Source: Oscillospiraceae bacterium
GTDB taxonomy: Bacteria > Bacillota > Clostridia > Oscillospirales > Oscillospiraceae
Direction of reading: 5' to 3'
DNA length: 64,000 bases
Assembly (NCBI GenBank): GCA_017434755.1
Contig: JAFRER010000003.1
Location: forward strand, 124,001-188,000
Positions 1-64,000 of this stretch are shown piece after piece. Made by a program: the position numbers and the translations under genes. The notes under the pieces are model-generated. The model worked only from the letters and a program-made list of their open reading frames with translations. It was not told the origin of the DNA and did not search any database. The stretch's first letter is position 1, and each line of letters opens with the position of its first letter.

Positions 1-1734
1 GCGGACGGCTTCGGCGTAATCAACAGAGAATTCGAGGGGATTATCAACAATCTCAGCAGAAGATACACCGAGACACAGAGTCAGAGCATCCGCTCGGAGA
101 TCGAGGAGTGCATGTCCGAAAGCGCCTGCCCGGAATGCGGCGGGAAAAGACTGAAGGATACGGCGCTGGCTGTTACCGTGTTCGGAAAGAGCATTTTTGA
201 ATTCTCGGATATGCCTGTCACGGAAGCATATGATTTCATTTGCAGCGCGGATATCAGCGAAAAGGAGCATCTGATTGCGGACAGGATAATCCGTGAGATC
301 AAGGACCGGCTTCTGTTCCTGAAGAACGTGGGCCTGGGTTATCTCACTCTTTCCAGGGCTGCATCGACGCTTTCCGGCGGAGAGAGCCAGAGGATCAGGC
401 TTGCCACGCAGATCGGTTCGGGTCTTACAGGGGTATTGTATATTCTGGATGAGCCGAGTATCGGACTCCATCAGGTCGATAACCGCAAGCTGCTCAAAAC
501 CCTGAATAATCTGAAAGATCAGGGGAATTCCCTGATCATAGTTGAGCATGATGAAGAGACCATGCTGAATGCGGATTATATCATCGATATGGGCCCCGGC
601 GCAGGAAGTGACGGCGGTCATGTCGTCTGCGCGGGCACACCGGAGGAGATAAAAGGCTGTGCGGATTCGATTACAGGAAAGTATCTGAGGGGAGATCTGT
701 CCATTCCTGTTCCGTCACACAGGAGGAGCGGAAACGGACGATCCATCATAATCCGGGGCGCGGCTGAAAACAATCTGAAGAATATAGACGTTGAGTTCCC
801 GCTCGGGAAGCTCGTGTGTGTTACGGGCGTATCCGGAAGCGGCAAATCCTCGCTCGTTAATGAAATACTGTACAAGATACTTGCCAGCCGGAAAAACCAT
901 GCGAAAATCAGACCCGGACAGTTCAATTCCGTAGAAGGCCTTGAGTATGTTGACAAAGTGATCGTTCTGGATCAGAGCCCCATCGGAAGGACTCCGCGAT
1001 CCAATCCCGCAACATACACGGGACTTTTCAGTGACATCAGAGAACTGTTCGCTTCCACAAATGACGCTAAAATGAGAGGATTCGGATCCGGAAGGTTCTC
1101 TTTCAATGTTGCCGGAGGCAGATGTGAGGCCTGCAAAGGGGACGGCCTCGTCAAGATCGAGATGAATTTCCTTCCGGATGTATTCGTTCCCTGCGAGGTT
1201 TGTCACGGAAAGCGATACAACAGAGAAACGCTCGAGGTGCGTTACAGGAACAAGAACATATCCGATATTCTGGATATGACGGTTGCAGAAGCGCTTTCCT
1301 TCTTTGCCAATCACAAAAAGATCCTGCAGAAGGTGCAGACCCTGTATGATGTCGGACTCGGTTATATTAAACTCGGCCAGTCGAGCACCACGCTTTCGGG
1401 AGGCGAGGCACAGAGAGTAAAGCTTGCGACGGAATTGTCCAGACCGGATACAGGATCTACGGTTTACATTCTCGATGAACCGACCACCGGACTGCACAGC
1501 GATGATGTCAACCGGCTGGTAAGCATTCTCGACAGGCTTGTGAACAACAGCAATACCGTGATCGTCATTGAGCATAATCTTGATGTGATCAAGGTGGCGG
1601 ATCATATAATCGACTTGGGCCCCGAAGGCGGAGACCGCGGCGGCAGTCTTGTTTTTACCGGGACCCCGGAGGAATGCGCCGCATGTGAGGAAAGCTATAC
1701 GGGACAGTTTTTAAAGAAGGTACTGGGAAAATGA
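1..1734 (+). CDS. uvrA: Excinuclease ABC subunit A (5' truncated by window edge)
   Basis: Damage-recognition ATPase of nucleotide excision repair, acting with UvrB and UvrC. The reading frame is open from base 1, so the gene begins upstream; the 577 residues visible are roughly the C-terminal 60% of a usual 940-residue UvrA. Seen: a CPECGGKRL zinc-finger half, first ABC signature [11 protein letters not shown] with Walker [12 protein letters not shown], second Walker [10 protein letters not shown], the zinc module [18 protein letters not shown], and the second signature [11 protein letters not shown] with [11 protein letters not shown]. Both ATPase halves look intact. The TGA overlaps the next start (ATGA), so it is probably cotranscribed with recD2. 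Confidence 0.97.
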
Positions 1735-3956
1735 CCGGAACGGATTCAGAAAAAGATCTTACTGTAGTTAACGGGGAAATAGAAGCGGTAGTTTTCAGAA
1801 ATGATGAAAACGGATATGCCGTTTTGAAGGTCCGTCTTGATGATTCGACACAGGCCACGCTCGTCGGCTGTATCCCGTATGTTTTTCCGGGCGAACTCAT
1901 AACGGCGTTCGGAGACTGGGAGAACAATCCTGTTCACGGGCCGCAGTTCAAGGTCTCCTTCTTTCAGCAGGAAATGCCGTATAATGAGAATGCCATATTC
2001 CGTTTCCTCTCCAGCGGGATTTTCAAGGGGATCGGGCAGGCGACAGCCACCCTGATCGTTAACCGCTTCGGAGGCAGAGCCCTTGCGGTTATAGCGGACG
2101 ATTATGAAAGTCTGGCTGAGATCAGAGGCATAAATCTGACCAAGGCAAAAAAGCTCAACGAAGAATTCCTGAGACACTCCGGCATTCAGGAACTCATGGC
2201 CTATATCTGCACTTATAATCTCAGGCCGGTGCTTGCCATGCGCATTTATCACTTTTATGGCGACAGGTCGCTGGAAATGCTCCGGGAGAATCCGTATATA
2301 ATAGCATCCGCTCACATCGGCGGTCGATTTTCGGAAGCGGACCGTTTTGCACTGGAAAGCGGCATGGACGGCTACTCTCCGGAGCGCATCAAAGCGGCGG
2401 TCATCTTTGAACTTTATCACAATCTGAACAACGGGCACTGTTTCATTCCCTTTGAGAAACTGGCCTCTGCAACAGCGGAGATGATCGGCGTAGAAGCGGA
2501 TGAAGTCCGTTCGTGTATGGAGGATCTGATTGAAAGCGGCGAAATGATCGCAGAAGATATCGCAGGCTGCAGAGCGTGCTATCTGCCGAAGGTTTACATG
2601 GCCGAATGCAATGTCGCATCGGATCTGGCCCGAAGAGCGTGCTCCGGTATAACTCGTTTATCGAATCCGGGTAAAATCATAAAGGAGATCGAACAGACAG
2701 AAGGAATCCGTTATTCCTCCGAGCAGATCTCCACACTTCATGCGGTTACGGACAACAGAGTGGTTGTTATCACGGGTGGACCTGGGACGGGGAAAACCAC
2801 TACGATCAAGGCTGTCCTGAAACTGTTTGACAGCTTGGGGCTGCGCACGCTCCTGTGTGCACCCACGGGAAAAGCGGCCAAAAGGACGACAGAGGTGACG
2901 GGTTACGACGCGTATACTGTCCACCGCCTTCTCGGCGCCAAGATCGCCGAGGATGATGAATCGGTCATATTCGATAAGAACGAAGACGACAGACTCCTGT
3001 GCGACGCTCTCATCCTTGATGAATGTTCGATGGTGGATATCCTGCTTATGGACGCTCTCGTCCGTGCGCTTCCGGATAATGCAAAGCTGATCCTTGTAGG
3101 AGATGCAGATCAGCTCCCGTCCGTTGGTCCCGGGAATGTGTTCGCTTCCGTCATTGCGAGCGATGTGGTTCCCGTTGTGGTCCTCAACACGATCTTCAGA
3201 CAGGGAGACGGCAGCAAGATCATTGAAAACGCCCATCTGATCAACAGAGGGGAGTATCCTGATCTGGGCGCGAATGCAGGAGATTTCTTCCGTCTGAAAA
3301 GAACACAGGCGGAGGCCGCGCTGAATACCATATGCGATCTGTTTTCCGACAGACTTCCTTTCAGAATGGGGATAAGCACCGGAGACATACAGGTTCTTTC
3401 TCCCACAAGGAAGGGAGAGCTCGGAACGATCAATCTGAATAAAAAACTGCAGGAAAGGCTGAACCCGAGCGGGGACGGGAAAAAGGAGATCGTATTCGGA
3501 GACAGTGTGTTCAGGGAATCCGACAGGATCATGCAGATAAGGAACGACTATGACGTGATATGGTCTGACAGGGAAGAAAAGATCTTCGGAAACGGGATCT
3601 ATAACGGAGATACCGGGACGATCGTGGAGATCAACGCCGAACAGGAGTATCTGAAAATTGATTTTGACGGGAAACTTGTAAAATACGGCTATGAATCGCT
3701 TATCGAGATCGAACATGCCTGGGCTATGACAGTCCACAAGTCGCAGGGAAGCGAATTCGAGGCCGTGATCCTTGCTCTGAGTGCGAATTCATCTCTTCTC
3801 CTGACGCGCGATGTGCTCTATACGGCGGTCTCAAGGGCCAGAAAACTGCTGATATTGGTTGGAGATGATGCAGTCGCCTTCAGGATGATCGATAATTTCA
3901 AACAGACGAAGAGATATAACGCATTGAAGACAAGACTCAAAAAGGCGGCCGTATGA
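1731..3956 (+). CDS. recD2: ATP-dependent RecD-like DNA helicase RecD2
   Basis: Superfamily 1B 5'-3' DNA helicase of the RecBC-independent RecD2 type, linked to mismatch repair and replication-fork maintenance. The 741 residues match the family length. The long N-terminal region carries helix-hairpin-helix-like sequence (about residues 95-150), then Walker [11 protein letters not shown] near residue 349, DECSMVD (motif II), [12 protein letters not shown] (motif III), and the C-terminal motifs HKSQGSEF and [11 protein letters not shown]. Starts inside the uvrA stop (ATGA) and ends inside the comF start, so translation of the three is likely coupled. recD2 next to comF is a frequent arrangement in Clostridia. 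Confidence 0.95.
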
Positions 3957-4606
3957 ATAGGATCACAGATACTATCCTGGATCTTTTATATCCGCCCAGA
4001 TGCTGTTTCTGCAGAAAGGTCATAGAACGGCAGGCGCATGGGATCTGCAGGAACTGCAGAGAGAAGCTGCCTCTTCTGAAAAAAGGGGAGCGGAGAAGGA
4101 TGCTGGACGGCGGTTTTGTATGTATTTATCCGCTCTTATATAATGAGATGGTCCGGGAGTCGTTCCTGAGGTTCAAGTTTTACGGTGCGGTCTCCTACGC
4201 GGAACCATATTCTGCGATTCTTGCAGAGTGCTTCAAAGACGATCCTTTTTGCTGTGATATAGTGACATGGGTCCCTCTCAGCAGAAGTAAAAGGAAAAAA
4301 AGAGGATATGATCAGGCAGAACTGCTTGCTGAAGGTTTATCCTCTTTATTGGGACTTGACTGCAGAAAGATTTTGTATAAGAATAAAGAAACGAAGACGC
4401 AGTCGCTCCTCAAAACCGGTGACGAACGAAGAAGAAACATAAAGGGCGCGTATTCTCTGTGTGACGAAAACACCGTTAAGGGAAAAAAGATCCTTATCAT
4501 TGATGATATCGTCACTACCGGAGCGACATTGTCGGAATGCTGCCGTGTGTTGAAAAAGGCGGGCGCAGAAATGGTCACCGCAGCTGCTTTTGCGAGTGCC
4601 GAATGA
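3953..4606 (+). CDS. comF: ComF family phosphoribosyltransferase-like protein
   Basis: ComF/GntX family protein of 217 residues, associated with DNA uptake and single-stranded DNA handling in competent bacteria. Seen: an N-terminal cysteine cluster (CCFCRK, then CRNC, about residues 18-37) that should bind zinc, and a C-terminal PRPP-binding loop IIDDIVTTGAT near residue 181. ATGA overlap with recD2. comEC and a TfoX-like gene lie elsewhere in the window, but presence of comF does not prove natural competence. Confidence 0.92.
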   Translation: MNRITDTILDLLYPPRCCFCRKVIERQAHGICRNCREKLPLLKKGERRRMLDGGFVCIYPLLYNEMVRESFLRFKFYGAVSYAEPYSAILAECFKDDPFCCDIVTWVPLSRSKRKKRGYDQAELLAEGLSSLLGLDCRKILYKNKETKTQSLLKTGDERRRNIKGAYSLCDENTVKGKKILIIDDIVTTGATLSECCRVLKKAGAEMVTAAAFASAE

Positions 4607-4624
4607 TACTGATCGAGGTCGTTT

Positions 4625-5656
4625 ATGCTTATATTTGAAAGAGACATCGCTATAGATATGGGAACATCCACCACCATGCTTTTTGAGCAGGGGAAGGGCG
4701 TCGTGTCAAGGGAGCCCTCTGTGGTCGCCGTGGATAAGTTTTCAGGCAAGATCCTGAAAATCGGTCAGGACGCACAGAAACTTCTCGGAAGAACACCCGC
4801 CAATATAGTGGCTATCCATCCGGTAAGCACCGGCGTGATATCGGACTACGAGATAGCGGCTCACATGCTCAAGGAACTGGTCAGCAGGGTTACGTCGTTC
4901 AGCCTGTTCAAGCCATGTGTTCTTGCCTGCGTTCCGAGCTGCATTTCCGGCGTCGAAGAGCGCGCGGTGATCGATTCGGCCATAGAGGCAGGCGCGAGAA
5001 AGGTTTATCTCATTGAAACGACTGTAGCCGTAGCCCTTGGTGCCGGCGTTGATATTTCCAAGCCCGACGGACATATGATCATCGATATCGGCGGCGGGAA
5101 TACAGAGATCGCCGTGATCTCCGCCGGGGGTGTCGTTGAGTGCGAGTCGATCGATGTTGCCGGCTCGAGCTTTGATGAGGCTATAGTCAAATATGTTCGC
5201 AGAAAGTATAATATGCTCATCGGCATGGGGACAGCGGAAGAGATAAAACGCAGCATTGGCTGTGTCATACAGAGGCCGGAATCGGGTACCGAGGAAGTGA
5301 AGGGCAGGAACCTAGCCAACGGGCTTCCGAAGACCATTGAGATCAGTTCAAATGAGCTGATCGAAGCATTCGTGGAACCTATGAACAGGATCCTTGAAAC
5401 GATCCATATCGTTCTTGAACGGACGCCTCCGCAGCTTGTCGGAGATCTTGACAAGAACGGGATACTTATGTCCGGCGGCGGAAGCCTTATTTACGGTATG
5501 GACAGACTGATTGAGCGAAGTACCGGAATTAGGACGGTCGTTGCAGATGATGCGGTCTCCTGCGCGGTATATGGTGCCGGGAAAATGCTGATGCATCTGG
5601 ATGACATGCAGGACGGAATGATGAATTTCTATCGTAAGAGACAGCTGAAAGGATGA
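4625..5656 (+). CDS. MreB/Mbl-family actin-like protein
   Basis: Bacterial actin of the MreB family (343 residues, full length), expected to form membrane-associated filaments that guide wall synthesis. Seen: phosphate-1 loop IDMGTSTTMLF, the sequence EPSVVAVD, phosphate-2 loop MIIDIGGGNTEIAVIS and adenosine loop MSGGGSLIYGMD. It is not next to mreC/mreD but between comF and ispD, so it is probably an extra paralogue (Mbl or MreBH type) rather than the mreBCD copy; which one cannot be told from this window. A gap of 18 bases separates it from comF. Confidence 0.88.
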   Translation: MLIFERDIAIDMGTSTTMLFEQGKGVVSREPSVVAVDKFSGKILKIGQDAQKLLGRTPANIVAIHPVSTGVISDYEIAAHMLKELVSRVTSFSLFKPCVLACVPSCISGVEERAVIDSAIEAGARKVYLIETTVAVALGAGVDISKPDGHMIIDIGGGNTEIAVISAGGVVECESIDVAGSSFDEAIVKYVRRKYNMLIGMGTAEEIKRSIGCVIQRPESGTEEVKGRNLANGLPKTIEISSNELIEAFVEPMNRILETIHIVLERTPPQLVGDLDKNGILMSGGGSLIYGMDRLIERSTGIRTVVADDAVSCAVYGAGKMLMHLDDMQDGMMNFYRKRQLKG

Positions 5657-5657
5657 T

Positions 5658-6392
5658 ATGCCGTTTATGAATTTAAAAGACCTTTTTTCCAGGAAAAAGA
5701 GCGACCCGCATTGCTCAGCGGTCATTGTTGCCGCCGGTGCCGGTGAGAGAATGGGAACCGACAAGGTCTTCCTTGATCTGGGCGGTGAACCTGTGCTTGT
5801 CAGAGCAGTCAAACCGTTTCAGGATTCGGAATGTGTGGATGAGATCATTATTGTGACCAAGACAGAAAAATTGTCTGAGGTCTCGGATCTGTGCAGAGCA
5901 AACGGCTTGACCAAGGTAAGCAAGGTCGTTTCGGGAGGAGCAACGAGGACGGAGTCCGCCCTTGCGGGTGTATCGGAACTGGGATCCAAATGCAGGCTGG
6001 TCGCGATACATGATGCAGCAAGACCTTTCATTACCGGGGAACTGATCAGGAATCTTGTTTCCTGTGCAGATGTATTTATGGCTGCTGTTCCAGCGGTAAA
6101 GTGCACGGACACGATAAGGATCGTTGATGATGACGGTGTGATAACCGGAGATACCGACAGGAATTATGCTGTTCAGATCCAGACTCCGCAGGTTTTTGAT
6201 GCGGATATCATTAAAGGCGCGCTTTCTTATGCCGTCACCCACGATCTCGCTCTCACGGACGACAGTTCCGCGGCAAAAATGATGGGAGTAAAAGTCCATA
6301 CGGTACCCGGTGATCCGGATAATATCAAGCTGACTGTTCCGGATGATCTTGTTAAAGGCACGGCTATTCTGAAAAGCCGCGGAGTTCTATGA
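5658..6392 (+). CDS. ispD: 2-C-methyl-D-erythritol 4-phosphate cytidylyltransferase
   Basis: Third step of the MEP isoprenoid pathway: CTP + MEP to CDP-ME, cytosolic. The N-terminal nucleotide-binding motif [12 protein letters not shown] follows a leader of about 22 residues, and IHDAARPFI and [10 protein letters not shown] are conserved family motifs. Length 244 residues, slightly long because of the N-terminal leader. The start ATG lies one base after the mreB-like stop, with AAAGGA upstream. Its end overlaps ispF by 4 bases, the usual adjacent pair. Confidence 0.95.
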
Positions 6393-6856
6393 GGATCGGA
6401 CACGGTTATGATGTCCACAGGCTTGCCGAGGGGAGAAAGCTGATCATAGGTGGGGTTGAGATCCCGTTCGAGAAAGGGCTTGACGGACACTCTGATGCGG
6501 ACGTTCTGCTCCACGCACTGATGGATGCCATTCTCGGTGCTGCTGCTCTTGGTGATATCGGGAAACTGTTTCCCGACAACGATGACCGTTTTCTCGGGGC
6601 GGACAGTTCGGAACTTCTGAGAACGGTTATCCTTCGCGTGCATGGACTTGGCTTTACGGTTGTAAATGCAGACTGCACGATCATTGCTCAGAGACCGAAA
6701 CTTGCTCCTTACATCGGACTTATGCGTGACAGAATCTCAGATATCCTCGTGATTCCGAAAGACTGTGTAAACATCAAGGCTACAACGGAAGAGGGTCTTG
6801 GGTTTTCAGGAGAAGGAAAGGGGATCGCAGCGCATGCTGTTGTGCTGCTCGAATAA
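6389..6856 (+). CDS. ispF: 2-C-methyl-D-erythritol 2,4-cyclodiphosphate synthase
   Basis: Cyclises CDP-ME-2P to MEcDP in the MEP pathway, as a homotrimer with zinc at the active site. Seen: metal ligands in GHGYDVHRL (Asp8, His10) and in [14 protein letters not shown] (His42), and a C-terminal [15 protein letters not shown]. 155 residues, typical. ATGA overlap with ispD; followed by two tandem terminators, so it is the last gene of the uvrA-side operon. Confidence 0.96.
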
Positions 6857-6871
6857 CAGAAAATAGTGTTC

Positions 6872-6908
6872 CCGGGGCAGGCTGGGCCTGCCCCGGATCT
6901 GTTTTTTA
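6872..6908 (+). terminator. Rho-independent terminator after ispF
   Basis: A perfect 10-bp GC-rich stem (6872-6881 with 6887-6896, loop CTGGG) followed by six T at 6902-6907. Ends the operon running from uvrA to ispF. Confidence 0.9.
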
Positions 6909-6911
6909 TTG

Positions 6912-6940
6912 AAAACATCAGGCATAGCCTGTGGTTTTTT
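6912..6940 (+). terminator. Second tandem terminator after ispF
   Basis: Stem 6912-6922 with 6928-6938 (9 of 11 positions paired, loop CATAG), running into TTTTTT at 6935-6940. It lies 15 bases after the first hairpin and looks like a back-up terminator. Confidence 0.6.
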
Positions 6941-6981
6941 CGTGTGCTTCTTCCGGATGATGGGGCTGGAAGACCGCTGAT

Positions 6982-6995
6982 GATAATGTATTATC
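6982..6995. repeat. Small inverted repeat GATAAT-GT-ATTATC
   Basis: Perfect 6-bp AT-rich inverted repeat in the 278-base gap between ispF and cdaA. It could be a protein-binding site or only a weak hairpin; nothing else supports a role. The rest of this gap holds the two terminators and the cdaA promoter. Confidence 0.3.
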
Positions 6996-7069
6996 TCATT
7001 TTTGTGTCTTTGAACGATTGATTTCGGCAGAATTCTTGTAAACATGCTATAAATATTGAAATCTCCCGA

Positions 7070-7098
7070 TTGCGTTTTTCTTTTTTTGGACATATAAT
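7070..7098 (+). promoter_or_regulatory. Sigma-A-type promoter for cdaA operon
   Basis: TTGCGT (7070-7075), a 17-base spacer and a consensus TATAAT (7093-7098), 36 bases upstream of the cdaA start and behind the tandem terminators. Confidence 0.7.
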
Positions 7099-7134
7099 AA
7101 ATTGTTAAATTGTGTTTGCTGGAAAGAGTGAATT

Positions 7135-8019
7135 ATGGAGATATTCAGGAACGCGGCAGAGCGCGCTTTAAACTATCTGTCCACTATCGGGATTGCTGAT
7201 ATTCTGGACATTCTTATCGTGGCGTATCTGATCTACAGGGTCATTATACTGGTAAGAAGGACCAACACCTATAATCTGGCAAGAGGACTTATTGTTTTCC
7301 TTGTTGTACTTTGGATTTCGGGTATGGCCAAGCTTACCATGATCAACTATATACTCCGAAGAGCTTTCGAGATCGGTGCGATCGCTTTGCTTATCCTTTT
7401 CCAGCCTGAGCTCAGAAAATTCCTTGAAAGGATGGGGCGGACTTTCTCACAGGGCAGAGTTGCTTCATCTTCCGAGATCGAATCGGTCATTATGCAGACT
7501 ATTATTGCATGCAATGATCTTTCAGCATCAAAAACAGGAGCACTTATTATCTTCGAAAGAAAAGTCAAGTTGGATGATATTATCGCATCTGGTACCATCA
7601 TCAACTCGGATGTGAATGCCGAACTCCTGAAGAATCTCTTTTTCAACAAGGCACCGCTCCATGACGGCGCAGTGATCATACGGGACGGCAGGATCGCTGC
7701 TGCAGGATGTGTGCTTCCTCTGACAAAGAGCACTAATCTCAGTAAGGACCTTGGAATGAGACACAGGGCCGGAATCGGTATGAGCGAACAGTCCGATGCT
7801 CTCGTTGTCATAGTTTCGGAAGAGACCGGGGCCATCTCTGTTGCGGAAGACGGGATGCTGAAACGTCATCTGAATTCCTCTACTTTTGATAAAATACTCC
7901 ACAGCGAGCTTGTACTGGATGAATCCGAATCAAACAAGAGCATTTGGAAAGCAATTAAAAAACTTCTTACGGTAGAAAAAGATGAACAAGAAAAACAGAT
8001 CGATGAAAAAAATAACTGA
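7135..8019 (+). CDS. cdaA: Diadenylate cyclase CdaA
   Basis: Membrane-bound c-di-AMP synthase: two ATP to cyclic di-AMP, the second messenger controlling potassium, osmolyte and wall homeostasis. Seen: three predicted membrane helices in the first ~90 residues, then a DAC domain with the catalytic motifs DGAVII (near residue 176) and GMRHRAG (near 209). 294 residues, a little longer than the ~273 of the B. subtilis protein. GGAAAG precedes the ATG. The 3' end overlaps cdaR, the known regulator and partner; glmM, often the third gene of this locus, does not follow here. Confidence 0.95.
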   Translation: MEIFRNAAERALNYLSTIGIADILDILIVAYLIYRVIILVRRTNTYNLARGLIVFLVVLWISGMAKLTMINYILRRAFEIGAIALLILFQPELRKFLERMGRTFSQGRVASSSEIESVIMQTIIACNDLSASKTGALIIFERKVKLDDIIASGTIINSDVNAELLKNLFFNKAPLHDGAVIIRDGRIAAAGCVLPLTKSTNLSKDLGMRHRAGIGMSEQSDALVVIVSEETGAISVAEDGMLKRHLNSSTFDKILHSELVLDESESNKSIWKAIKKLLTVEKDEQEKQIDEKNN

Positions 8020-9238
8020 CAGCAGACTGTTCTGGCTTCTGACATCTCTTTTGATTTCGCTTGTTATCTGGATCTATGTTACAAGCCTTCAGTCAGATGA
8101 ATACCGTCAGGTTTTCCGGAATGTTCCTGTTGAGTTTGTCGGGACTGCATCTTTGAGAAGCTCCAAAGGGATGGAGATCACGGATGCGGATGTTTCGACA
8201 GTAACGGTCGAAATCTCCGGACCGCGCAGAATAATCGGGGCCTGGGATTCATCCGACCTTGTCGCACAGATCGATGTGAGCAAGCTGTCACAGTCTATTT
8301 ATACTTCACAGCAGTATTCCGTTGCATTTCCGGAGGGAACGGATACGTCCAATATTTCCGTGATCAGAAGATATCCGGAAACAGTCACCTTCACGGTTTC
8401 CAACGTAATAGACAAGACGGTGCAGGTAAAGGGAAGCTTTCTCGGTGAGATTGAGGAAGGATACATCGCGCAGAAAGCAGAGTTTGAGCCTTCTACCATT
8501 ACGTTGACCGGGCCCGAAACTTATTTGAAAAACGTGGAATATGTCTGGGTGACATTCGGAGACGGAGAGATCAATTCCACCTACAGCGTTGAGACGGGGT
8601 TTGTTCTCATGGATGCGGAGGGTTCGGAATACTCAACGGCAGGGATCACCTTCTCATCCGATACCGTGGTTGCCACTCTTCCCATCCTTGCCGTAAAAGA
8701 GGTCCCTCTTGATGTGAATCTTATTTACGGTGCGGGTTCCAATGATTCGAATACGATCGTGGACATACAGCCTAAGACCATTACACTTTCGGGAGATTCT
8801 GCCATTCTTGCCGATGTGAACAAAATCGTGCTTGCTTCGATCGACACCACATCCTTCAGTTCCACGAATCAGTATTCTTTCCCGATCAAGATCAGTAATG
8901 AACTGAACAATATAACAGGATTGACAGAGGCTGAGGTTTCGGTGGAGATCATTGGGCTTGAGACGAAAACCTTTAATGTGCAGAATATCCATGTTACAAA
9001 TGCCCCTGCCGGCTTTACGGCAACTGCCATCAATCAGCAGCTTGTTGTCAAGATCAGAGGCACTAAGGATGAGCTTGACAGGATTGTGAGTGAAAATATC
9101 ACTGCCGTTGCTGATCTGTCCGACATTTCCGCTACTGCAGGGTATTTCGATGTTCCCGTAAAGATCAGGATCGATGGGAGCAACGACGCAGGTGCCATAG
9201 GGACATACAATGTGTCGGTGAGTCTGGTGAAGGACTGA
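7982..9238 (+). CDS. cdaR: CdaA regulatory protein CdaR (YbbR repeats)
   Basis: Single-pass membrane protein whose extracytoplasmic YbbR repeats interact with and modulate CdaA. Seen: a signal anchor LFWLLTSLLISLVIWIYV near the N-terminus, then about four YbbR-type beta repeats containing the recurring pattern P.(T/E)ITLSG or PSTITLTGP. 418 residues. Start uncertain: the first ATG at 7982 overlaps cdaA by 38 bases; an in-frame ATG at 8003 reduces this to 17. Neither has a strong ribosome binding site. Confidence 0.88.
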   Translation: MNKKNRSMKKITDSRLFWLLTSLLISLVIWIYVTSLQSDEYRQVFRNVPVEFVGTASLRSSKGMEITDADVSTVTVEISGPRRIIGAWDSSDLVAQIDVSKLSQSIYTSQQYSVAFPEGTDTSNISVIRRYPETVTFTVSNVIDKTVQVKGSFLGEIEEGYIAQKAEFEPSTITLTGPETYLKNVEYVWVTFGDGEINSTYSVETGFVLMDAEGSEYSTAGITFSSDTVVATLPILAVKEVPLDVNLIYGAGSNDSNTIVDIQPKTITLSGDSAILADVNKIVLASIDTTSFSSTNQYSFPIKISNELNNITGLTEAEVSVEIIGLETKTFNVQNIHVTNAPAGFTATAINQQLVVKIRGTKDELDRIVSENITAVADLSDISATAGYFDVPVKIRIDGSNDAGAIGTYNVSVSLVKD

Positions 9239-9654
9239 TGCTGCAGAAGGCTGTTGTTTTAAAGACTTTTCCGGACAATACAGCTGAGCTGTCGGTGCAG
9301 AGACAATCTGCCTGCGGCGGAAACTGTTCCGGCTGCGAAGGCTGTTCATTCCGGGAGAATGTTATCCGGATCATAGCTGATAACAATGTCTCCGCCCGCC
9401 CCGGGCAGACCGTTATTGTTGAAACCAGATCCCAGCTGATTTACCGTTATGCTGTTCTGGTATATATCCTGCCTGTTCTGTTTCTCGTTGCCGGATATGT
9501 ACTGGCCGATTTGCTTGGTTTTCCGGAATCGGTATGCGTTCTGCTCGGTTTCATTTTTCTGCTGTTTGGTACGGCAGTTATTATCCTTCTGCAGAAAAAA
9601 AAGAAGAATAATCCCGTCACTTATTCGATCAATGCGATCGTGGAGGATAGTTAA
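9238..9654 (+). CDS. SoxR-reducing system / RseC-family membrane protein
   Basis: 138-residue RseC-like protein: an N-terminal soluble part with the cysteine cluster CGGNCSGCEGC (about residues 22-32) and two adjacent membrane helices (about 63-83 and 87-107). Family members occur with Rnf or Rsx electron-transport complexes; no rnf gene is present here, so a role in redox supply is inferred from family only. The start overlaps the cdaR stop by one base (TGATG). Confidence 0.82.
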   Translation: MLQKAVVLKTFPDNTAELSVQRQSACGGNCSGCEGCSFRENVIRIIADNNVSARPGQTVIVETRSQLIYRYAVLVYILPVLFLVAGYVLADLLGFPESVCVLLGFIFLLFGTAVIILLQKKKKNNPVTYSINAIVEDS

Positions 9655-10533
9655 ATGATAAAAAGCATGACAGGTTACGGAAATGCAAAAGTCACCGCAG
9701 AGGGCATCACCGTATCTGTTGAACTGAAGAGCGTAAACAACCGATATCTCGAGACCTCTGTGAGGCTTCCGAGAGTATACCTGTCTCTTGAAGAGGAAAT
9801 AAAGAACACGATCAAGCAGCATATTAGCCGCGGGAAAGTAGATGTCTTTATCACGATCGATTCTTCGGACGCAGATACTGTTTCTGTCACCATTAACCGT
9901 AAACTGGCGCAGTCCTATGTTGACGCTTTCAGAGAGATCGGCGAGCTCTTTTCGGTCCCGTTTGATATTACTTCCGGAATGATGGGCAGACTCCCCGATG
10001 TTTTTACTGTTGAGAAGACGGAAGCGGATAACAGCATCATATCCGGGATCCTTTCGGAGACGCTTCTTACCGCTCTTGACGATTTTGACGGTATGCGGGC
10101 AAGGGAAGGAGAAAAGCTTCTGGCTGATATCCGCGCAAGATTGCTGACAATTGGCGGGATTGTCGATCAGATAGAGCTTAAGGCGGAAGAAACGCTTTCG
10201 GCATACAGGAACAGACTCGAACAGAAGATGAACGAGGTGCTTTCTTCAAGCGGGATCGATGAAAGCAGGATCCTTTCGGAAGCGGCTATCTTTGCCGACC
10301 GTATTGCGATCGATGAGGAGACCGTCAGGCTGCGCAGCCACATTTCCCAGATGGAAAGCTTTCTTGAGACCGGTTCACCCATCGGAAAGAAAATGGACTT
10401 TCTGATTCAGGAGTTTAACCGAGAAGCGAATACGATCGGATCCAAATGCCAGAATTCCGATGTTGCACATACTGTCGTTGAGTTGAAATCTGAGATCGAA
10501 AAAATCCGCGAACAGATACAGAATATTGAATGA
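9655..10533 (+). CDS. yicC: YicC-family endoribonuclease
   Basis: YicC/YloC family protein, reported as an endoribonuclease affecting small RNA and mRNA turnover. 292 residues, full length: N-terminal MIKSMTGYGNA and LKSVNNRYLE, and C-terminal GKKMDFLIQEFNREANTIG, all hallmark family motifs. It starts immediately after the rseC-like stop and opens the conserved yicC-remA-gmk-rpoZ block of Bacillota. Confidence 0.93.
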   Translation: MIKSMTGYGNAKVTAEGITVSVELKSVNNRYLETSVRLPRVYLSLEEEIKNTIKQHISRGKVDVFITIDSSDADTVSVTINRKLAQSYVDAFREIGELFSVPFDITSGMMGRLPDVFTVEKTEADNSIISGILSETLLTALDDFDGMRAREGEKLLADIRARLLTIGGIVDQIELKAEETLSAYRNRLEQKMNEVLSSSGIDESRILSEAAIFADRIAIDEETVRLRSHISQMESFLETGSPIGKKMDFLIQEFNREANTIGSKCQNSDVAHTVVELKSEIEKIREQIQNIE

Positions 10534-10534
10534 T

Positions 10535-10798
10535 ATGCCGGTAAAACTTATCAATATTGGGTTTGGGAACTATATATCTGCAGACAAGCTTATTTCCGTC
10601 ACCTCACCTGATTCGGCTCCGATCAAAAGAGCGGTTCAGGTTTCCCGGGAAAAAGGCCTCCTTATCGATGCATCGTTCGGGAGAAGCACAAAGGCTGTGC
10701 TGTTTATGGAAAACGGTTTCATCGTGCTTTCTGCACTTGCTCCTGAGACACTTTCGGAAAGGGTTTCGGATAATAACGGAGCGGAAGGGATGGAATAA
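10535..10798 (+). CDS. remA: RemA family extracellular-matrix regulator (DUF370)
   Basis: Small DNA-binding regulator that in B. subtilis activates biofilm-matrix and osmoprotection genes as a ring-shaped oligomer. Seen: VKLINIGFGNYISADKL, SAPIKRAVQ and LIDASFGRSTKAV, the core of the family. The ATG at 10535 (one base past the yicC stop) gives 87 residues and matches family N-termini; a TTG at 10526 would add three. Conserved position directly before gmk. Confidence 0.92.
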   Translation: MPVKLINIGFGNYISADKLISVTSPDSAPIKRAVQVSREKGLLIDASFGRSTKAVLFMENGFIVLSALAPETLSERVSDNNGAEGME

Positions 10799-10799
10799 A

Positions 10800-11402
10800 A
10801 TGAACAGGGGAAATCTTATCGTTATTTCAGGGCCCTCGGGTGCGGGTAAGTCGACCGTGGTCAGCAGGGCGATGACATTCAGAAATGATATCTGCTTTTC
10901 CACTTCCGTCACTACAAGAAAGCCGAGACCGGGAGAGGTCGATGGTGTGGATTACTTCTTCATAGACCAGAGTCGTTTTGATGAAATGGTCCGGAACAAT
11001 GAACTCCTTGAGCATGCTGTCTATGTTTCAAATTCCTACGGGACACCAGCTAAATTTGTGGAAGAACAGCTGGAAAAAGGCATGAATGTGATCCTTGACA
11101 TAGAGATACAGGGCGCGGCTCAGGTTCATTCCAACAAACCGGAAGCGGTAATGATATTCATTATCCCGCCGTCAATTGATGAGCTTCGGAAGAGACTGAC
11201 CGGCAGAGGAACAGAGAACGAAGAAACGATAGAAGCCCGTATTCAGAGAGCGATCCAGGAATGCAGGGAAGCCGATTTTTACGATTACATAATCATCAAC
11301 GATGACCTTGATAAGGCATCGGAAGATCTTTCATCGATCATGAACGCCGAGCTTTGCAGATTTGAAAAGAAAAAAGATGTTTTGTATTCTTTCGGTAAAT
11401 AA
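10800..11402 (+). CDS. gmk: Guanylate kinase
   Basis: GMP + ATP to GDP + ADP in guanine nucleotide synthesis. Start at ATG 10800, one base after the remA stop, gives 200 residues, the normal size; the open frame upstream of it overlaps remA and is not coding. Walker A ISGPSGAGKST, GMP-binding TTRKPRPGEVDGVDYFF and GTPAKFVEE are visible. Confidence 0.96.
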   Translation: MNRGNLIVISGPSGAGKSTVVSRAMTFRNDICFSTSVTTRKPRPGEVDGVDYFFIDQSRFDEMVRNNELLEHAVYVSNSYGTPAKFVEEQLEKGMNVILDIEIQGAAQVHSNKPEAVMIFIIPPSIDELRKRLTGRGTENEETIEARIQRAIQECREADFYDYIIINDDLDKASEDLSSIMNAELCRFEKKKDVLYSFGK

Positions 11403-11432
11403 ACTATATACAGGATTAAGGAGTGATTCAAT

Positions 11433-11621
11433 ATGATGCTTTATCCCCCCGTTGCCGAACTGACGGAAAAAGTCGGAAGCCGTTACCAGCTTGTGAATCT
11501 TGTTGCAAGAAGGGCGAGAGCGATTTCCGCGGAGGCGGAGGAAAAACAGGAGTCTCTGGAAAAGAAGCCTGTTTCCACAGCTATTGACGAGGTTTATTCA
11601 GGAAAGCTTTCCATTAAGTGA
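11433..11621 (+). CDS. rpoZ: RNA polymerase omega subunit
   Basis: Small subunit that assists assembly of the beta' subunit. 62 residues, within the short range of Bacillota omegas, with the motif VGSRYQLVNLVARRAR. Upstream AAGGAG is well placed. Sits between gmk and priA; coaBC, which separates rpoZ and priA in B. subtilis, is absent from this locus. Confidence 0.9.
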   Translation: MMLYPPVAELTEKVGSRYQLVNLVARRARAISAEAEEKQESLEKKPVSTAIDEVYSGKLSIK

Positions 11622-11644
11622 TTCTATTCTGAAGGGTGGCCGAA

Positions 11645-13891
11645 ATGTATCCGAGGGTAGCACGAATAGCCATCTCAAAAGCTACATATCATATAGATCG
11701 GCCGTATGATTATTCTATACCCGCTGATTATGCAGGCAGAGTACTTCCCGGGATGCGCGTTTTGGTGGAGTTTTCCCGATACGCAGTTCCGGTGGAAGGA
11801 CTCGTGCTTGCACTTGCATCTTCAAGCAGATTTGATGATCTGAAGCCGGTGATCAGAATCCTTGATGAAAGACCCGTCCTTTCACCGAAGCAGCTGAAAC
11901 TTGCGCTTTATATGCGGGAACAGTATTTCTGCACCATATATGATGCCGTAAGGACCATACTTCCGGCCGGATTGTTCTTTGACGATTCCGGAAAAAGAAA
12001 AGTGAAGGATGCCTTCAGAGAGATAGCGGTTTTGAATGTCTCGCGCGAAGAGGCGGTCTCATTCAGCGCAAAGGCACAAAAGATAGCTCCGCAGCAGGCG
12101 CATATAATGGAAGTACTCGCGGATTTCGGCAGTCTTTCCTCTAAAGATCTGCTGCAGTATTCAGGTGCGTCGAGAAACTCTCTGGTCAGTTTGAAGAACA
12201 AAGGCCTTCTGACTTTTAAAAACGTTGAGTACTTCAGACGCCCGTCCGTTGGGGAAGAAGATCGAAAAAAGCTTCCCGTGCTCACCCTTCAGCAGGAGGA
12301 TGTCTTTCAAAACATTTTGAAGTCGGTATCAAACGGTCAGTATTTCACATCGCTTTTATTCGGCGTAACGGGCAGCGGTAAAAGCTGCGTATATGCGCAC
12401 CTGATCAGGCACTGTCTGGATGACGGGAAGTCAGTGCTCTTTCTTGTTCCCGAAATTGCCCTTACACCGCAGTTTATACGCGAGTTTTCATCCTATTTCG
12501 GAAATGAGATCGCGATTATCCACAGCGGACTGTCTGCAGTTGAACGGCTGGATGAATGGAAAAGGATATCATCCGGATCCGCCAGGCTCGTGATCGGAAC
12601 ACGAAGCGCCGTGTTTGCACCTGTAACGGATTTGGGGCTGATCATTATCGATGAAGAGCAGGAAGACTCTTATAAGTCTGAAAGCACTCCCCGGTACAGC
12701 GCGCGGGAGATCGCTGCATACAGATGTGCCGAAGAATCCTGCGGATTGCTTCTCGGTTCGGCAACTCCGGATGTCTGTTCGATGTATAATGCTCAGAAAG
12801 GAAAGTATTCTCTGCTGACACTTCCGGAACGTTACAACAGACTTGCGCTTCCCGAAGTACGCATCGTTGACATGAAGGATGAACTGCTTGCAGGAAATCC
12901 CGGCATGATCAGCTCAGCTCTGAAAGATGAACTTGCTTTCAACATAGAAAATAGTGAACAGAGCCTGATTTTCCTTAACAGAAGAGGTACGAGCAGGGCC
13001 GTTTCCTGCATCAATTGCGGCTTTGTGTATAAATGCCCTCGATGCAGTGTTTCTCTTGCCTATCATGCAAGAGGAGACCGATTGATCTGCCATTACTGCG
13101 GTTATTCGAAAAGGACGGATCGCACATGTCCTTCCTGCGGGGGAAAGCTTCAGCAGATCGGCTCCGGAACGCAAAAGATAGAGGATTCGCTCTCGGAACT
13201 GTTTCCGGAAGCGCAGGTCATAAGGCTGGATACGGATGCTGTGTCCCAGACGGGGGACAGAGAAAAGATCCTCAGCCGATTCGTTGAAGAAAAGATCCCG
13301 ATCCTTGTCGGGACGCAGATGATCGGAAAGGGCCATAATTTCAGTAATGTCACCCTGTCGGGTGTAATCTCTGCAGATCAGAGCCTTTATTCGGGAAACT
13401 ACAGAGCCGCTGAAAAGACGTTCTCCATCCTGACGCAGGTGATCGGCAGAAGCGGCCGCGCGGATAAGAAGGGAAGGGCGGTGATACAGACATTGACGCC
13501 TGATAATCCTGTGATCCGCTTTGCTGCCAGGCAGGACTATCTGTCATATTACGAGTATGAACTCGAGTTTCGAAGGATCCAGAACATGCCGCCGTTCTGT
13601 GAGCTGATCGCGCTGGTGTCTGTTGGGAAAGACGAAAAGACAGTCATCCGCTGTGCCGAGCACATCCGCGCGTGTCTGGCTGCTGAGACGGCGCCTTCTA
13701 ACAGTGTTTCTGTGATCGGTCCGTCACCGCTGTCTGTCGCAAGGATCAATGAAAAGTACAGGTATGCGGTTTATGCTGCCTGTCAGGAGAGTGTAAAGCT
13801 CAACAAACTGATTTCGAATATACTTATCGGCTGCAGCCTGAATAAGACTTTTAAAGGAATTAACGTCTATGCGGACAGAAATCCGCTGTAA
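11645..13891 (+). CDS. priA: Primosomal protein N' (PriA helicase)
   Basis: 3'-5' DNA helicase that reloads the replisome at stalled forks. 748 residues from ATG 11645, chosen because GAAGGG lies 8 bases upstream; a GTG at 11636 would add MAE. Seen: N-terminal DNA-binding domain, Walker A GVTGSGKS, DEEQEDSYKSESTPRY, the eight-cysteine zinc module (CINCGFVYKCPRC ... CHYCG ... CPSCGG) and GTQMIGKGHNF. Part of the conserved rpoZ-priA-def-fmt block. Confidence 0.96.
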   Translation: MYPRVARIAISKATYHIDRPYDYSIPADYAGRVLPGMRVLVEFSRYAVPVEGLVLALASSSRFDDLKPVIRILDERPVLSPKQLKLALYMREQYFCTIYDAVRTILPAGLFFDDSGKRKVKDAFREIAVLNVSREEAVSFSAKAQKIAPQQAHIMEVLADFGSLSSKDLLQYSGASRNSLVSLKNKGLLTFKNVEYFRRPSVGEEDRKKLPVLTLQQEDVFQNILKSVSNGQYFTSLLFGVTGSGKSCVYAHLIRHCLDDGKSVLFLVPEIALTPQFIREFSSYFGNEIAIIHSGLSAVERLDEWKRISSGSARLVIGTRSAVFAPVTDLGLIIIDEEQEDSYKSESTPRYSAREIAAYRCAEESCGLLLGSATPDVCSMYNAQKGKYSLLTLPERYNRLALPEVRIVDMKDELLAGNPGMISSALKDELAFNIENSEQSLIFLNRRGTSRAVSCINCGFVYKCPRCSVSLAYHARGDRLICHYCGYSKRTDRTCPSCGGKLQQIGSGTQKIEDSLSELFPEAQVIRLDTDAVSQTGDREKILSRFVEEKIPILVGTQMIGKGHNFSNVTLSGVISADQSLYSGNYRAAEKTFSILTQVIGRSGRADKKGRAVIQTLTPDNPVIRFAARQDYLSYYEYELEFRRIQNMPPFCELIALVSVGKDEKTVIRCAEHIRACLAAETAPSNSVSVIGPSPLSVARINEKYRYAVYAACQESVKLNKLISNILIGCSLNKTFKGINVYADRNPL

Positions 13892-13909
13892 AGGAATTAC
13901 GGAGATAAT

Positions 13910-14428
13910 ATGGCAATCAGAACGATTTTGACGAAGGAGCAGGATTCCCTGTATAAGAAATCCCGTACGGTAACGGATTTCAATCCAAGGCTTCATCAGC
14001 TGCTCGATGACATGAAAGATACATTGATCGAATCAGGCGGCGTCGGTCTTGCGGCGCCGCAGGTCGGCGTGCTCCGCAGAGCCATAGTGGTGTTGGAAAC
14101 GAATGTTGCCGAGGATGAAGCCGAGTATATGATCGAGCTTATCAATCCCGAAATAGTTGAACAGTCCGGGGAGCAGTCAGGACCGGAAGGCTGTCTCAGT
14201 TTTCCCGGTGAATACGGTATTGTGAAAAGACCCATGAATGTTACCGTAAAGGCGCAGGACAGAAACGGGGACTGGTTCACGGTCTCGGGAACCGGGCTCA
14301 CCGCCAGGTGTTTCTGTCATGAGATCGATCATCTTTCCGGCAACGTTTTTACCTCCCTTTGCACGAAGATGCTTACGGAAGAAGAGATCCAGAACGGAGA
14401 ATACTGGGAGAATACGGAAGGTGCTTAA
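13910..14428 (+). CDS. def: Peptide deformylase
   Basis: Removes the N-formyl group from nascent proteins; Fe/Zn metalloprotease. All three motifs are intact: GGVGLAAPQVG, EGCLSFP with the cysteine ligand, and CHEIDHLSG with both histidines and the catalytic Glu. 172 residues. Overlaps fmt by 8 bases, a natural functional pair. Confidence 0.96.
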   Translation: MAIRTILTKEQDSLYKKSRTVTDFNPRLHQLLDDMKDTLIESGGVGLAAPQVGVLRRAIVVLETNVAEDEAEYMIELINPEIVEQSGEQSGPEGCLSFPGEYGIVKRPMNVTVKAQDRNGDWFTVSGTGLTARCFCHEIDHLSGNVFTSLCTKMLTEEEIQNGEYWENTEGA

Positions 14429-15362
14429 GATCCTTTTTATGGGCACGCCCGATTTTGCTGCGGAGTCACTTAAGGCTTTGACAGAGTATAAAAACTGTGA
14501 GGTTGCGGGCGTATTTACGCAGCCGGACAGACCGAGCGGAAGGGGCATGGCCACGGTGTTCAGCCCCGTCAAGCAGCTTGCGGTCGAATACGGGATCCCG
14601 GTATTCCAGCCTCAGAAGATGAGAGACGGAACGGCTGCGGATATCGTCCGAAAGATCGATCCGGAGATAATAGTTGTCGTTGCATTCGGCAGGATTCTGC
14701 CTGACGAGATCATTTATTATCCGACATACGGTTCCGTCAATATCCATGCCTCGCTTCTTCCGAAATACAGAGGATCGTCACCCATTCAGTGGTCCGTGAT
14801 CAACGGAGATTCGGTCACAGGCGTGACTTCCATGTATATGGCTACGGAAATGGATACCGGCGATATGATCTATTCCGTTGAAACACCGATCGGAGAATTT
14901 GAAACTTCCGGGGAACTTTCTGACAGGCTCAAGGTAATGGGTGCGGAACTTCTCATTAAAACATTAGAGGACATTGAAGCAGGAATTGCTCCCCGTATCC
15001 CGCAGGACAGCAGCAAGGCCACTTATGTGAGCATGCTTGATAAATCTCTCTGTCCGATCGACTGGAACGATCCGGCTAGAATGATCATAAAAAAGATTTA
15101 CGGCCTTCAGCCGTGGCCCGTTGCAGTTACTGTGATGGGAGGAAAAGAACTGAAGATATTTGCGGCTGAATACGGAACGAATGCGGACGGAAGTGAGCCC
15201 GGAACCGTAATAAGAGCAGACGCCTCCGGGATAGAAGTCGCATGCGGTTCCGGACAGAGTGTGCTGATAAAGGAACTGCAGGCTCCCGGGAAAAAAAGAA
15301 TGCCCGCATCTGCCTATCTGAACGGATGCAGGATAACGGCCGGTACGGATAGATGTCAGTGA
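14421..15362 (+). CDS. fmt: Methionyl-tRNA formyltransferase
   Basis: Formylates initiator Met-tRNA using 10-formyl-THF. The start is taken as GTG 14421 (VLKILFMGTPDF), overlapping the def stop, which gives 313 residues, the usual size; the open frame extends upstream inside def but that part is not family-like. Seen: FMGTPDFAAESL, QPDRPSGRG and the catalytic NIHASLLPKYRGSSPIQW. Its end overlaps rsmB. Confidence 0.95.
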   Translation: MLKILFMGTPDFAAESLKALTEYKNCEVAGVFTQPDRPSGRGMATVFSPVKQLAVEYGIPVFQPQKMRDGTAADIVRKIDPEIIVVVAFGRILPDEIIYYPTYGSVNIHASLLPKYRGSSPIQWSVINGDSVTGVTSMYMATEMDTGDMIYSVETPIGEFETSGELSDRLKVMGAELLIKTLEDIEAGIAPRIPQDSSKATYVSMLDKSLCPIDWNDPARMIIKKIYGLQPWPVAVTVMGGKELKIFAAEYGTNADGSEPGTVIRADASGIEVACGSGQSVLIKELQAPGKKRMPASAYLNGCRITAGTDRCQ

Positions 15363-16666
15363 GTGCCAGAGAAGCCGTTTTATTGCAGCTGAATGCCTTC
15401 CGCTCGGCTGGTCAGCAGTCTGGTTTTTTCGTTGATAAGCTGAATAAGGAATTCGGTCTGGACGATAAAGACGCCTCACTTGCTGTAAACATCTTTTTGG
15501 GATGTGTTCAGTTCAGGTACAGGCTCGATTTCTGTATTGCATTCTTTTCCGATATTTCAGCGGAAAAGATCGACAGCTGCGTCATGAATATCCTTCGAAT
15601 GGGGGCTTATCAGCTTCTGTATCTCGACAGGATACCTTCACATGCGGCGGTGGATGAGGCTGTCAAGCTTTGCAGAAAATACAGACCGAAGGCCTGCCCG
15701 TTTGTCAATGCGGTACTCAGACGGATTTCCTCCGTCAAGGATAATCCTCCCGAGCCATCCGGTGACTCGGCCACTAAACTTTCGGTCTTTTACAGTGCTG
15801 AAAAATGGTTCGTCGAGTACCTTATCGAACGATTCGGATCTGATTCAGCGGAAGCGTTTCTGCAAGAATCCAACAAGCCTGCTCTTCTGAGCATTAAGAT
15901 AAATACTCTGCGTATCTCCCGGGACGATTACAAGGCGTATTTGGATGAAAGATCGATACCGTATCGGAATTTCGCATTTGATGATATTTTGCTTGTTGAT
16001 TCATGCAGTGTTAAAGATCTGCCCGGATATGCTGACGGTTTCTTTTTTGTACAGGATCCGGCGGCTGCCGCCTGTGCCGCTATTTCGGGGATCGTTCCGG
16101 GTATGAGAATTCTTGACGCATGCGCTTCACCCGGAGGCAAATCCTTTTCCGCTGCCGTCAGAATGAAAAATGAGGGCAGTATTCTTGCCTGTGATATCAA
16201 CAGCAAAAAAGCGGCTAAAGTGGCTGAGGGTGCGTCACGTCTCGGGTTGGATATAATACGCTGTTCCGTTCGGGACGCAAGGATATATGATCCGGAACTG
16301 GATTCCGCCTTCGATGCGGTGTTTGCCGATGTGCCTTGCTCCGGTTTCGGCGTTCTGCGAAAAAAGCCTGAGATCAAGTATAAGAGAGCAGATGAGATCT
16401 CCGGACTTCCCGGGATCCAGCAAAGTATCCTTGCTAATCTCTGCCGGTATGTGAGACCGGGAGGAACACTTCTGTATTCCACCTGTACGGTGCTGAGAGA
16501 AGAGAATGAGCTTATAGTTGAACGCTTTCTGTCTGAACATGATGACTTCCGTGCTGCGGATTTTGAGCTCCGGGGCATTCGATCTGCCGACGGGATGTAT
16601 ACATTTCTGCCTCAAGCAGACGGAACGGACGGTTTTTTTGCTGCAAAGCTGATCAGGGCCTTATGA
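15353..16666 (+). CDS. rsmB: 16S rRNA (cytosine-967-C5)-methyltransferase
   Basis: SAM-dependent m5C methyltransferase for 16S rRNA. 437 residues: an N-terminal NusB-like RNA-binding domain (about 1-135), then a Rossmann methyltransferase with LDACASPGGKSF, the PCSGFGVLRKKPE motif and the catalytic cysteine in YSTCTVLREENE. Overlaps fmt by 10 bases and rlmN by 4. Confidence 0.95.
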   Translation: MSVSAREAVLLQLNAFRSAGQQSGFFVDKLNKEFGLDDKDASLAVNIFLGCVQFRYRLDFCIAFFSDISAEKIDSCVMNILRMGAYQLLYLDRIPSHAAVDEAVKLCRKYRPKACPFVNAVLRRISSVKDNPPEPSGDSATKLSVFYSAEKWFVEYLIERFGSDSAEAFLQESNKPALLSIKINTLRISRDDYKAYLDERSIPYRNFAFDDILLVDSCSVKDLPGYADGFFFVQDPAAAACAAISGIVPGMRILDACASPGGKSFSAAVRMKNEGSILACDINSKKAAKVAEGASRLGLDIIRCSVRDARIYDPELDSAFDAVFADVPCSGFGVLRKKPEIKYKRADEISGLPGIQQSILANLCRYVRPGGTLLYSTCTVLREENELIVERFLSEHDDFRAADFELRGIRSADGMYTFLPQADGTDGFFAAKLIRAL

Positions 16667-17697
16667 TGAAAAAAGACATTCTATCCATGTATCCTGAAGA
16701 GCTTCGGGATGAGCTCACTGAACTCGGGCATCCGGGATTCAGGGCGGATCAGATTACGCACTGGCTCTCCAAAGGGATCAGATCCTTTGAACAGATGCGG
16801 AATCTGCCGAGGGAGCTGATTTCCGCTTTGAACGACGGATATCATCTGTATGAGCCGAAGATCCTCGAAAAAAAGATTTCGACTGACGGCACGGTTAAAT
16901 ATCTTTGGGAGCTTTGTGACGGGAATGCGGTAGAAACAGTGATCATGCGCTACAGATACGGTAATACCGTCTGTGTATCCTCTCAGGTCGGATGTCGGCA
17001 GGGGTGCGCGTTCTGTGCTTCTACGATCGGCGGACTTGTCCGTGATCTCAAAGCATCGGAGATCCTGGATGAGGTCGTTTTTTCCCAATTGGATTCCGGT
17101 CTCAAAATCTCCAACATCGTAATGATGGGAATAGGCGAGCCGCTCGATAATTTTGACAATGTCGTACGGTTCCTTCGTCTTGCCAACGATCCCAAAGGCT
17201 TGAACATAGGCATGAGGCATATTACGATCTCGACCTGCGGGATCATTGAACGCTTTGATGAACTGGCTGCACTCGGATATCCCGTGACACTGTCACTTTC
17301 CCTGCATGCGCCGGATGATGAGACCCGTTCGAAGATCATGCCCTCGAACCGCTCCCGCGGTGTGGACAGGATCATGGATGCATGCAGCCGTTATTGTGAT
17401 GCGACAGGACGGCGGATAAGCTTTGAATATGCAATGATAAAGAATGTGAACGATTCCGATGAGCAGGCTTTCCTTCTTGCGGAAAAGGCAAGAAAGACGC
17501 ATTCGCATGTCAACCTTATCCCGTTGAATTATGTAAGTGAAAGGGATCTGCACCCTTCTGATCCGGCTGTCATTAACAGATTCAGAGAAATACTGGTGAG
17601 CAAAGGCATCAACGTGACAGTGAGAAGAAAACTCGGCAATGACGTGGATGCCTCATGCGGTCAGCTCAGGAGAAGACATATATCTGCAGAACATTGA
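16663..17697 (+). CDS. rlmN: 23S rRNA A2503 / tRNA A37 C2-methyltransferase
   Basis: Radical-SAM methyltransferase making m2A in 23S rRNA and some tRNAs. 344 residues. The cluster motif CRQGCAFC, IGEPLDNFDN, and the C-terminal methyl-carrier cysteine in DASCGQLR are intact. ATG at 16663 overlaps the rsmB stop; a second ATG follows at 16666. Confidence 0.96.
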   Translation: MMKKDILSMYPEELRDELTELGHPGFRADQITHWLSKGIRSFEQMRNLPRELISALNDGYHLYEPKILEKKISTDGTVKYLWELCDGNAVETVIMRYRYGNTVCVSSQVGCRQGCAFCASTIGGLVRDLKASEILDEVVFSQLDSGLKISNIVMMGIGEPLDNFDNVVRFLRLANDPKGLNIGMRHITISTCGIIERFDELAALGYPVTLSLSLHAPDDETRSKIMPSNRSRGVDRIMDACSRYCDATGRRISFEYAMIKNVNDSDEQAFLLAEKARKTHSHVNLIPLNYVSERDLHPSDPAVINRFREILVSKGINVTVRRKLGNDVDASCGQLRRRHISAEH

Positions 17698-17708
17698 GGA
17701 TCTGATCA

Positions 17709-18455
17709 ATGAAGTGCTTCGGAATAACAGACAAAGGCAGAATACGGGAAGATAATCAGGACTGCTTCATCATTGAAAGATGTGAAAAGAAGGACTGCCT
17801 GATCGTTGCGCTCTGCGACGGGATGGGCGGCGCCAAAGCAGGCGGTCTGGCAAGCAGACTTGCCAATAAGACATTTGTTTCCTTTGTTTTTGATAAACTC
17901 ATGTCGAGGAAAAGAGGGAAGTTTCCTTACAAAAAGATCCTGATCGATGCCTGCGCGGAGGCTAACAGGGTCGACTTCGATTATTCCCAGTTTGATGACA
18001 GCTGTAAAGGAATGGGGACGACCATCGTCGGCGGGATCATCTCGGAAAACGGAAACGGATCTATTATCAATGTCGGTGACAGCAGAGCGTATTTGCTTTC
18101 TCCCAGACGTATGAAGATAACGCAGATCACCAGAGATCACTCACTCGTTGAGGATCTGGTAGAATACGGCGCAATTACCAAAGAGCAGGCCAAAACCCAT
18201 CCGCAGAGAAATGTGATCACAAGAGCAGTCGGTTCAGAAGAGGAAGTCGATGCCGACTATTATGAATTCAAGCTTCAGAGTTCCGATATTCTTCTTCTTT
18301 GCTCGGACGGCCTGACCAATACGATCTCAGATCCTGAGATACTTGAATGTGCGGTTGCGAACAGTGACCCGGAACTTCTTTGCAGAACGCTTATGGAAAA
18401 AGCCCTTGATCGCGGCGCATCGGATAATGTCACGATCGTGGCTGTGACGAGATAG
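17709..18455 (+). CDS. prpC: PP2C-family serine/threonine phosphatase PrpC
   Basis: Metal-dependent protein phosphatase that reverses PrkC phosphorylation. 248 residues with the metal-binding motifs REDNQD, LCDGMGGAKAG, VGDSRAYLL and LLCSDGLTN, and a C-terminal SDNVTIV. Pairs with the adjacent kinase gene in conserved Bacillota order. AGGATCTGATCA precedes the ATG. Confidence 0.95.
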   Translation: MKCFGITDKGRIREDNQDCFIIERCEKKDCLIVALCDGMGGAKAGGLASRLANKTFVSFVFDKLMSRKRGKFPYKKILIDACAEANRVDFDYSQFDDSCKGMGTTIVGGIISENGNGSIINVGDSRAYLLSPRRMKITQITRDHSLVEDLVEYGAITKEQAKTHPQRNVITRAVGSEEEVDADYYEFKLQSSDILLLCSDGLTNTISDPEILECAVANSDPELLCRTLMEKALDRGASDNVTIVAVTR

Positions 18456-18471
18456 GAACATAAAAGGAATA

Positions 18472-20154
18472 ATGAGTGATTCCAATGCAGACAAGTACAT
18501 AGGCACCCTTCTGGAGGACAGATATCAGATCATCGAGAAGATCGGGGAAGGCGGCATGGCGGTCGTCTATAAAGCAATGGACAACAGGCTCAACCGGCTT
18601 GTAGCTGTGAAGATCATGCTCGATGAATTTGCCGCTGATGAGGATTTCAGAAGAAGATTCTCCTCTGAATCTCAGGCTGTTGCCATGCTCTCACATCCGA
18701 ACATCGTTACGGTTTATGATGTGAGTCACAGTGACAGGATAGAATACATCGTCATGGAGCTCATCGACGGCATTACCATGAAGCAGTATCTGGAACGAAA
18801 AGGCGCTGTCGGCTGGCGGGAAACGCTTCATTTTGCAAAACAGATCGCGAAGGCCCTTGCCCACGCTCATTCCAAAGGAATAATCCACAGGGATATCAAG
18901 CCTCAGAATATCATGCTCCTCAGAGACGGAACGATCAAAGTGGCTGACTTCGGGATAGCAGCATTGGAGAATGAAGCTACGGAAATGAGCGGGCAGGCGA
19001 TCGGATCCATTCACTATATTTCTCCGGAGCAGGCCCGCGGTGAGTATCCGAATGCCAGATGCGACATCTATTCGCTTGGCGTTGTGATGTATGAGATGCT
19101 CACCGGACAGCTTCCCTATACCGGAGACAGTCTCACGGAAATAGCCCTTAAACACCTCGAGGCCAATCCTGTCCCTCCGCATGAGATCACAGACGATTTC
19201 CCGATTGAATTCGAGAGTATCATCTTCAAGGCGATGAATCCTGCTGTCGATGAAAGATTTCAGAATGCCGGGGATCTTCTTGATGCGCTTGAACTGTTTA
19301 CCGACAGCCAGATAGAAAACGAAAACAACGGGGAGCCAGACGGCGAGCCGGTCGTCATGCCTGTCAGATCGGTCAGCGAGATGTCCCGCAGGCGATTTCT
19401 TCTTCGAAAGAAACGTGCATCAAGGGTCTCGTTTTTCTCTGGCGCGTTTCTAATACTGCTTTGCGCCGTATTTCTGTTTGCCGCACTTTGGAACTTCTGG
19501 CTGAAAGACATTTTTCCGGAGTCGGAACTGATCGTGATCCCGGAGTTCGTCGGGAGCAATATCGCAGATATATCCAATAACGCGGATTATTCCGGCGTAT
19601 TTAACTTTTATGTGAGCTATGTTCCTTCCTCTGCCGAGGACGCGGGAAGAGTCATATCTCAGAATCCTGCCTCGGGAAGAACTGTTTCGTCACAAAGCAC
19701 GGGAATCGATATCAATCTTACGGTTTATTCCGGCGCTGTTTTTGAAGCGGTCCCGGAAACGGCCGGAGTGTATTACAGAGATGCAGCTGAAAAGCTGACA
19801 AAGCTCGGTTTTGTCGTTGAGATAGAAAACGAAGTATCTGATTCTGTCGAAAAAGATTACGCGATAGGAACCAGTCCGAAAAGCGGAGAGAAGATTTCCG
19901 CCGGGTCCACGGTCTATCTTACCGTCAGCAGCGGGAACATGGTCACAACGGTTTCCGTCCCGCAGCTTATCGGACTTACGGAAGAAGCCGCATTATCCAA
20001 GATCAACGTGTGCAATCTGACATACGGCGGGTCTGTCCTTGCGGAGAGCAGCTCTGACAAGGGAATAGTAGTATCGCAGAGCGTCGAGGCTTTTTCGGAG
20101 GTCGAGGAACACACCAAGATCGTGATAACCGTTTCTTCGGGATCTGCGGAGTGA
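18472..20154 (+). CDS. prkC: PASTA-domain serine/threonine kinase PrkC
   Basis: Membrane Ser/Thr kinase sensing peptidoglycan fragments or lipid II through extracellular PASTA domains. 560 residues: kinase domain about 18-275 (GEGGMAVVY, HRDIKPQN, DFGIA, SPEQARG), a membrane helix about 322-346, then three PASTA repeats (about 355-420, 422-488, 490-558). Most Bacillota PrkC have three to five PASTA domains. Preceded by its phosphatase and followed by rsgA, a known phosphorylation substrate of PrkC in B. subtilis. Confidence 0.96.
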   Translation: MSDSNADKYIGTLLEDRYQIIEKIGEGGMAVVYKAMDNRLNRLVAVKIMLDEFAADEDFRRRFSSESQAVAMLSHPNIVTVYDVSHSDRIEYIVMELIDGITMKQYLERKGAVGWRETLHFAKQIAKALAHAHSKGIIHRDIKPQNIMLLRDGTIKVADFGIAALENEATEMSGQAIGSIHYISPEQARGEYPNARCDIYSLGVVMYEMLTGQLPYTGDSLTEIALKHLEANPVPPHEITDDFPIEFESIIFKAMNPAVDERFQNAGDLLDALELFTDSQIENENNGEPDGEPVVMPVRSVSEMSRRRFLLRKKRASRVSFFSGAFLILLCAVFLFAALWNFWLKDIFPESELIVIPEFVGSNIADISNNADYSGVFNFYVSYVPSSAEDAGRVISQNPASGRTVSSQSTGIDINLTVYSGAVFEAVPETAGVYYRDAAEKLTKLGFVVEIENEVSDSVEKDYAIGTSPKSGEKISAGSTVYLTVSSGNMVTTVSVPQLIGLTEEAALSKINVCNLTYGGSVLAESSSDKGIVVSQSVEAFSEVEEHTKIVITVSSGSAE

Positions 20155-20159
20155 GCTGC

Positions 20160-21032
20160 ATGAAAGGACATATAGTCAAGTCTTTGAGCGGCTTTTTCTA
20201 CGTAAACTGTAATGGGGATATCGTCCGATGCCGGGCAAGAGGCAGATTCAAGGCAGACAGTCTGTCACCCGTAGTGGGAGATATGGTCGAATACGCGATC
20301 CTGGATGACTGCAGCGGCATTATCGAAAAGATCTATCCCAGAAAAAACAGTTTTATCAGGCCTGCTGTTTCGAACGTGGATCTGTTCGTATTCATTGCAT
20401 CCGATTCACTTCCGGTCACAGATCCCTTCCTGATAGACAGAGTTTCGGTCATTGCGGCTTATAACGGATGCGGATTCATTCTGTGTATCAATAAAGAGGA
20501 TATTCCCCATGATGACAGGCTGTATAACATTTATAAAGACGTAAGCTTTGATGTGATCAAGACGTCCGCGGTCAGTTCGGACGGCGTCGAAGAGCTCAGA
20601 AGCCTGCTGCAGGGGAAAACCTGTGTTTTCACCGGTAATTCCGGGATAGGAAAATCAAGCCTTGTAAACTGCCTTTTCCCGGATGCTGAAGCAGAAACGG
20701 CAGAGATCAGTTTCAGCCTGAACAGGGGAAAACATACGACAAGAGCTGTTCAGTCCTATGATATAGGCAATGATACGATCATCATCGATACGCCGGGTTT
20801 TTCATCCTTTGACGTGAGTCAGATCAGCAGCATCGATCCGAATGAACTCGCATCATGCTTTGTAGATTTCAAGGATCATCTCGGCGGATGCCGTTTCAAC
20901 GACTGCGCGCACATCAACGAACCAGGCTGTTCCGTAATAGAGGCATGCACCTCCGGGGAGATACAGGCTACGCGGCATGATTCATACTGCAGGCTGTATG
21001 ATATGCTGAAAAACAGTGTGAAACCGTATTGA
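20160..21032 (+). CDS. rsgA: Ribosome small-subunit-dependent GTPase RsgA
   Basis: Circularly permuted GTPase needed for late 30S assembly. Order of parts: N-terminal OB fold (about 1-65), G4-like CINKED, P-loop GNSGIGKSSL, switch DTPGFSSF, and a C-terminal zinc site (CRFNDCAHINEPGC). ATG 20160 has GGAG 8 bases upstream and gives 290 residues; a GTG at 20151 overlapping the prkC stop is the alternative. rpe and thiN, which follow in B. subtilis, are absent. Confidence 0.95.
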   Translation: MKGHIVKSLSGFFYVNCNGDIVRCRARGRFKADSLSPVVGDMVEYAILDDCSGIIEKIYPRKNSFIRPAVSNVDLFVFIASDSLPVTDPFLIDRVSVIAAYNGCGFILCINKEDIPHDDRLYNIYKDVSFDVIKTSAVSSDGVEELRSLLQGKTCVFTGNSGIGKSSLVNCLFPDAEAETAEISFSLNRGKHTTRAVQSYDIGNDTIIIDTPGFSSFDVSQISSIDPNELASCFVDFKDHLGGCRFNDCAHINEPGCSVIEACTSGEIQATRHDSYCRLYDMLKNSVKPY

Positions 21033-21033
21033 C

Positions 21034-21062
21034 TTGCTATCTGTTGCCCCCTGTGGTAGTAT
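21034..21062 (+). promoter_or_regulatory. Possible promoter for yebC
   Basis: TTGCTA (21034-21039), a 17-base spacer and TAGTAT (21057-21062), just after the rsgA stop and 35 bases before the yebC start. Four of six matches in each hexamer; there is no terminator after rsgA, so read-through is also likely. Confidence 0.4.
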
Positions 21063-21097
21063 ATAAAATCATATTTTACTGAGAGGAATGGTTGTCA

Positions 21098-21838
21098 ATG
21101 TCAGGACATTCTAAGTGGCACAATATCCAGAAAACGAAGGGCGCGGCCGATGCGAAGAGAGCGCAGGCCTTCACCAAGATCGCCCGTGAAATGGTAGTTG
21201 CGGTAAAGGAAGGCGGAAGCGGAGATCCCAGGAGCAATTCAAAGCTGGCTGCGGTCATCGCCAAGGCCAAAGCTGCCAATATGCCGAACGACAATATCAA
21301 GCGTACCATCGAGAAAGCCCTCGGAAGCGCGAACAATGAAAACTATGAAAATATCGTTTATGAAGGTTACGGCCCCTGCGGAGTCGCCGTCATCATCGAG
21401 ACGATGACTGACAACCGGAACAGAACAGCCGGGGAGATGCGCCATTATTTCGATAAATACGGCGGGAATATGGGAGCGGCCAACTGTGTTTCCTGGTCCT
21501 TTGATAAGAAGGGCGTTATCGTGATCGATAACGAGGATGAAGAGCTCGATGAGGAAAAGGTGTTCGAGGATGCTCTCGAGGCCGGTGCCGCTGACTTTGA
21601 AGCTGACGGTGAGGTAATGAATGTATATACCGCTGAAGACGACGTGGCGGCAGTTGCCGACGCGCTTACCGCTGCCGGGTATAAACTCCTCTCGGCTCAG
21701 GTGGAAATGATCCCGCAGAACGGTTATATCAAGCTCACGAATGAGGATGATATCAAGAACATGCAGAAGATGCTCGATATGTTCGAGGACAACGAGGATG
21801 TCCAGAACGTCTGGCACAATTGGGAAGACGCCGAATAA
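21098..21838 (+). CDS. yebC: YebC/PmpR family transcription/translation regulator
   Basis: YebC-family protein of 246 residues from ATG 21098 (MSGHSKWHNIQ, the universal family N-terminus; a TTG at 21092 adds two residues). Known as a transcriptional regulator in some bacteria and, for YebC2-type proteins, as a factor that relieves ribosome stalling at prolines; which applies here cannot be read from sequence. Motifs: GGSGDPRSN, NMPNDNIKR, YEGYGPCGVA. Followed by a strong terminator shared with rnpB. Confidence 0.94.
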   Translation: MSGHSKWHNIQKTKGAADAKRAQAFTKIAREMVVAVKEGGSGDPRSNSKLAAVIAKAKAANMPNDNIKRTIEKALGSANNENYENIVYEGYGPCGVAVIIETMTDNRNRTAGEMRHYFDKYGGNMGAANCVSWSFDKKGVIVIDNEDEELDEEKVFEDALEAGAADFEADGEVMNVYTAEDDVAAVADALTAAGYKLLSAQVEMIPQNGYIKLTNEDDIKNMQKMLDMFEDNEDVQNVWHNWEDAE

Positions 21839-21863
21839 CACAATTGATTTATATTCCATATAT

Positions 21864-21896
21864 AAAAGGGAGCGCGAATCAGCGCTCCCTTTTATT
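21864..21896. terminator. Bidirectional terminator between yebC and rnpB
   Basis: Perfect 12-bp stem (21864-21875 with 21882-21893, loop GAATCA) with a T-rich tail on the plus strand and, because the stem begins with AAAA, a TTTT tail on the minus strand. It can end yebC (+) and RNase P RNA (-). Confidence 0.88.
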
Positions 21897-21898
21897 TA

Positions 21899-22233
21899 GG
21901 CGATCCTGTAAGCCGGGTTCTGTTGAAAACGGTCATCTGTCTAGATTTGCAGTTGCCTGCAGATTCAAGCCACCTCCCCGGGACGGCCGGGCCGGCCATA
22001 TGTCCCTCCGCGGTGTTGCTCCGGATAGAGTTTACAGCATTAACGTGTCTCCACGCAATGAGTGAGCTCTTACCTCACTTTTCCACCCTTACCGATGTTA
22101 TCGGCGGTATATCTCTGTTGCACTTGTCCGAGGGTTTCCCCTGGCGGGCGTTACCCGTTATCCTTGCCCTGCGGAGCCCGGACTTTCCTCACGTATCAGC
22201 TTTCGCACGATACCCGCGACCGTTCGGATTGCC
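21899..22233 (-). ncRNA. rnpB: RNase P RNA, bacterial class A
   Basis: Catalytic RNA that matures tRNA 5' ends. On the minus strand the universally conserved 5' core GAGGAAAGTCCGGGCTC lies at 22174-22190 and the 3' core ACAGAACCCGGCTTAC at 21908-21923. Ends were set by the P1 helix: GGCAATCC (22226-22233) pairs with GGATCGCC (21899-21906) with a single A-C mismatch. Length about 335 nt. The general layout fits the ancestral type A rather than the B. subtilis-like type B, as is usual for Clostridia. The predicted 5' end lies 7 bases downstream of a good -10 box, an independent check. Confidence 0.95.
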
Positions 22234-22239
22234 ATTGCG

Positions 22240-22268
22240 ATTTTAGCAATGAATCTGTTGACAGTCAA
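22240..22268 (-). promoter_or_regulatory. rnpB promoter
   Basis: Minus strand: TTGACT (22263-22268), exactly 17 bases, TAAAAT (22240-22245), then seven bases to the predicted RNA start. Its -35 box overlaps the -35 box of the opposing murD promoter. Confidence 0.82.
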
Positions 22269-22285
22269 TATATTTGTTGTAGAAT
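22258..22285 (+). promoter_or_regulatory. murD promoter overlapping the rnpB promoter
   Basis: Plus strand: consensus TTGACA (22258-22263), 16-base spacer, TAGAAT (22280-22285), about 40 bases before the murD start. The first base of the minus-strand -35 region is shared: TTGACAGTCAA (22258-22268) is a perfect odd palindrome. Confidence 0.72.
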
Positions 22286-22324
22286 ACTAATGTTTGAATA
22301 CTTGCTTAACATGGAGCATCTGTG

Positions 22325-23707
22325 ATGGATCTTTACGGATATGTAGAAAGCATAAAGGATAAAAGGATCTGCGTGATCGGCGCAGGGATCAGCAACAGGC
22401 CGCTCATCAGGCTTCTGCTTACTTCTGGATGCAATGTCACCGTATGTGATAAGAGAAACGCGGAACAGCTGGATACCGATGATCTGAAGCTGATCGCCCT
22501 CGGCGCCAGATACAGGCTCGGTGAGGATTATCTCAGCGGTCTTGATCATGATATTATCTTCCGTACTCCGGGACTCATGCCTTTTGACAAAAACCTTCAG
22601 GATGCAAAGAGCAGGGGAGCTCTTATCACATCTGAGATGGAAGTGTTCTTCTCGCTTTGCCCCTGCAGGATCATCGCGATCACGGGAAGTGACGGCAAGA
22701 CCACCACTTCGACGCTGATCGCAGAGCTTCTGAAACAGGAAGGGTATACCGTCCATCTAGGAGGCAATATCGGGAAGCCGCTTCTCTGCGAGGTCCCGTT
22801 CATGAAGAAGGATGACTTCACGGTGCTCGAACTCAGCTCCTTCCAGCTTCACAGCATGTACTGCCGTCCCGATACGGCGGTCATTACGAATATCACGCCG
22901 AACCATCTCGACAAGCATAGAGATTACGAAGACTATATCACGGCAAAAAAGAGCATCTTTCTGAATCAGGATGAAACATGCAGGCTCGTTCTGAATCAGG
23001 ATGACGATATCTGCAGACCTTTTGCGGCTGAAGCCGCCGCAGATATATACTGGTTTTCACTGACCGGGAAAGTGAGCAAAGGATACCGGTTTGACGGTGA
23101 AACTATTATCAGGGCTAACGGAACGGATGAGAAGGCTGTGCTTTCAAAAAAGGATATTACGATCCCGGGACTGCACAATATCGCAAACTTCATGACGGCA
23201 ATGTGCGCGGTGGACGGTCTTGTGTCTGAGGAAACCGTGAAAACGGTTGCAAGGGAATTCAAGGGCGTGGAGCACAGACTGGAGACTGTGAGAGTGTTTG
23301 ACGGAGTCACCTTTATTAACGATTCCATTGCGTCCAGTCCGACCAGAACGGTCGCCGGTCTTAAGGCGCTTCCGGGAAAACCGGTCATTATTCTCGGAGG
23401 CTATGATAAAAAACTCGATTTCGCGCCTCTGGGCGACGGTGTGTGCCGGTACGCAAAAGCGGCGTTCCTAACAGGCGCCACGGCGGAAAAGATCTATGAT
23501 GCCATCATGGCTTCGCCCTACTATGCGGAGAATAAGATCGACGTTTTTCTTGATAAGGATTTTGATTCCAACTTTCGTAAAGCCTGTGAATACGCCTCTT
23601 CCGGGGATACGGTGATCCTCTCTCCGGCCTGCGCTTCTTTTGACCGTTTTAAAAACTTTGAAGAGAGAGGAAATCATTTCAGGAAACTTGTTATGGAGCT
23701 CGAATGA
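22325..23707 (+). CDS. murD: UDP-N-acetylmuramoyl-L-alanine--D-glutamate ligase
   Basis: Adds D-Glu to UDP-MurNAc-L-Ala in cytoplasmic peptidoglycan precursor synthesis. 460 residues from ATG 22325, which has GGAG 8 bases upstream; GTG 22322 is the alternative. Seen: ATP loop ITGSDGKTTT, GGNIGKPL, NITPNHLDKHRDYEDY, VEHRLE, NDSIASSPTRT and GGYDKKLDF. It lies outside any division/cell wall cluster, beside rnpB, with its own promoter. ATGA overlap with the next gene. Confidence 0.95.
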   Translation: MDLYGYVESIKDKRICVIGAGISNRPLIRLLLTSGCNVTVCDKRNAEQLDTDDLKLIALGARYRLGEDYLSGLDHDIIFRTPGLMPFDKNLQDAKSRGALITSEMEVFFSLCPCRIIAITGSDGKTTTSTLIAELLKQEGYTVHLGGNIGKPLLCEVPFMKKDDFTVLELSSFQLHSMYCRPDTAVITNITPNHLDKHRDYEDYITAKKSIFLNQDETCRLVLNQDDDICRPFAAEAAADIYWFSLTGKVSKGYRFDGETIIRANGTDEKAVLSKKDITIPGLHNIANFMTAMCAVDGLVSEETVKTVAREFKGVEHRLETVRVFDGVTFINDSIASSPTRTVAGLKALPGKPVIILGGYDKKLDFAPLGDGVCRYAKAAFLTGATAEKIYDAIMASPYYAENKIDVFLDKDFDSNFRKACEYASSGDTVILSPACASFDRFKNFEERGNHFRKLVMELE

Positions 23708-24948
23708 TGGTCATCAGTGAGAAAGTATTGAAATATGCCGGCATATGCGAAGAAAAGTGCAGAGGAAGATTTGCGGAGATTGAAAGGGTCTCGTTATTCA
23801 ACACGCAGAAGGTGCTTGAAGCCTTTCAGAAGGAGAAAGTTTCCGAAAGCTGCTTCTCCGGGACGACGGGATACGGTTATGATGATCTCGGCCGTGAGAC
23901 ACTGGACAGAGTATACGCGGATGTCTTCCGGGCTGAATCTGCTCTCGTAAGGATAGGCTTCGTGAACGGTACGCATGCGATCTCCGCTGCGATTATGGCG
24001 ATGCTTGCCCCCGGAGATGTGCTGCTTTCCGTTACTGGCAGCCCGTATGATACTCTGCGTTCAACGATAGGAGAGAATGACAAACGTCATGGCTCACTGC
24101 GTTTTTACGGTATAGGATACAGGCAGATCGAACTTACGGATGCCGGCTGCCCTGATTTTGATAAGATCAGAACAGAGGCCTCCGACCGATCCGTTAAAGC
24201 AATCCTGATACAGCGATCAAGAGGCTATTCGCTGAGAAAAGCTCTTTCCGTCGATACTGTCGCCGAGATATGCGCACGTGTCAGGGAAGTCAATCCCGGC
24301 GCATCGATCCTGGTGGATAATTGTTACGGTGAATTTACGGAAGAAAAGGAGCCTATAGAAGGCGGAGCCGATCTTATCGCAGGATCGCTTATAAAGAATC
24401 CCGGAGGCGGCATTGCTCCGGCCGGAGGTTATATTGCCGGAAGAAGGGATCTTGTCGAGAAGGCTGCCATGTGCCTCACGACTCCCGGGATCGGAGGTGA
24501 ATGCGGCGCTACGCTCGGTAATAACAGACTGTTGTTCCAGGGACTCTACTTTGCTCCGCATTGTGTATCTCAAGCGCTGAAGACAGCAGTCTTCTGCTCG
24601 GCTCTGATGGAAGAGTTCGGAATGGTGTCATCACCGAAATGGAATGAAAAACGTTCTGATATCATACAGGCGGTAAGCCTCGGGTCACGTGACAGGATGC
24701 TTAAGTTCTGCAAAGGGATCCAGAGCGGCTCTGCAGTTGATGCCTATGTTTCTCCCGAACCGTGGAACATGCCGGGTTACGACTGTGAAGTGATCATGGC
24801 GGCAGGCAATTTTATCCAGGGGGCATCTCTTGAACTTTCGGCTGATGGCCCGGTAAGAGAGCCTTATACGATCTATCTGCAGGGAGGCCTTACATATGAG
24901 GCCGGAAAGCTCGGGATCATGAATGCGGTCTCAGCGATGACAGTCTGA
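23704..24948 (+). CDS. Methionine gamma-lyase family protein (aluminium-resistance type)
   Basis: PLP-dependent Cys/Met-metabolism-fold protein of 414 residues, similar to the family annotated as aluminium resistance protein or methionine gamma-lyase-like. Seen: SGTTGYGYDDLGRETLD, FVNGTHAISAA, VDNCYGEF with the PLP Asp, and the candidate Schiff-base lysine in GSLIKNPGGGIAP. The real substrate in this family is poorly established. Overlaps murD by 4 bases and ends at a terminator. Confidence 0.85.
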   Translation: MMVISEKVLKYAGICEEKCRGRFAEIERVSLFNTQKVLEAFQKEKVSESCFSGTTGYGYDDLGRETLDRVYADVFRAESALVRIGFVNGTHAISAAIMAMLAPGDVLLSVTGSPYDTLRSTIGENDKRHGSLRFYGIGYRQIELTDAGCPDFDKIRTEASDRSVKAILIQRSRGYSLRKALSVDTVAEICARVREVNPGASILVDNCYGEFTEEKEPIEGGADLIAGSLIKNPGGGIAPAGGYIAGRRDLVEKAAMCLTTPGIGGECGATLGNNRLLFQGLYFAPHCVSQALKTAVFCSALMEEFGMVSSPKWNEKRSDIIQAVSLGSRDRMLKFCKGIQSGSAVDAYVSPEPWNMPGYDCEVIMAAGNFIQGASLELSADGPVREPYTIYLQGGLTYEAGKLGIMNAVSAMTV

Positions 24949-24960
24949 CAGAAACAGTTA

Positions 24961-24988
24961 AACGGCTTTTTTAAAAGCCGTTTTTTAT
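24961..24988 (+). terminator. Terminator after the PLP lyase gene
   Basis: Inverted repeat 24961-24970 with 24973-24982 (AACGGCTTTT / AAAAGCCGTT) followed by six T; the innermost pairs must open to form a loop. Closes the murD operon. Confidence 0.82.
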
Positions 24989-25017
24989 TTGCTAAATACA
25001 GCATCCTGTGATATTAT
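24989..25017 (+). promoter_or_regulatory. Possible prfC promoter
   Basis: TTGCTA (24989-24994), 17 bases, TATTAT (25012-25017), directly after the preceding terminator and 40 bases before prfC. Confidence 0.5.
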
Positions 25018-25057
25018 AACTCAGTTATAGTACGATAAGGACAATAGTATTCAACAT

Positions 25058-26647
25058 ATGGAAACGCAGGAAGAAATCAAAAGAAGAAGGACCTTCGCCA
25101 TCATCTCACATCCGGACGCCGGGAAAACTACACTGACTGAAAAACTGCTCCTTTACGGCGGCGCTATACAGCAGGCCGGAGCAGTAAAAGGAAAGGCGGC
25201 TGCAAGACATGCCGTGTCCGACTGGATGGAGCTTGAAAAGCAGAGAGGGATCTCGGTCACATCTTCTGTTATGCAGTTCGATTACAGAGGATACTGCATC
25301 AACATCCTTGATACACCTGGACATCAGGACTTTTCCGAGGATACATACAGGACTCTCATGGCAGCGGATTCAGCTGTGATGGTAATCGATGCTGCCAAGG
25401 GTATTGAGCCACAGACCAGAAAACTCTTTAAAATATGTGCCATGAGGCATATTCCCATCTTCACGTTCATCAACAAGCTCGACAGGGAGGCGCTGAGTTC
25501 CTTTGAGCTTCTGGAACAGCTGGAAAAGGAATTCGGTATTGGGACATATCCGTTCAACTGGCCGGTAGGATGCGGGCAGAGTTTCCGCGGCGTTTACGAC
25601 AGGCAGTCACGCTCGCTGCTTTTATTCAATGAGTTTCACCATGGACAGAGCAGGATCAGCGCTGTTGCGTATTCGATCGATGACAGGGAAGCTCTCGACG
25701 GGATCCTCTCGTACGGACAGTATGATACTCTTCTTGAGGAAACGGAACTTCTTGACGGCGCAGGCTATGAATTCGATATTGAGCAGGTGCGTTCGGGAAA
25801 ACTCAGTCCGGTGTTTTTCGGATCGGCTTTGAATAATTTCGGCGTTGAGCAGTTTCTCAACAAGTTCATTGAGCTGACCGTTCCTCCTCTTCCCAGAATG
25901 TCCGGTGATGATGAGATCAGTCCGTTTTCGGACGGTTTCTCTGCATTCGTTTTCAAGATCCAGGCCAATATGAACAAGGCCCACCGCGACAGGATCGCCT
26001 TCTTCAGGATCTGCTCCGGAAAGTTTGAAAGAGACAGAGAATACTATCATGTCCAGCAGAAGAAAACAATAAAACTGGCTCAGCCGCAGCAGCTCATGGC
26101 GCAGGACCGCTCTATCATCGACGAGGCGTATGCGGGCGATATCATCGGCGTTTTTGATCCGGGCGTATTCTCCATAGGCGATACGGTCTGTGAAAAGGGA
26201 ATGAATGTCACATATGAAGGCATACCCACCTTTGCGCCTGAGCACTTTGCCTCTGTTGAGCGTACTGATACGATGAAACGGAAGCAGTTTGAAAAGGGCA
26301 TCATGCAGATCGCGCAGGAAGGAGCCATCCAGATATTCCATGAACCCTTTTCCGGTATCGAAGAGGTCATCGTCGGTGTCGTCGGCGTTCTGCAGTTTGA
26401 AGTGCTCGAATACAGACTGCGGACGGAATACGGAGTAGAGATCAGAAGAAGAGATCTGCCTTATGAATGCATCCGCTGGATAGACAGTGCTGAAACCGCT
26501 CCGGACAGACTGAACCTTACGAGTGATACAAAATGGGTCCAGGATTACAGAGGCAACAATCTGCTCCTGTTTACCTCCTCCTGGTGTATTAACTGGGCTC
26601 TTCAGAAAAACGATGGACTTGTCCTGCGTGAATTCAACAGGGAATGA
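25058..26647 (+). CDS. prfC: Peptide chain release factor 3
   Basis: Translational GTPase that recycles RF1/RF2 after termination. 529 residues, normal for RF3. Seen: SHPDAGKTTLTEKLL (G1), RGISVTSS (G2), DTPGHQDFSEDTYR (G3) and FINKLDRE (G4). The ribosome binding site is odd: AAGGA (25037-25041) is 16 bases before the ATG, far more than usual; a non-standard ATT at 25049 would sit closer, but there is no further evidence for it. Confidence 0.95.
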   Translation: METQEEIKRRRTFAIISHPDAGKTTLTEKLLLYGGAIQQAGAVKGKAAARHAVSDWMELEKQRGISVTSSVMQFDYRGYCINILDTPGHQDFSEDTYRTLMAADSAVMVIDAAKGIEPQTRKLFKICAMRHIPIFTFINKLDREALSSFELLEQLEKEFGIGTYPFNWPVGCGQSFRGVYDRQSRSLLLFNEFHHGQSRISAVAYSIDDREALDGILSYGQYDTLLEETELLDGAGYEFDIEQVRSGKLSPVFFGSALNNFGVEQFLNKFIELTVPPLPRMSGDDEISPFSDGFSAFVFKIQANMNKAHRDRIAFFRICSGKFERDREYYHVQQKKTIKLAQPQQLMAQDRSIIDEAYAGDIIGVFDPGVFSIGDTVCEKGMNVTYEGIPTFAPEHFASVERTDTMKRKQFEKGIMQIAQEGAIQIFHEPFSGIEEVIVGVVGVLQFEVLEYRLRTEYGVEIRRRDLPYECIRWIDSAETAPDRLNLTSDTKWVQDYRGNNLLLFTSSWCINWALQKNDGLVLREFNRE

Positions 26648-27288
26648 TCGATCATATGGAAAAAAAGCTGATAATTGAAATTCTTCGGAAACTGCCTTTT
26701 GACACGCTTTCAGCAAAGCTTTCCGATGCTTCGGAAAAGCCCGATGCCGGGAGCGCATCCTGTCTGGTCGCATCTGTTGCAGCCGCACTGCTGAAACGTG
26801 CGGCAAATCAGGCAGTGAAGTCTGTCGGCACAGAGACGGAGAGGATCGAATATATCCGCAAAAATTCCGAGATCATCCGGAACTATATGGATCATCTGGT
26901 GGACGAGGATGTCCGGTGCAGGGGACCTTTGAAGAAAGCCTTTGAAGATGGCGACCCGGAAAAGATCTCCGCATGCTGTCAGACAGCCTGTGCGATCGCG
27001 ATCGAGACGGTCGACATGATGCGGACTCTTCTGGGCTTCTGTGCGGAGATCCGTGACTTTTTCGGAAACAAAACGCCGCATTACGTATTTGAAGCGGCCT
27101 CTCTGGCATTCGCTGCTGTCGAGTCGGAAGTTGCTTATATCGATTCCGTTACAAAACTGAGCGACGATCCGACGTACATTTACATTACAAACAAGGAAAC
27201 CGGCATATATATTGATGATTGTAAAAAACTGAAGGAGAAGGTCTACTCCGGATATTCCGGACTTGCTGCTTATGAGGTGAATAAATGA
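26644..27288 (+). CDS. Cyclodeaminase/cyclohydrolase (FTCD C-terminal) family protein
   Basis: 214-residue helical protein of the formimidoyl-THF cyclodeaminase / methenyl-THF cyclohydrolase (FchA) family. The N-terminal folate-loop region, normally PTPGGGSA, reads PDAGSASCLVASVAAALL, so the glycine-rich loop is altered. If active it would interconvert one-carbon folates, but activity is not assured. ATGA overlap with prfC and with the sirtuin gene; an internal ATG at 26656 is a possible start. Confidence 0.7.
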   Translation: MIDHMEKKLIIEILRKLPFDTLSAKLSDASEKPDAGSASCLVASVAAALLKRAANQAVKSVGTETERIEYIRKNSEIIRNYMDHLVDEDVRCRGPLKKAFEDGDPEKISACCQTACAIAIETVDMMRTLLGFCAEIRDFFGNKTPHYVFEAASLAFAAVESEVAYIDSVTKLSDDPTYIYITNKETGIYIDDCKKLKEKVYSGYSGLAAYEVNK

Positions 27289-28001
27289 GCGTTGAGATAG
27301 AAAAACTCAAGACCATCATTGAACAAAGCGACAATATCGTTTTTTTTGGCGGGGCCGGAGTCAGCACGGAAAGCGGGATACCCGATTTCAGAAGTGTTGA
27401 CGGTTTGTATAACCAGAAATGGAAGTATCCTCCCGAGACAATCCTCAGCCATTCCTTTTTTGTACAGAATCCGGAAGAGTATTACCGCTTCCATCATGAA
27501 AAGCTCAAAGTCAGAGGATTCAAGCCCAATCAGGCGCATATCAGACTGGCGGAACTGGAAAAGGAAGGCAAGCTCAAAGCTGTTATTACACAGAATATCG
27601 ACGGGCTTCATCAGGCGGCAGGCAGCAGGAACGTTCTTGAGCTTCACGGGACCCTGCACCGTGCTTATTGCTCGGCTTGCGGAAAGCCTTTCAGCGCCGA
27701 GGAAATGGAAAACTGCGAGGGAGTACCGAGATGCTCCTGCGGAGGGGTTATCAGACCGGATATCGTGCTGTATGAGGAATCCCTTGATGACAGGGTGCTG
27801 AGGGCATCTGTAAATTATATCAGAAACGCGGAAGTTCTCATCGTCGGCGGGACTTCGCTCAATGTTTATCCGGCGGCCGGACTTATCAACTATTATAACG
27901 GAAATAAACTTGTTCTTATCAACCGCAGTGCGACTCCGTATGATGAGTACGCCGATCTGATCATACACGCGAATATCGGTTATGTATTTTCACAGGTTTG
28001 A
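27285..28001 (+). CDS. cobB: NAD-dependent protein deacetylase, Sir2 family
   Basis: Sirtuin removing acyl groups from lysines with NAD. 238 residues. Seen: GGAGVSTESGIPDFRS (NAD site), TQNIDGLH, catalytic His in LELHGTLH, the zinc cysteines CSACG and CSCGG, and RPDIVLYEE. 4-base overlap with the preceding gene. In other bacteria sirtuins control acetyl-CoA synthetase and other metabolic enzymes; no acs is nearby. Confidence 0.94.
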   Translation: MSVEIEKLKTIIEQSDNIVFFGGAGVSTESGIPDFRSVDGLYNQKWKYPPETILSHSFFVQNPEEYYRFHHEKLKVRGFKPNQAHIRLAELEKEGKLKAVITQNIDGLHQAAGSRNVLELHGTLHRAYCSACGKPFSAEEMENCEGVPRCSCGGVIRPDIVLYEESLDDRVLRASVNYIRNAEVLIVGGTSLNVYPAAGLINYYNGNKLVLINRSATPYDEYADLIIHANIGYVFSQV

Positions 28002-28015
28002 AACAGGGAGCATTT

Positions 28016-28690
28016 ATGGGAAAGGGTAAACTCATCATTTTCGAGGGAATAGACGGCAGCGGAAAATCTTCACAGTACCGCCGGATCTGCGACAGACTTT
28101 CGGCGGATTACGTTTCTTTCAGAAAAATCGTTTTTCCCAGATATGACAAAGAAAGCAGCGCGCTAATCAGGCTGTATCTCAACGGTTCTTTCGGTTCGCA
28201 TCCGGATGATGTCAACGCTTACGCGGCGTCTTTGTTTTATGCGGTCGACCGTTTTGCCTCCTTTAAAGATGACTGGGGGGCGGAGTATTTATCCGGTCAG
28301 CTGATCATAGCTGACCGGTACACGACTTCCAATATCGTTCACCAGGGAGCAAAGCTTCCTGAAAATGAACGGAAGGATTATTTTGCCTGGGTTTCGGATC
28401 TTGAATATGTTAAAATGGGGCTTCCCGAACCGGACAGAGTATTTTTCCTGGATGTTGACCTTGCCACCTCTCTCCGAAGAATGAAGAAGCGGCAGGAGAA
28501 ATATCACACTTCAGCGGATATCCATGAAAAGGATACTGAATATCTGGAAAGATGTATTTCCACGGCCAGAATGGCCTGTGATTATTTCGGATGGACTCTT
28601 GTCCCGTTTGAAAGAAACGGCGCGGAAAGAGAGATCATGGAAAAGAACGACGATCTTTATCGTCAGATCCATACAGCGCTGCAGGATTGA
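28016..28690 (+). CDS. tmk: Thymidylate kinase
   Basis: dTMP to dTDP. P-loop FEGIDGSGKSSQ, the DRY-type motif ADRYTTSN and a lid region RRMKKRQEK are seen. Start ATG 28016 has AGGGAG 5 bases upstream; this gives 224 residues, a little longer than classical Tmk. A TTG at 27998 inside the sirtuin stop is less likely. Confidence 0.9.
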   Translation: MGKGKLIIFEGIDGSGKSSQYRRICDRLSADYVSFRKIVFPRYDKESSALIRLYLNGSFGSHPDDVNAYAASLFYAVDRFASFKDDWGAEYLSGQLIIADRYTTSNIVHQGAKLPENERKDYFAWVSDLEYVKMGLPEPDRVFFLDVDLATSLRRMKKRQEKYHTSADIHEKDTEYLERCISTARMACDYFGWTLVPFERNGAEREIMEKNDDLYRQIHTALQD

Positions 28691-29985
28691 TGGAGAGTAA
28701 AATGCCTGATAATGACAATAAGGCAAAAGTAAACAGCACCGCAGGGGTGGAAAAGCCTGATCTTTCAAAAAAAAGCAGCAGGTTCATGTTGAAGAATTAC
28801 ACCGGGGACGAGGAATCCGAAAGAGATTATCTTCCTGTACGCAGAAGTCAGGAGTATAAGTCCGGCTGCCTCGGCGGTCTGATGTACCTTGTTTTTATCC
28901 TGTGCGTCAGTATCGTTCTTGCATGCTTTGCCTGGATGGCTGCATCGGATGCGCTCGCCTTGAACAAGGAAAGTGTGTCGGCGACGATAAACCTTCCCAC
29001 GGATATATTTGAGACCGTAACGGAAGAAGAAACGGATGAAGACGGGAATGTAACCGGCGTAAGGGAAGTAGCAAAGGCGGATATAGACTTTGTCTCCTCG
29101 GCGCTGAAAGAATCCGGCATCATTCAATATGAGTGGCTTTTTAAGCTCTTCTGCAAATTATCGGATGCAGACAAAAAGCTCGATCCGGGTACATATGAAC
29201 TCAGATCCAATCTGGATTACCGTGCGATCGTCAAAAAAATGCAGGCAGGGTCCGGCGCCGCGGTCACCGTTGATGTGATGATCCCCGAAGGATATACGAT
29301 GCATCAGATATTTAATTTGTTGGAGGAAAACGGCGTTTCCTCCTATGAGGAACTCATGTATGCCGCTGCCAATTCTTCTTTCAACTACAGTTTTCTGGAT
29401 CCGGAAAAAGCCGGGGATGCATCCAGACTGGAAGGGTTTCTTTTCCCGGACACTTATCAGTTCTATGTCGGGATGCAGGCCTCAAGTGCGATCAACAAGC
29501 TGCTCTCCAACTTCAATGCTAAGATCGATGCAGACATTCAGAAACAGCTGAATGATACCGGCTATTCACTTTCGGATATCGTAACGATCGCATCTCTTAT
29601 CGAGAAAGAAGCTGCAGTTGATGTTTCGAAGGGAATAGATGAGAGGTCACTTATTTCCTCGGTCATTTATAACAGGCTGAGGACTGACATGACCCTCGGC
29701 CTTGAGTCTTCGATTCTGTATATCCATCAGGATTATGAAGGCTCACCGACCGCTGAGATGCTTACAGAGGACAGCCCTTATAACACGAACATTAATCACG
29801 GTCTTCCGCCCACCCCTATATGCAATCCCAGTCTGGCAGCGATTCGCGCCGCGCTTAATCCCGAGGCAACGGATTATTATTATTTCTATTATGACGAAGA
29901 GACCGGCTCAAGCAGATTCTTTACATACTATAACGATTTTCTGACATTTGTGGAAACCCGGAGAAACAATGACGAAAACGGTTGA
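28690..29985 (+). CDS. mltG: Endolytic transglycosylase MltG
   Basis: Membrane-anchored lytic transglycosylase that cuts nascent glycan strands. 431 residues: basic and acidic cytoplasmic N-terminus, membrane helix about 64-86 (MYLVFILCVSIVLACFAW), LysM-like region, then the YceG domain with IASLIEKEA (catalytic Glu), SSVIYNRLRTDM and NTNINHGLPPTPICNP. An in-frame ATG at 28702 has a better-spaced GGAG and may be the real start. Overlaps the U32 gene by 17 bases; mltG next to U32 peptidase genes is conserved in Bacillota. Confidence 0.93.
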   Translation: MESKMPDNDNKAKVNSTAGVEKPDLSKKSSRFMLKNYTGDEESERDYLPVRRSQEYKSGCLGGLMYLVFILCVSIVLACFAWMAASDALALNKESVSATINLPTDIFETVTEEETDEDGNVTGVREVAKADIDFVSSALKESGIIQYEWLFKLFCKLSDADKKLDPGTYELRSNLDYRAIVKKMQAGSGAAVTVDVMIPEGYTMHQIFNLLEENGVSSYEELMYAAANSSFNYSFLDPEKAGDASRLEGFLFPDTYQFYVGMQASSAINKLLSNFNAKIDADIQKQLNDTGYSLSDIVTIASLIEKEAAVDVSKGIDERSLISSVIYNRLRTDMTLGLESSILYIHQDYEGSPTAEMLTEDSPYNTNINHGLPPTPICNPSLAAIRAALNPEATDYYYFYYDEETGSSRFFTYYNDFLTFVETRRNNDENG

Positions 29986-31177
29986 GCTTCTTTCACCCGC
30001 CGGTGATGCTGAGAGATTGAAAATGGCTGTGGCATACGGGGCGGACGCTGTCTATCTGGCTGGCAAGGAATTCGGCATGAGGGCCGGAGCCGCCAATTTC
30101 AGCGATGATGATCTGGAACACGCTGTGCAGTACTGCCATGAGCACGGTGTCAAGGCGTATATCACCTGCAACATACTACCGCATGATTCCGATCTGGTGA
30201 GACTGCCCGCTTTTCTCGGTCTGCTTTCCGATATCGGTGCGGATGCCGTTATCATAGCGGATCTGGGGGTTCTCGCATCAGTTAAAAAACATGCTCCTCG
30301 TCTGAAGTTCCATATCAGCACACAATTCGGTGCGGTTAACAGCGAAACAGCTAATTATCTGTATTCACTCGGAGCGGATACGATAGTCCTTGCCCGTGAG
30401 CTCAATTTGTCAGAGATCAGGCAAATCAGAAGGAACACCCCAGATGACCTCGGCCTTGAGTGTTTTGTGCACGGCGCTATGTGTGTTTCATTTTCGGGCA
30501 GGTGCCTTCTCTCAAATTATCTGACCGGAAGAGATTCAAACAGAGGAAACTGCGCGCAGCCGTGCAGATGGAAATACAGATTATTAGAAGAATCCCGTCC
30601 GGGCGAATACTTTCCTGTTGTTGAGGATGACGGTACCTATATCTTCAATTCAAAAGATCTCTGCATGATCGAACACATTCCCGAACTGCTGGACGCGGGT
30701 GTTACAAGCCTGAAAATAGAGGGAAGAATGAAGTCCTTCTACTATACCGCAGTCACCGCGCAGGCGTACAGAAAAGCGATCGATGCCGCTGTCAGCGGTG
30801 TGCCGCTTGATCCGCTTTGGGTGAAGGAAGTGGATATGGTGAGCCACAGACCGTATACGACCGGATTTTATTTCGATGAACCGGAACAGTATTATGCCGA
30901 TTCATCCTATACTACAGCGGCGAATGTCGTTGCGGTCGTGGAATCCTGTTCTTCCGAAGGGGATGCCGTGCTTTCTCAAAGAAACAAGTTTTTCCGCGGA
31001 GATGAGCTGGAGATCGTGATTCCGGGCGGAGTGCCGGTGTCCTTTCGAGCAGATAAGCTTTTTGATGAGAACGGATCATCGATCGAAAGCACACCTCGCG
31101 CCATGATGATCATAAAAACGGCACTCCCATGTGCTGTGCCGCCGATGTCTATTATAAGGAAAAGAACTGTACAGTAG
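29969..31177 (+). CDS. U32 family peptidase-like protein (probable tRNA hydroxylation factor TrhP)
   Basis: 402-residue U32 protein. The start is ATG 29969 (MTKTVELLSPAGD), inside the mltG 3' end. Hallmark segment FVHGAMCVSFSGRCLLSNYL then RGNCAQPCRW with the conserved cysteines is present. U32 proteins linked to mltG in B. subtilis (YrrN/YrrO) act in prephenate-dependent 5-hydroxyuridine formation on tRNA, so a TrhP role is inferred from context; a peptidase activity is not demonstrated for most members. Only one copy is present here, against two in B. subtilis. Confidence 0.87.
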   Translation: MTKTVELLSPAGDAERLKMAVAYGADAVYLAGKEFGMRAGAANFSDDDLEHAVQYCHEHGVKAYITCNILPHDSDLVRLPAFLGLLSDIGADAVIIADLGVLASVKKHAPRLKFHISTQFGAVNSETANYLYSLGADTIVLARELNLSEIRQIRRNTPDDLGLECFVHGAMCVSFSGRCLLSNYLTGRDSNRGNCAQPCRWKYRLLEESRPGEYFPVVEDDGTYIFNSKDLCMIEHIPELLDAGVTSLKIEGRMKSFYYTAVTAQAYRKAIDAAVSGVPLDPLWVKEVDMVSHRPYTTGFYFDEPEQYYADSSYTTAANVVAVVESCSSEGDAVLSQRNKFFRGDELEIVIPGGVPVSFRADKLFDENGSSIESTPRAMMIIKTALPCAVPPMSIIRKRTVQ

Positions 31178-31185
31178 GAGTTGTT

Positions 31186-33822
31186 ATGAAAAAATACGGA
31201 TTGAATGAATTAAGAGAAATGTTCCTGAGCTTTTTTGAAACAAAGGGGCATCTGAGGCTTCCGAGTTTTTCTCTCGTTCCGCAGAACGATAAATCGGTAT
31301 TGCTGATCAATGCCGGAATGACGCCGATGAAACCCTGGTTCAAAGGGGAGGAGGAGCCGCCGAGACGCAGAGTATGCACCTGTCAGAAATGCATCAGGAC
31401 CGGTGATATTGAAAATGTCGGACATACTGCGAGGCACGGGACTTATTTTGAGATGCTCGGCAACTTCTCCTTTGGGGATTACTTCAAAAAGGAAGCGATC
31501 GAATGGAGCTGGGAGTTTCTCACTTCTCCGGACTGGGTCGGTCTTGATCCGAACAGGCTTTATCCTTCCGTATATAAGGATGACGACGAGGCATGGGATC
31601 TCTGGCATGATGACATAGGCATCCCTGCGGAGAAGATCTTCCGCTTCGGCAAGGAGGATAATTTCTGGGAGCATGGTTCCGGTCCGTGCGGACCCTGCTC
31701 GGAGATCTACTACGACAGAGGAGTGCAGTTCGGCTGCGGAAAGCCCGACTGCACGGTAGGCTGCGACTGTGACAGATATATAGAAGTCTGGAACAATGTT
31801 TTTTCTCAGTTTGATAATGACGGAAAAGGCAATTATACCGAACTGAAGCAGAAGAATATAGATACCGGGATGGGACTGGAGAGGCTTGCAGTCGTCTGTC
31901 AGGAAGTAAACTCCCTGTTCGAAGTCGATACTGTAATGAATATCACCAGGAAGGTCAGTGAACTTACCGGCGCTTATTACGGGAAAGACAACAAGTCCGA
32001 CGTATCTCTGCGGGTGATCACCGATCATATCAGAAGCGCGGTGTTCATGACCTGTGACGGCATTCTGCCCTCAAATGAAGGAAGAGGATATGTGCTCCGC
32101 AGACTTCTGCGCCGTGCCGCAAGACACGGAAAGCTCCTCGGCATCAATGAGCCGTTCCTGTATAAGATCGTAGACTCGGTTGTTCATGAGAATGAATGCC
32201 AGTATCCGGAGCTCAGAGTAAAGCAGCGCTATATCGAAAACGTGATCGAGTCAGAAGAAAAGAGCTTTTCCACGACCATCGATGCCGGACTCAGGATCTT
32301 TTCCGAGCTTCTTGATGAACATAAGAAAAACAATGAGAGCGTATTCTCCGGAAGCGATGCTTTCAAGCTTTATGACACTTACGGTTTTCCTGTCGACCTG
32401 ACATCGGAAATGTGCAGTGACAACGGGATGACCGTTGATATCGATGCTTTTGAGAAACTGATGGACGAACAGAGGCAGCGGGCGAGAGAAGCAAGGAAAA
32501 AGCTCGGCGATCTCGGCTGGGCCGGGATCGAATTCGGCAAACAGATTCCCGATACCGAGTTCTGCGGCTACGCTGAATCGGAAACAGAAGCGGAAGTACT
32601 GGCTATCGTTTTCGAAAATGAATTTGTCAGTGAAGTGGTATCCGGGCAGTCTGCCATAATCGTTCTCGATAAAACGGTTCTGTACGCGGAGATGGGCGGT
32701 CAGGTCAATGATACAGGCTCTTTGCTGGGACCTGACGCAGTGTTTGCGGTTGAAACCGTCCAGAAGAACAACGGCGGCAAGTATATGCATTACGGGCATG
32801 TTGCTTCCGGTCATTTTTCGGTCGGCGATAAAGTGAGAGCCGTATTTGATTCAAAGAGAAGAAGTGCGGTTGCAAGAGCGCATACGGCAACTCATATCCT
32901 CCAGAAAGCGCTGACAGAAGTTCTGGGACCCCATATCCATCAGGCCGGTTCACTTGTCGAGCCGGATTACCTTCGCTTTGATTTCTCGCATTTCTCACCT
33001 ATGAGCGATGATGAGATCAGAGAAACTGAAAACAGAGTCAACAATGCTGTTCTTGCAGATTATACCGTTGACACGGTCGAAATGAGCCTGGAGGAAGCTA
33101 AGAAGAGCGGAGCTACCGCTTTGTTCGGAGAAAAATACGGAGCCACTGTCAGAGTCGTGCGTGTTTCGGACTACAGTTCGGAGCTGTGCGGCGGCACGCA
33201 TGTTTCCAATTCCGCAAAGATCGGCTGTTTTCATATCATCTCGGAAGGATCCGTTGCTTCTGGAGTCAGAAGGATTGTGGCTGTTACCGGAAACAGAGCT
33301 TTGGCGCTTTTCCATGAGCAGTCAACTGCACTTAAGAACCTGTCGATTCTGACGAGGACTGCTCCGAATAAGCTTGAGAGCCGTTTTATTCAGCTGGATA
33401 ACGATCTTAAGGAAGCAAAGCGTATCATCGAGAAGTATAAGGATAAAGAATCATCCGGAGATGCCGGTAAGCTGCTTAAGAATTCGATTACGATCGGACA
33501 GGTCAGGCTTGTTACTGCTGAATTTGATTCCGCAGCGATCGAAAATGTGAGAAAGATCGGCGACAATCTCAGAGCCGGAGATGACAGCGTGGTCGCAGTC
33601 ATGGCTATAAAAAACACAGATAAGGCTGTGCTTCTTTGCGTTTGCGGCAAAAAGGCGGTCGAGGCCGGATTCAATGCCGGAGCGATAATCAGACAGCTGT
33701 CCCAGACAGTCGGCGGAAAAGGCGGAGGAAAGCCGGATTCCGCTATGGGCGGAGGTCCGCTGACGGATAAGATCCCGGATGTATTTAAACAAGCTGAGAA
33801 CATATTAAGAGGAGAAATATAA
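31186..33822 (+). CDS. alaS: Alanyl-tRNA synthetase
   Basis: Charges tRNA-Ala. Start ATG 31186 with TAGGAG 5 bases upstream gives 878 residues, the standard length; the open frame reaching upstream is not AlaS-like. Seen: class II core FETKGHLRLPSFSLVPQND, TCQKCIRTGDIENVG, editing-domain zinc motifs HTATHILQKAL and ELCGGTHVSN, and a glycine-rich C-terminal DHHA1 segment GGKGGGKPDSAMGGG. Confidence 0.97.
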   Translation: MKKYGLNELREMFLSFFETKGHLRLPSFSLVPQNDKSVLLINAGMTPMKPWFKGEEEPPRRRVCTCQKCIRTGDIENVGHTARHGTYFEMLGNFSFGDYFKKEAIEWSWEFLTSPDWVGLDPNRLYPSVYKDDDEAWDLWHDDIGIPAEKIFRFGKEDNFWEHGSGPCGPCSEIYYDRGVQFGCGKPDCTVGCDCDRYIEVWNNVFSQFDNDGKGNYTELKQKNIDTGMGLERLAVVCQEVNSLFEVDTVMNITRKVSELTGAYYGKDNKSDVSLRVITDHIRSAVFMTCDGILPSNEGRGYVLRRLLRRAARHGKLLGINEPFLYKIVDSVVHENECQYPELRVKQRYIENVIESEEKSFSTTIDAGLRIFSELLDEHKKNNESVFSGSDAFKLYDTYGFPVDLTSEMCSDNGMTVDIDAFEKLMDEQRQRAREARKKLGDLGWAGIEFGKQIPDTEFCGYAESETEAEVLAIVFENEFVSEVVSGQSAIIVLDKTVLYAEMGGQVNDTGSLLGPDAVFAVETVQKNNGGKYMHYGHVASGHFSVGDKVRAVFDSKRRSAVARAHTATHILQKALTEVLGPHIHQAGSLVEPDYLRFDFSHFSPMSDDEIRETENRVNNAVLADYTVDTVEMSLEEAKKSGATALFGEKYGATVRVVRVSDYSSELCGGTHVSNSAKIGCFHIISEGSVASGVRRIVAVTGNRALALFHEQSTALKNLSILTRTAPNKLESRFIQLDNDLKEAKRIIEKYKDKESSGDAGKLLKNSITIGQVRLVTAEFDSAAIENVRKIGDNLRAGDDSVVAVMAIKNTDKAVLLCVCGKKAVEAGFNAGAIIRQLSQTVGGKGGGKPDSAMGGGPLTDKIPDVFKQAENILRGEI

Positions 33823-34169
33823 TGAAAGACGATAGCTGCCTGTTCTGCAGGATAATCTCCGGGGAGATCCCGTCGACATCCGTATATGAGGATGAAAATG
33901 TGTTTGCCTTTAAGGATATCAATCCCCAGGCTCCCGTTCATATCGTTATCGTACCCAAAGACCATATCAGCTGCGCGGATGATATAAGCAGTACTAATTC
34001 ATCTGCTGTTGCAGCCTGCTTTGAGGCTATACCTGTGATCGCAAAGGAGCAGGGGCTGACTAACGGATACAGAGTGATCAACAACTGCAAAGAAGACGGC
34101 GGCCAGTCGGTCATGCATCTGCATTTTCATCTGATCGGCGGGAAAAAACTGGCTGAAAAAATAGTATAA
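33822..34169 (+). CDS. HIT family nucleotide hydrolase (HINT type)
   Basis: 115-residue histidine triad protein with the HxHxHxx motif in MHLHFHLIGGKK and the N-terminal CLFCRIISGEIPS. HINT enzymes hydrolyse purine nucleotide phosphoramidates, including aminoacyl-AMP; placement directly after alaS (TAATG overlap) is suggestive. Physiological substrate unknown. Confidence 0.93.
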   Translation: MKDDSCLFCRIISGEIPSTSVYEDENVFAFKDINPQAPVHIVIVPKDHISCADDISSTNSSAVAACFEAIPVIAKEQGLTNGYRVINNCKEDGGQSVMHLHFHLIGGKKLAEKIV

Positions 34170-34208
34170 GAACGATATAAAAGTTGTGAATCCGCTTCCG
34201 GGGGATCT

Positions 34209-36470
34209 ATGAGAAAACTTGCTTTCAGTGCAGCTGCCTTTTCAACAGCAGTTATAGTATCGGCATATTTCTTTGTGCCTGTATTATGGCCTTTGATAGC
34301 TGGAGCTGTATTTGCCTGTTCTCTTGTATGTTTTCTCATCAGAAAGAGTATCTGCAGGTATTTGCGGGTATTCTTTCTGATGCTTTCCCTCGGGCTTTTC
34401 TTTTTCTGTATTTACCGTTTCGCTGCTGCTGGTGTATCTGAAAGATATTCAAAGCAGGAGACTTTTACAGCGGTTGTATCCGATTATCCGGAAACCGGCG
34501 ATGACTACGCAAAAGTGAATGTCGTTCTTACAGGAAAGGGATCTCGCTGCAGAGCGGTATTATACGATTATTATCATAATACCGGCACGTTGATACCGGG
34601 GGACAGAATCCGTTTCGGAGCGGATTTTCGTTCCATGTTTGACAGTGATTCTCCATCGTCCGATGCCAATCTGTCAAAAGGAATCTATCTTTCAGGACGT
34701 CTCGCTTCAGAAATAACAATAGAAAAACACGGATATTCCGTACTCTATACTGCAAAGCATCTCAGTCATAAGATCCAGGAAATGATCCCGGATGTTTTCC
34801 CGGATGATACTGCTCCTTTCCTAAAGGCACTTATTATCGGCAGAAGAGACGATCTCTACACGGACAATGCGATTTACCCGGCATTACTTCGTTCCGGGTT
34901 CATGCATACGGTGGCCATTTCCGGTATGCATATTTCCTTTATTGCGGGATTCTGTCTGCTTGTTTTCGGAAATGATAAAAAAGGATCTGTCATAACGCTG
35001 ATAATCATATGGCTGTTTGTGTTTATGTCCGGAAACACCCCGTCATCCGCAAGGGCAGGGATCATGCAGACGGTCATGCTTTTTGCGCCCTTTGTAAGAA
35101 GAGAGAACGATCCGCTTACATCATTATCTTTTGCGCTGTCTCTGCTTTTGCTTCTGAATCCGTTCTCGGCTAAGAATACAGGACTCCAGCTCTCTTTTGC
35201 TGCAGTATTGGGCATTATTCTTTTTTCAGGCCGCATCAACAAAGCGCTGCTTTCTGCAGTTAAAAACGAGAAGCATCTGCTTATCTTCCGCTACCCGGCA
35301 GGTATTATTTCTTCCTCCATAGGTGTGATGGCCTTTACGATCCCGCTCAGTGCTGCACATTTCGGATATGTTTCCGTGCTTTCGGTCGTTACGAATGTCC
35401 TTGCACTTTGGGCCGTTCCGATTTGCTTCTGCGGTGCCTATATCTGTCTTCTTGTAAACCTGCTGATCCGAAGTCTGGCTGTTTTTCTCGGTCAGATCCT
35501 TTCCATCCTGTGCAGGTATATCTTTTCGGTCTGTTCCTTCATTTCGGGGCTTCCGCATGCCGTCATTCCGTATGAAGGGATTATTACGCTGCTGCTCTTC
35601 GCCTTGATTTATGTCCTGTTTTTTGTGTTTTTCTTTTCGGATCATTCACCTTTGAAAAAAATGATCCTTCCGTTGTCTTTTTCAATTATTCTTATAGTGT
35701 TGTATTTTGTTTATTTCAAACTGTCGGGAGAGCTTTACAAGGCCACTGTTTCGGTAATGGATGTCGGACAGGGGGAATGCGTTACCGTGTTTTCGGACAA
35801 CAGAGCTGTTGTTGTTGATTGCGGTACCTCAGACTTTTATGTTGATCCCGGTGTTGAATGCGCAGATTATTTATATGTTCGAGGCCAGAAAAATGTTGAT
35901 GCTCTTTTCCTGACGCATCTGCATTCCGACCATGTAAGCGGTGTCTGCCACCTTATGGAGCTGATCGATGTCAGAAATGTTTTCATTCCGGTCAATGTCG
36001 ATCTGTCAGATAAGGTTTTTTCCGACATCAGACGTACAGCTTCCCGCACGGGTTCAAAGATCATACTTGTTGACAGGGATTCATCGATCCGCTTGGGAGA
36101 GATCGAAGTCTGTCTGTTTCTGTCGGATGATTATTCCGCCGAAAATGAATCCTGCATGTCTGTTAAGGTTTCCACATATGATACGTCTTTCCTCATCACG
36201 GGGGACGGAACATATGTCAATGAGCTCCAGCTGTCAGAAAAAGACGGCTTAGGTCCTGTTGATGTCCTTGTAGTGGGTCACCATGGGTCGAACGGATCAT
36301 CCTGCAGCTATTTCCTTGAAGTTACGGATCCGGATTACTCTGTGATCAGTGTCGGAAAGGGAAACCGCTATGGGCACCCTTCCTCCTATGCACTGGAGAG
36401 AATGAAGGAAAAAGGTATTGACATATTCAGAACTGACCTGTGCGGAAGAGTAACGTTCCTTATTGATTGA
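34209..36470 (+). CDS. comEC: ComEC/Rec2 DNA internalisation protein
   Basis: Membrane channel for uptake of transforming DNA. 753 residues: two N-terminal helices, an OB-like extracellular domain, the Competence domain with about eight helices (GFMHTVAISGMHISF motif near residue 230), then a C-terminal metallo-beta-lactamase domain with LTHLHSDHVSG and GHHGSNGSS. Appears intact. comEA is not adjacent. Together with comF and a TfoX-like protein this hints at DNA uptake, but comGA-type pilus genes are not in the window. Confidence 0.93.
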   Translation: MRKLAFSAAAFSTAVIVSAYFFVPVLWPLIAGAVFACSLVCFLIRKSICRYLRVFFLMLSLGLFFFCIYRFAAAGVSERYSKQETFTAVVSDYPETGDDYAKVNVVLTGKGSRCRAVLYDYYHNTGTLIPGDRIRFGADFRSMFDSDSPSSDANLSKGIYLSGRLASEITIEKHGYSVLYTAKHLSHKIQEMIPDVFPDDTAPFLKALIIGRRDDLYTDNAIYPALLRSGFMHTVAISGMHISFIAGFCLLVFGNDKKGSVITLIIIWLFVFMSGNTPSSARAGIMQTVMLFAPFVRRENDPLTSLSFALSLLLLLNPFSAKNTGLQLSFAAVLGIILFSGRINKALLSAVKNEKHLLIFRYPAGIISSSIGVMAFTIPLSAAHFGYVSVLSVVTNVLALWAVPICFCGAYICLLVNLLIRSLAVFLGQILSILCRYIFSVCSFISGLPHAVIPYEGIITLLLFALIYVLFFVFFFSDHSPLKKMILPLSFSIILIVLYFVYFKLSGELYKATVSVMDVGQGECVTVFSDNRAVVVDCGTSDFYVDPGVECADYLYVRGQKNVDALFLTHLHSDHVSGVCHLMELIDVRNVFIPVNVDLSDKVFSDIRRTASRTGSKIILVDRDSSIRLGEIEVCLFLSDDYSAENESCMSVKVSTYDTSFLITGDGTYVNELQLSEKDGLGPVDVLVVGHHGSNGSSCSYFLEVTDPDYSVISVGKGNRYGHPSSYALERMKEKGIDIFRTDLCGRVTFLID

Positions 36471-36488
36471 TCGATACGGAGAATAGAT

Positions 36489-37535
36489 ATGGCTGATAAA
36501 AAGGATCTGTTTGTATATTCGGATGAGAAGAGAAAGCTTCGTTCACAAATCTTATCAAGGCTCTATCTGCTTTACGGTCCGGAGGAGTATCTGAAGGAAG
36601 TCTTCACGGAAGACATCCGGAAAGCGGTTATTGCGGATATGGATGACGGTTTTTCCTATAAAAAATTCTGTGACACAGATTTCGGCGTCACAGAAATAAT
36701 CGAGGCAGTAAACGCGTTTCCTTTTCTATCCGATCATACACTTGTTGAGATCCATGATTTCGACCTGAACAAATATGGAGAGCAGCTTTATTCTTTAATC
36801 ATTGATATTCCGGATTACTGTACCGTTGTGTTTGTTCAAAACAGTGAATATACACCGGACTTCCGCCTGAGATCAAATAAATATATCCGGGAACACTATG
36901 CAGTCTTCAATATCTCCGTTCAAAGTCAGAGTGATCTGAAACACTGGATAATCAGACGATTTGCTGCCGAAGGGAAAACGATCGATAACGAAGCCGCCGA
37001 ACAGCTGATCTTTGTTTCGGGCAGCTCCATGAACGGTCTGATCCCCGAAATCATAAAGATCGCTTCCGCCGTTAAAGCGGAAACGGTCCGTTCGGATGAT
37101 GTTGTGAAATATGCGCATCATCTCCCGGAGGCGGATGTGTTTGAGATGGTGGAATGTCTTTCACAAGGGAAAAAGCATGCTGCAGTTAGAATGCTGGCTG
37201 AACTTCTCGATTCAAAATCCGCTGATCCCATCCAACTCCTGTCGATACTCTCATCACAGTATAAAAGACTGTATGCAGCAAAGACAGCCAGAAAAGAAAA
37301 CAGGGGATATGAATGGCTGGCAGCGTCCGAAGTCGTCAGGCAGGACCAGCTATGGCTAGCAAAGAAGCTTTTCAATATGCGTATAAACTATTCCAGCGAG
37401 CAGCTTGAAAAGATCATCTGCATATTGTCTGATGCAGATTACAGCATGAAGACGGGAAAAGGCGATAACAACGATATTCTGAAAGAGGCGTTTATCTTCC
37501 TGACTGGAGAGGTGTCAAATGCTGAGGATCGATGA
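36489..37535 (+). CDS. holA: DNA polymerase III subunit delta
   Basis: Clamp-loader delta subunit. 348 residues with the family pattern LLYGPEEYLKE near the N-terminus, a mid-protein VSGSSMNGLIPEIIKI helix segment and a C-terminal helical clamp-loader domain. rpsT, which commonly neighbours holA in Bacillota, is absent. Overlaps the toprim gene by 17 bases. Confidence 0.9.
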   Translation: MADKKDLFVYSDEKRKLRSQILSRLYLLYGPEEYLKEVFTEDIRKAVIADMDDGFSYKKFCDTDFGVTEIIEAVNAFPFLSDHTLVEIHDFDLNKYGEQLYSLIIDIPDYCTVVFVQNSEYTPDFRLRSNKYIREHYAVFNISVQSQSDLKHWIIRRFAAEGKTIDNEAAEQLIFVSGSSMNGLIPEIIKIASAVKAETVRSDDVVKYAHHLPEADVFEMVECLSQGKKHAAVRMLAELLDSKSADPIQLLSILSSQYKRLYAAKTARKENRGYEWLAASEVVRQDQLWLAKKLFNMRINYSSEQLEKIICILSDADYSMKTGKGDNNDILKEAFIFLTGEVSNAEDR

Positions 37536-38127
37536 GGTGATCGTGGTTGAAGGAAAATATGACAGGATCAAGCTCAGCCGATTCCTGGATGCAACGATCC
37601 TTGAAACATCCGGATTCGGTATTTTCCATGATTCCTCATTAAGAGAATTGCTTGCTGAAGCAGCAAAGAAAAGGGGACTTGTCGTTCTGACCGATTCGGA
37701 TAATGCGGGATTCCAGATCAGAAGATATCTGCGTTCCTTTATTGATGATTCTTTGATAAAGAACGTATATGTGCCGGTCGAATACGGGAAAGAAAAGAGA
37801 AAAAAGACGGCATCGTCATCCGGCATACTCGGCGTTGAAGGACTCCGCGAGGAGACGATTATCAAAGCTCTTTTGGATTCGGGCGTATCCGTATTAACAG
37901 AGCCAAAAGACAGCAAAGACAGATTAAGCGTTCTGGATCTGTACAGGCTGGGACTGTCCGGAAGAAATAACAGCAGAAAGAAACTCAATATTATTCTTAA
38001 ACATCTCGGACTTCCCGAGCAGCTTTCCACGAAAGAGGTTCTGGAGGCAGTCAGCCTGCTGAAGACAAAGGACGGATTCATCTCGTTCTGCGAGGAGCAT
38101 GCAGGCGAACTGTCTGCGATGGATTGA
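37519..38127 (+). CDS. rnmV: Ribonuclease M5-type toprim protein
   Basis: 202-residue toprim protein with the catalytic Glu in VVEGKYD, a LVVLTDSDNAGFQIR toprim DxD motif, and a C-terminal DUF4093-type helical region. RNase M5 trims 5S rRNA precursors in low-GC Gram positives; members of this subgroup are usually annotated so, though DUF4093 proteins differ somewhat in their C-terminus. Immediately upstream of a tRNA gene whose -35 box overlaps this stop codon. Confidence 0.82.
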   Translation: MLRIDEVIVVEGKYDRIKLSRFLDATILETSGFGIFHDSSLRELLAEAAKKRGLVVLTDSDNAGFQIRRYLRSFIDDSLIKNVYVPVEYGKEKRKKTASSSGILGVEGLREETIIKALLDSGVSVLTEPKDSKDRLSVLDLYRLGLSGRNNSRKKLNIILKHLGLPEQLSTKEVLEAVSLLKTKDGFISFCEEHAGELSAMD

Positions 38128-38152
38128 CATAATCCTTGCGCTGATGTATGAT
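38124..38152 (+). promoter_or_regulatory. Promoter of tRNA-Arg
   Basis: Consensus TTGACA (38124-38129), 17 bases, TATGAT (38147-38152), 13 bases before the tRNA. The -35 box spans the stop codon of the toprim RNase gene. Confidence 0.85.
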
Positions 38153-38164
38153 AAGTGAAAATCT

Positions 38165-38241
38165 GCCCACGTAGCTCAGCAGGATAGAGCGGCCGCCTCC
38201 TAAGCGGCAGGTCAGAGGTTCGAATCCCCCCGTGGGTGCCA
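38165..38241 (+). tRNA. tRNA-Arg (anticodon CCU)
   Basis: 77 bases including an encoded CCA. Acceptor stem GCCCACG / CGTGGGT (one G-U pair), D arm with TAGCTCAG, anticodon stem GCCGC/GCGGC around loop CTCCTAA, which gives anticodon CCT reading AGG, and T loop GGTTCGAATCC. Single-gene unit with its own promoter and terminator. Confidence 0.97.
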
Positions 38242-38242
38242 A

Positions 38243-38269
38243 AAAGCAAGTCCTAAGACTTGCTTTTTT
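38243..38269. terminator. Terminator after tRNA-Arg, shared with convergent VOC gene
   Basis: Stem 38243-38251 with 38258-38266 (loop CCTAAG), T run to 38269; the A-rich upstream side gives a T tail on the minus strand too, so it can also end the VOC gene. Confidence 0.88.
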
Positions 38270-38278
38270 CTTAGCAGA

Positions 38279-38761
38279 TCATTTGTATGATTCGGGATCA
38301 TAGATGTGCTGCATCGATGTTTCGGACTGCTCCATCAGTTCGATTGCAGTCCCGTCCGGATCAAATACCCAGCATATCATGCATCCGTCTCCGCCGACCA
38401 TATAACCGTCCGGAGAGGTGACGGGTTTGCTTTTGTCTCCATCGTACCAGAGCTCCAGACCTCTTGAAAGAAGCACTTCGATCATGTTTTTGATATTCGG
38501 AGTCTCAAGAGCGAAATGCCATATGGTCTGATCATAATAGTATTTTGTCGACTCGGGATGGGGATGGGGATTGTCGCCCTTTACAGGCTGGATCTCAAGG
38601 TATTGTCCGTTCGCGATCTTCATATAGTAATTCCAGGGAACTCCGCCGTCTTCACCCATTTTAAAAATGAGCCTGAATCCGAGTTTTTCATAAAAATCGA
38701 TCGTTTTGTCTATGTCATTTGAGTAAATCGTCACGTGAAACAATGATTTGAACAGATCCAT
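38279..38761 (-). CDS. VOC (glyoxalase/bleomycin-resistance fold) family protein
   Basis: 160-residue vicinal-oxygen-chelate protein: FHVTIYSNDIDKTIDFYEKL opens the first beta-alpha-beta module and FDPDGTAIELME ends the second. Possible metal ligands are His9, the conserved His in IWHFALE and the C-terminal Glu of IELME. Substrate unknown. Single gene with its own promoter; the only minus-strand gene between the start of murD and position 44205. Confidence 0.8.
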   Translation of the reverse strand: MDLFKSLFHVTIYSNDIDKTIDFYEKLGFRLIFKMGEDGGVPWNYYMKIANGQYLEIQPVKGDNPHPHPESTKYYYDQTIWHFALETPNIKNMIEVLLSRGLELWYDGDKSKPVTSPDGYMVGGDGCMICWVFDPDGTAIELMEQSETSMQHIYDPESYK

Positions 38762-38799
38762 GTTCCTACCTCTGTCTAAGATGTTTGGATTTTATAGAA

Positions 38800-38828
38800 A
38801 TTGTATCATCTGATCACGGTTTGTTCAA
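38800..38828 (-). promoter_or_regulatory. Promoter of the VOC gene
   Basis: Minus strand TTGAAC (38823-38828), 17 bases, TACAAT (38800-38805), about 39 bases upstream of the start codon. Confidence 0.7.
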
Positions 38829-38856
38829 GCTGTCGAAATGTGTTTAAGGAGATTCG

Positions 38857-40107
38857 ATGAAAAGAATACTTGCTGTTTTTCTCACTGTAATACTGATTAC
38901 TGTTCTGTTCGGCTGTGCGGGGCTTTCTGCTTCCGTTGACGGGGACCAGACTTCCCCGGCCAATGATCCGGCAGGCGCGTTAACTGCGAACGGACCGGGT
39001 GATCAGGGGTCGGGAGAGGATACCGGGAACGGAAACGCACTGCCGGATGAGACGGGAAACGGACAGATCATTATAAAAGTAGAGAATACCGAAATAGAGT
39101 ATTTTTATGCTCCTGACCAGTCCGGTAATCTTATACTGTCTTATATCTGCGAGAAGCCCGTGGTGGAAATCGAGAACAATGAATATGCTTCGGACATGAT
39201 CAACAATTATTTCAATGATCTGGATGAAGAATACCATACCGGTGAAAACCGAGGTTTAGGCAATGAATTCTGTCCGGGAAAAAACCAGATGCTTCAGATG
39301 GCAACGGATAATTATCAGTATTATGTGTATTCCGGGGCGGATCTGACGCTGGAACTCGTCTTCTCCCACTATGTTGACATCGTCAGATGCGATATGCAGG
39401 TTATCAGTTTTGTTTTTACAGACTATATCTTTGACGGAACCGGAAATGGGGTGTTCTATAAATACGCACGGTCCTTTGATTCGTTTTCCGGGAAACTGCT
39501 GGATCTGCCGGAGCATAAGGATTTTGCAAAGATCAGAAAAATCGTCAACGGTACAATTGCCGATTATGCTGAACTTTCCTATGAGAAAGGCTGCTGTTAT
39601 TTTGACAGGGAAGGACTGTCGTTTCTTGTCCGTTCAGATGTCGCTAGTGAAGACGGGTCCCTGTATAAAACGGTCACTGTCCCTTATTCCGCTTTCAGGG
39701 AACTGGATGCTTCGTTCTTCACGGAACCCGGACAATTCCTGCCCGGAAGTGTCAGGATCAGCGCTTCCGCAGCTGATCACAGCGATAAAGTCATAATAGA
39801 CAGAGTTGACGTCAATGCAGATGGCCAGCAGTATTTTCTGATCGTTGAAGGCACAGTATATGATTTCAAGCTTGTCGGCGTACAGTATTCCAACTATGAT
39901 GAAGTCTTCTACAGTAATAACCTGTACTGGATGACGAATTTCCTGTCTGACTGCAAGCTACAGCTCTCGCTTGTGATTCCGGAAGGTATGCCGGATGTGA
40001 TGATCTGTTATACATCTGAAGGTCATGAATACAGTAAATTCATCTCACAGAGCGGTCTGGACGGGACAGTGCTGCTCGTGGATGATTCCATCAGTGCGTT
40101 AGGTTAA
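38857..40107 (+). CDS. Putative lipoprotein with DUF3298/RsiV-like region
   Basis: 416 residues. Signal peptide MKRILAVFLTVILITVLFGC with a lipobox ending at Cys20, then a Gly/Asn/Asp-rich linker (about 25-68) and a folded exported region. The stretch YARSFDSFSGKLLDL and its surroundings resemble the DUF3298 module found in RsiV and PdaC; the C-terminal ~110 residues form a further beta-rich part I do not recognise. Probably anchored on the outer face of the membrane. AAGGAG precedes the ATG. Function unknown; lysozyme- or wall-related sensing is only a guess from DUF3298 relatives. Confidence 0.65.
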   Translation: MKRILAVFLTVILITVLFGCAGLSASVDGDQTSPANDPAGALTANGPGDQGSGEDTGNGNALPDETGNGQIIIKVENTEIEYFYAPDQSGNLILSYICEKPVVEIENNEYASDMINNYFNDLDEEYHTGENRGLGNEFCPGKNQMLQMATDNYQYYVYSGADLTLELVFSHYVDIVRCDMQVISFVFTDYIFDGTGNGVFYKYARSFDSFSGKLLDLPEHKDFAKIRKIVNGTIADYAELSYEKGCCYFDREGLSFLVRSDVASEDGSLYKTVTVPYSAFRELDASFFTEPGQFLPGSVRISASAADHSDKVIIDRVDVNADGQQYFLIVEGTVYDFKLVGVQYSNYDEVFYSNNLYWMTNFLSDCKLQLSLVIPEGMPDVMICYTSEGHEYSKFISQSGLDGTVLLVDDSISALG

Positions 40108-40115
40108 AAAAACTG

Positions 40116-40144
40116 TTGACTTTAATGGTATTAGATGATATTCT
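40116..40144 (+). promoter_or_regulatory. Probable rplU promoter
   Basis: TTGACT (40116-40121), 17 bases, TATTCT (40139-40144), right after the lipoprotein stop and 77 bases upstream of rplU. Confidence 0.6.
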
Positions 40145-40221
40145 ATTCAAGCCGCATTGAAAAGGTTTAAGTCTTTACAGCACCTTTAGAGCGAGTCCTG
40201 ATTATGAAAGGGGTATAATTT
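40145..40221 (+). promoter_or_regulatory. rplU 5' leader, candidate L21 autoregulatory element
   Basis: A leader of about 75 bases between the promoter and the GTG start. AAAGGT (40161-40166) can pair with ACCTTT (40182-40187), giving a 6-bp stem with a 15-base loop. An L21 leader RNA upstream of rplU is known in Bacillota, so the position fits; I could not match its consensus by eye. Confidence 0.35.
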
Positions 40222-40536
40222 GTGAAGAATGCAGTCGTAGTATCGGGCGGAAAACAGTACCGCGTCTCCGAGGGTGATGTGATATATGTTGAGAAGCTTG
40301 ATGTTGCCGCAGGTGAGAACGTCAAGTTCGATCAGGTTCTGTCTGTCATTGACGGAGATATCGTCAAGATCGGTACTCCCAATGTCGAAGGGGCTACTGT
40401 TTCGGCCAATGTCGTGAAAAACGGCAAGAGTCCCAAGATCCGCGTTTATAAGATGAAACCGAAAAAAGGTTACCGCAGGACGCAGGGCCACAGACAGCCG
40501 TACACGAAGGTCCAGATCGAATCGATCAATTATTGA
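40222..40536 (+). CDS. rplU: 50S ribosomal protein L21
   Basis: 104 residues with [14 protein letters not shown] at the N-terminus and [17 protein letters not shown] at the C-terminus. Starts with GTG 40222, preceded by AAAGGGG 9 bases upstream. No gene lies in the 39 bases between L21 and L27, where Bacillota normally carry prp. Confidence 0.97.
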
Positions 40537-40575
40537 TTTCCACAACTGAATTTGACAATTGGAGGTGTAAGTTTA

Positions 40576-40839
40576 ATGGCACATAAAAAGGGAATGGGTT
40601 CTACCAAGAACGGACGTGACAGTGAATCTAAACGTCTTGGCACCAAAAGGGCTGACGGACAGTTTGTCCTTGCCGGAAACATCCTTGTCAGACAGCGTGG
40701 AACGAAGATCCATCCGGGAACAAATGTCGGTAAAGGGAAAGACGATACCCTGTTTGCCCTCGTTGATGGTAAAGTGAAGTTTGAACGCCTGGGCAAGGAC
40801 CGTAAAAAGGTCTCTGTTTACGAAGAGATAGCTCAGTAA
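40576..40839 (+). CDS. rpmA: 50S ribosomal protein L27 (no N-terminal extension)
   Basis: 87 residues from ATG 40576, with GGAGGTG 8 bases upstream. The N-terminus is [16 protein letters not shown], as in proteobacterial L27, not the longer cleavable form ending FFA|(S/H)KKG known from Staphylococcus and most Bacillota. A TTG at 40552 could add eight residues (MTIGGVSL), but these do not resemble the Prp cleavage site and lack a ribosome binding site. Confidence 0.96.
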
Positions 40840-40846
40840 TCGGACG

Positions 40847-40877
40847 GAAGCCGGACATAAGTCCGGCTTCGTATTTT
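40847..40877 (+). terminator. Terminator or attenuator between rpmA and obgE
   Basis: Perfect 10-bp stem (40847-40856 with 40861-40870, loop ATAA) followed by GTATTTTTATT. The tail is interrupted by GTA, so it may only partly stop transcription into obgE, which has no clear promoter of its own. Confidence 0.65.
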
Positions 40878-40893
40878 TATTCGGAGGTGTATT

Positions 40894-42177
40894 ATGAGCT
40901 CCGGCTTTGTTGATAAAGCAAGGATCACGATAAAAAGCGGGAACGGCGGAAACGGCGCTGTTGCTTTTCATCGTGAAAAATATGTCGCTTCAGGCGGACC
41001 CGACGGAGGGGACGGCGGAAACGGCGGAGATGTTGTGTTTGTTCCGGATGATAGTTTGACAACTCTGCTTGATTTCCGGTACAAAAGGAAATATGTCGCC
41101 GAAAACGGCGAGGACGGACAGGGAAAAAGATGCTCCGGCAAAGACGGCAGATCCCTGTATATCAAAGTTCCGAGAGGAACTGTCATAAGAGACTATGAGT
41201 CGGGCAGCATCATGCATGATATGTCCGACGGCATCTGCTGGACTGCGGCGAAAGGAGGACGAGGCGGATGGGGGAATATCCATTTTGCCACGCCTGCAAG
41301 GCAGACTCCCAGATTTGCCAAACCGGGACTTCCCGGCGAGTCTTTTGATATCGTTCTTGAGCTGAAACTGCTAGCGGATGTCGGATTGATCGGGTTTCCG
41401 AACGTAGGAAAGTCCACGTTTCTGTCCGTAGTAAGTAAAGCGCATCCGAAGATCGCCAACTATCATTTCACAACGCTGTTCCCGAATCTGGGCGTCGTTT
41501 ATGTTAATGACGGGAACTCGTTCGTTCTTGCCGATATTCCCGGAATTATCGAAGGTGCTTCCTCCGGCGCTGGTCTTGGGACAGAGTTTCTGAGACATAT
41601 AGAGCGGTGCAGACTGTTTGTCCACATTATCGATGTTTCCGGTTCGGAAGGGAGAGATCCGCTGGATGATTACAGGAAGATCAACGATGAACTTAGAAAA
41701 CATGATGAGAAGCTCATGGACAGACCACAGATTGTTGTTGCGAATAAAGCTGATCTGATCTCGGAAGATGACACTGCGGTGGATCAACTCAGATCGGAAG
41801 CGGAAAAAGACGGTTATCCTTTTTTCCTCTGCAGCGCGGTCTCCCATTCAGGAATAAAGCCGGTCATCGATAAATGCTATGAGATGCTCTCCTGCATCCC
41901 CGTTCCCGGACCATATGAAGCTGATTATGTTCCGAAGCTTCCGACAGGCGGATCTGCTGAAGATCTTCAGATCACAGAGAATGACGGAGTCTGGATCATT
42001 GAAGGGGATTGGATCAGAAAGCTGATCGCAAGGATCAATTTCAGCGATTATGAAAGCCGTATGTATTTTGACAGACTCCTCCGGGAATCAGGGGTCTTTG
42101 CAAGACTTGAGAACATGGGCATACGTGACGAAGACACGGTCAGTATATATGATTTAACATTTGACTATAAAGAATAG
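40894..42177 (+). CDS. obgE: GTPase ObgE
   Basis: Essential GTPase for 50S assembly and stress control. 427 residues: Gly-rich Obg fold (about 1-158), G domain with GFPNVGKSTF, DIPGIIEGAS and NKADL, and a C-terminal OCT domain (about 345-427) typical of Bacillota. Strong GGAGGTG before the ATG. rplU-rpmA-obgE order is conserved. Confidence 0.97.
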   Translation: MSSGFVDKARITIKSGNGGNGAVAFHREKYVASGGPDGGDGGNGGDVVFVPDDSLTTLLDFRYKRKYVAENGEDGQGKRCSGKDGRSLYIKVPRGTVIRDYESGSIMHDMSDGICWTAAKGGRGGWGNIHFATPARQTPRFAKPGLPGESFDIVLELKLLADVGLIGFPNVGKSTFLSVVSKAHPKIANYHFTTLFPNLGVVYVNDGNSFVLADIPGIIEGASSGAGLGTEFLRHIERCRLFVHIIDVSGSEGRDPLDDYRKINDELRKHDEKLMDRPQIVVANKADLISEDDTAVDQLRSEAEKDGYPFFLCSAVSHSGIKPVIDKCYEMLSCIPVPGPYEADYVPKLPTGGSAEDLQITENDGVWIIEGDWIRKLIARINFSDYESRMYFDRLLRESGVFARLENMGIRDEDTVSIYDLTFDYKE

Positions 42178-42232
42178 AGAGATTATAGTTAATTCGTAAC
42201 ATCGGGATCCCGCTTTTAAGAGGAGCAGAGTG

Positions 42233-44161
42233 ATGGGAAAGCATGTCACAAAGAAGAACAGTTCAATTGGCAGGAAGATCAAAGAATCGGTCGCCATTAT
42301 CTCTGAATACGATAAACACAGGGAGATCACGCTGTCGGATTATATCAAGCTCGCTGCCGCTGCCGCGATTCTGATAATCGTAAGCTTTTTCAAAGTCAGC
42401 GGTATTGTTGAGCTCCTTGCTTATCTGATCCCGTTCTTTCTCGTTTCGTATGATGTTTTCTTTTCTGCGATCCGCAAGATCAATTCGGGCAGATTTCCTT
42501 CTGATGAAGCGCTTGTGTTAGGCTGCTCAATTTTGTGTTTTGCAATCGGAAGCTATACGGAAGCAGTCGCTGTCGTTATTGCCTATAAGATAAGCCTCAT
42601 CCTTGAAGATGCTATCGAAAAGAAGCTCAAACAGACGGACGGGCGATTAAATGTCGGCAATCCGGTTGAATGTATGATTCATACTCCGGAGGGTGGGATC
42701 CGATTTGATTCCGCCGATCTCAGGATCGATGATATTGTATCGGTCGGGAATGATGATCCGGTCCCACTCGATGGAATGATAGAAAGCGGAAGAGGAGCAT
42801 TTGAGTATACTGCCCTGACCGGCGAGGATTCTTCCGTTATCCTCAGACCGGACGATTACGTGGCTGAAGGATGCATAAACAGATCCGGAAACCCCGCTAC
42901 CATACGGATCACGGCGGAAGTGCAGGAATCCACGGGACATGTCTTGAGGGAACGCATCCGGTCTTCTTCAGAAGAAAGCTCTGATCTTGAAAGGCTTGTA
43001 TATAATGTGCTGAAGTATTTCAGCATATTCTCCGTACCTGCGGCAGTAATCATTGCGCTCATTCCCGGCATCATAACGGATATGTGGTTCGACTGGATCA
43101 GCAGAGCCGTGATCATACTGTTTATATCACAGATCAGGATCATTAAGAAGATCATCCTCTATCTTTTCAGATCCGGGATCATCCGTTCTGCTTTCAAGGG
43201 CATCTATATTATGAACAATAAGGTGCTGGAAAGGATAAGCCGATCAGAAACCTTCGTGTTTGAAAAATCCGGGGTGATCACGGAAGGCGAATATGTGATC
43301 AAAAATGTCTACCCCTCAGAGATAAGTGAGACAGAGCTGCTCCATATAGCCGCAAAAGCGGAGAGCCTTTCCGGGCATCCCCTTGCAAAAGCCTTGTTGA
43401 GAACAGTCGATAGCGGTGACCTGAAAAAGTATTCCATCGACCGGTTCGAAGAGTATCCCGGAAGAGGAGTAAGTGCCTTCATAAACGGGAAAAAAGTATA
43501 TGCCGGAAAGTATTCGTTTGTTTCCGCTTTCTGCGATGCGCACACTTATTCCGACAGTGCAGGAACAAATATCCATGTTTGTATAGACGGGAAGTATTCG
43601 GGTCTGATCACCTTCAGTGACCGTGTTAAGGAAGGCGCTTTCGATGCATTGGAAAAGCTTAGATCCGGTCGGACGGCAAAACTCGTTATGCTGACGGGCG
43701 ATTCTGCAGTCAGTTCAAGAAAAATGGCTGCGTCGCTGAACTTTGATATGATCAAGGCTGAAACAACACCGGAAGATAAAAAGAACTCGCTGGATTACCT
43801 TATTAAAAACAAAAACAAGGGAACGTGGGTGACCTTTGTCGGAAACAACAGGACCGAAGATGAGATCTATGAAAGCGCGGATGTGGCTGTCAGTTATGTT
43901 TCATTAAAGGACTTCCCGCTGATTAAGGATTCTGCAGACGTTCTGATCTTCAGCAGAAGCATCGGTAAAATAGCAGATACCGTTAAGCTGTCCGATGCAG
44001 TGATTGGCAGTGTTAAACTGTCGACCGTGCTTATCGCGTCGATCAAGGCGCTGGTGCTGCTGTTTGGCATTACGGGCTTATTGCCTGTTTTGGCGGCTGT
44101 CATTACCGACGCTGTTGTTAGCGTAATGGTCACTGTTTATATGCTGTATATCCGGAAATAA
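42233..44161 (+). CDS. P1B-type ATPase homologue lacking catalytic motifs
   Basis: 642 residues (ATG 42233, AGGAG 7 bases upstream; a GTG at 42230 is in frame). Overall layout is that of a metal-transporting P-type ATPase: membrane helices about 40-80, 94-125, 262-312 and 590-640, an actuator domain with intact TALTGED (196-198 TGE), an HP motif SGHPLAKAL (382-383), PGRGVSA, and VMLTGD (486-490). Three essential motifs are changed: the phosphorylation motif DKTGT reads EKSGV (344-348), the membrane CPC is replaced by ISQ (about 298-300), and GDGxNDxP reads GNNRTEDE (537-544). The frame is open, so this is a probable pseudoenzyme, not a decayed gene. Ends at a terminator; 55 bases after obgE. 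Confidence 0.85.
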   Translation: MGKHVTKKNSSIGRKIKESVAIISEYDKHREITLSDYIKLAAAAAILIIVSFFKVSGIVELLAYLIPFFLVSYDVFFSAIRKINSGRFPSDEALVLGCSILCFAIGSYTEAVAVVIAYKISLILEDAIEKKLKQTDGRLNVGNPVECMIHTPEGGIRFDSADLRIDDIVSVGNDDPVPLDGMIESGRGAFEYTALTGEDSSVILRPDDYVAEGCINRSGNPATIRITAEVQESTGHVLRERIRSSSEESSDLERLVYNVLKYFSIFSVPAAVIIALIPGIITDMWFDWISRAVIILFISQIRIIKKIILYLFRSGIIRSAFKGIYIMNNKVLERISRSETFVFEKSGVITEGEYVIKNVYPSEISETELLHIAAKAESLSGHPLAKALLRTVDSGDLKKYSIDRFEEYPGRGVSAFINGKKVYAGKYSFVSAFCDAHTYSDSAGTNIHVCIDGKYSGLITFSDRVKEGAFDALEKLRSGRTAKLVMLTGDSAVSSRKMAASLNFDMIKAETTPEDKKNSLDYLIKNKNKGTWVTFVGNNRTEDEIYESADVAVSYVSLKDFPLIKDSADVLIFSRSIGKIADTVKLSDAVIGSVKLSTVLIASIKALVLLFGITGLLPVLAAVITDAVVSVMVTVYMLYIRK

Positions 44162-44164
44162 AAA

Positions 44165-44197
44165 AACGAAAGCTGTAAGTAGCTTTCGTTATTTTAT
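44165..44197. terminator. Bidirectional terminator, pseudo-ATPase / membrane protein
   Basis: Perfect 10-bp stem (44165-44174 with 44181-44190, loop GTAAGT) flanked by A6 upstream and ATTTTATT downstream. Serves the plus-strand ATPase homologue and the convergent gene at 44206-44697. Confidence 0.8.
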
Positions 44198-44205
44198 TAT
44201 TCCGA

Positions 44206-44697
44206 TCAGTCTTTGAAGTCCGGGATGAATGAGTCCGAAATGTTCATTTCATGCAGGCGGACCTTCATCTGGCTTATTTTTTTATTATACATCGCCGTCC
44301 GCAGTTCATCATCCTGTACGAATCTGTAATAGGCGGAACAGAATGATTCAAACATGGCTCTGTTCCGGGGGTTAAGGCTTTTTATACTCGTTGCAAAGGA
44401 AATCAGGGCTCCTGCGAAGAATGCGATTATATAGTAATAATGTTTTCTGCAGAGAAAGATCACGACAGCTGCTATTACAATGCATACAGCTAATGAAGCG
44501 AATACGGAAACGCCTGTATACTTTCTGGCGTTCGGACTTATCAGGTCTTCGTTTACAGACCTCATCTTTTTGAGAGTCGGGTAGGCGGTCGTAAAGTTAT
44601 AGATGAATTGTCTGAAGAATAAATAGTACCAGAGCCATCCCACAAAAAGAATAAAAGCTCCGAGCATGATCTTTACTGGAAGAGACGAAGCAGCCAT
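44206..44697 (-). CDS. Hypothetical membrane protein (three helices)
   Basis: 163 residues, not recognised. Predicted helices at about 9-30 (MLGAFILFVGWLWYYLFF), 65-83 and 87-104; the C-terminal third is soluble, charged and helical, ending DSFIPDFKD. Monocistronic, with a good promoter and an RBS (GGAGG upstream of the start). It lies convergent to the ATPase homologue and divergent from asp23. Confidence 0.7.
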   Translation of the reverse strand: MAASSLPVKIMLGAFILFVGWLWYYLFFRQFIYNFTTAYPTLKKMRSVNEDLISPNARKYTGVSVFASLAVCIVIAAVVIFLCRKHYYYIIAFFAGALISFATSIKSLNPRNRAMFESFCSAYYRFVQDDELRTAMYNKKISQMKVRLHEMNISDSFIPDFKD

Positions 44698-44731
44698 AGT
44701 ATAACCTCCGGACGGTTTAAAACTGTTTTGG

Positions 44732-44760
44732 ATTATAATATACTTTTCCTTCTAATGCAA
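44732..44760 (-). promoter_or_regulatory. Promoter of the 163-residue membrane protein
   Basis: Minus strand TTGCAT (44755-44760), 17 bases, consensus TATAAT (44732-44737), about 34 bases from the start codon. Confidence 0.75.
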
Positions 44761-44852
44761 GAATGCTTGCATTCTTTATAGCGCGTGACACTTTATTTTT
44801 GCATATTTATATGGTATTATACATAACACATTTACAAGGAGATTTATGCCTT

Positions 44853-45215
44853 ATGTCAGATAAATACATTTCCATACCGCACGAGTCGGGCAGCGTGAAT
44901 ATTTCGGAAGATGTGATTGTCAGTCTTGTTCAGAATGCGGTGAATGAGGTGGATGGAGTCGCGGGCTTTGCATATACTGCCGGGAATGAGCTCGCGGAAC
45001 TGATCGGCCTAAAAACAGTTCAGAAGGGCATCAAAGTCCAGTTCGATGAAACAAGGATCATTGTTGATGCGATCATAACCGTGAAATATGGTGAGAATAT
45101 TGTGAAAGTAGCACAGGATGTTCAGAACAGAGTAAGTGCCCTTATCGTTTCCACGACCGGGATCGATGATGCGCAGATCAATATCCATGTTTCCGGTATC
45201 TCGTTTGCTAAATAA
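44853..45215 (+). CDS. Asp23/Gls24 family envelope stress protein
   Basis: 120 residues from ATG 44853 (AAGGAGAT 9 bases upstream); the frame is open further upstream but that part is not family-like. Motifs: GSVNISEDVIVSLVQNAVNE, VDAIITVKYGENI and VSALIVSTTGI. Asp23 proteins form membrane-associated complexes in Gram-positive envelopes. Conserved position before nusB, as in B. subtilis yqhY. Confidence 0.92.
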   Translation: MSDKYISIPHESGSVNISEDVIVSLVQNAVNEVDGVAGFAYTAGNELAELIGLKTVQKGIKVQFDETRIIVDAIITVKYGENIVKVAQDVQNRVSALIVSTTGIDDAQINIHVSGISFAK

Positions 45216-45223
45216 TTGATGCT

Positions 45224-45676
45224 ATGACCAGGACCATTGCCAGACAGATAGCTGTCAGGATCTGCTATTCGGCGGACTTCCTGAAAGAAGATCCGGATAT
45301 ACTGCTGAATGATTTTTTTTCGCCGGATCATTACAGTTCACTTTCCGATTCCGATGCGGTTTATAATGAATCACCGGATGACATTCAGATGGAGTATATA
45401 ACGAATCTCCTCCGAAACGTGTATCTGCATGCCGAAGAAATAGACGACAGGATAGCTTCTTTTTCTGAAAAAAGAAAACTCGAGAGGATACCCAGGACAG
45501 CTTTGGCCGTGCTCCGGTGCGCGGTTTGTGAGCTGCTTTATTTTGAAGATATTCCGGCCTCCGTCACCATCAATGAAGCTGTTGAGATTGCAAAGACTTT
45601 TGACAGTCCCGAGACAGTAGCATTTATAAACGGTCTTCTGGGCTCTGTTTACAGATCGCTCTCAGAACTCCCATGA
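45224..45676 (+). CDS. nusB: Transcription antitermination factor NusB
   Basis: All-helical RNA-binding factor for rRNA antitermination with NusE (S10). 150 residues with an ARQIAVRICYSADF N-terminus, IPRTALAVLRCAVCELLYF and the signature ASVTINEAVEIAKTFDSPET near the C-terminus. Overlaps xseA by 4 bases. Confidence 0.94.
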   Translation: MTRTIARQIAVRICYSADFLKEDPDILLNDFFSPDHYSSLSDSDAVYNESPDDIQMEYITNLLRNVYLHAEEIDDRIASFSEKRKLERIPRTALAVLRCAVCELLYFEDIPASVTINEAVEIAKTFDSPETVAFINGLLGSVYRSLSELP

Positions 45677-46887
45677 GTACGGAGTCCAATGCTTTTACCG
45701 TCAGTTCTTTAAATGCATACATAAAGGGTTGTTTCGACACGGATGAGAATCTGCAGTCTGTATTTGTAAAAGGAGAGATATCCAACTATAAATACCATTC
45801 TTCCGGACATCATTATTTCTCTTTAAAGGATCCCGACAGCTCGCTTCGATGTGTTCTGTTTAAAAACAACGCTTTCGGGCTTCGGTTCAGACCGGAAAAC
45901 GGGCTGAAAGTGATCCTGTACGGCAGAGTATCGGTTTATACCCGGGACGGTTCCTATCAGTTCTACTGTCAGAAAATGATCCCGGACGGCACAGGCGATC
46001 TTCAGATAGCCTTTGAACAGCTTAAGAACAGACTGAACAATGAGGGACTGTTTGACTATAAGCATAAAAAACTGCTTCCGGAATATCCGGGCAGGATCGC
46101 TGTGATCACTTCCCGGACAGGTGCGGTCGTTCATGATATACTCAACATTCTGAATAAAAGATGGCCTCTCGCTGCCGTTCTTGTCGTTCCGGTGAGTGTT
46201 CAGGGACAGGATGCACCGTCGGATATATCTTCTGCTATCCGGTATGTTAATCAGCATTCTCTTGCGGATCTGATCATTACCGGCAGAGGCGGAGGATCGA
46301 TCGAAGATCTTTGGGCATTCAACACGGAAGAAGTCTGTAAAGCGATTTATGATTCAGCTGTCCCGGTCATCACGGCAGTCGGCCATGAACCGGATGTAAC
46401 CTTATCCGATTATGTATCCGATCTGAGGGCGTCTACGCCTTCCAATGCGGCAGAACTTGCAGTACCGGATATGGATGAGATGCGGGAGAGACTGACTGCA
46501 GTCAGATCCCGATTATGCTTATATTCCGGGAAAAAACTCTCAGAGTGCAGGCGCGGACTTGATCGATTATGCAGAGGGACTGTATTCTCTCATCCTGCGT
46601 CATTATATCAGGATTACAGGCAGAATCTGGATCAAATCTATGATGCTATGATCAGTCACGTATCTGATTATATTAAAGAGAAGAAGAGTATTGTATGCAT
46701 TGCGGATGGCAGGATAAAGGCATTAAACCCCATGGGCGTTCTTGCCAGAGGTTATTCTGTTGCTTTAAAGGACGGCAAAGCAGTCTCTTCTTTGAGCCAG
46801 CTGCATGAAAAAGATATCATCAGCCTGCTGTTATGCGACGGCAGTGCTGAATGCGAAGTAAAAAGGACCAGTCAATCGGAGCAGTAA
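45673..46887 (+). CDS. xseA: Exodeoxyribonuclease VII large subunit
   Basis: Single-strand-specific exonuclease large subunit. 404 residues: N-terminal OB fold (VKGEISNYKYHSSGHHYFSL), catalytic region with ITSRTGAVVHDIL, TGRGGGSIEDLWAFN and VGHEPDVTL, then a coiled-coil C-terminal part. Followed one base later by xseB. Confidence 0.96.
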   Translation: MSTESNAFTVSSLNAYIKGCFDTDENLQSVFVKGEISNYKYHSSGHHYFSLKDPDSSLRCVLFKNNAFGLRFRPENGLKVILYGRVSVYTRDGSYQFYCQKMIPDGTGDLQIAFEQLKNRLNNEGLFDYKHKKLLPEYPGRIAVITSRTGAVVHDILNILNKRWPLAAVLVVPVSVQGQDAPSDISSAIRYVNQHSLADLIITGRGGGSIEDLWAFNTEEVCKAIYDSAVPVITAVGHEPDVTLSDYVSDLRASTPSNAAELAVPDMDEMRERLTAVRSRLCLYSGKKLSECRRGLDRLCRGTVFSHPASLYQDYRQNLDQIYDAMISHVSDYIKEKKSIVCIADGRIKALNPMGVLARGYSVALKDGKAVSSLSQLHEKDIISLLLCDGSAECEVKRTSQSEQ

Positions 46888-46888
46888 A

Positions 46889-47134
46889 ATGGAAAAAGAA
46901 ATCTCATTTGAAGACGGTATCAGACGGATCGAGGAAATACTGGAAAAGCTTGAAAACGGGAATTCCGGACTTGCAGAGACCCTTTCTCTGTATGAAGAAG
47001 GAATGCTCCTGCTGAACCGGTGCAATTCCATGCTTGAATATGCCGAACAGAAAGTTGAGATCCTCAAGAGCTCTTTTGAGGAAAACCCGATCACAGCTTC
47101 TTTTTCCGGAGAGAACGTAAATGAAGATCAGTGA
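46889..47134 (+). CDS. xseB: Exodeoxyribonuclease VII small subunit
   Basis: 81-residue small subunit; ISFEDGIRRIEEILEKLENG and LAETLSLYEEGM match the two-helix fold. Overlaps ispA by 14 bases. Confidence 0.95.
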   Translation: MEKEISFEDGIRRIEEILEKLENGNSGLAETLSLYEEGMLLLNRCNSMLEYAEQKVEILKSSFEENPITASFSGENVNEDQ

Positions 47135-47984
47135 ATACAGTTCCCTGATCAACGATAAACTGAAGCACGCTATCAGTTTAAATAACGTAAGATACAAAGG
47201 TCTGTTCGACGCTATGACGTACAGTCTGAATGCAGGCGGGAAAAGGATAAGACCTGTTCTTACGCTGGAATTCTGCAGGATCTCAGGCGGAGAGTTCAAT
47301 CAGGCAATTCCAGTCGCATGTGCAGTTGAGATGCTCCATACCTACAGTCTTATCCATGATGATCTTCCCTGTATGGACAATGATGATCTGAGGAGAGGAA
47401 GGCCGACGAATCATATCGTTTTCGGAGAGTGCAATGCGCTTCTTGCCGGTGATGCTCTTTTGACGGAGTCTTTCTATCAGATAGCATCCAGTTCTCTAAA
47501 GGATTCCGTTAAAAACGGCTGCATCCGTGTTTTATCGGAAGCTGCAGGATTGAACGGTATGTGCGGTGGACAGTATCTTGATACCAATTACAGTGAAAGC
47601 TTTAATGAGAACGATATAATCACGATCAACATGCTTAAAACCGGAGCACTTCTGAAAGCATCATGCGTATTGGGCGTCATATGCGCGGAGGGTTCTGAGA
47701 GCCAGATCGAAGCTGCTTCCTTATTCGGAGATAATATCGGGCGGGCGTTTCAGATCAGAGACGATGTACTCGATGTGATCGGAAGCAGGGAAGTGCTCGG
47801 CAAGTCTGTAGGATCGGATAATAAGGAAATGAAGATCAATTATATGACACTCTACGGAGAGGAATACTGCATAAAACTGATCGAAGAGTATACTTCCAGG
47901 GCGAAAGATGCCTTGCTGCCCTGTTTTTCGGATACCGCGTTTCTGTTTGACCTGGCTGATTCATTAATTACCAGAAATAATTGA
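47121..47984 (+). CDS. ispA: Farnesyl/geranyl diphosphate synthase
   Basis: Short-chain trans-prenyltransferase joining IPP to DMAPP/GPP. 287 residues with GGKRIRPVL, first Asp-rich motif DDLPCMDNDDLRRG, and second QIRDDVLDV. Uses the products of the MEP pathway, three genes of which (dxs, ispD, ispF) are in this window; dxs follows directly. Confidence 0.95.
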   Translation: MKISEYSSLINDKLKHAISLNNVRYKGLFDAMTYSLNAGGKRIRPVLTLEFCRISGGEFNQAIPVACAVEMLHTYSLIHDDLPCMDNDDLRRGRPTNHIVFGECNALLAGDALLTESFYQIASSSLKDSVKNGCIRVLSEAAGLNGMCGGQYLDTNYSESFNENDIITINMLKTGALLKASCVLGVICAEGSESQIEAASLFGDNIGRAFQIRDDVLDVIGSREVLGKSVGSDNKEMKINYMTLYGEEYCIKLIEEYTSRAKDALLPCFSDTAFLFDLADSLITRNN

Positions 47985-47999
47985 GGAAGATGATTCGTT

Positions 48000-49859
48000 T
48001 TGGAAATACTTGATAAGCTTTCATCCAATGAAGATCTGCGTAAGCTTTCAAAGAATGAGATAAGCCTTTTATGCAGCGAGATCCGTGATACTGTTATCGA
48101 AACCGTATCACGAAACGGCGGACATCTGTCTTCAAATCTCGGTGCTGTTGAATTGACCGTTGCTCTTCACAGGGTATTTGATCCCGAAAAGGATAGGATT
48201 GTATTTGATGTCGGTCATCAGGCATATGCGCATAAGCTGTTGACAGGAAGGCTTTCTGTATTTAATTCTCTTCGAAAAACGGACGGGATCTCCGGTTTTC
48301 CCAATCCTAATGAGAGTGATGCGGATGCTTTTATTTCCGGTCATGCGTCAAATTCTGTTTCGGTGGCGCTCGGGATGGCAAGAGCAAGGACTCTTCTGCA
48401 TGAAGACTATGATGTTGTTGCAGTGATCGGTGACGGCGCGCTTACCGGCGGACTTGCTTATGAGGGGCTGGTCAATGCTTCACAAAGCAGAGAACCGATC
48501 GTTATAGTTATAAATGATAATAATATGTCTATCGGCAATAATGTCGGAGGCATGGCCATTATTCTGCAAAAGCTCAGGATCAATATGGATTACCTTTCCT
48601 TTAAATCCTGGCTGAAGGAAAACATTTTTAAAACCGGATCTCTGTACAGACTCATCCATTCATCAAAGGAAAAGATCAAAGCCGCTCTTCTGCCGAACAA
48701 CATATTTACGGATCTAGGATTTGAATATCTCGGTCCGATCGACGGGCATGATGTCGTTCTCATGGAACAGGTTTTCCGGCATGCAAATGAGATGAGAAAG
48801 CCTGTTATTGTCCATGTTATGACTAAAAAGGGAAAAGGCTGCCGATTTGCCGAGGATAATCCGGATATATACCACGGAACGGGCCCGTTTGATCCCAAAA
48901 CAGGAGAAGTGTTCAGCCAGCGGACATCCTGCTCCGATGTTTTCGGAGAGTATATCTGTGAACTGGCTAAAGACAATAAGCGAATTGCAGCTATCACCGC
49001 AGCTATGTCCTCCGGGACCGGACTGGATACATTCAAAAGGCGCTTCCCGGACAGGTTTTTCGATGTCGGTATTGCGGAAGGGCATGCCGTCACGTTTGCC
49101 GCCGGCCTTGCCAAACAGGGCATGGTTCCCGTTTTTGCGGTTTATTCCAGTTTCCTTCAGAGAAGTCTCGACATGCTGATCCATGATGTATCGCTGCTCA
49201 ATCTGCATGTGGTTATCTGCGTTGAGCGCGCAGGGATCGTCGGACAGGATGGGATGACACATCACGGCGTGTTCGATATTGCTTTTTTAAGCCTGATCCC
49301 CAATATTACGATTCTTGCACCTGCCTCTTTTTCGGAATTACGGGATATGCTTCGCTTTGCCGTTGATGAAGTATATGGACCGGTAGCCATCCGTATCCCC
49401 AAAGATGGGGAAGGCCCGTATGCGGAAAGCCATCTGAATGAAGAGCAGTTGATCCGCTCCGGTTCAGATATCACGCTTGTCGGATATGGCACGGAAGTCA
49501 ATGAATTGATAAAGGCAGCGGATATCCTGTCCGGATACGGTATTTCTTCGGAAATAATCAAACTCGGCATCTTAAAACCGAACCGATTCAAGAAGACGAT
49601 CGATTCTGTCAGCAGGACCGGAGTTCTTCTTATGGCGGAGGAGGTATGCGGAGAATCCTGCATTGGATCCAGGATCCTGGAAAAAGCGGAAGAATCCGGT
49701 ATATCGCTCCGGGCATCTTCGCTTATCAATCTCGGAGACGGGATTGTCCCTCACGGCGATCCCTGCGAGCTTCGTATGAGGTACCGGCTTGATGCGGCGT
49801 CCATAGCAAAGGAAGCCATGAAGATAGATAAGGAGCACAATGGCCAGGAAGAGACTTGA
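48000..49859 (+). CDS. dxs: 1-deoxy-D-xylulose-5-phosphate synthase
   Basis: TPP-dependent first enzyme of the MEP pathway (pyruvate + GAP). 619 residues. TPP motif GDGALTGGLAYEGL ending in NDNNMSIG, catalytic GHAS and HGTGPFD regions, and VERAGIVGQDGMTHHG in the transketolase pyrimidine domain. The start is TTG 48000 with GAGGAAG 10 bases upstream; no in-frame ATG fits. Overlaps tlyA by 20 bases. Confidence 0.95.
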   Translation: MEILDKLSSNEDLRKLSKNEISLLCSEIRDTVIETVSRNGGHLSSNLGAVELTVALHRVFDPEKDRIVFDVGHQAYAHKLLTGRLSVFNSLRKTDGISGFPNPNESDADAFISGHASNSVSVALGMARARTLLHEDYDVVAVIGDGALTGGLAYEGLVNASQSREPIVIVINDNNMSIGNNVGGMAIILQKLRINMDYLSFKSWLKENIFKTGSLYRLIHSSKEKIKAALLPNNIFTDLGFEYLGPIDGHDVVLMEQVFRHANEMRKPVIVHVMTKKGKGCRFAEDNPDIYHGTGPFDPKTGEVFSQRTSCSDVFGEYICELAKDNKRIAAITAAMSSGTGLDTFKRRFPDRFFDVGIAEGHAVTFAAGLAKQGMVPVFAVYSSFLQRSLDMLIHDVSLLNLHVVICVERAGIVGQDGMTHHGVFDIAFLSLIPNITILAPASFSELRDMLRFAVDEVYGPVAIRIPKDGEGPYAESHLNEEQLIRSGSDITLVGYGTEVNELIKAADILSGYGISSEIIKLGILKPNRFKKTIDSVSRTGVLLMAEEVCGESCIGSRILEKAEESGISLRASSLINLGDGIVPHGDPCELRMRYRLDAASIAKEAMKIDKEHNGQEET

Positions 49860-50631
49860 TCAGCTCATGTTTGAACGATCTCTAGCTGAAAGCCGGGAAA
49901 AGGCAAAGGCGCTTATCATGGAAGGGATCGTGTATGTAAACGGAGAGAAAGAGAATAAGGCAGGCACGCAGATCCCGGAGGACAGCGTTATAGAGGTCAG
50001 AGGGAATCCTATGCCTTACGTGAGCAGGGGAGGTCTCAAGCTTGAGAAGGCACTTGTTTCCTTTCAGGTTGATCCTTCTGACAGGATATGCCTCGACTGC
50101 GGAGCATCAACCGGCGGGTTTACCGATGTGCTGCTTCAAAACGGAGCAAAGCTCGTTTATGCGGTCGATGTCGGATATGGGCAGCTGGCTTGGAAGCTCA
50201 GGAATGATCCCCGTGTGATCAATCTTGAGCGTACGAATGCGAGATATATAGACAGGGATGTAATACCGGAGCCTATTGAAATGGCTGTCATAGATGTTTC
50301 CTTTATTTCACTGAAACTCCTTCTTCCGGCTGTCTCAGCTCTTCTGGCTGAAAATGCGGAGATCATCTGCCTGATCAAGCCGCAGTTTGAGGCGGGCAAA
50401 GAAAAGGTCGGAAAGAAAGGCGTAGTCAGGGACAAAGAAACGCATGCAGCTGTTATCCGGGATATACTTGAATATGTTCCGACCCTTGGAATGTATCCTG
50501 CTGGTCTGGATTATTCACCGATTAAGGGCCCTGAGGGAAATATAGAGTTCCTCTGTTATCTTCGCAATTCTTTCGTTGATTATAAACCGGACATCGATAC
50601 GGTAGTAGACAGGTCACATTATGAGCTGTGA
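49840..50631 (+). CDS. tlyA: TlyA family rRNA 2'-O-methyltransferase / hemolysin-like protein
   Basis: 263 residues: S4 RNA-binding domain (RLDQLMFERSLAESREKAKAL as two overlapping motifs, about 3-62) and an FtsJ-type Rossmann domain with DCGASTGGFTDVLL and a K-D-K-E set (Lys of SRGGLKLEKAL, Asp in AVIDVSFISL, Lys of LIKPQFEAG). Family members methylate 16S/23S rRNA. Conserved position between dxs and argR. Confidence 0.92.
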   Translation: MARKRLDQLMFERSLAESREKAKALIMEGIVYVNGEKENKAGTQIPEDSVIEVRGNPMPYVSRGGLKLEKALVSFQVDPSDRICLDCGASTGGFTDVLLQNGAKLVYAVDVGYGQLAWKLRNDPRVINLERTNARYIDRDVIPEPIEMAVIDVSFISLKLLLPAVSALLAENAEIICLIKPQFEAGKEKVGKKGVVRDKETHAAVIRDILEYVPTLGMYPAGLDYSPIKGPEGNIEFLCYLRNSFVDYKPDIDTVVDRSHYEL

Positions 50632-50644
50632 TAGGAATGATGAT

Positions 50645-51496
50645 ATGATTGCATTGTGCCCGAATCCATATCGAGATATCAGACTGGATTATACAAGAGA
50701 GGTCATGCAGATCCTCAATAAGGAAGGTTTTGCAACCTGTATCTGCCCTGTTTTCGCCGATCCCGGAGAGAAGGTCCTGCCGGACGATCTTGTATACAGT
50801 CCATTGAAAGATGCTGCAGGATGTTCCCTTGCCGTCGTTATAGGCGGGGACGGGACCATTCTTGCGGTTGCCAGAGAACTGATCGATTCCGCGATGCCTT
50901 TATTCGGGATCAATCTCGGTACGAAAGGATTTCTTTGCACGACGGATCCGAGTGAACCGGACTGTGCGGAACTGCTGATACGTGCGGCAAAAAAAGATCT
51001 TCTGATGTGCAGCAGAATGATGCTGGATGTTGAAGTCTTCCGGGATGAACAATGCATCTTTTCCAACTATGCGCTCAACGATGCCGTCTTACGCGGATAT
51101 ATAGACTGTATACAGACGGATATCTACATCAATGATGTAATGATAAAATCCTATTTCGGCGACGGCGTGATCCTCTCCACACCATCCGGTTCCACGGGAT
51201 ACTCGATGTCTGCCGGTGGACCTATCGTCGAACCGTCTGCCAATAATTATATTATCACTCCCATATGCGCGCATTCTTTATCTGCCAGGAGCTTTGTTCT
51301 TACGACGAAGAAACAGATAAAGGTCATTGTGGAGAGACTTCATGGCAGAAGAGCGTACATCTCCGTTGACGGAGGAGATCCGATGGAACTGATGAACGGA
51401 GACTGTATCAGGATACGCAAATCCGATAAGTACTTTCACATTCTGGAACGGGACAGTTTTTCCTATTTCGAGAATATTTCCAATAAACTATATTAA
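50645..51496 (+). CDS. nadK: NAD kinase
   Basis: Makes NADP from NAD with ATP or polyphosphate. Seen: VIGGDGTILAVA, NLGTKGFLC and STPSGSTGYSMSAGGP. ATG 50645 has AGGA 7-8 bases upstream and gives a typical N-terminus (MIALCPNPYRD), 283 residues; an upstream ATG at 50621 overlapping tlyA would add eight residues. Confidence 0.94.
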   Translation: MIALCPNPYRDIRLDYTREVMQILNKEGFATCICPVFADPGEKVLPDDLVYSPLKDAAGCSLAVVIGGDGTILAVARELIDSAMPLFGINLGTKGFLCTTDPSEPDCAELLIRAAKKDLLMCSRMMLDVEVFRDEQCIFSNYALNDAVLRGYIDCIQTDIYINDVMIKSYFGDGVILSTPSGSTGYSMSAGGPIVEPSANNYIITPICAHSLSARSFVLTTKKQIKVIVERLHGRRAYISVDGGDPMELMNGDCIRIRKSDKYFHILERDSFSYFENISNKLY

Positions 51497-51512
51497 GACA
51501 GGGTGATTGCTT

Positions 51513-51959
51513 GTGAAATCCGGAAGACAGGATGCAATTAAAAAGATCATATCCGAAAACGAGATCGAAACGCAGAACCAGCTCCTTGAAGAGCTGGAGA
51601 AGATCGGCATCAGGACCACTCAGGCCACGCTATCGAGGGATATAAAAAACCTTCAGCTTACAAAATCCATTAACAGCAACAACAAGTATGTCTATATCCT
51701 CTCTCCGAAAAAAGATGACGCATCGCTGAGCCGCCTGATGAAGATATTCAGAGAATGTGTCATCTCGTATGATAACGCGCAGAACATCATTGTTATCAAG
51801 ACCCTTCCCGGATTGGCCGGAGCTGCCTGTTCCGCTTTCGACAACATGAATGTTCAGAAACTCGTAGGATCCATTGCCGGAGATGATACCGCTTTTCTTC
51901 TTTTTAAAGACACGGAAAGCGCTGATGAATTCTTGAATAAGATCAATTCGATTCTTTGA
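51513..51959 (+). CDS. argR: Arginine repressor ArgR/AhrC
   Basis: Hexameric arginine-responsive regulator. 148 residues from GTG 51513 (ACAGGGTG upstream; TTG 51507 is too close to it): winged helix with TQATLSRDIKNLQL, and C-terminal arginine-binding VGSIAGDDTAFLLF with the paired Asp. The argR-recN neighbourhood is conserved in Bacillota although recN has no arginine link. Confidence 0.94.
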   Translation: MKSGRQDAIKKIISENEIETQNQLLEELEKIGIRTTQATLSRDIKNLQLTKSINSNNKYVYILSPKKDDASLSRLMKIFRECVISYDNAQNIIVIKTLPGLAGAACSAFDNMNVQKLVGSIAGDDTAFLLFKDTESADEFLNKINSIL

Positions 51960-51975
51960 TCCAGGGAAATGTGAT

Positions 51976-53685
51976 ATGCTTGAAATATTACATATCGAAA
52001 ATGTTGCCGTCATAGAAAGTGCGGATATAGAGTTCTCGCATGGTTTGAATGTTCTGACCGGAGAAACAGGTGCCGGCAAATCGATCGTGATCGATTCGAT
52101 CGGTGCCGTGACGGGATCAAAGCTTTCCAGAGAAATCATCCGGAAAGGCTGTGATGCAGCAACTGTTTCCGCATCGTTCAGTTTGTCTCCTGAAGCCGCT
52201 GAATGGCTTGATCAGAATGATTATGCAAGCGACGATGAACTGCTCATTTCCCGGAAGATCACATCCGACGGAAGAAACTCCTGCAGGATCAATGGCAGAC
52301 CGGCTTCCGTTTCCCAATTGAAGGATCTGTCTAACTGTCTGATAGACATACACGGGCAGAATGATGGAAGACTGCTCCTGGATGAAAGATCGCATCTGAA
52401 TTATCTGGATTCCTTTGGAGGCTTCACGGAACTCCTTGAACAGTACAGGTGCGTTTATGCTGAGTACGGCCGGCTGACGGAGGAGATCGAAGCCTTACAG
52501 GTTGATGATCTGGAAAAAAGCAGACTATCCGATTCGCTCTCTTTTGCCATAGATGAGCTTGAAGCTGCGCAGATCAGTCCGGGAGAATATGACAGCCTTC
52601 TTTCAAAAAGGGATCTGCTTCGGAATTCCGAGAAATTGACGGAGAACATTCAACTTGCACTGGAAACGCTTGACGGGGAATCAGACACGAATGTTTCCTC
52701 TTTGATTCGTGACTGTTCTTATTATCTGGATAAAGCCGCCTCGATCAGCAATGACCTTTCTGTTTGTTCCGATAAACTTGGCGAGGCCTCCTTCCTTATT
52801 TCCGATATTACGGAGACGCTGAGAGATTATATCGATGCTCTGGATTTTTCCGAAGAGCAGTATAATGCACTAGAGATGCGTATTTCGCAGCTCAGCCGGT
52901 TATTCAGAAAGTATAACCGTGATGAGGATGATCTGATCTCTTATCTGGATGAATGCCATGATAAGCTCGATAAGATCCGCTATTCGGATGTTCTTCTTGA
53001 AAAATACCGTGCTGAACGGGATGATACAGCCGGGAAATGTCTGTCAATGGCAGAGAAGCTTTCAGAAGCACGAAAAACGGCTGCCGGCATTCTTCAGAAA
53101 AAAATCGAGGAACAGCTGAAGGATCTGAATATGCCGTCTGTAAGGTTCTATGTGGACTTTTCCGCGGTGGAAAAAGAAAACGGCTTTGATAAGGACGGTA
53201 TCGACAGGGTACGGTTTCTGATGTCTGCTAATGCAGGTGAGGATCCCGGAAAGATCAGCCGGATCGCCTCCGGAGGAGAACTGAGCCGGATCATGCTCGC
53301 TTTGAAAAATGTGTTTTCCGAGAAGGATCCGGTTCCAACTCTGATCTTTGATGAGATAGATTCCGGCGTTTCCGGTATAGCCGGGCAGAAAGTTGCTGAG
53401 AAATTGTATAATGTAGCCATATCGAAGCAGGTGCTTTGTGTTTCGCATCTTCCGCAGATAGCGGCCATGGCGGATCAGCAGTTTCTGATAGAAAAATCAG
53501 AAAAAGACGGCAGAACATATACTTCTGTTGAGCCACTGGATTTTGAGGGCAGAAAACATGAACTGGCAAGGCTTTACGGAGGAGAACATATTACCGCCAC
53601 AACGGTCAGGAGCGCAGAAGAACAGCTCGGATCCGCTCAGGCGTATAAGAATTCAATAGGACAAATGATCATCGGAGGGTTTTAA
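51976..53685 (+). CDS. recN: DNA repair protein RecN
   Basis: SMC-like ATPase acting early in double-strand break repair. 569 residues: Walker A LTGETGAGKSIVIDS, DIHGQNDGRLLL, a long coiled coil (about 145-370), signature ASGGELSRIMLALK, Walker B IFDEIDSGVSG and CVSHLPQIAAMADQ. Confidence 0.96.
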   Translation: MLEILHIENVAVIESADIEFSHGLNVLTGETGAGKSIVIDSIGAVTGSKLSREIIRKGCDAATVSASFSLSPEAAEWLDQNDYASDDELLISRKITSDGRNSCRINGRPASVSQLKDLSNCLIDIHGQNDGRLLLDERSHLNYLDSFGGFTELLEQYRCVYAEYGRLTEEIEALQVDDLEKSRLSDSLSFAIDELEAAQISPGEYDSLLSKRDLLRNSEKLTENIQLALETLDGESDTNVSSLIRDCSYYLDKAASISNDLSVCSDKLGEASFLISDITETLRDYIDALDFSEEQYNALEMRISQLSRLFRKYNRDEDDLISYLDECHDKLDKIRYSDVLLEKYRAERDDTAGKCLSMAEKLSEARKTAAGILQKKIEEQLKDLNMPSVRFYVDFSAVEKENGFDKDGIDRVRFLMSANAGEDPGKISRIASGGELSRIMLALKNVFSEKDPVPTLIFDEIDSGVSGIAGQKVAEKLYNVAISKQVLCVSHLPQIAAMADQQFLIEKSEKDGRTYTSVEPLDFEGRKHELARLYGGEHITATTVRSAEEQLGSAQAYKNSIGQMIIGGF

Positions 53686-53687
53686 GA

Positions 53688-54911
53688 ATGGGATTATATG
53701 AAGAACTTGTTGCCAGAGGACTTATCGCCCAGGTAACGAATGAAGAAGAGATAAGAGAACTTGTCAATAACGGAAAGGCAACATTCTATATCGGATTCGA
53801 CTGCACGGCTGACAGCCTGACGGCAGGCCATTTTATGGCTCTTACGCTTATGAAAAGGCTTCAGATGGCAGGGAATAGACCGATCGCTCTTATTGGCGGC
53901 GGAACCACAATGATCGGGGATCCTTCCGGCAGGACCGATATGCGGAAAATGCTGACGAAGGAAGATATCGACCATAACGCCGAGTGCTTCAAGCGTCAGA
54001 TGGAGAGATTCATCGACTTTTCCGACGGAAAGGCGCTGATGATCAACAATGCTGACTGGCTTCTCTCCTTGAACTATGTAGATCTGCTGCGGGAAGTCGG
54101 CGCGTGCTTTTCCGTTAACAACATGCTTCGGGCTGAGTGCTACAGGCAGAGGATGGAAAAAGGGCTGAGTTTCCTCGAGTTCAATTATATGATCATGCAG
54201 AGCTATGATTTTTATTATCTCTTCCAGCATTATGACTGCAACATGCAGTTCGGCGGAGATGATCAGTGGAGCAATATGTTGGGCGGAACGGAGCTCATTC
54301 GCAAAAAGCTCGGCAAAGACGCTCATGCCATGACCATAACCCTGCTTACGGATTCCCAGGGCAATAAAATGGGCAAGACGGCCGGCAACGCTGTCTGGCT
54401 CGATCCGAACAAGACAAGTCCGTATGAGTTCTATCAGTACTGGAGAAACGTTGCTGACGATGATGTCCTGAAATGCATCCGGATGCTTACGTTTATCCCC
54501 TTGGAGAAGATCGACGAGATGATCGGATGGGAGGGAAGCCAGCTCAACATGGCCAAGGAGATCCTTGCATTCGAACTGACGGCTCTTGTCCACGGAGAAG
54601 AGGAGGCCAGAAAAGTCGAAGCATCCGCCCGTGAGCTGTTCGGAGGCGTTGGGAACGGGAATGATCTTCCTTCCATCATTCTAACTGATGAGGATCTTCC
54701 GGACGGGAAAATCGATATCTTGAATCTTCTCGTAAAGAGCGGCCTGTGCACGAACAATTCGGATGCGAGACGCAATGTGCAGCAGGGAGGCGTATCCGTG
54801 AACAACAGTAAAGTATCGGATATCAAATATACCGTGACCTTGAAGGATATTTCTGACGGACTGATCGTTAAAAAAGGAAAAAAGAATTTCTGCAAAGTTC
54901 TCTATAAGTAA
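53688..54911 (+). CDS. tyrS: Tyrosyl-tRNA synthetase
   Basis: Class I synthetase. 407 residues: HIGH-region variant TAGHFMALTLMKRL, KMSKS-region variant KMGKTAGNAVW and a C-terminal S4 domain (about 340-407). These variants are common in this TyrRS subgroup. Two bases after recN; ends at a strong terminator. Confidence 0.96.
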   Translation: MGLYEELVARGLIAQVTNEEEIRELVNNGKATFYIGFDCTADSLTAGHFMALTLMKRLQMAGNRPIALIGGGTTMIGDPSGRTDMRKMLTKEDIDHNAECFKRQMERFIDFSDGKALMINNADWLLSLNYVDLLREVGACFSVNNMLRAECYRQRMEKGLSFLEFNYMIMQSYDFYYLFQHYDCNMQFGGDDQWSNMLGGTELIRKKLGKDAHAMTITLLTDSQGNKMGKTAGNAVWLDPNKTSPYEFYQYWRNVADDDVLKCIRMLTFIPLEKIDEMIGWEGSQLNMAKEILAFELTALVHGEEEARKVEASARELFGGVGNGNDLPSIILTDEDLPDGKIDILNLLVKSGLCTNNSDARRNVQQGGVSVNNSKVSDIKYTVTLKDISDGLIVKKGKKNFCKVLYK

Positions 54912-54946
54912 AAAAAAGGATCCCGCTTCATGCGGGATCCTTTTTT
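54912..54946. terminator. Bidirectional terminator, tyrS / ybaK
   Basis: GGATCCCGC (54918-54926) pairs with GCGGGATCC (54932-54940), extended by A6/T6 flanks, so both strands have a T tail. Separates tyrS (+) from ybaK (-). Confidence 0.92.
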
Positions 54947-54952
54947 ATATCT

Positions 54953-55429
54953 TCAGTTTTGTTCCGGAACGGTACAGACATCAATCCATTCCAATGCATT
55001 CGAATACCGGTACAGTTCATCAAGATCAAGCTCGATCGCGCTGCTCTGGCTGCCCACTGCAGGGAAAACCGTCGTAAACCGTTTCATGCTTTCATCGAGA
55101 TATACCGGTATGTCCTTGCTGATTCCGAACGGACAGACGCCTCCGACCGGATGACCGATCTTTTCCATCACTTCATCAGGCGAGAGCATTTTTGCTTTAA
55201 AGTGAAACTTATCTTTGAATTTATGGTTGTCGATCCTTGCGTCTCCGGCTGCGAGAATGAGCATGCAGTTTTCTGGAGTCCTGAAAGAAAGTGTTTTTGC
55301 GATCCGCGCTCCTTCCACGCCCAGCGCCAGAGCTGCGAGTTCAACAGTTGCGGAGGAAACCGTAAACTCGATGACACGGTCTTCCATTCCGAACTGTCTG
55401 AAATACTCGCGACCTTTTTCTATTGACAT
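54953..55429 (-). CDS. YbaK/EbsC family aminoacyl-tRNA deacylase
   Basis: 158-residue trans-editing domain, probably hydrolysing mischarged Cys-tRNA-Pro or similar. Seen: TVELAALALGVEGARIAKTL, LILAAGDARID, and the GGVCPFGI loop with conserved Gly-Gly-Val-x-Pro. Last gene of the xpaC-telA-ybaK operon; the RBS (AAAGGA) sits over the telA stop. Confidence 0.9.
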   Translation of the reverse strand: MSIEKGREYFRQFGMEDRVIEFTVSSATVELAALALGVEGARIAKTLSFRTPENCMLILAAGDARIDNHKFKDKFHFKAKMLSPDEVMEKIGHPVGGVCPFGISKDIPVYLDESMKRFTTVFPAVGSQSSAIELDLDELYRYSNALEWIDVCTVPEQN

Positions 55430-55437
55430 AGTATTTG

Positions 55438-56595
55438 TTATCCTTTGATCTCCAGGAGTTTCTTCTTGAGTTCGTCCTCGATCTTGGCAAGTTCGTCCTC
55501 AGCCTTTGCGCGGCGGAGTCTGCCTTCATCCTGGATCTGTCTTACTTCATCAAGAGCGGTAATGAGTTCCTGATTGGTCTTCTTCAGAGTCTCAAGGTCT
55601 ACGATGCCACGCTCAGCTTCTTTGGCTATCGCGACACTGCCGGTATGAAGAGTCTGAGCATTCTTGGCAAGGAGTTCGTTTGTCACTTCGGTTACCTCAC
55701 GCTGCGCTTTCATTGCCTGCTCGGAATGATACATGGACAATGCCATGACCATCTGACTCTTCCAGAGAGGAATGGTATTGACGATAGAGGATCTGATCTT
55801 TTCAGACATCAGCGTATCGTTGTTCTGCATCATCCTGATCTGAGGAGACATCTGCAGTGAGATCGTTCTGGTTAGCTCAAGATCGTGGATCTTCTTCTCG
55901 AATCTGCCGATCATGTTGGCAAAGTCATTTGCAGCCTGAGCATCTTCGGCAAGACCGGATTCCTGCGCTTTTTTCTGATATTCCGGAAGCTCGACGTTCC
56001 GGAGCTCTTCAATTTTCAGCTTACCGGCGAGGATGTACATGGTGAGCTCTTTGAGATACTCTTCATTCTTCTCATACATCTTGTCGAGCATCTTGATGTC
56101 TTTCAGCAGAACGATCTCATGGTTTTCGAGGTTTTCCACTATCTTGTCTACATTTACCTCGGCTTTGTCATACTGCGCTTTCATGGAAGCAATGTTCTGC
56201 TGGGTCTTTTTGAAAAGGCCTTTTATGCCTTTTTTCTCTTCTTCGCCGAAATTGAGACCCTTGAGTTCGACAACAAGATCGGAGAGCATATCACCGACCT
56301 CACCAAGGTCCTTCGTACGGACGGAGTTGAGAGTGTTTTCTGAAAATTCCGCTATGTTTTTCTGCGCAGCGCTGCCGTAATTGAGCACCTGCTCGGAATT
56401 CATCACGTCGATCTTTGTAACAAATTCTCTGACGGCAGCCTGCTCTTCATCTGACAATGCAGAAAGGTCTACGCCCTTTTTCTCTTTTTCTTCTTCAACG
56501 ACTGATTCCGCTTCAGCGACTGCTGCAGCTGCGGCGGTCATTTCTTCCTGGGCAGAGCCTTCTCCTGAAAGAGTCAAAGTTGGGATAGCACTCAT
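55438..56595 (-). CDS. Toxic anion resistance protein (TelA family)
   Basis: 385-residue highly helical TelA/YaaN/KlaA protein. Alanine- and glutamate-rich N-terminus, coiled-coil core, and family segments such as LDKMYEKNEEYLKELTMYI and LTRTISLQMSPQIRMMQNND. Linked to tellurite or cell-envelope stress in several bacteria; biochemical function unclear. It pairs with xpaC as in B. subtilis xpaC-yaaN. Confidence 0.9.
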   Translation of the reverse strand: MSAIPTLTLSGEGSAQEEMTAAAAAVAEAESVVEEEKEKKGVDLSALSDEEQAAVREFVTKIDVMNSEQVLNYGSAAQKNIAEFSENTLNSVRTKDLGEVGDMLSDLVVELKGLNFGEEEKKGIKGLFKKTQQNIASMKAQYDKAEVNVDKIVENLENHEIVLLKDIKMLDKMYEKNEEYLKELTMYILAGKLKIEELRNVELPEYQKKAQESGLAEDAQAANDFANMIGRFEKKIHDLELTRTISLQMSPQIRMMQNNDTLMSEKIRSSIVNTIPLWKSQMVMALSMYHSEQAMKAQREVTEVTNELLAKNAQTLHTGSVAIAKEAERGIVDLETLKKTNQELITALDEVRQIQDEGRLRRAKAEDELAKIEDELKKKLLEIKG

Positions 56596-56619
56596 GATTT
56601 ATCTCCTTTTTATAGTATT

Positions 56620-57120
56620 TCAAGTGAAATCGTTGATATCCGTCAGCCCTTCTCTTTCCAGAAGCGTGTTCATCACCGCAATATCCGTTTCGATGTCAAG
56701 GGCCTGATTGGCAAACAGCGTGTCGAGCCTTTTCTTGTATGCAATGATCGCCTTGTCGAGCATCTCATCGATGCTGTTGAGGCTTTTGTCTATGTTTTCT
56801 CCGTCAATTCCCTGTGAACTCATTCTGTCATATGCATTCAGAAGTTTGATCGTCGTAGGGAGATAGTAGTTGAAGAATCTCTTTATCTGGGGGATATCCG
56901 TCGGGTCATCGACAGCATCCTGCGCGATCTTATCGGTGATGCGCATCAGCTCATTGATTTTCATTTTGATGCTTTTGTCCCTGACGGAGGAGTAGATCCT
57001 CGCCATTTCCGAAAGAGCTTTGAAAGCCTCCCCGGAGATATATGCCAGATCCTCCTTGCCGGCTTCGCTGCTGTTCACGGTAAGGACAACAGGATCAGTC
57101 TTCTTTTTCCACTTGCTCAT
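56620..57120 (-). CDS. XpaC-like protein (5-bromo-4-chloroindolyl phosphate hydrolysis family)
   Basis: 166 residues, helical, with the family-type IPQIKRFFNYYLPTTIKLLN segment and AYKKRLDTLFANQALDIET. Unlike some XpaC proteins it has no N-terminal membrane helices, only a charged start (MSKWKKK). First gene of a three-gene minus-strand operon with its own promoter; function unknown beyond association with TelA. Confidence 0.82.
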   Translation of the reverse strand: MSKWKKKTDPVVLTVNSSEAGKEDLAYISGEAFKALSEMARIYSSVRDKSIKMKINELMRITDKIAQDAVDDPTDIPQIKRFFNYYLPTTIKLLNAYDRMSSQGIDGENIDKSLNSIDEMLDKAIIAYKKRLDTLFANQALDIETDIAVMNTLLEREGLTDINDFT

Positions 57121-57152
57121 ATCAATAAACCTTCAATATTTGTATCTTGTAT

Positions 57153-57181
57153 ATTTTATCTCCAGCATGCACAGTAGTCAA
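57153..57181 (-). promoter_or_regulatory. Promoter of the xpaC-telA-ybaK operon
   Basis: Minus strand TTGACT (57176-57181), 17 bases, TAAAAT (57153-57158), about 33 bases upstream of the start codon. Confidence 0.75.
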
Positions 57182-57186
57182 GAGTG

Positions 57187-57216
57187 TTGCAAATACAATC
57201 TTTTATGTAGTATAAT
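57187..57216 (+). promoter_or_regulatory. Promoter of recR-rnj
   Basis: TTGCAA (57187-57192), 18 bases, consensus TATAAT (57211-57216), 25 bases before recR. Its -35 box starts only 5 bases from the -35 box of the divergent xpaC promoter. Confidence 0.75.
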
Positions 57217-57241
57217 TTAAAAAAATCATCGAGGTATGAAA

Positions 57242-57841
57242 ATGTCCCGTTTTCCTGTTTCAATTGAGAAATTGATCGATAAATTTGCCATGCTTCCCGG
57301 TATCGGAAGAAAGAGTGCTCAGCGTCTCGCTTTCTATCTTCTTTCCCTCAGCGACGAAGAGGTGCAGTCCTTTTCCGATGCCATCGTTGAAGCCAAGCAC
57401 AACGTTCACTGCTGCAGGATCTGCAATAATCTGACGGAAAACGAGATCTGCAGCGTGTGCAGCAGCGAGATGCGTGATCACAGCACGATATGCGTGGTTT
57501 CTGATCCGAAGGATGTGCTCAGCATTGAAAGAGGAAAAGAGTATAACGGTACATATCATGTCCTTCACGGTGTGCTTTCACCGATGAATCACATCGGCCC
57601 CGATGATATTAAGATCAAGGAACTTCTGAAAAGAGTCGCGGAAAACGACATTACGGAAGTAATCATGGCCACCAACCCGGATACGGAAGGAGAGGCAACG
57701 GCCATGTACATATCGAAACTGATAAAGCCCTTCAATATCAAGGTTTCGAGATTGGCTTACGGTATTCCGGTAGGATCGAACCTTGAATTTGCCGATGATG
57801 CCACTCTGAACCGGGCAATTGAAGGGCGAATAGAGATGTGA
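57242..57841 (+). CDS. recR: Recombination mediator RecR
   Basis: Works with RecO/RecF in gap repair. 199 residues from ATG 57242 (GAGG 7 bases upstream; ATG 57236 is too close): helix-hairpin-helix LPGIGRKSAQRLAFYLL, zinc finger CRICNNLTENEICSVC and toprim ATNPDTEGEATAMYI. In many Bacillota recR follows dnaX and yaaK; neither is here. Confidence 0.96.
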   Translation: MSRFPVSIEKLIDKFAMLPGIGRKSAQRLAFYLLSLSDEEVQSFSDAIVEAKHNVHCCRICNNLTENEICSVCSSEMRDHSTICVVSDPKDVLSIERGKEYNGTYHVLHGVLSPMNHIGPDDIKIKELLKRVAENDITEVIMATNPDTEGEATAMYISKLIKPFNIKVSRLAYGIPVGSNLEFADDATLNRAIEGRIEM

Positions 57842-57859
57842 ACGAAAAAGGAGTATAAA

Positions 57860-59518
57860 TTGAGTCCCAAACTAAGAATCATCCCGCTTGGCGGTCTCGG
57901 CGAGATCGGCAAGAACATGACCGTGTATGAATTCGGCGGTGATATAATCATTGTTGACTGCGGCATGGGTTTCCCTGATGAAAGCATGTACGGCGTAGAT
58001 GTTGTACTGCCGGATCTCAGCTACCTCAGAGCAAACAGAAATAAGATCAAAGGCCTTGTCATAACGCACGGGCATGAAGATCATATCGGTGCTGTAACTT
58101 ATTTTTTGAGAGAATTTGATGTTCCGATCTATACGACACCGCTTACTGCCGCTCTGATTGAGTTAAAACTGGAAGAAAACGATCTGCTGTACAACACGCA
58201 GATTTTTACGAAAAAAGCCGGATCGGTATTCAAACTCGGTATGTTCACCATCGAGTTTATTAATGTCAATCACAGCATCCCGGATTCGGTCGCGCTTGCC
58301 ATAACAACAACGCTGGGAACCGTGATCCATACGGGGGATTTCAAGATCGACGTCACACCCATTTCCGGCGGAATGATCGACCTTGCACGTCTCGGCCAAT
58401 TAGGAAATGAAGGCGTTCTGGCGCTTCTCAGCGATTCTACCAATGTTGAAAAGCCGGGATATTCCGATTCCGAAAGAAAGGTCGGCTTATCCTTTGACAA
58501 GCTGTTTCTCGGCTGTGATAAAAGGATCATCATCACGACCTTCGCTTCCAATGTGCACCGTCTTCAGCAGATCATCGATGTAGCCGCGAAGTACAACAGG
58601 AAAGTCGGCATCACGGGAAGAAGCATGGAAAATGTGCTTCGGGTGGCATCTGTGCTCGGGTATATGGATATCCCGGATGACGTGATGGTAGATATAGATA
58701 AATTGAATTCTCTTCCGAAAAACCGCTCGGTCATTATCTCGACCGGGAGCCAGGGTGAGGCCATGAGCGCACTGTACAGGATGGCTTTTTCCGAGCATAA
58801 GCAGATCAACGTCGATTCCGGTGACAGAGTCATCATTTCCGCTTCCGCGATCCCCGGAAACGAAAACATGATCAGCCGTGTGATCGATGAGCTGTTCCAT
58901 AAAGGCGCTGAGGTCATCTATGACCGTTATACGGAGCTCCATGTTTCCGGTCACGCCTGTCAGGAAGAACAGAAAATGATGCTCGCACTCACCAGGCCGA
59001 GATTCTTCATACCTGTCCACGGTGAATACAGAATGCTGATAAAGCACGCTGAGATCGGGAAACTGATGGGCGTCAATCCGAAAAACATCGTGGTGGCCGA
59101 AAACGGAGAGGTCATTGAAATAACCGGAAAGAATATCAAACACAGCGAAACCGTTCAGTCGGGCGCAGTTCTGCTGGACGGAAGCGGTTTCGGGGAAGTC
59201 GGAAGCGTTGTTATGAGAGACAGGCACAGACTTGCCGAGGACGGCATGATAGTCGTTGTGCTTCCTGTTTCATCCTACGACCACAAGCTCCTTGCGGATC
59301 CCGAATTTGTCACCCGAGGCTTCATATATGTGAAAGAAGCGAATGAGATCATGGATGAGCTGAAAGTAGTTACATTGGAAGCGGTAAACACCTGTGAAAA
59401 CAGCGGGATCACCGACTGGAATGTGATCAAGAACAAGGTGAAAAGTGCGGTATCCGGTTATCTGTACAAATCAACGAAACGGTCACCGATGATCCTTCCG
59501 GTCATTTCGGAGGTGTGA
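57860..59518 (+). CDS. rnj: Ribonuclease J
   Basis: Metallo-beta-lactamase/beta-CASP exo- and endoribonuclease for mRNA turnover. 552 residues: LGGLGEIGKNM, metal site TH GHEDHIGA, HTGDFKID, SDSTNVEKPGYS, beta-CASP VHVSGHA-type motif (LHVSGHACQEE) and a C-terminal domain. Start is TTG 57860 with AAAGGAG 6 bases upstream. 18 bases after recR. Confidence 0.95.
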   Translation: MSPKLRIIPLGGLGEIGKNMTVYEFGGDIIIVDCGMGFPDESMYGVDVVLPDLSYLRANRNKIKGLVITHGHEDHIGAVTYFLREFDVPIYTTPLTAALIELKLEENDLLYNTQIFTKKAGSVFKLGMFTIEFINVNHSIPDSVALAITTTLGTVIHTGDFKIDVTPISGGMIDLARLGQLGNEGVLALLSDSTNVEKPGYSDSERKVGLSFDKLFLGCDKRIIITTFASNVHRLQQIIDVAAKYNRKVGITGRSMENVLRVASVLGYMDIPDDVMVDIDKLNSLPKNRSVIISTGSQGEAMSALYRMAFSEHKQINVDSGDRVIISASAIPGNENMISRVIDELFHKGAEVIYDRYTELHVSGHACQEEQKMMLALTRPRFFIPVHGEYRMLIKHAEIGKLMGVNPKNIVVAENGEVIEITGKNIKHSETVQSGAVLLDGSGFGEVGSVVMRDRHRLAEDGMIVVVLPVSSYDHKLLADPEFVTRGFIYVKEANEIMDELKVVTLEAVNTCENSGITDWNVIKNKVKSAVSGYLYKSTKRSPMILPVISEV

Positions 59519-59521
59519 TAC

Positions 59522-59854
59522 TTGAATATCCAGATATTCGGAACTGCAAAGTCCTTTGATACGAAAAAGGCGGAGCGGTTTTTCAAAGAGAGGAATATCA
59601 AATACCAGTATATCGATATGAAACGATACGGGATCAGCAGGGGAGAGCTGCAGTCCGTTAAAAATGCCTTCGGGCTTGAAAATCTTATCGATACGACCAA
59701 AGAAGACAGCGTGATCCTTAAATATCTTAACGGGGAAGAAGAACGCTTCCAGAAGCTGTATGAGAATCAGGACTGGATAAAGCTGCCGATCGTGCGAAAC
59801 GGGAAAGCTGCCACAGTCGGTTATGAACCGGATGTATGGAAAGACTGGAAATAA
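59522..59854 (+). CDS. ArsC/Spx-like protein without cysteine
   Basis: 110-residue thioredoxin-fold protein of the ArsC/Spx/YffB superfamily: IFGTAKSFDTKKAERFFKER at the N-terminus and the cis-Pro region LPIVRNGKAATVGY. Where relatives have a catalytic or redox cysteine (for example GTKKCxDT) this one has Ala/Ser, and the whole protein contains no cysteine, so it cannot be a thiol reductase. TTG start at 59522 with GGAGGTG 8 bases upstream, 3 bases after rnj. Function unknown. Confidence 0.82.
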   Translation: MNIQIFGTAKSFDTKKAERFFKERNIKYQYIDMKRYGISRGELQSVKNAFGLENLIDTTKEDSVILKYLNGEEERFQKLYENQDWIKLPIVRNGKAATVGYEPDVWKDWK

Positions 59855-59884
59855 AAAAAGAGCCGGAATACCGGCTCTTTTTTT
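59855..59884. terminator. Bidirectional terminator, ArsC-like / secG
   Basis: Perfect stem AAAAAGAGCCGG (59855-59866) with its complement at 59871-59882, loop AATA, T tails on both strands. Separates the recR operon from convergent secG. Confidence 0.92.
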
Positions 59885-59895
59885 ATGCTGAATAA

Positions 59896-60132
59896 TCAGA
59901 CGAAATGAAGAGAAAGGGTAAGAAGGACAAAAGCAAGTGCAAACCATTTTGTGGCTTTAGCAAGCTTTGCATCCCAGGTCTTGGCTTTCCCTTTTGAAAG
60001 GAAAGTATCCGCACCGCCGGAGATCGCTCCGGAAAGTCCGGCGCTCTTTCCGCTCTGCATAAGCACTATCGCCGTGACTGCCAATCCTGACAATAACTGA
60101 AGTATTGTAATAATGATGGTTAAGGGCTGCAT
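59896..60132 (-). CDS. secG: Preprotein translocase subunit SecG
   Basis: 78 residues from the ATG at 60132 (AAAGGA 8 bases upstream): two membrane helices (about 4-26 and 56-76) joined by a loop with LMQSGKSAGLSGAISGG, the SecG hallmark. The frame stays open upstream but the longer form would not begin with the membrane helix. Confidence 0.93.
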   Translation of the reverse strand: MQPLTIIITILQLLSGLAVTAIVLMQSGKSAGLSGAISGGADTFLSKGKAKTWDAKLAKATKWFALAFVLLTLSLHFV

Positions 60133-60171
60133 CTGAATGATCCTTTCTGAGTCGAACATAAAAGCTTAAAT

Positions 60172-60200
60172 AAAATATCACATAAAGGAACAAAAAGCAA
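60172..60200 (-). promoter_or_regulatory. Probable secG promoter
   Basis: Minus strand TTGCTT (60195-60200), 17 bases, TATTTT (60172-60177), in the 105 bases between pfp and secG. Confidence 0.5.
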
Positions 60201-60237
60201 GAGTTTTTCCTGTAATTCTTCGGTAAATACAGGATGA

Positions 60238-61896
60238 TCAGCCTTTTTCCAGCGCAAGAGTAACAGTAGTGAGATCACAGACTTCAGCAGGTCCGTAATA
60301 CTGGATCGCGCCGGGGTATTTAAAGCAGGTCTCAGCTGCCCACTTTTCTCTGTTTTCCTCAAAGTATTTGAAAGGCTTGCCGTCGAGTTCAACAAGGGCC
60401 TTCCTGATAACAGGCTTGTCCTGCCCGTTTCTTCTCTCTATATTCATCATCTTGGTGATGGGCATGCCGCCGGCCTTCCATTCCTCAGCGGGTCTGGAGA
60501 GGTTGGAAACTTTAGAGAGATAGCCGTTGTAGCCATACTGGATGAGCATGAAAGCGTTATAGCCGAGAGAATAGCAATAGTCCGCGTCAAAGTTTGAGGG
60601 GAATGCGTCTCTTCCTTCATAACCGAAGAAATGATGCTGAGCGCTGAATTTGCCGTTATAGGTGCCTGCCTTTTTCCTCTGGGCAAGATTGTCTGCGACA
60701 AGAGCGGAGAAGAGCTTTTCAGACTCGATGAGGGAGACCTGAACGTTGCCGTGGGGATCTCTGTCAAGGAAGAGCTGCTGCTGTATGCTCTGGGGGAGAA
60801 TGGCGAATACAGCCATGGACTCTTTCGTAAGTCCCTTTTCGATAAAGGCGTATTTGGCATCCCAAGAGGGGAGCGCGTTGAACGCATCGGCCTTTCCTCC
60901 CGCGAGAAGCTCGTTGATCTCTGCAATGAGAACAGAGAACTCGGGTACAAATTCCACGATGCCTTCAGGGATGATGGCAACTCCGAAGTTCATGCCCTTG
61001 GCAGCGCGCTTTGCGACGGAATCGGCGATCTGATCGGCAATGGCTGAGAGGGACATCTTTTTAGCTGCAACTTCCTCACCTATAAGGCAGATGTTCGGCT
61101 GTGTCTCAAGTGCGCACTCAAGCGCAACGTGCGAGGCGGAACGGCCCATGACCTTGATGAAGTGCCAGTATTTCTTGGCGGAGTTAGCGTCTCTCTCGAT
61201 ATTGCCGATGAGCTCGCTGTAGGTCTTTGTGGCGGTATCAAAGCCGAATGAGCACTCGATATCCTCGTTTTTGAGGTCGCCGTCGATAGTCTTGGGGCAG
61301 CCGATGACCTGAACGCCGGTCTTGTGTGCGGCAAAGTACTCAGCAAGAACAGCGGCGTTGGTATTGGAATCATCACCGCCGATGATGACGATGGCTGTGA
61401 CACCATGCTTTTTGCATACTTCCGCAGCTACCTTGAACTGTTCTTCCGTCTCGAGCTTGGTCCTGCCTGAGCCGATGATATCAAAACCGCCGGTGTTCCG
61501 GAACTGATCGATATAATCATCTTCAAAAACGAGATAATTATCATCGGTCAATCCGCTTGGTCCGCCCTTGAATCCGAGGAGAACATTGTCGGGGTCTGTA
61601 GCCTTCAGAGCATCGTAAAGGCCGCAGATGACGTTGTGGCCGCCGGGGGCCTGTCCGCCGGAAAGGATCACACCGACGACCTGCTTTTTGACAGGGGAGG
61701 TGTTCTTTCCTTTTTCAAATGTGATCTCCTTCTCACCGTATGTATTCGGGAACAGAGCTTTGATCTTTTCCTGATCCGCAACGCTTTGCGTAGCTGCGCC
61801 TTCCTTAACGCTTATTTCGGCAATTCCGCCGCGAAGCATCCCGGGAAGCTTCGGAACATATTCATATCTGGCTTTCTGAAGAGGGGAAATATTCAT
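60238..61896 (-). CDS. pfp: Diphosphate-dependent 6-phosphofructokinase (long form)
   Basis: Reversible PPi-linked phosphofructokinase of glycolysis/gluconeogenesis. 552 residues, the long plant/spirochaete-like clade. Seen: [41 protein letters not shown] (the GGDD signature of PPi users instead of GGDGS), [10 protein letters not shown] with the PPi-selecting Lys, and [11 protein letters not shown]. Monocistronic, with AAGGAG before the ATG. PPi-PFK is common in anaerobic Clostridia. Confidence 0.95.
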
Positions 61897-62023
61897 CGTT
61901 TACTCCTTCATGTACAATTAGGATGCATTTTGATCAGCTTTGTAAGTATACATCATTAGAATGGAAAAAGAAATAGCAATATAGGTGTTTTACGGCATAT
62001 ACGCAAGAATAATTCCTCTATGA

Positions 62024-62329
62024 TCATCTTTTGGGCGGCAGCTCATCGAATACGGCATTGAAAAGCATATCAAGAGATTCTCTGTTGTCGACATCTTCAA
62101 CGAGAAGCATTTCCTTTGCGCCTTCATACGGAGAAACGGACGGCGCGTTTTTCAGCAGGTTATTTGCAGTCTCGGTCTTTTTTACAAGGAATCTGTCATC
62201 ATAGATGCCGCCGATTATTTTCCCGTGGTAATAAAGGATGTATTCTCCCATCATCTTTTTGCTGGAAATCCCGTCCAGATCCGAAAGCTGGTCAAGAATA
62301 AATTCAAGATACTCTTTGCTGGAAGCCAT
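62024..62329 (-). CDS. TfoX/Sxy N-terminal domain protein
   Basis: 101 residues comprising only a TfoX N-terminal domain: SKEYLEFILDQL, SSKKMMGEYILYYHGKIIGGIYDD in two adjoining parts, and a C-terminal DVDNRESLDMLF. Full TfoX/Sxy controls competence in gamma-proteobacteria; stand-alone domains in Bacillota have no assigned role. AGAGGG 8 bases before the ATG. The 127 bases between this gene and pfp contain only the pfp RBS and no clear terminator. Confidence 0.85.
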   Translation of the reverse strand: MASSKEYLEFILDQLSDLDGISSKKMMGEYILYYHGKIIGGIYDDRFLVKKTETANNLLKNAPSVSPYEGAKEMLLVEDVDNRESLDMLFNAVFDELPPKR

Positions 62330-62371
62330 CGTCTTTACCCTCTGAAATCATAGTATTCTGAATATTGTCTT

Positions 62372-62740
62372 TTAGTGGATAGGCTTGCCTATTCCCAGAC
62401 GTTTTCTCCATTCCGGAGTATCTCCGTCATCCGCCCAGTATTCGTCCAAAGAGCTGACTCTGCCATCGGCAAACCTGAAAAAGCTGACAACGTGATAAGA
62501 TGCGGATCTGTCCTTCGGGAATACATTAACCACCGTGATGAGTGTATCTCCGTATTCATCCGTTCTTTCAACTATACCGTCCCAAGAACCGGGGTACTCA
62601 CAATTAGCCCGTATGAATTACGAAACAGTGAACTGCTCATTTGTGCAATGCCATCTGATGACAGCATCCTTGCAGAAATATTCCCCGATAGCATCGCGGT
62701 TTTGTGTAAGAATATCCTTCCAGATTGATCCTGCATCCAT
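62372..62740 (-). pseudogene. SnoaL/NTF2-like protein, interrupted by one in-frame TAA
   Basis: Continuous frame of 122 sense-plus-stop codons: ATG at 62740, natural TAA at 62372-62374, with a single TAA at 62618-62620 (codon 41). Both sides read as one SnoaL-like/NTF2-fold protein: IWKDILTQNRDAI and YFCKDAVIRWHCTNEQF before, FIRANCEYPGSWDG and VSFFRFADGRVSSLDEYWAD after. No frameshift. GAGGTGATCT precedes the ATG, which overlaps the stop of the upstream acetyltransferase. Likely a recent nonsense mutation or a sequencing error. Confidence 0.72.
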
Positions 62741-63270
62741 CAGATCACCTCATGCCCTGCATCTCTTCTTATCTTAAAGTATTTGAAATCCTTGTCTTCC
62801 GAGATCAGTTTAAAGCCTGCTTTTTCCAAAACGTGCTAACTTCTGGTGTTCGTTTTGAGCGCATCCGCATAAAGAACCGGAATATCCAAATCAAAGAACA
62901 CAAACTGGACAGCTAGTTTCTCGGCTGCAGTACCGATCCCTTGATCCTTGAAACGCGCGTTTTTAAGAGTGATGCTCATAACTGCGCTTTTATGCTCATC
63001 GATACTTTTTATAAGGATCTCACCGGCGATTTCATCCTCATACATGATCGCAAGCGGGATCCTGTTCAGATCGATCTGCCGACGGATATACTGTTCCACC
63101 TTATCTTCACTGTATGTAAACGGAACGTATGACGCACTGTCCGGATACAGGTCCGGGTCATTTTCATATTCCATGAAAAAGCTGTGATACATCTCCGGAG
63201 TCATCGGAATAAGTCTGATTCTGTCCTTCTCCATATCATCTGATAATGTCTGATAATCCGTTTTTACCAA
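62740..63270 (-). pseudogene. GNAT acetyltransferase, interrupted by one in-frame TAG
   Basis: Frame open from 63270 (TTG; ATG at 63234 is a likelier start, MEKDRIRLIPMTPEM) to a TGA at 62740-62742, broken by TAG at 62836-62838. Before it: acetyl-CoA loop ARFKDQGIGTAAEKLAVQF and DALKTNTRS; after it: HVLEKAGFKLISEDKDFKYF, the usual GNAT C-terminus. The motif NTRS(Q)HVLEKAGF implies CAG to TAG. Without the last ~32 residues the fold would be incomplete. TGATG overlap with the next gene. Confidence 0.75.
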
Positions 63271-63593
63271 CGAATCATGTTTATTTCGAATTTGCTGACA
63301 TAAACCTGTTTCAGTTCTTCTGCCGTTATCCCATAGCAGAGAAGAATATCGTTGAAATACATGAGCACATCCGCTAATTCTTCTACAAACTGTTCCCGGA
63401 AATCAGTGTCCTGACCGGTTATCTCTCTACTATGTTTTTTTATTATATCAATAACTTCTCCGATTTCGCCTATCATCCATAACAACTGGTCTTTTCCGCG
63501 TTCAGGACTTATCGGATCCCATAAATCCTTATATTTTCCCTGTAATGACTTCTGCATTTCAAGCATTTCATTAATTCCAAAATCATTCATCAT
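63264..63593 (-). CDS. MazG-like nucleotide pyrophosphohydrolase
   Basis: 109-residue all-helical NTP pyrophosphatase with the metal motif GEIGEVIDIIKK and EELADVLMYFNDIL (ExxE ... ExxD). Single-domain MazG-like enzymes clear non-canonical or dNTPs; substrate not known. GGAGG before the tandem ATGs at 63593 and 63590. Its stop overlaps the start of the broken GNAT gene. Confidence 0.86.
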   Translation of the reverse strand: MMNDFGINEMLEMQKSLQGKYKDLWDPISPERGKDQLLWMIGEIGEVIDIIKKHSREITGQDTDFREQFVEELADVLMYFNDILLCYGITAEELKQVYVSKFEINMIRW

Positions 63594-63788
63594 TTATCCT
63601 CCGAGATGTATTTCATCTTTGTCAGATGTTCAACATGTCCATGCTTTGACAAGAGATTTTTTCTTCATCTCTGCTGTCATAGTATTCCTCAAGTAAACTC
63701 AATTTTATCTCCAGATATCTCAAACTGCCTGTTTCTTTGACATAAACACAGTCGTCTCATCAAACGAGATTTTTTCGATTATCCTTAA
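63594..63788 (-). other. Non-coding or degraded stretch
   Basis: 195 bases with no intact gene. On the minus strand short protein-like pieces appear in different frames (for example ISFDETTVFMSKKQAV, then FEISGDKIEFT, then EEYYDSRDEEKIS), each ended quickly by a stop. This could be a frameshifted gene remnant or chance. Confidence 0.3.
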
Positions 63789-64000
63789 TTAAAATGCTTT
63801 ATGCATTTTCCAAAAATCAATAGTCTCCTGTAAATCTACTTCATCCACAAAGAGATTCATCTTCTTTCCAATAGCAATAGCCATATCAACGTACATATTT
63901 GCTCTTGCAGTAATCACGCATTCTCCAACGACCAGAGCCTCCTTAACAGAATGAGTCGATTCTATTCCATTAAGGATACCCGCGTTGTCCAGTTCATCTA
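63789..64000 (-). CDS. Unknown protein, 3' end only
   Basis: Frame open from the window edge (70 codons) to TAA at 63789-63791. The visible C-terminus contains GIESTHSVKEALVVGECV, ITARANMYVDMAIAIGKK and LQETIDFWKMHKAF. The alternation of hydrophobic strands and helices looks like the end of a Rossmann-type domain, but I do not recognise the family. The gene begins beyond position 64000. Confidence 0.5.
   Translation of the reverse strand, partial: DELDNAGILNGIESTHSVKEALVVGECVITARANMYVDMAIAIGKKMNLFVDEVDLQETIDFWKMHKAF

Follow-up and report, generated by a model that had tools for sequence, protein, structure and literature searches.

Recurrent loss of pump motifs in a genus-wide clade of P1B-ATPase homologues: a possible nucleotide-binding pseudo-pump with a HAD phosphatase gene as its usual neighbour

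Results

The window, by which we mean the whole stretch of 64,000 nucleotides analysed here, carries on its plus strand a gene (42233..44161) whose product of 642 residues has the fold of a P1B-ATPase, as judged from its open reading frame, profile and PDB matches and an AlphaFold2 model. We refer to it as the pseudo-pump. Translation could start at a GTG at 42230 or at the ATG at 42233, from which residues are counted, and the frame ends at 44161. An earlier note on this DNA had described an open frame with a good ribosome binding site behind obg, and this description holds: GAGGAG at 42220..42225 (+) is the likely ribosome binding site, and obg (40894..42177, +) is the upstream neighbour. 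Just 5' of the gene lies a sigma-70-like match, TTGACT-17-TATAGT (42161..42189, +), a consensus match only, in a region where 11 such matches were found against 7.7 expected. Downstream, a terminator-like hairpin, again only a consensus match and present on both strands (44165..44190), lies in the gap before a convergent gene for a small membrane protein of 163 residues, dn163 (44206..44697, -). Members of the dn163 cluster occur in 27 of the 80 loci that were clustered, with a sub-threshold match to DUF1634.

From the helices of the model we assigned the predicted transmembrane (TM) helices MA, MB, M1 and M2 to residues 34-137 (42332..42643, +) and M5-M6 to residues 578-642 (43964..44158, +), and from the model the actuator (A) domain, in which TGE is present, to residues 138-250 (42644..42982, +). 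Alignment and model place M3-M4 at residues 251-321 (42983..43195, +), with QIR at the CPC position, and underlie our assignment of the nucleotide-binding (N) domain to residues 356-460 (43298..43612, +); the second part of the P domain was assigned with the alignment to residues 461-577 (43613..43963, +). In sequence and alignment alike, the codon GAA at 43262..43264 (+) encodes Glu344, which replaces the phosphorylated aspartate. The protein retains several features of an active pump, namely the overall fold and TGE 196-198, HP 382-383 and MLTGD 486-490, all at the positions where the earlier note had seen them. Equally accurate was its report of EKSGV at 344-348, with Glu for the phosphorylated Asp of DKTGT, and of GNNRTEDE at 537-544 for GDGxNDxP. 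The note was also right that CPC is lost and no CPC or SPC metal motif is left in M4, but not that ISQ at about 298-300 stands in its place: canonical S-C-P-C aligns to residues 299-302, which puts Q300-I301-R302 at CPC. The N domain retains E377, H382, P383, G410, G412 and G425, and the P domain TGD490 and K516, with GNNRTE instead of GDGxND; K605 and D626 are also present and align with two residues of zinc pumps, a Lys in M5 and an Asp in M6.

The P1B layout proposed for the protein was borne out by matches to TIGR01525, PF00122, PF00702 and the ZntA structure 4umv. Homology to P1B pumps is clear from TIGR01525 (E 2.4e-75), the NCBIfam family of heavy-metal ATPases, even if the 254.5 bits stay below its cut-off of 346.25. 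The cut-off of the general family TIGR01494 is passed (82.3 vs 62.3), as are those of PF00122 and PF00702; 4umv matches with an E-value of 3.5e-41, and the kdpB cut-off (NCBIfam TIGR01497) is not reached (52.6 bits vs 527.9). The AlphaFold2 model, built from an input of seven sequences, has a mean pLDDT of 83.2 and a pTM of 0.78; among PDB structures, the zinc pump 4umw ranks first by E-value, and the highest TM score is that of the copper pump 7r0g (0.83 and 0.81, rmsd 3.3), which we take to be in an E1-like state. The window genome encodes a second, canonical pump (L002) with CPC and DKTGT, which is 28% identical to the pseudo-pump.

Orthologous pseudo-pumps occur in 94 of 102 genomes of the genus. 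This number comprises 93 genomes, including the contig-end fragments of G011 and G196 and the split gene of G206, and G014, whose copy came from checking four of the nine genomes negative for the HAD gene described below. The other eight genomes are G185, G195 and six whose matches were inspected: those in G007, G009, G028 and G213 have canonical motifs and those in G183 and G046 group with canonical pumps in the tree. Diverged pseudo-pumps score below canonical pumps in the HMM survey, which undercounts them, and their HAD neighbour served to recognise them; the pseudo-pump of G207, absent from the survey, was picked up in the later locus analysis. The nearest relative, L062 (MAG RUG11848), likewise sits behind obg, and its product, 60% identical to the window protein, has EKAG, VSQ and GNSRTD, so the pseudo-pump is not a frame artefact. 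The earlier note had proposed to look for the same motif losses in close homologues, and L062 indeed has EKxG and is without CPC. L062 and L149 apparently lie on a single contig (length 9387), and L063 apparently belongs to the G005 contig (length 14209), so that the members of each pair are not independent. More distant orthologues in the genus are about 30% identical to the window protein.

In a FastTree phylogeny of 137 rows, the 80 pseudo-pump rows form one clade with a support of 100, beside 39 canonical pumps; its deepest branches are weakly resolved, and the genomes vary in completeness. The window protein and L149 share a stem whose length, 1.1 and 1.5 changes per column in two trees, puts it among the longest of the clade, and for this reason the role of the window protein may differ from that of other members. 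L132, L141, L227 and L228 (G169, G186), with Asn for Asp and no obg nearby, branch first in the clade.

Across the 80 rows, residue 344 is Asp in 29, Gly in 23, Glu in 11, Ser in 10, Asn in 5 and Thr and Cys in 1 each; the aspartate is gone in 51 orthologues, the tree requires no fewer than 6 switches between D and not-D, and 11 further diverged members beyond this site table have Asn, Ser or Gly in its place. CPC is lost in 79/80, the exception being L124, where Asp is also present; SPC occurs in 6/80, the full TGE in 4/80 and GDGxND in 20/80. No row combines D344 with TGE, and four combine it with GDGxND, against 39 canonical rows in which D344, the Glu of TGE, the first Cys and the Pro of CPC, and GDGxND are present without exception (39/39). 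Close relatives that carry every motif, which according to the earlier note would mark the window gene as an isolated decaying copy, are absent among the 80 genus rows; intact relatives do occur, in a sister genus. What is retained is the head: K345, G347, E377, G412, G425, D490 and K516 are found in 80/80, P383 in 79, G410 in 77 and H382 in 73. K605 is kept in 53/80 orthologues and D626 in 29/80. In nine genomes (G010, G052, G015, G041, G192, G189, G191, G198 and G211) the A domain is missing, with 29-31 residues left of the 123-residue segment that bears it, and the N and P domains remain.

The 80-row site table excludes L170, L230-L243 and L292; L003 was left out of the nearest-relative motif table, L168-L170 of a further motif table, L202 of the matched-identity conservation test and L234, L239, L240 and L242 of the tree that contains L246. 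L170 (G011) and L243 (G196) are contig-end fragments, with the Asp position untabulated in the former and beyond the fragment in the latter. In L202 (G206), the pseudo-pump is in two frames, by a frameshift or an assembly error. Seven proteins from other genera of the family (L174, L175, L179, L180, L181, L183 and L186) are P1B-like with a degenerate CPC, DKTG or GDGxND; since they fall outside the main clade, pseudo-pumps may have had more than one origin.

Close pairs of orthologues are under purifying selection, and those without Asp resemble those with it. In a codon model on 19 close pairs (10 without Asp, 8 with Asp, 1 mixed), omega was 0.049-0.080 in nine of the Asp-less pairs and 0.242 in one, 0.055-0.136 in the Asp-bearing pairs and 0.100 in the mixed pair; omega = 1 was rejected in 19/19. 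The dN/dS well below 1 that the earlier note had named as a mark of a pseudoenzyme family is thereby found, with values of 0.05-0.14 in 18 of the 19 pairs and 0.24 in one. Canonical pairs had a usable dS in 3 of ten cases. For the window protein and L149, dS is saturated and yields no omega value, and omega = 1 is again rejected (LRT 348); the two proteins are 60% identical, compared with 63-86% for nine neighbouring genes. An isolated decaying pseudogene is rejected by the orthologues together with dN/dS. Two features expected of a pseudoenzyme family are found: catalytic residues are lost across the clade, and in close pairs purifying selection continues after the loss.

Constraint has also moved within the protein. 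At matched identity (143 pseudo-pump pairs vs 292 canonical pairs), conservation of the N domain is 0.66 in pseudo-pumps vs 0.43 in pumps and that of M1-M2 0.38 vs 0.72; the TM helices and the N-tail are the least conserved parts of pseudo-pumps. At eleven positions, pseudo-pumps are conserved to 85% or more with a residue that less than 30% of pumps share. Eight of these lie in the P domain between 466 and 522, where the window protein carries the consensus residue at 6/8, and they may form a new contact surface.

The most constant neighbour is a gene for a HAD hydrolase of about 190 residues, present in 93/102 genus genomes. In 89 of the 93 it follows the pseudo-pump on the same strand, about 0.6 kb or less downstream, and its frame often begins only a few bases from where the pseudo-pump ends; co-occurrence of adjacent genes is partly due to shared contigs. 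The neighbouring HAD scores 64.3 bits against PF12710 (cut-off 27) and 63.3 bits against TIGR01490, below the cut-off of 98.3. In four genomes, the window genome G000, G202, G169 and G186, the gene is present but unlinked; the G000 copy, with DFDKT, shares 39% identity with the reference HAD. In G169 and G186 it lies directly behind obg, away from the pseudo-pump. G014 has a pseudo-pump (L292, behind obg) yet no HAD match in its genome, which is 71% complete. Its pseudo-pump keeps E377 and H382, and K345, D490 and P383 have been substituted as well; these extra losses fit the loss of a client, in one genome of that completeness. In the wider family, HAD was found in 24 of 130 genomes, three of them from the genus. 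Of 18 strong HAD loci outside the genus, L246 (genus g102) adjoins a P1B pump and L247 a P-type ATPase of another class, and the other 16 have no P-type ATPase in the fetched flank, some flanks being cut by contig ends. HAD mostly without a pump in other genera weakens the idea of a partnership, as HAD generally needs no such partner.

Other neighbours vary more. The obg gene lies about 6 kb or less upstream of the pseudo-pump in 34/94 genomes (some flanks are shorter), a SASP gene upstream in 12/63 loci and a VanZ-like gene in 15/63; in eight loci of the genus an ArsR gene lies within 1.5 kb upstream. SpoIIIAA is found downstream in 39 of the 69 loci with enough flank. SpoIIIAE is present in 71/102 and SpoIVA in 64/102 genus genomes. 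The window genome has no match to either, nor do spoIIIA genes lie between its pseudo-pump and asp23, and for these reasons it is probably asporogenous. A reading of the pseudo-pump as a sporulation protein was rejected, as it also occurs in 24/31 SpoIIIAE-negative genomes, G014 included. All 29 genomes that keep the Asp are SpoIIIAE-positive, vs 39/62 of the others (Fisher p 4.6e-5), an association that does not hold once the tree is taken into account (sign test on 3 independent pairs, p 1).

In the sister genus g102 (6 genomes), the HAD-adjacent pump has CPC, DKTGT, TGE and GDGxND in 5, among which L269 begins at a contig end. The sixth, L276, is a degenerate P1B-like protein, also HAD-adjacent, with Asp retained. 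ArsR lies upstream of the HAD-adjacent pump in 3 genomes. The intact L246 branches sister to 43 pseudo-pumps, with an SH-aLRT of only 85.

Discussion

Loss of pump motifs in a single clade, purifying selection in close pairs, a shift of constraint to the N domain and linkage to HAD can be read directly from the sequences. The interpretation we favour, tentatively and at a little less than an even chance, is a non-transporting, nucleotide-binding membrane pseudo-P1B-ATPase that selection maintains throughout the genus, perhaps as a partner of the HAD phosphatase. Its parts deserve different degrees of trust. That the pseudo-pump transports no metal is very probable: as Asp, the TM metal ligands and GDGxND are lost, neither phosphoenzyme nor metal pumping would be expected, and where Asp, TGE or (in nine genomes) the A domain is missing, there should be no phosphoenzyme cycle and therefore no active transport. 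Some members might keep activity, since 29/80 retain Asp, four of these with GDGxND, and L124 has both CPC and Asp. Nucleotide is probably still bound, though we hold this less firmly, because the N-domain residues, the lysine of DKTG, TGD and the P-domain lysine are kept. A partnership with the HAD phosphatase is conceivable and rather less to be relied on than either. Selection for a non-transport role, as the earlier note had suggested, is supported by the clade-wide motif loss and the low omega.

Under the favoured interpretation, the membrane-anchored, nucleotide-bound N/P head would display the newly conserved P-domain surface and act as a switch or platform through which a soluble partner is recruited or controlled. 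For this part, the small HAD-type phosphatase, encoded nearby in most genus members and elsewhere in the window genome, would be the best candidate. In the most specific form of this idea, which we regard as somewhat unlikely, the head would be a membrane-tethered, nucleotide-responsive regulator of the phosphatase, and the P-type ATPase family would serve signalling instead of transport, in some lineages even after the actuator domain was given up. The simplest history would start from an operon of ArsR, pump and HAD genes in which, within the genus, the pump ceased to transport; in the light of g102, the intact metal-pump ancestor probably sat in such an operon.

The pseudo-pump could also be a stable non-catalytic protein, for instance a scaffold or a membrane sensor of nucleotide or metal, to which HAD is an inherited neighbour without a role. 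We consider this a plausible if not the expected outcome. It would account for the unlinked HAD gene in four genomes, the window genome among them, for the missing HAD in G014 and for the 16/18 HAD loci that stand without a pump in other genera, and a link to metal sensing could persist, given ArsR upstream of eight pseudo-pump loci. However, it leaves unexplained why HAD follows at no more than about 0.6 kb in 89 of the 93 genomes that have it, often with nearly abutting frames, and why the four unlinked genomes still retain it.

Improbable, in our view, is a relic in slow decay, in which the pump became dispensable and each motif loss is a step of erosion. The losses do differ by lineage and extend to the A domain in nine genomes, L202 is split in two frames, G014 lacks K345, D490 and P383, the window protein sits on a long stem, and the Asp is kept solely in SpoIIIAE-positive genomes (29/29, vs 39/62 of the others). 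Against this stand the omega of 0.05-0.08 in 9/10 Asp-less pairs, the long open frames, the N- and P-domain residues kept in 73-80 of 80 orthologues and the conserved positions that pumps do not have, while the SpoIIIAE link does not withstand the tree-aware test. Very unlikely, finally, is that the protein still transports at the expense of ATP through an altered chemistry, in which, for instance, Glu is phosphorylated and the TM ligands are different ones. TGE, TGD, K605 and D626 of the window protein and the Asp of 29/80 orthologues could be cited for it, but it is at odds with Gly, Ser, Asn, Thr or Cys at the Asp position in 40/80, with the loss of the A domain in nine genomes, the poorly conserved TM helices and the patchy retention of K605 and D626, and with the abolished phosphoenzyme formation when this Asp is replaced in studied pumps.

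P-type ATPases are defined as pumps by their phosphorylated Asp. A clade found in 94/102 genomes of one genus, with repeated loss of this Asp, strong purifying selection in close pairs and a preserved nucleotide-binding head, offers a test case for what such a head does without phosphoryl transfer, and because an intact HAD-adjacent pump survives in the sister genus, the conversion of a pump into a pseudo-pump can be traced. No description of such a pseudo-P1B family was found among the matches listed or in excerpts of the open-access PMC literature, a scope that leaves subscription journals mostly outside.

Closest to the pseudo-pumps are the Zn/Cd P1B-ATPases (ZntA/CadA; TIGR01512, TIGR01525; 4umv, 7qbz), to which their clade is sister and with which they have in common the fold, domain order, N-domain signature and TGD. 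They differ in that the window protein is without the phosphorylated Asp, CPC and GDGxND, and in that constraint has moved across the clade from the TM helices to the N domain. A comparable set of losses exists in the ATP7B mutant C983S/C985S/D1027A (7xun, 7xuk), in which C983 and C985 are presumably the CPC cysteines and D1027 the phosphorylated Asp; 7xun reaches a TM score of 0.80 to our model. That mutant was engineered for structure work, whereas the loss in the pseudo-pumps is natural and clade-wide. The linked HAD resembles the HAD-IB hydrolases (PF12710; TIGR01490) and differs from them by its linkage to the pseudo-pump and by missing the TIGR01490 cut-off.

As for the use of a P-type ATPase body in a signalling protein, the nearest likeness is offered by the apicomplexan guanylate cyclases TgATPaseP-GC and PfGC-alpha, which carry a P4-ATPase domain that keeps DKTG (PMC6592433, PMC7858053). 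For PfGC-alpha, parasites with a substituted Asp could not be selected, so that the residue appears to be needed (PMC7858053). These cyclases differ from the pseudo-pumps in being eukaryotic, fused, of the P4 type and in possession of DKTG.
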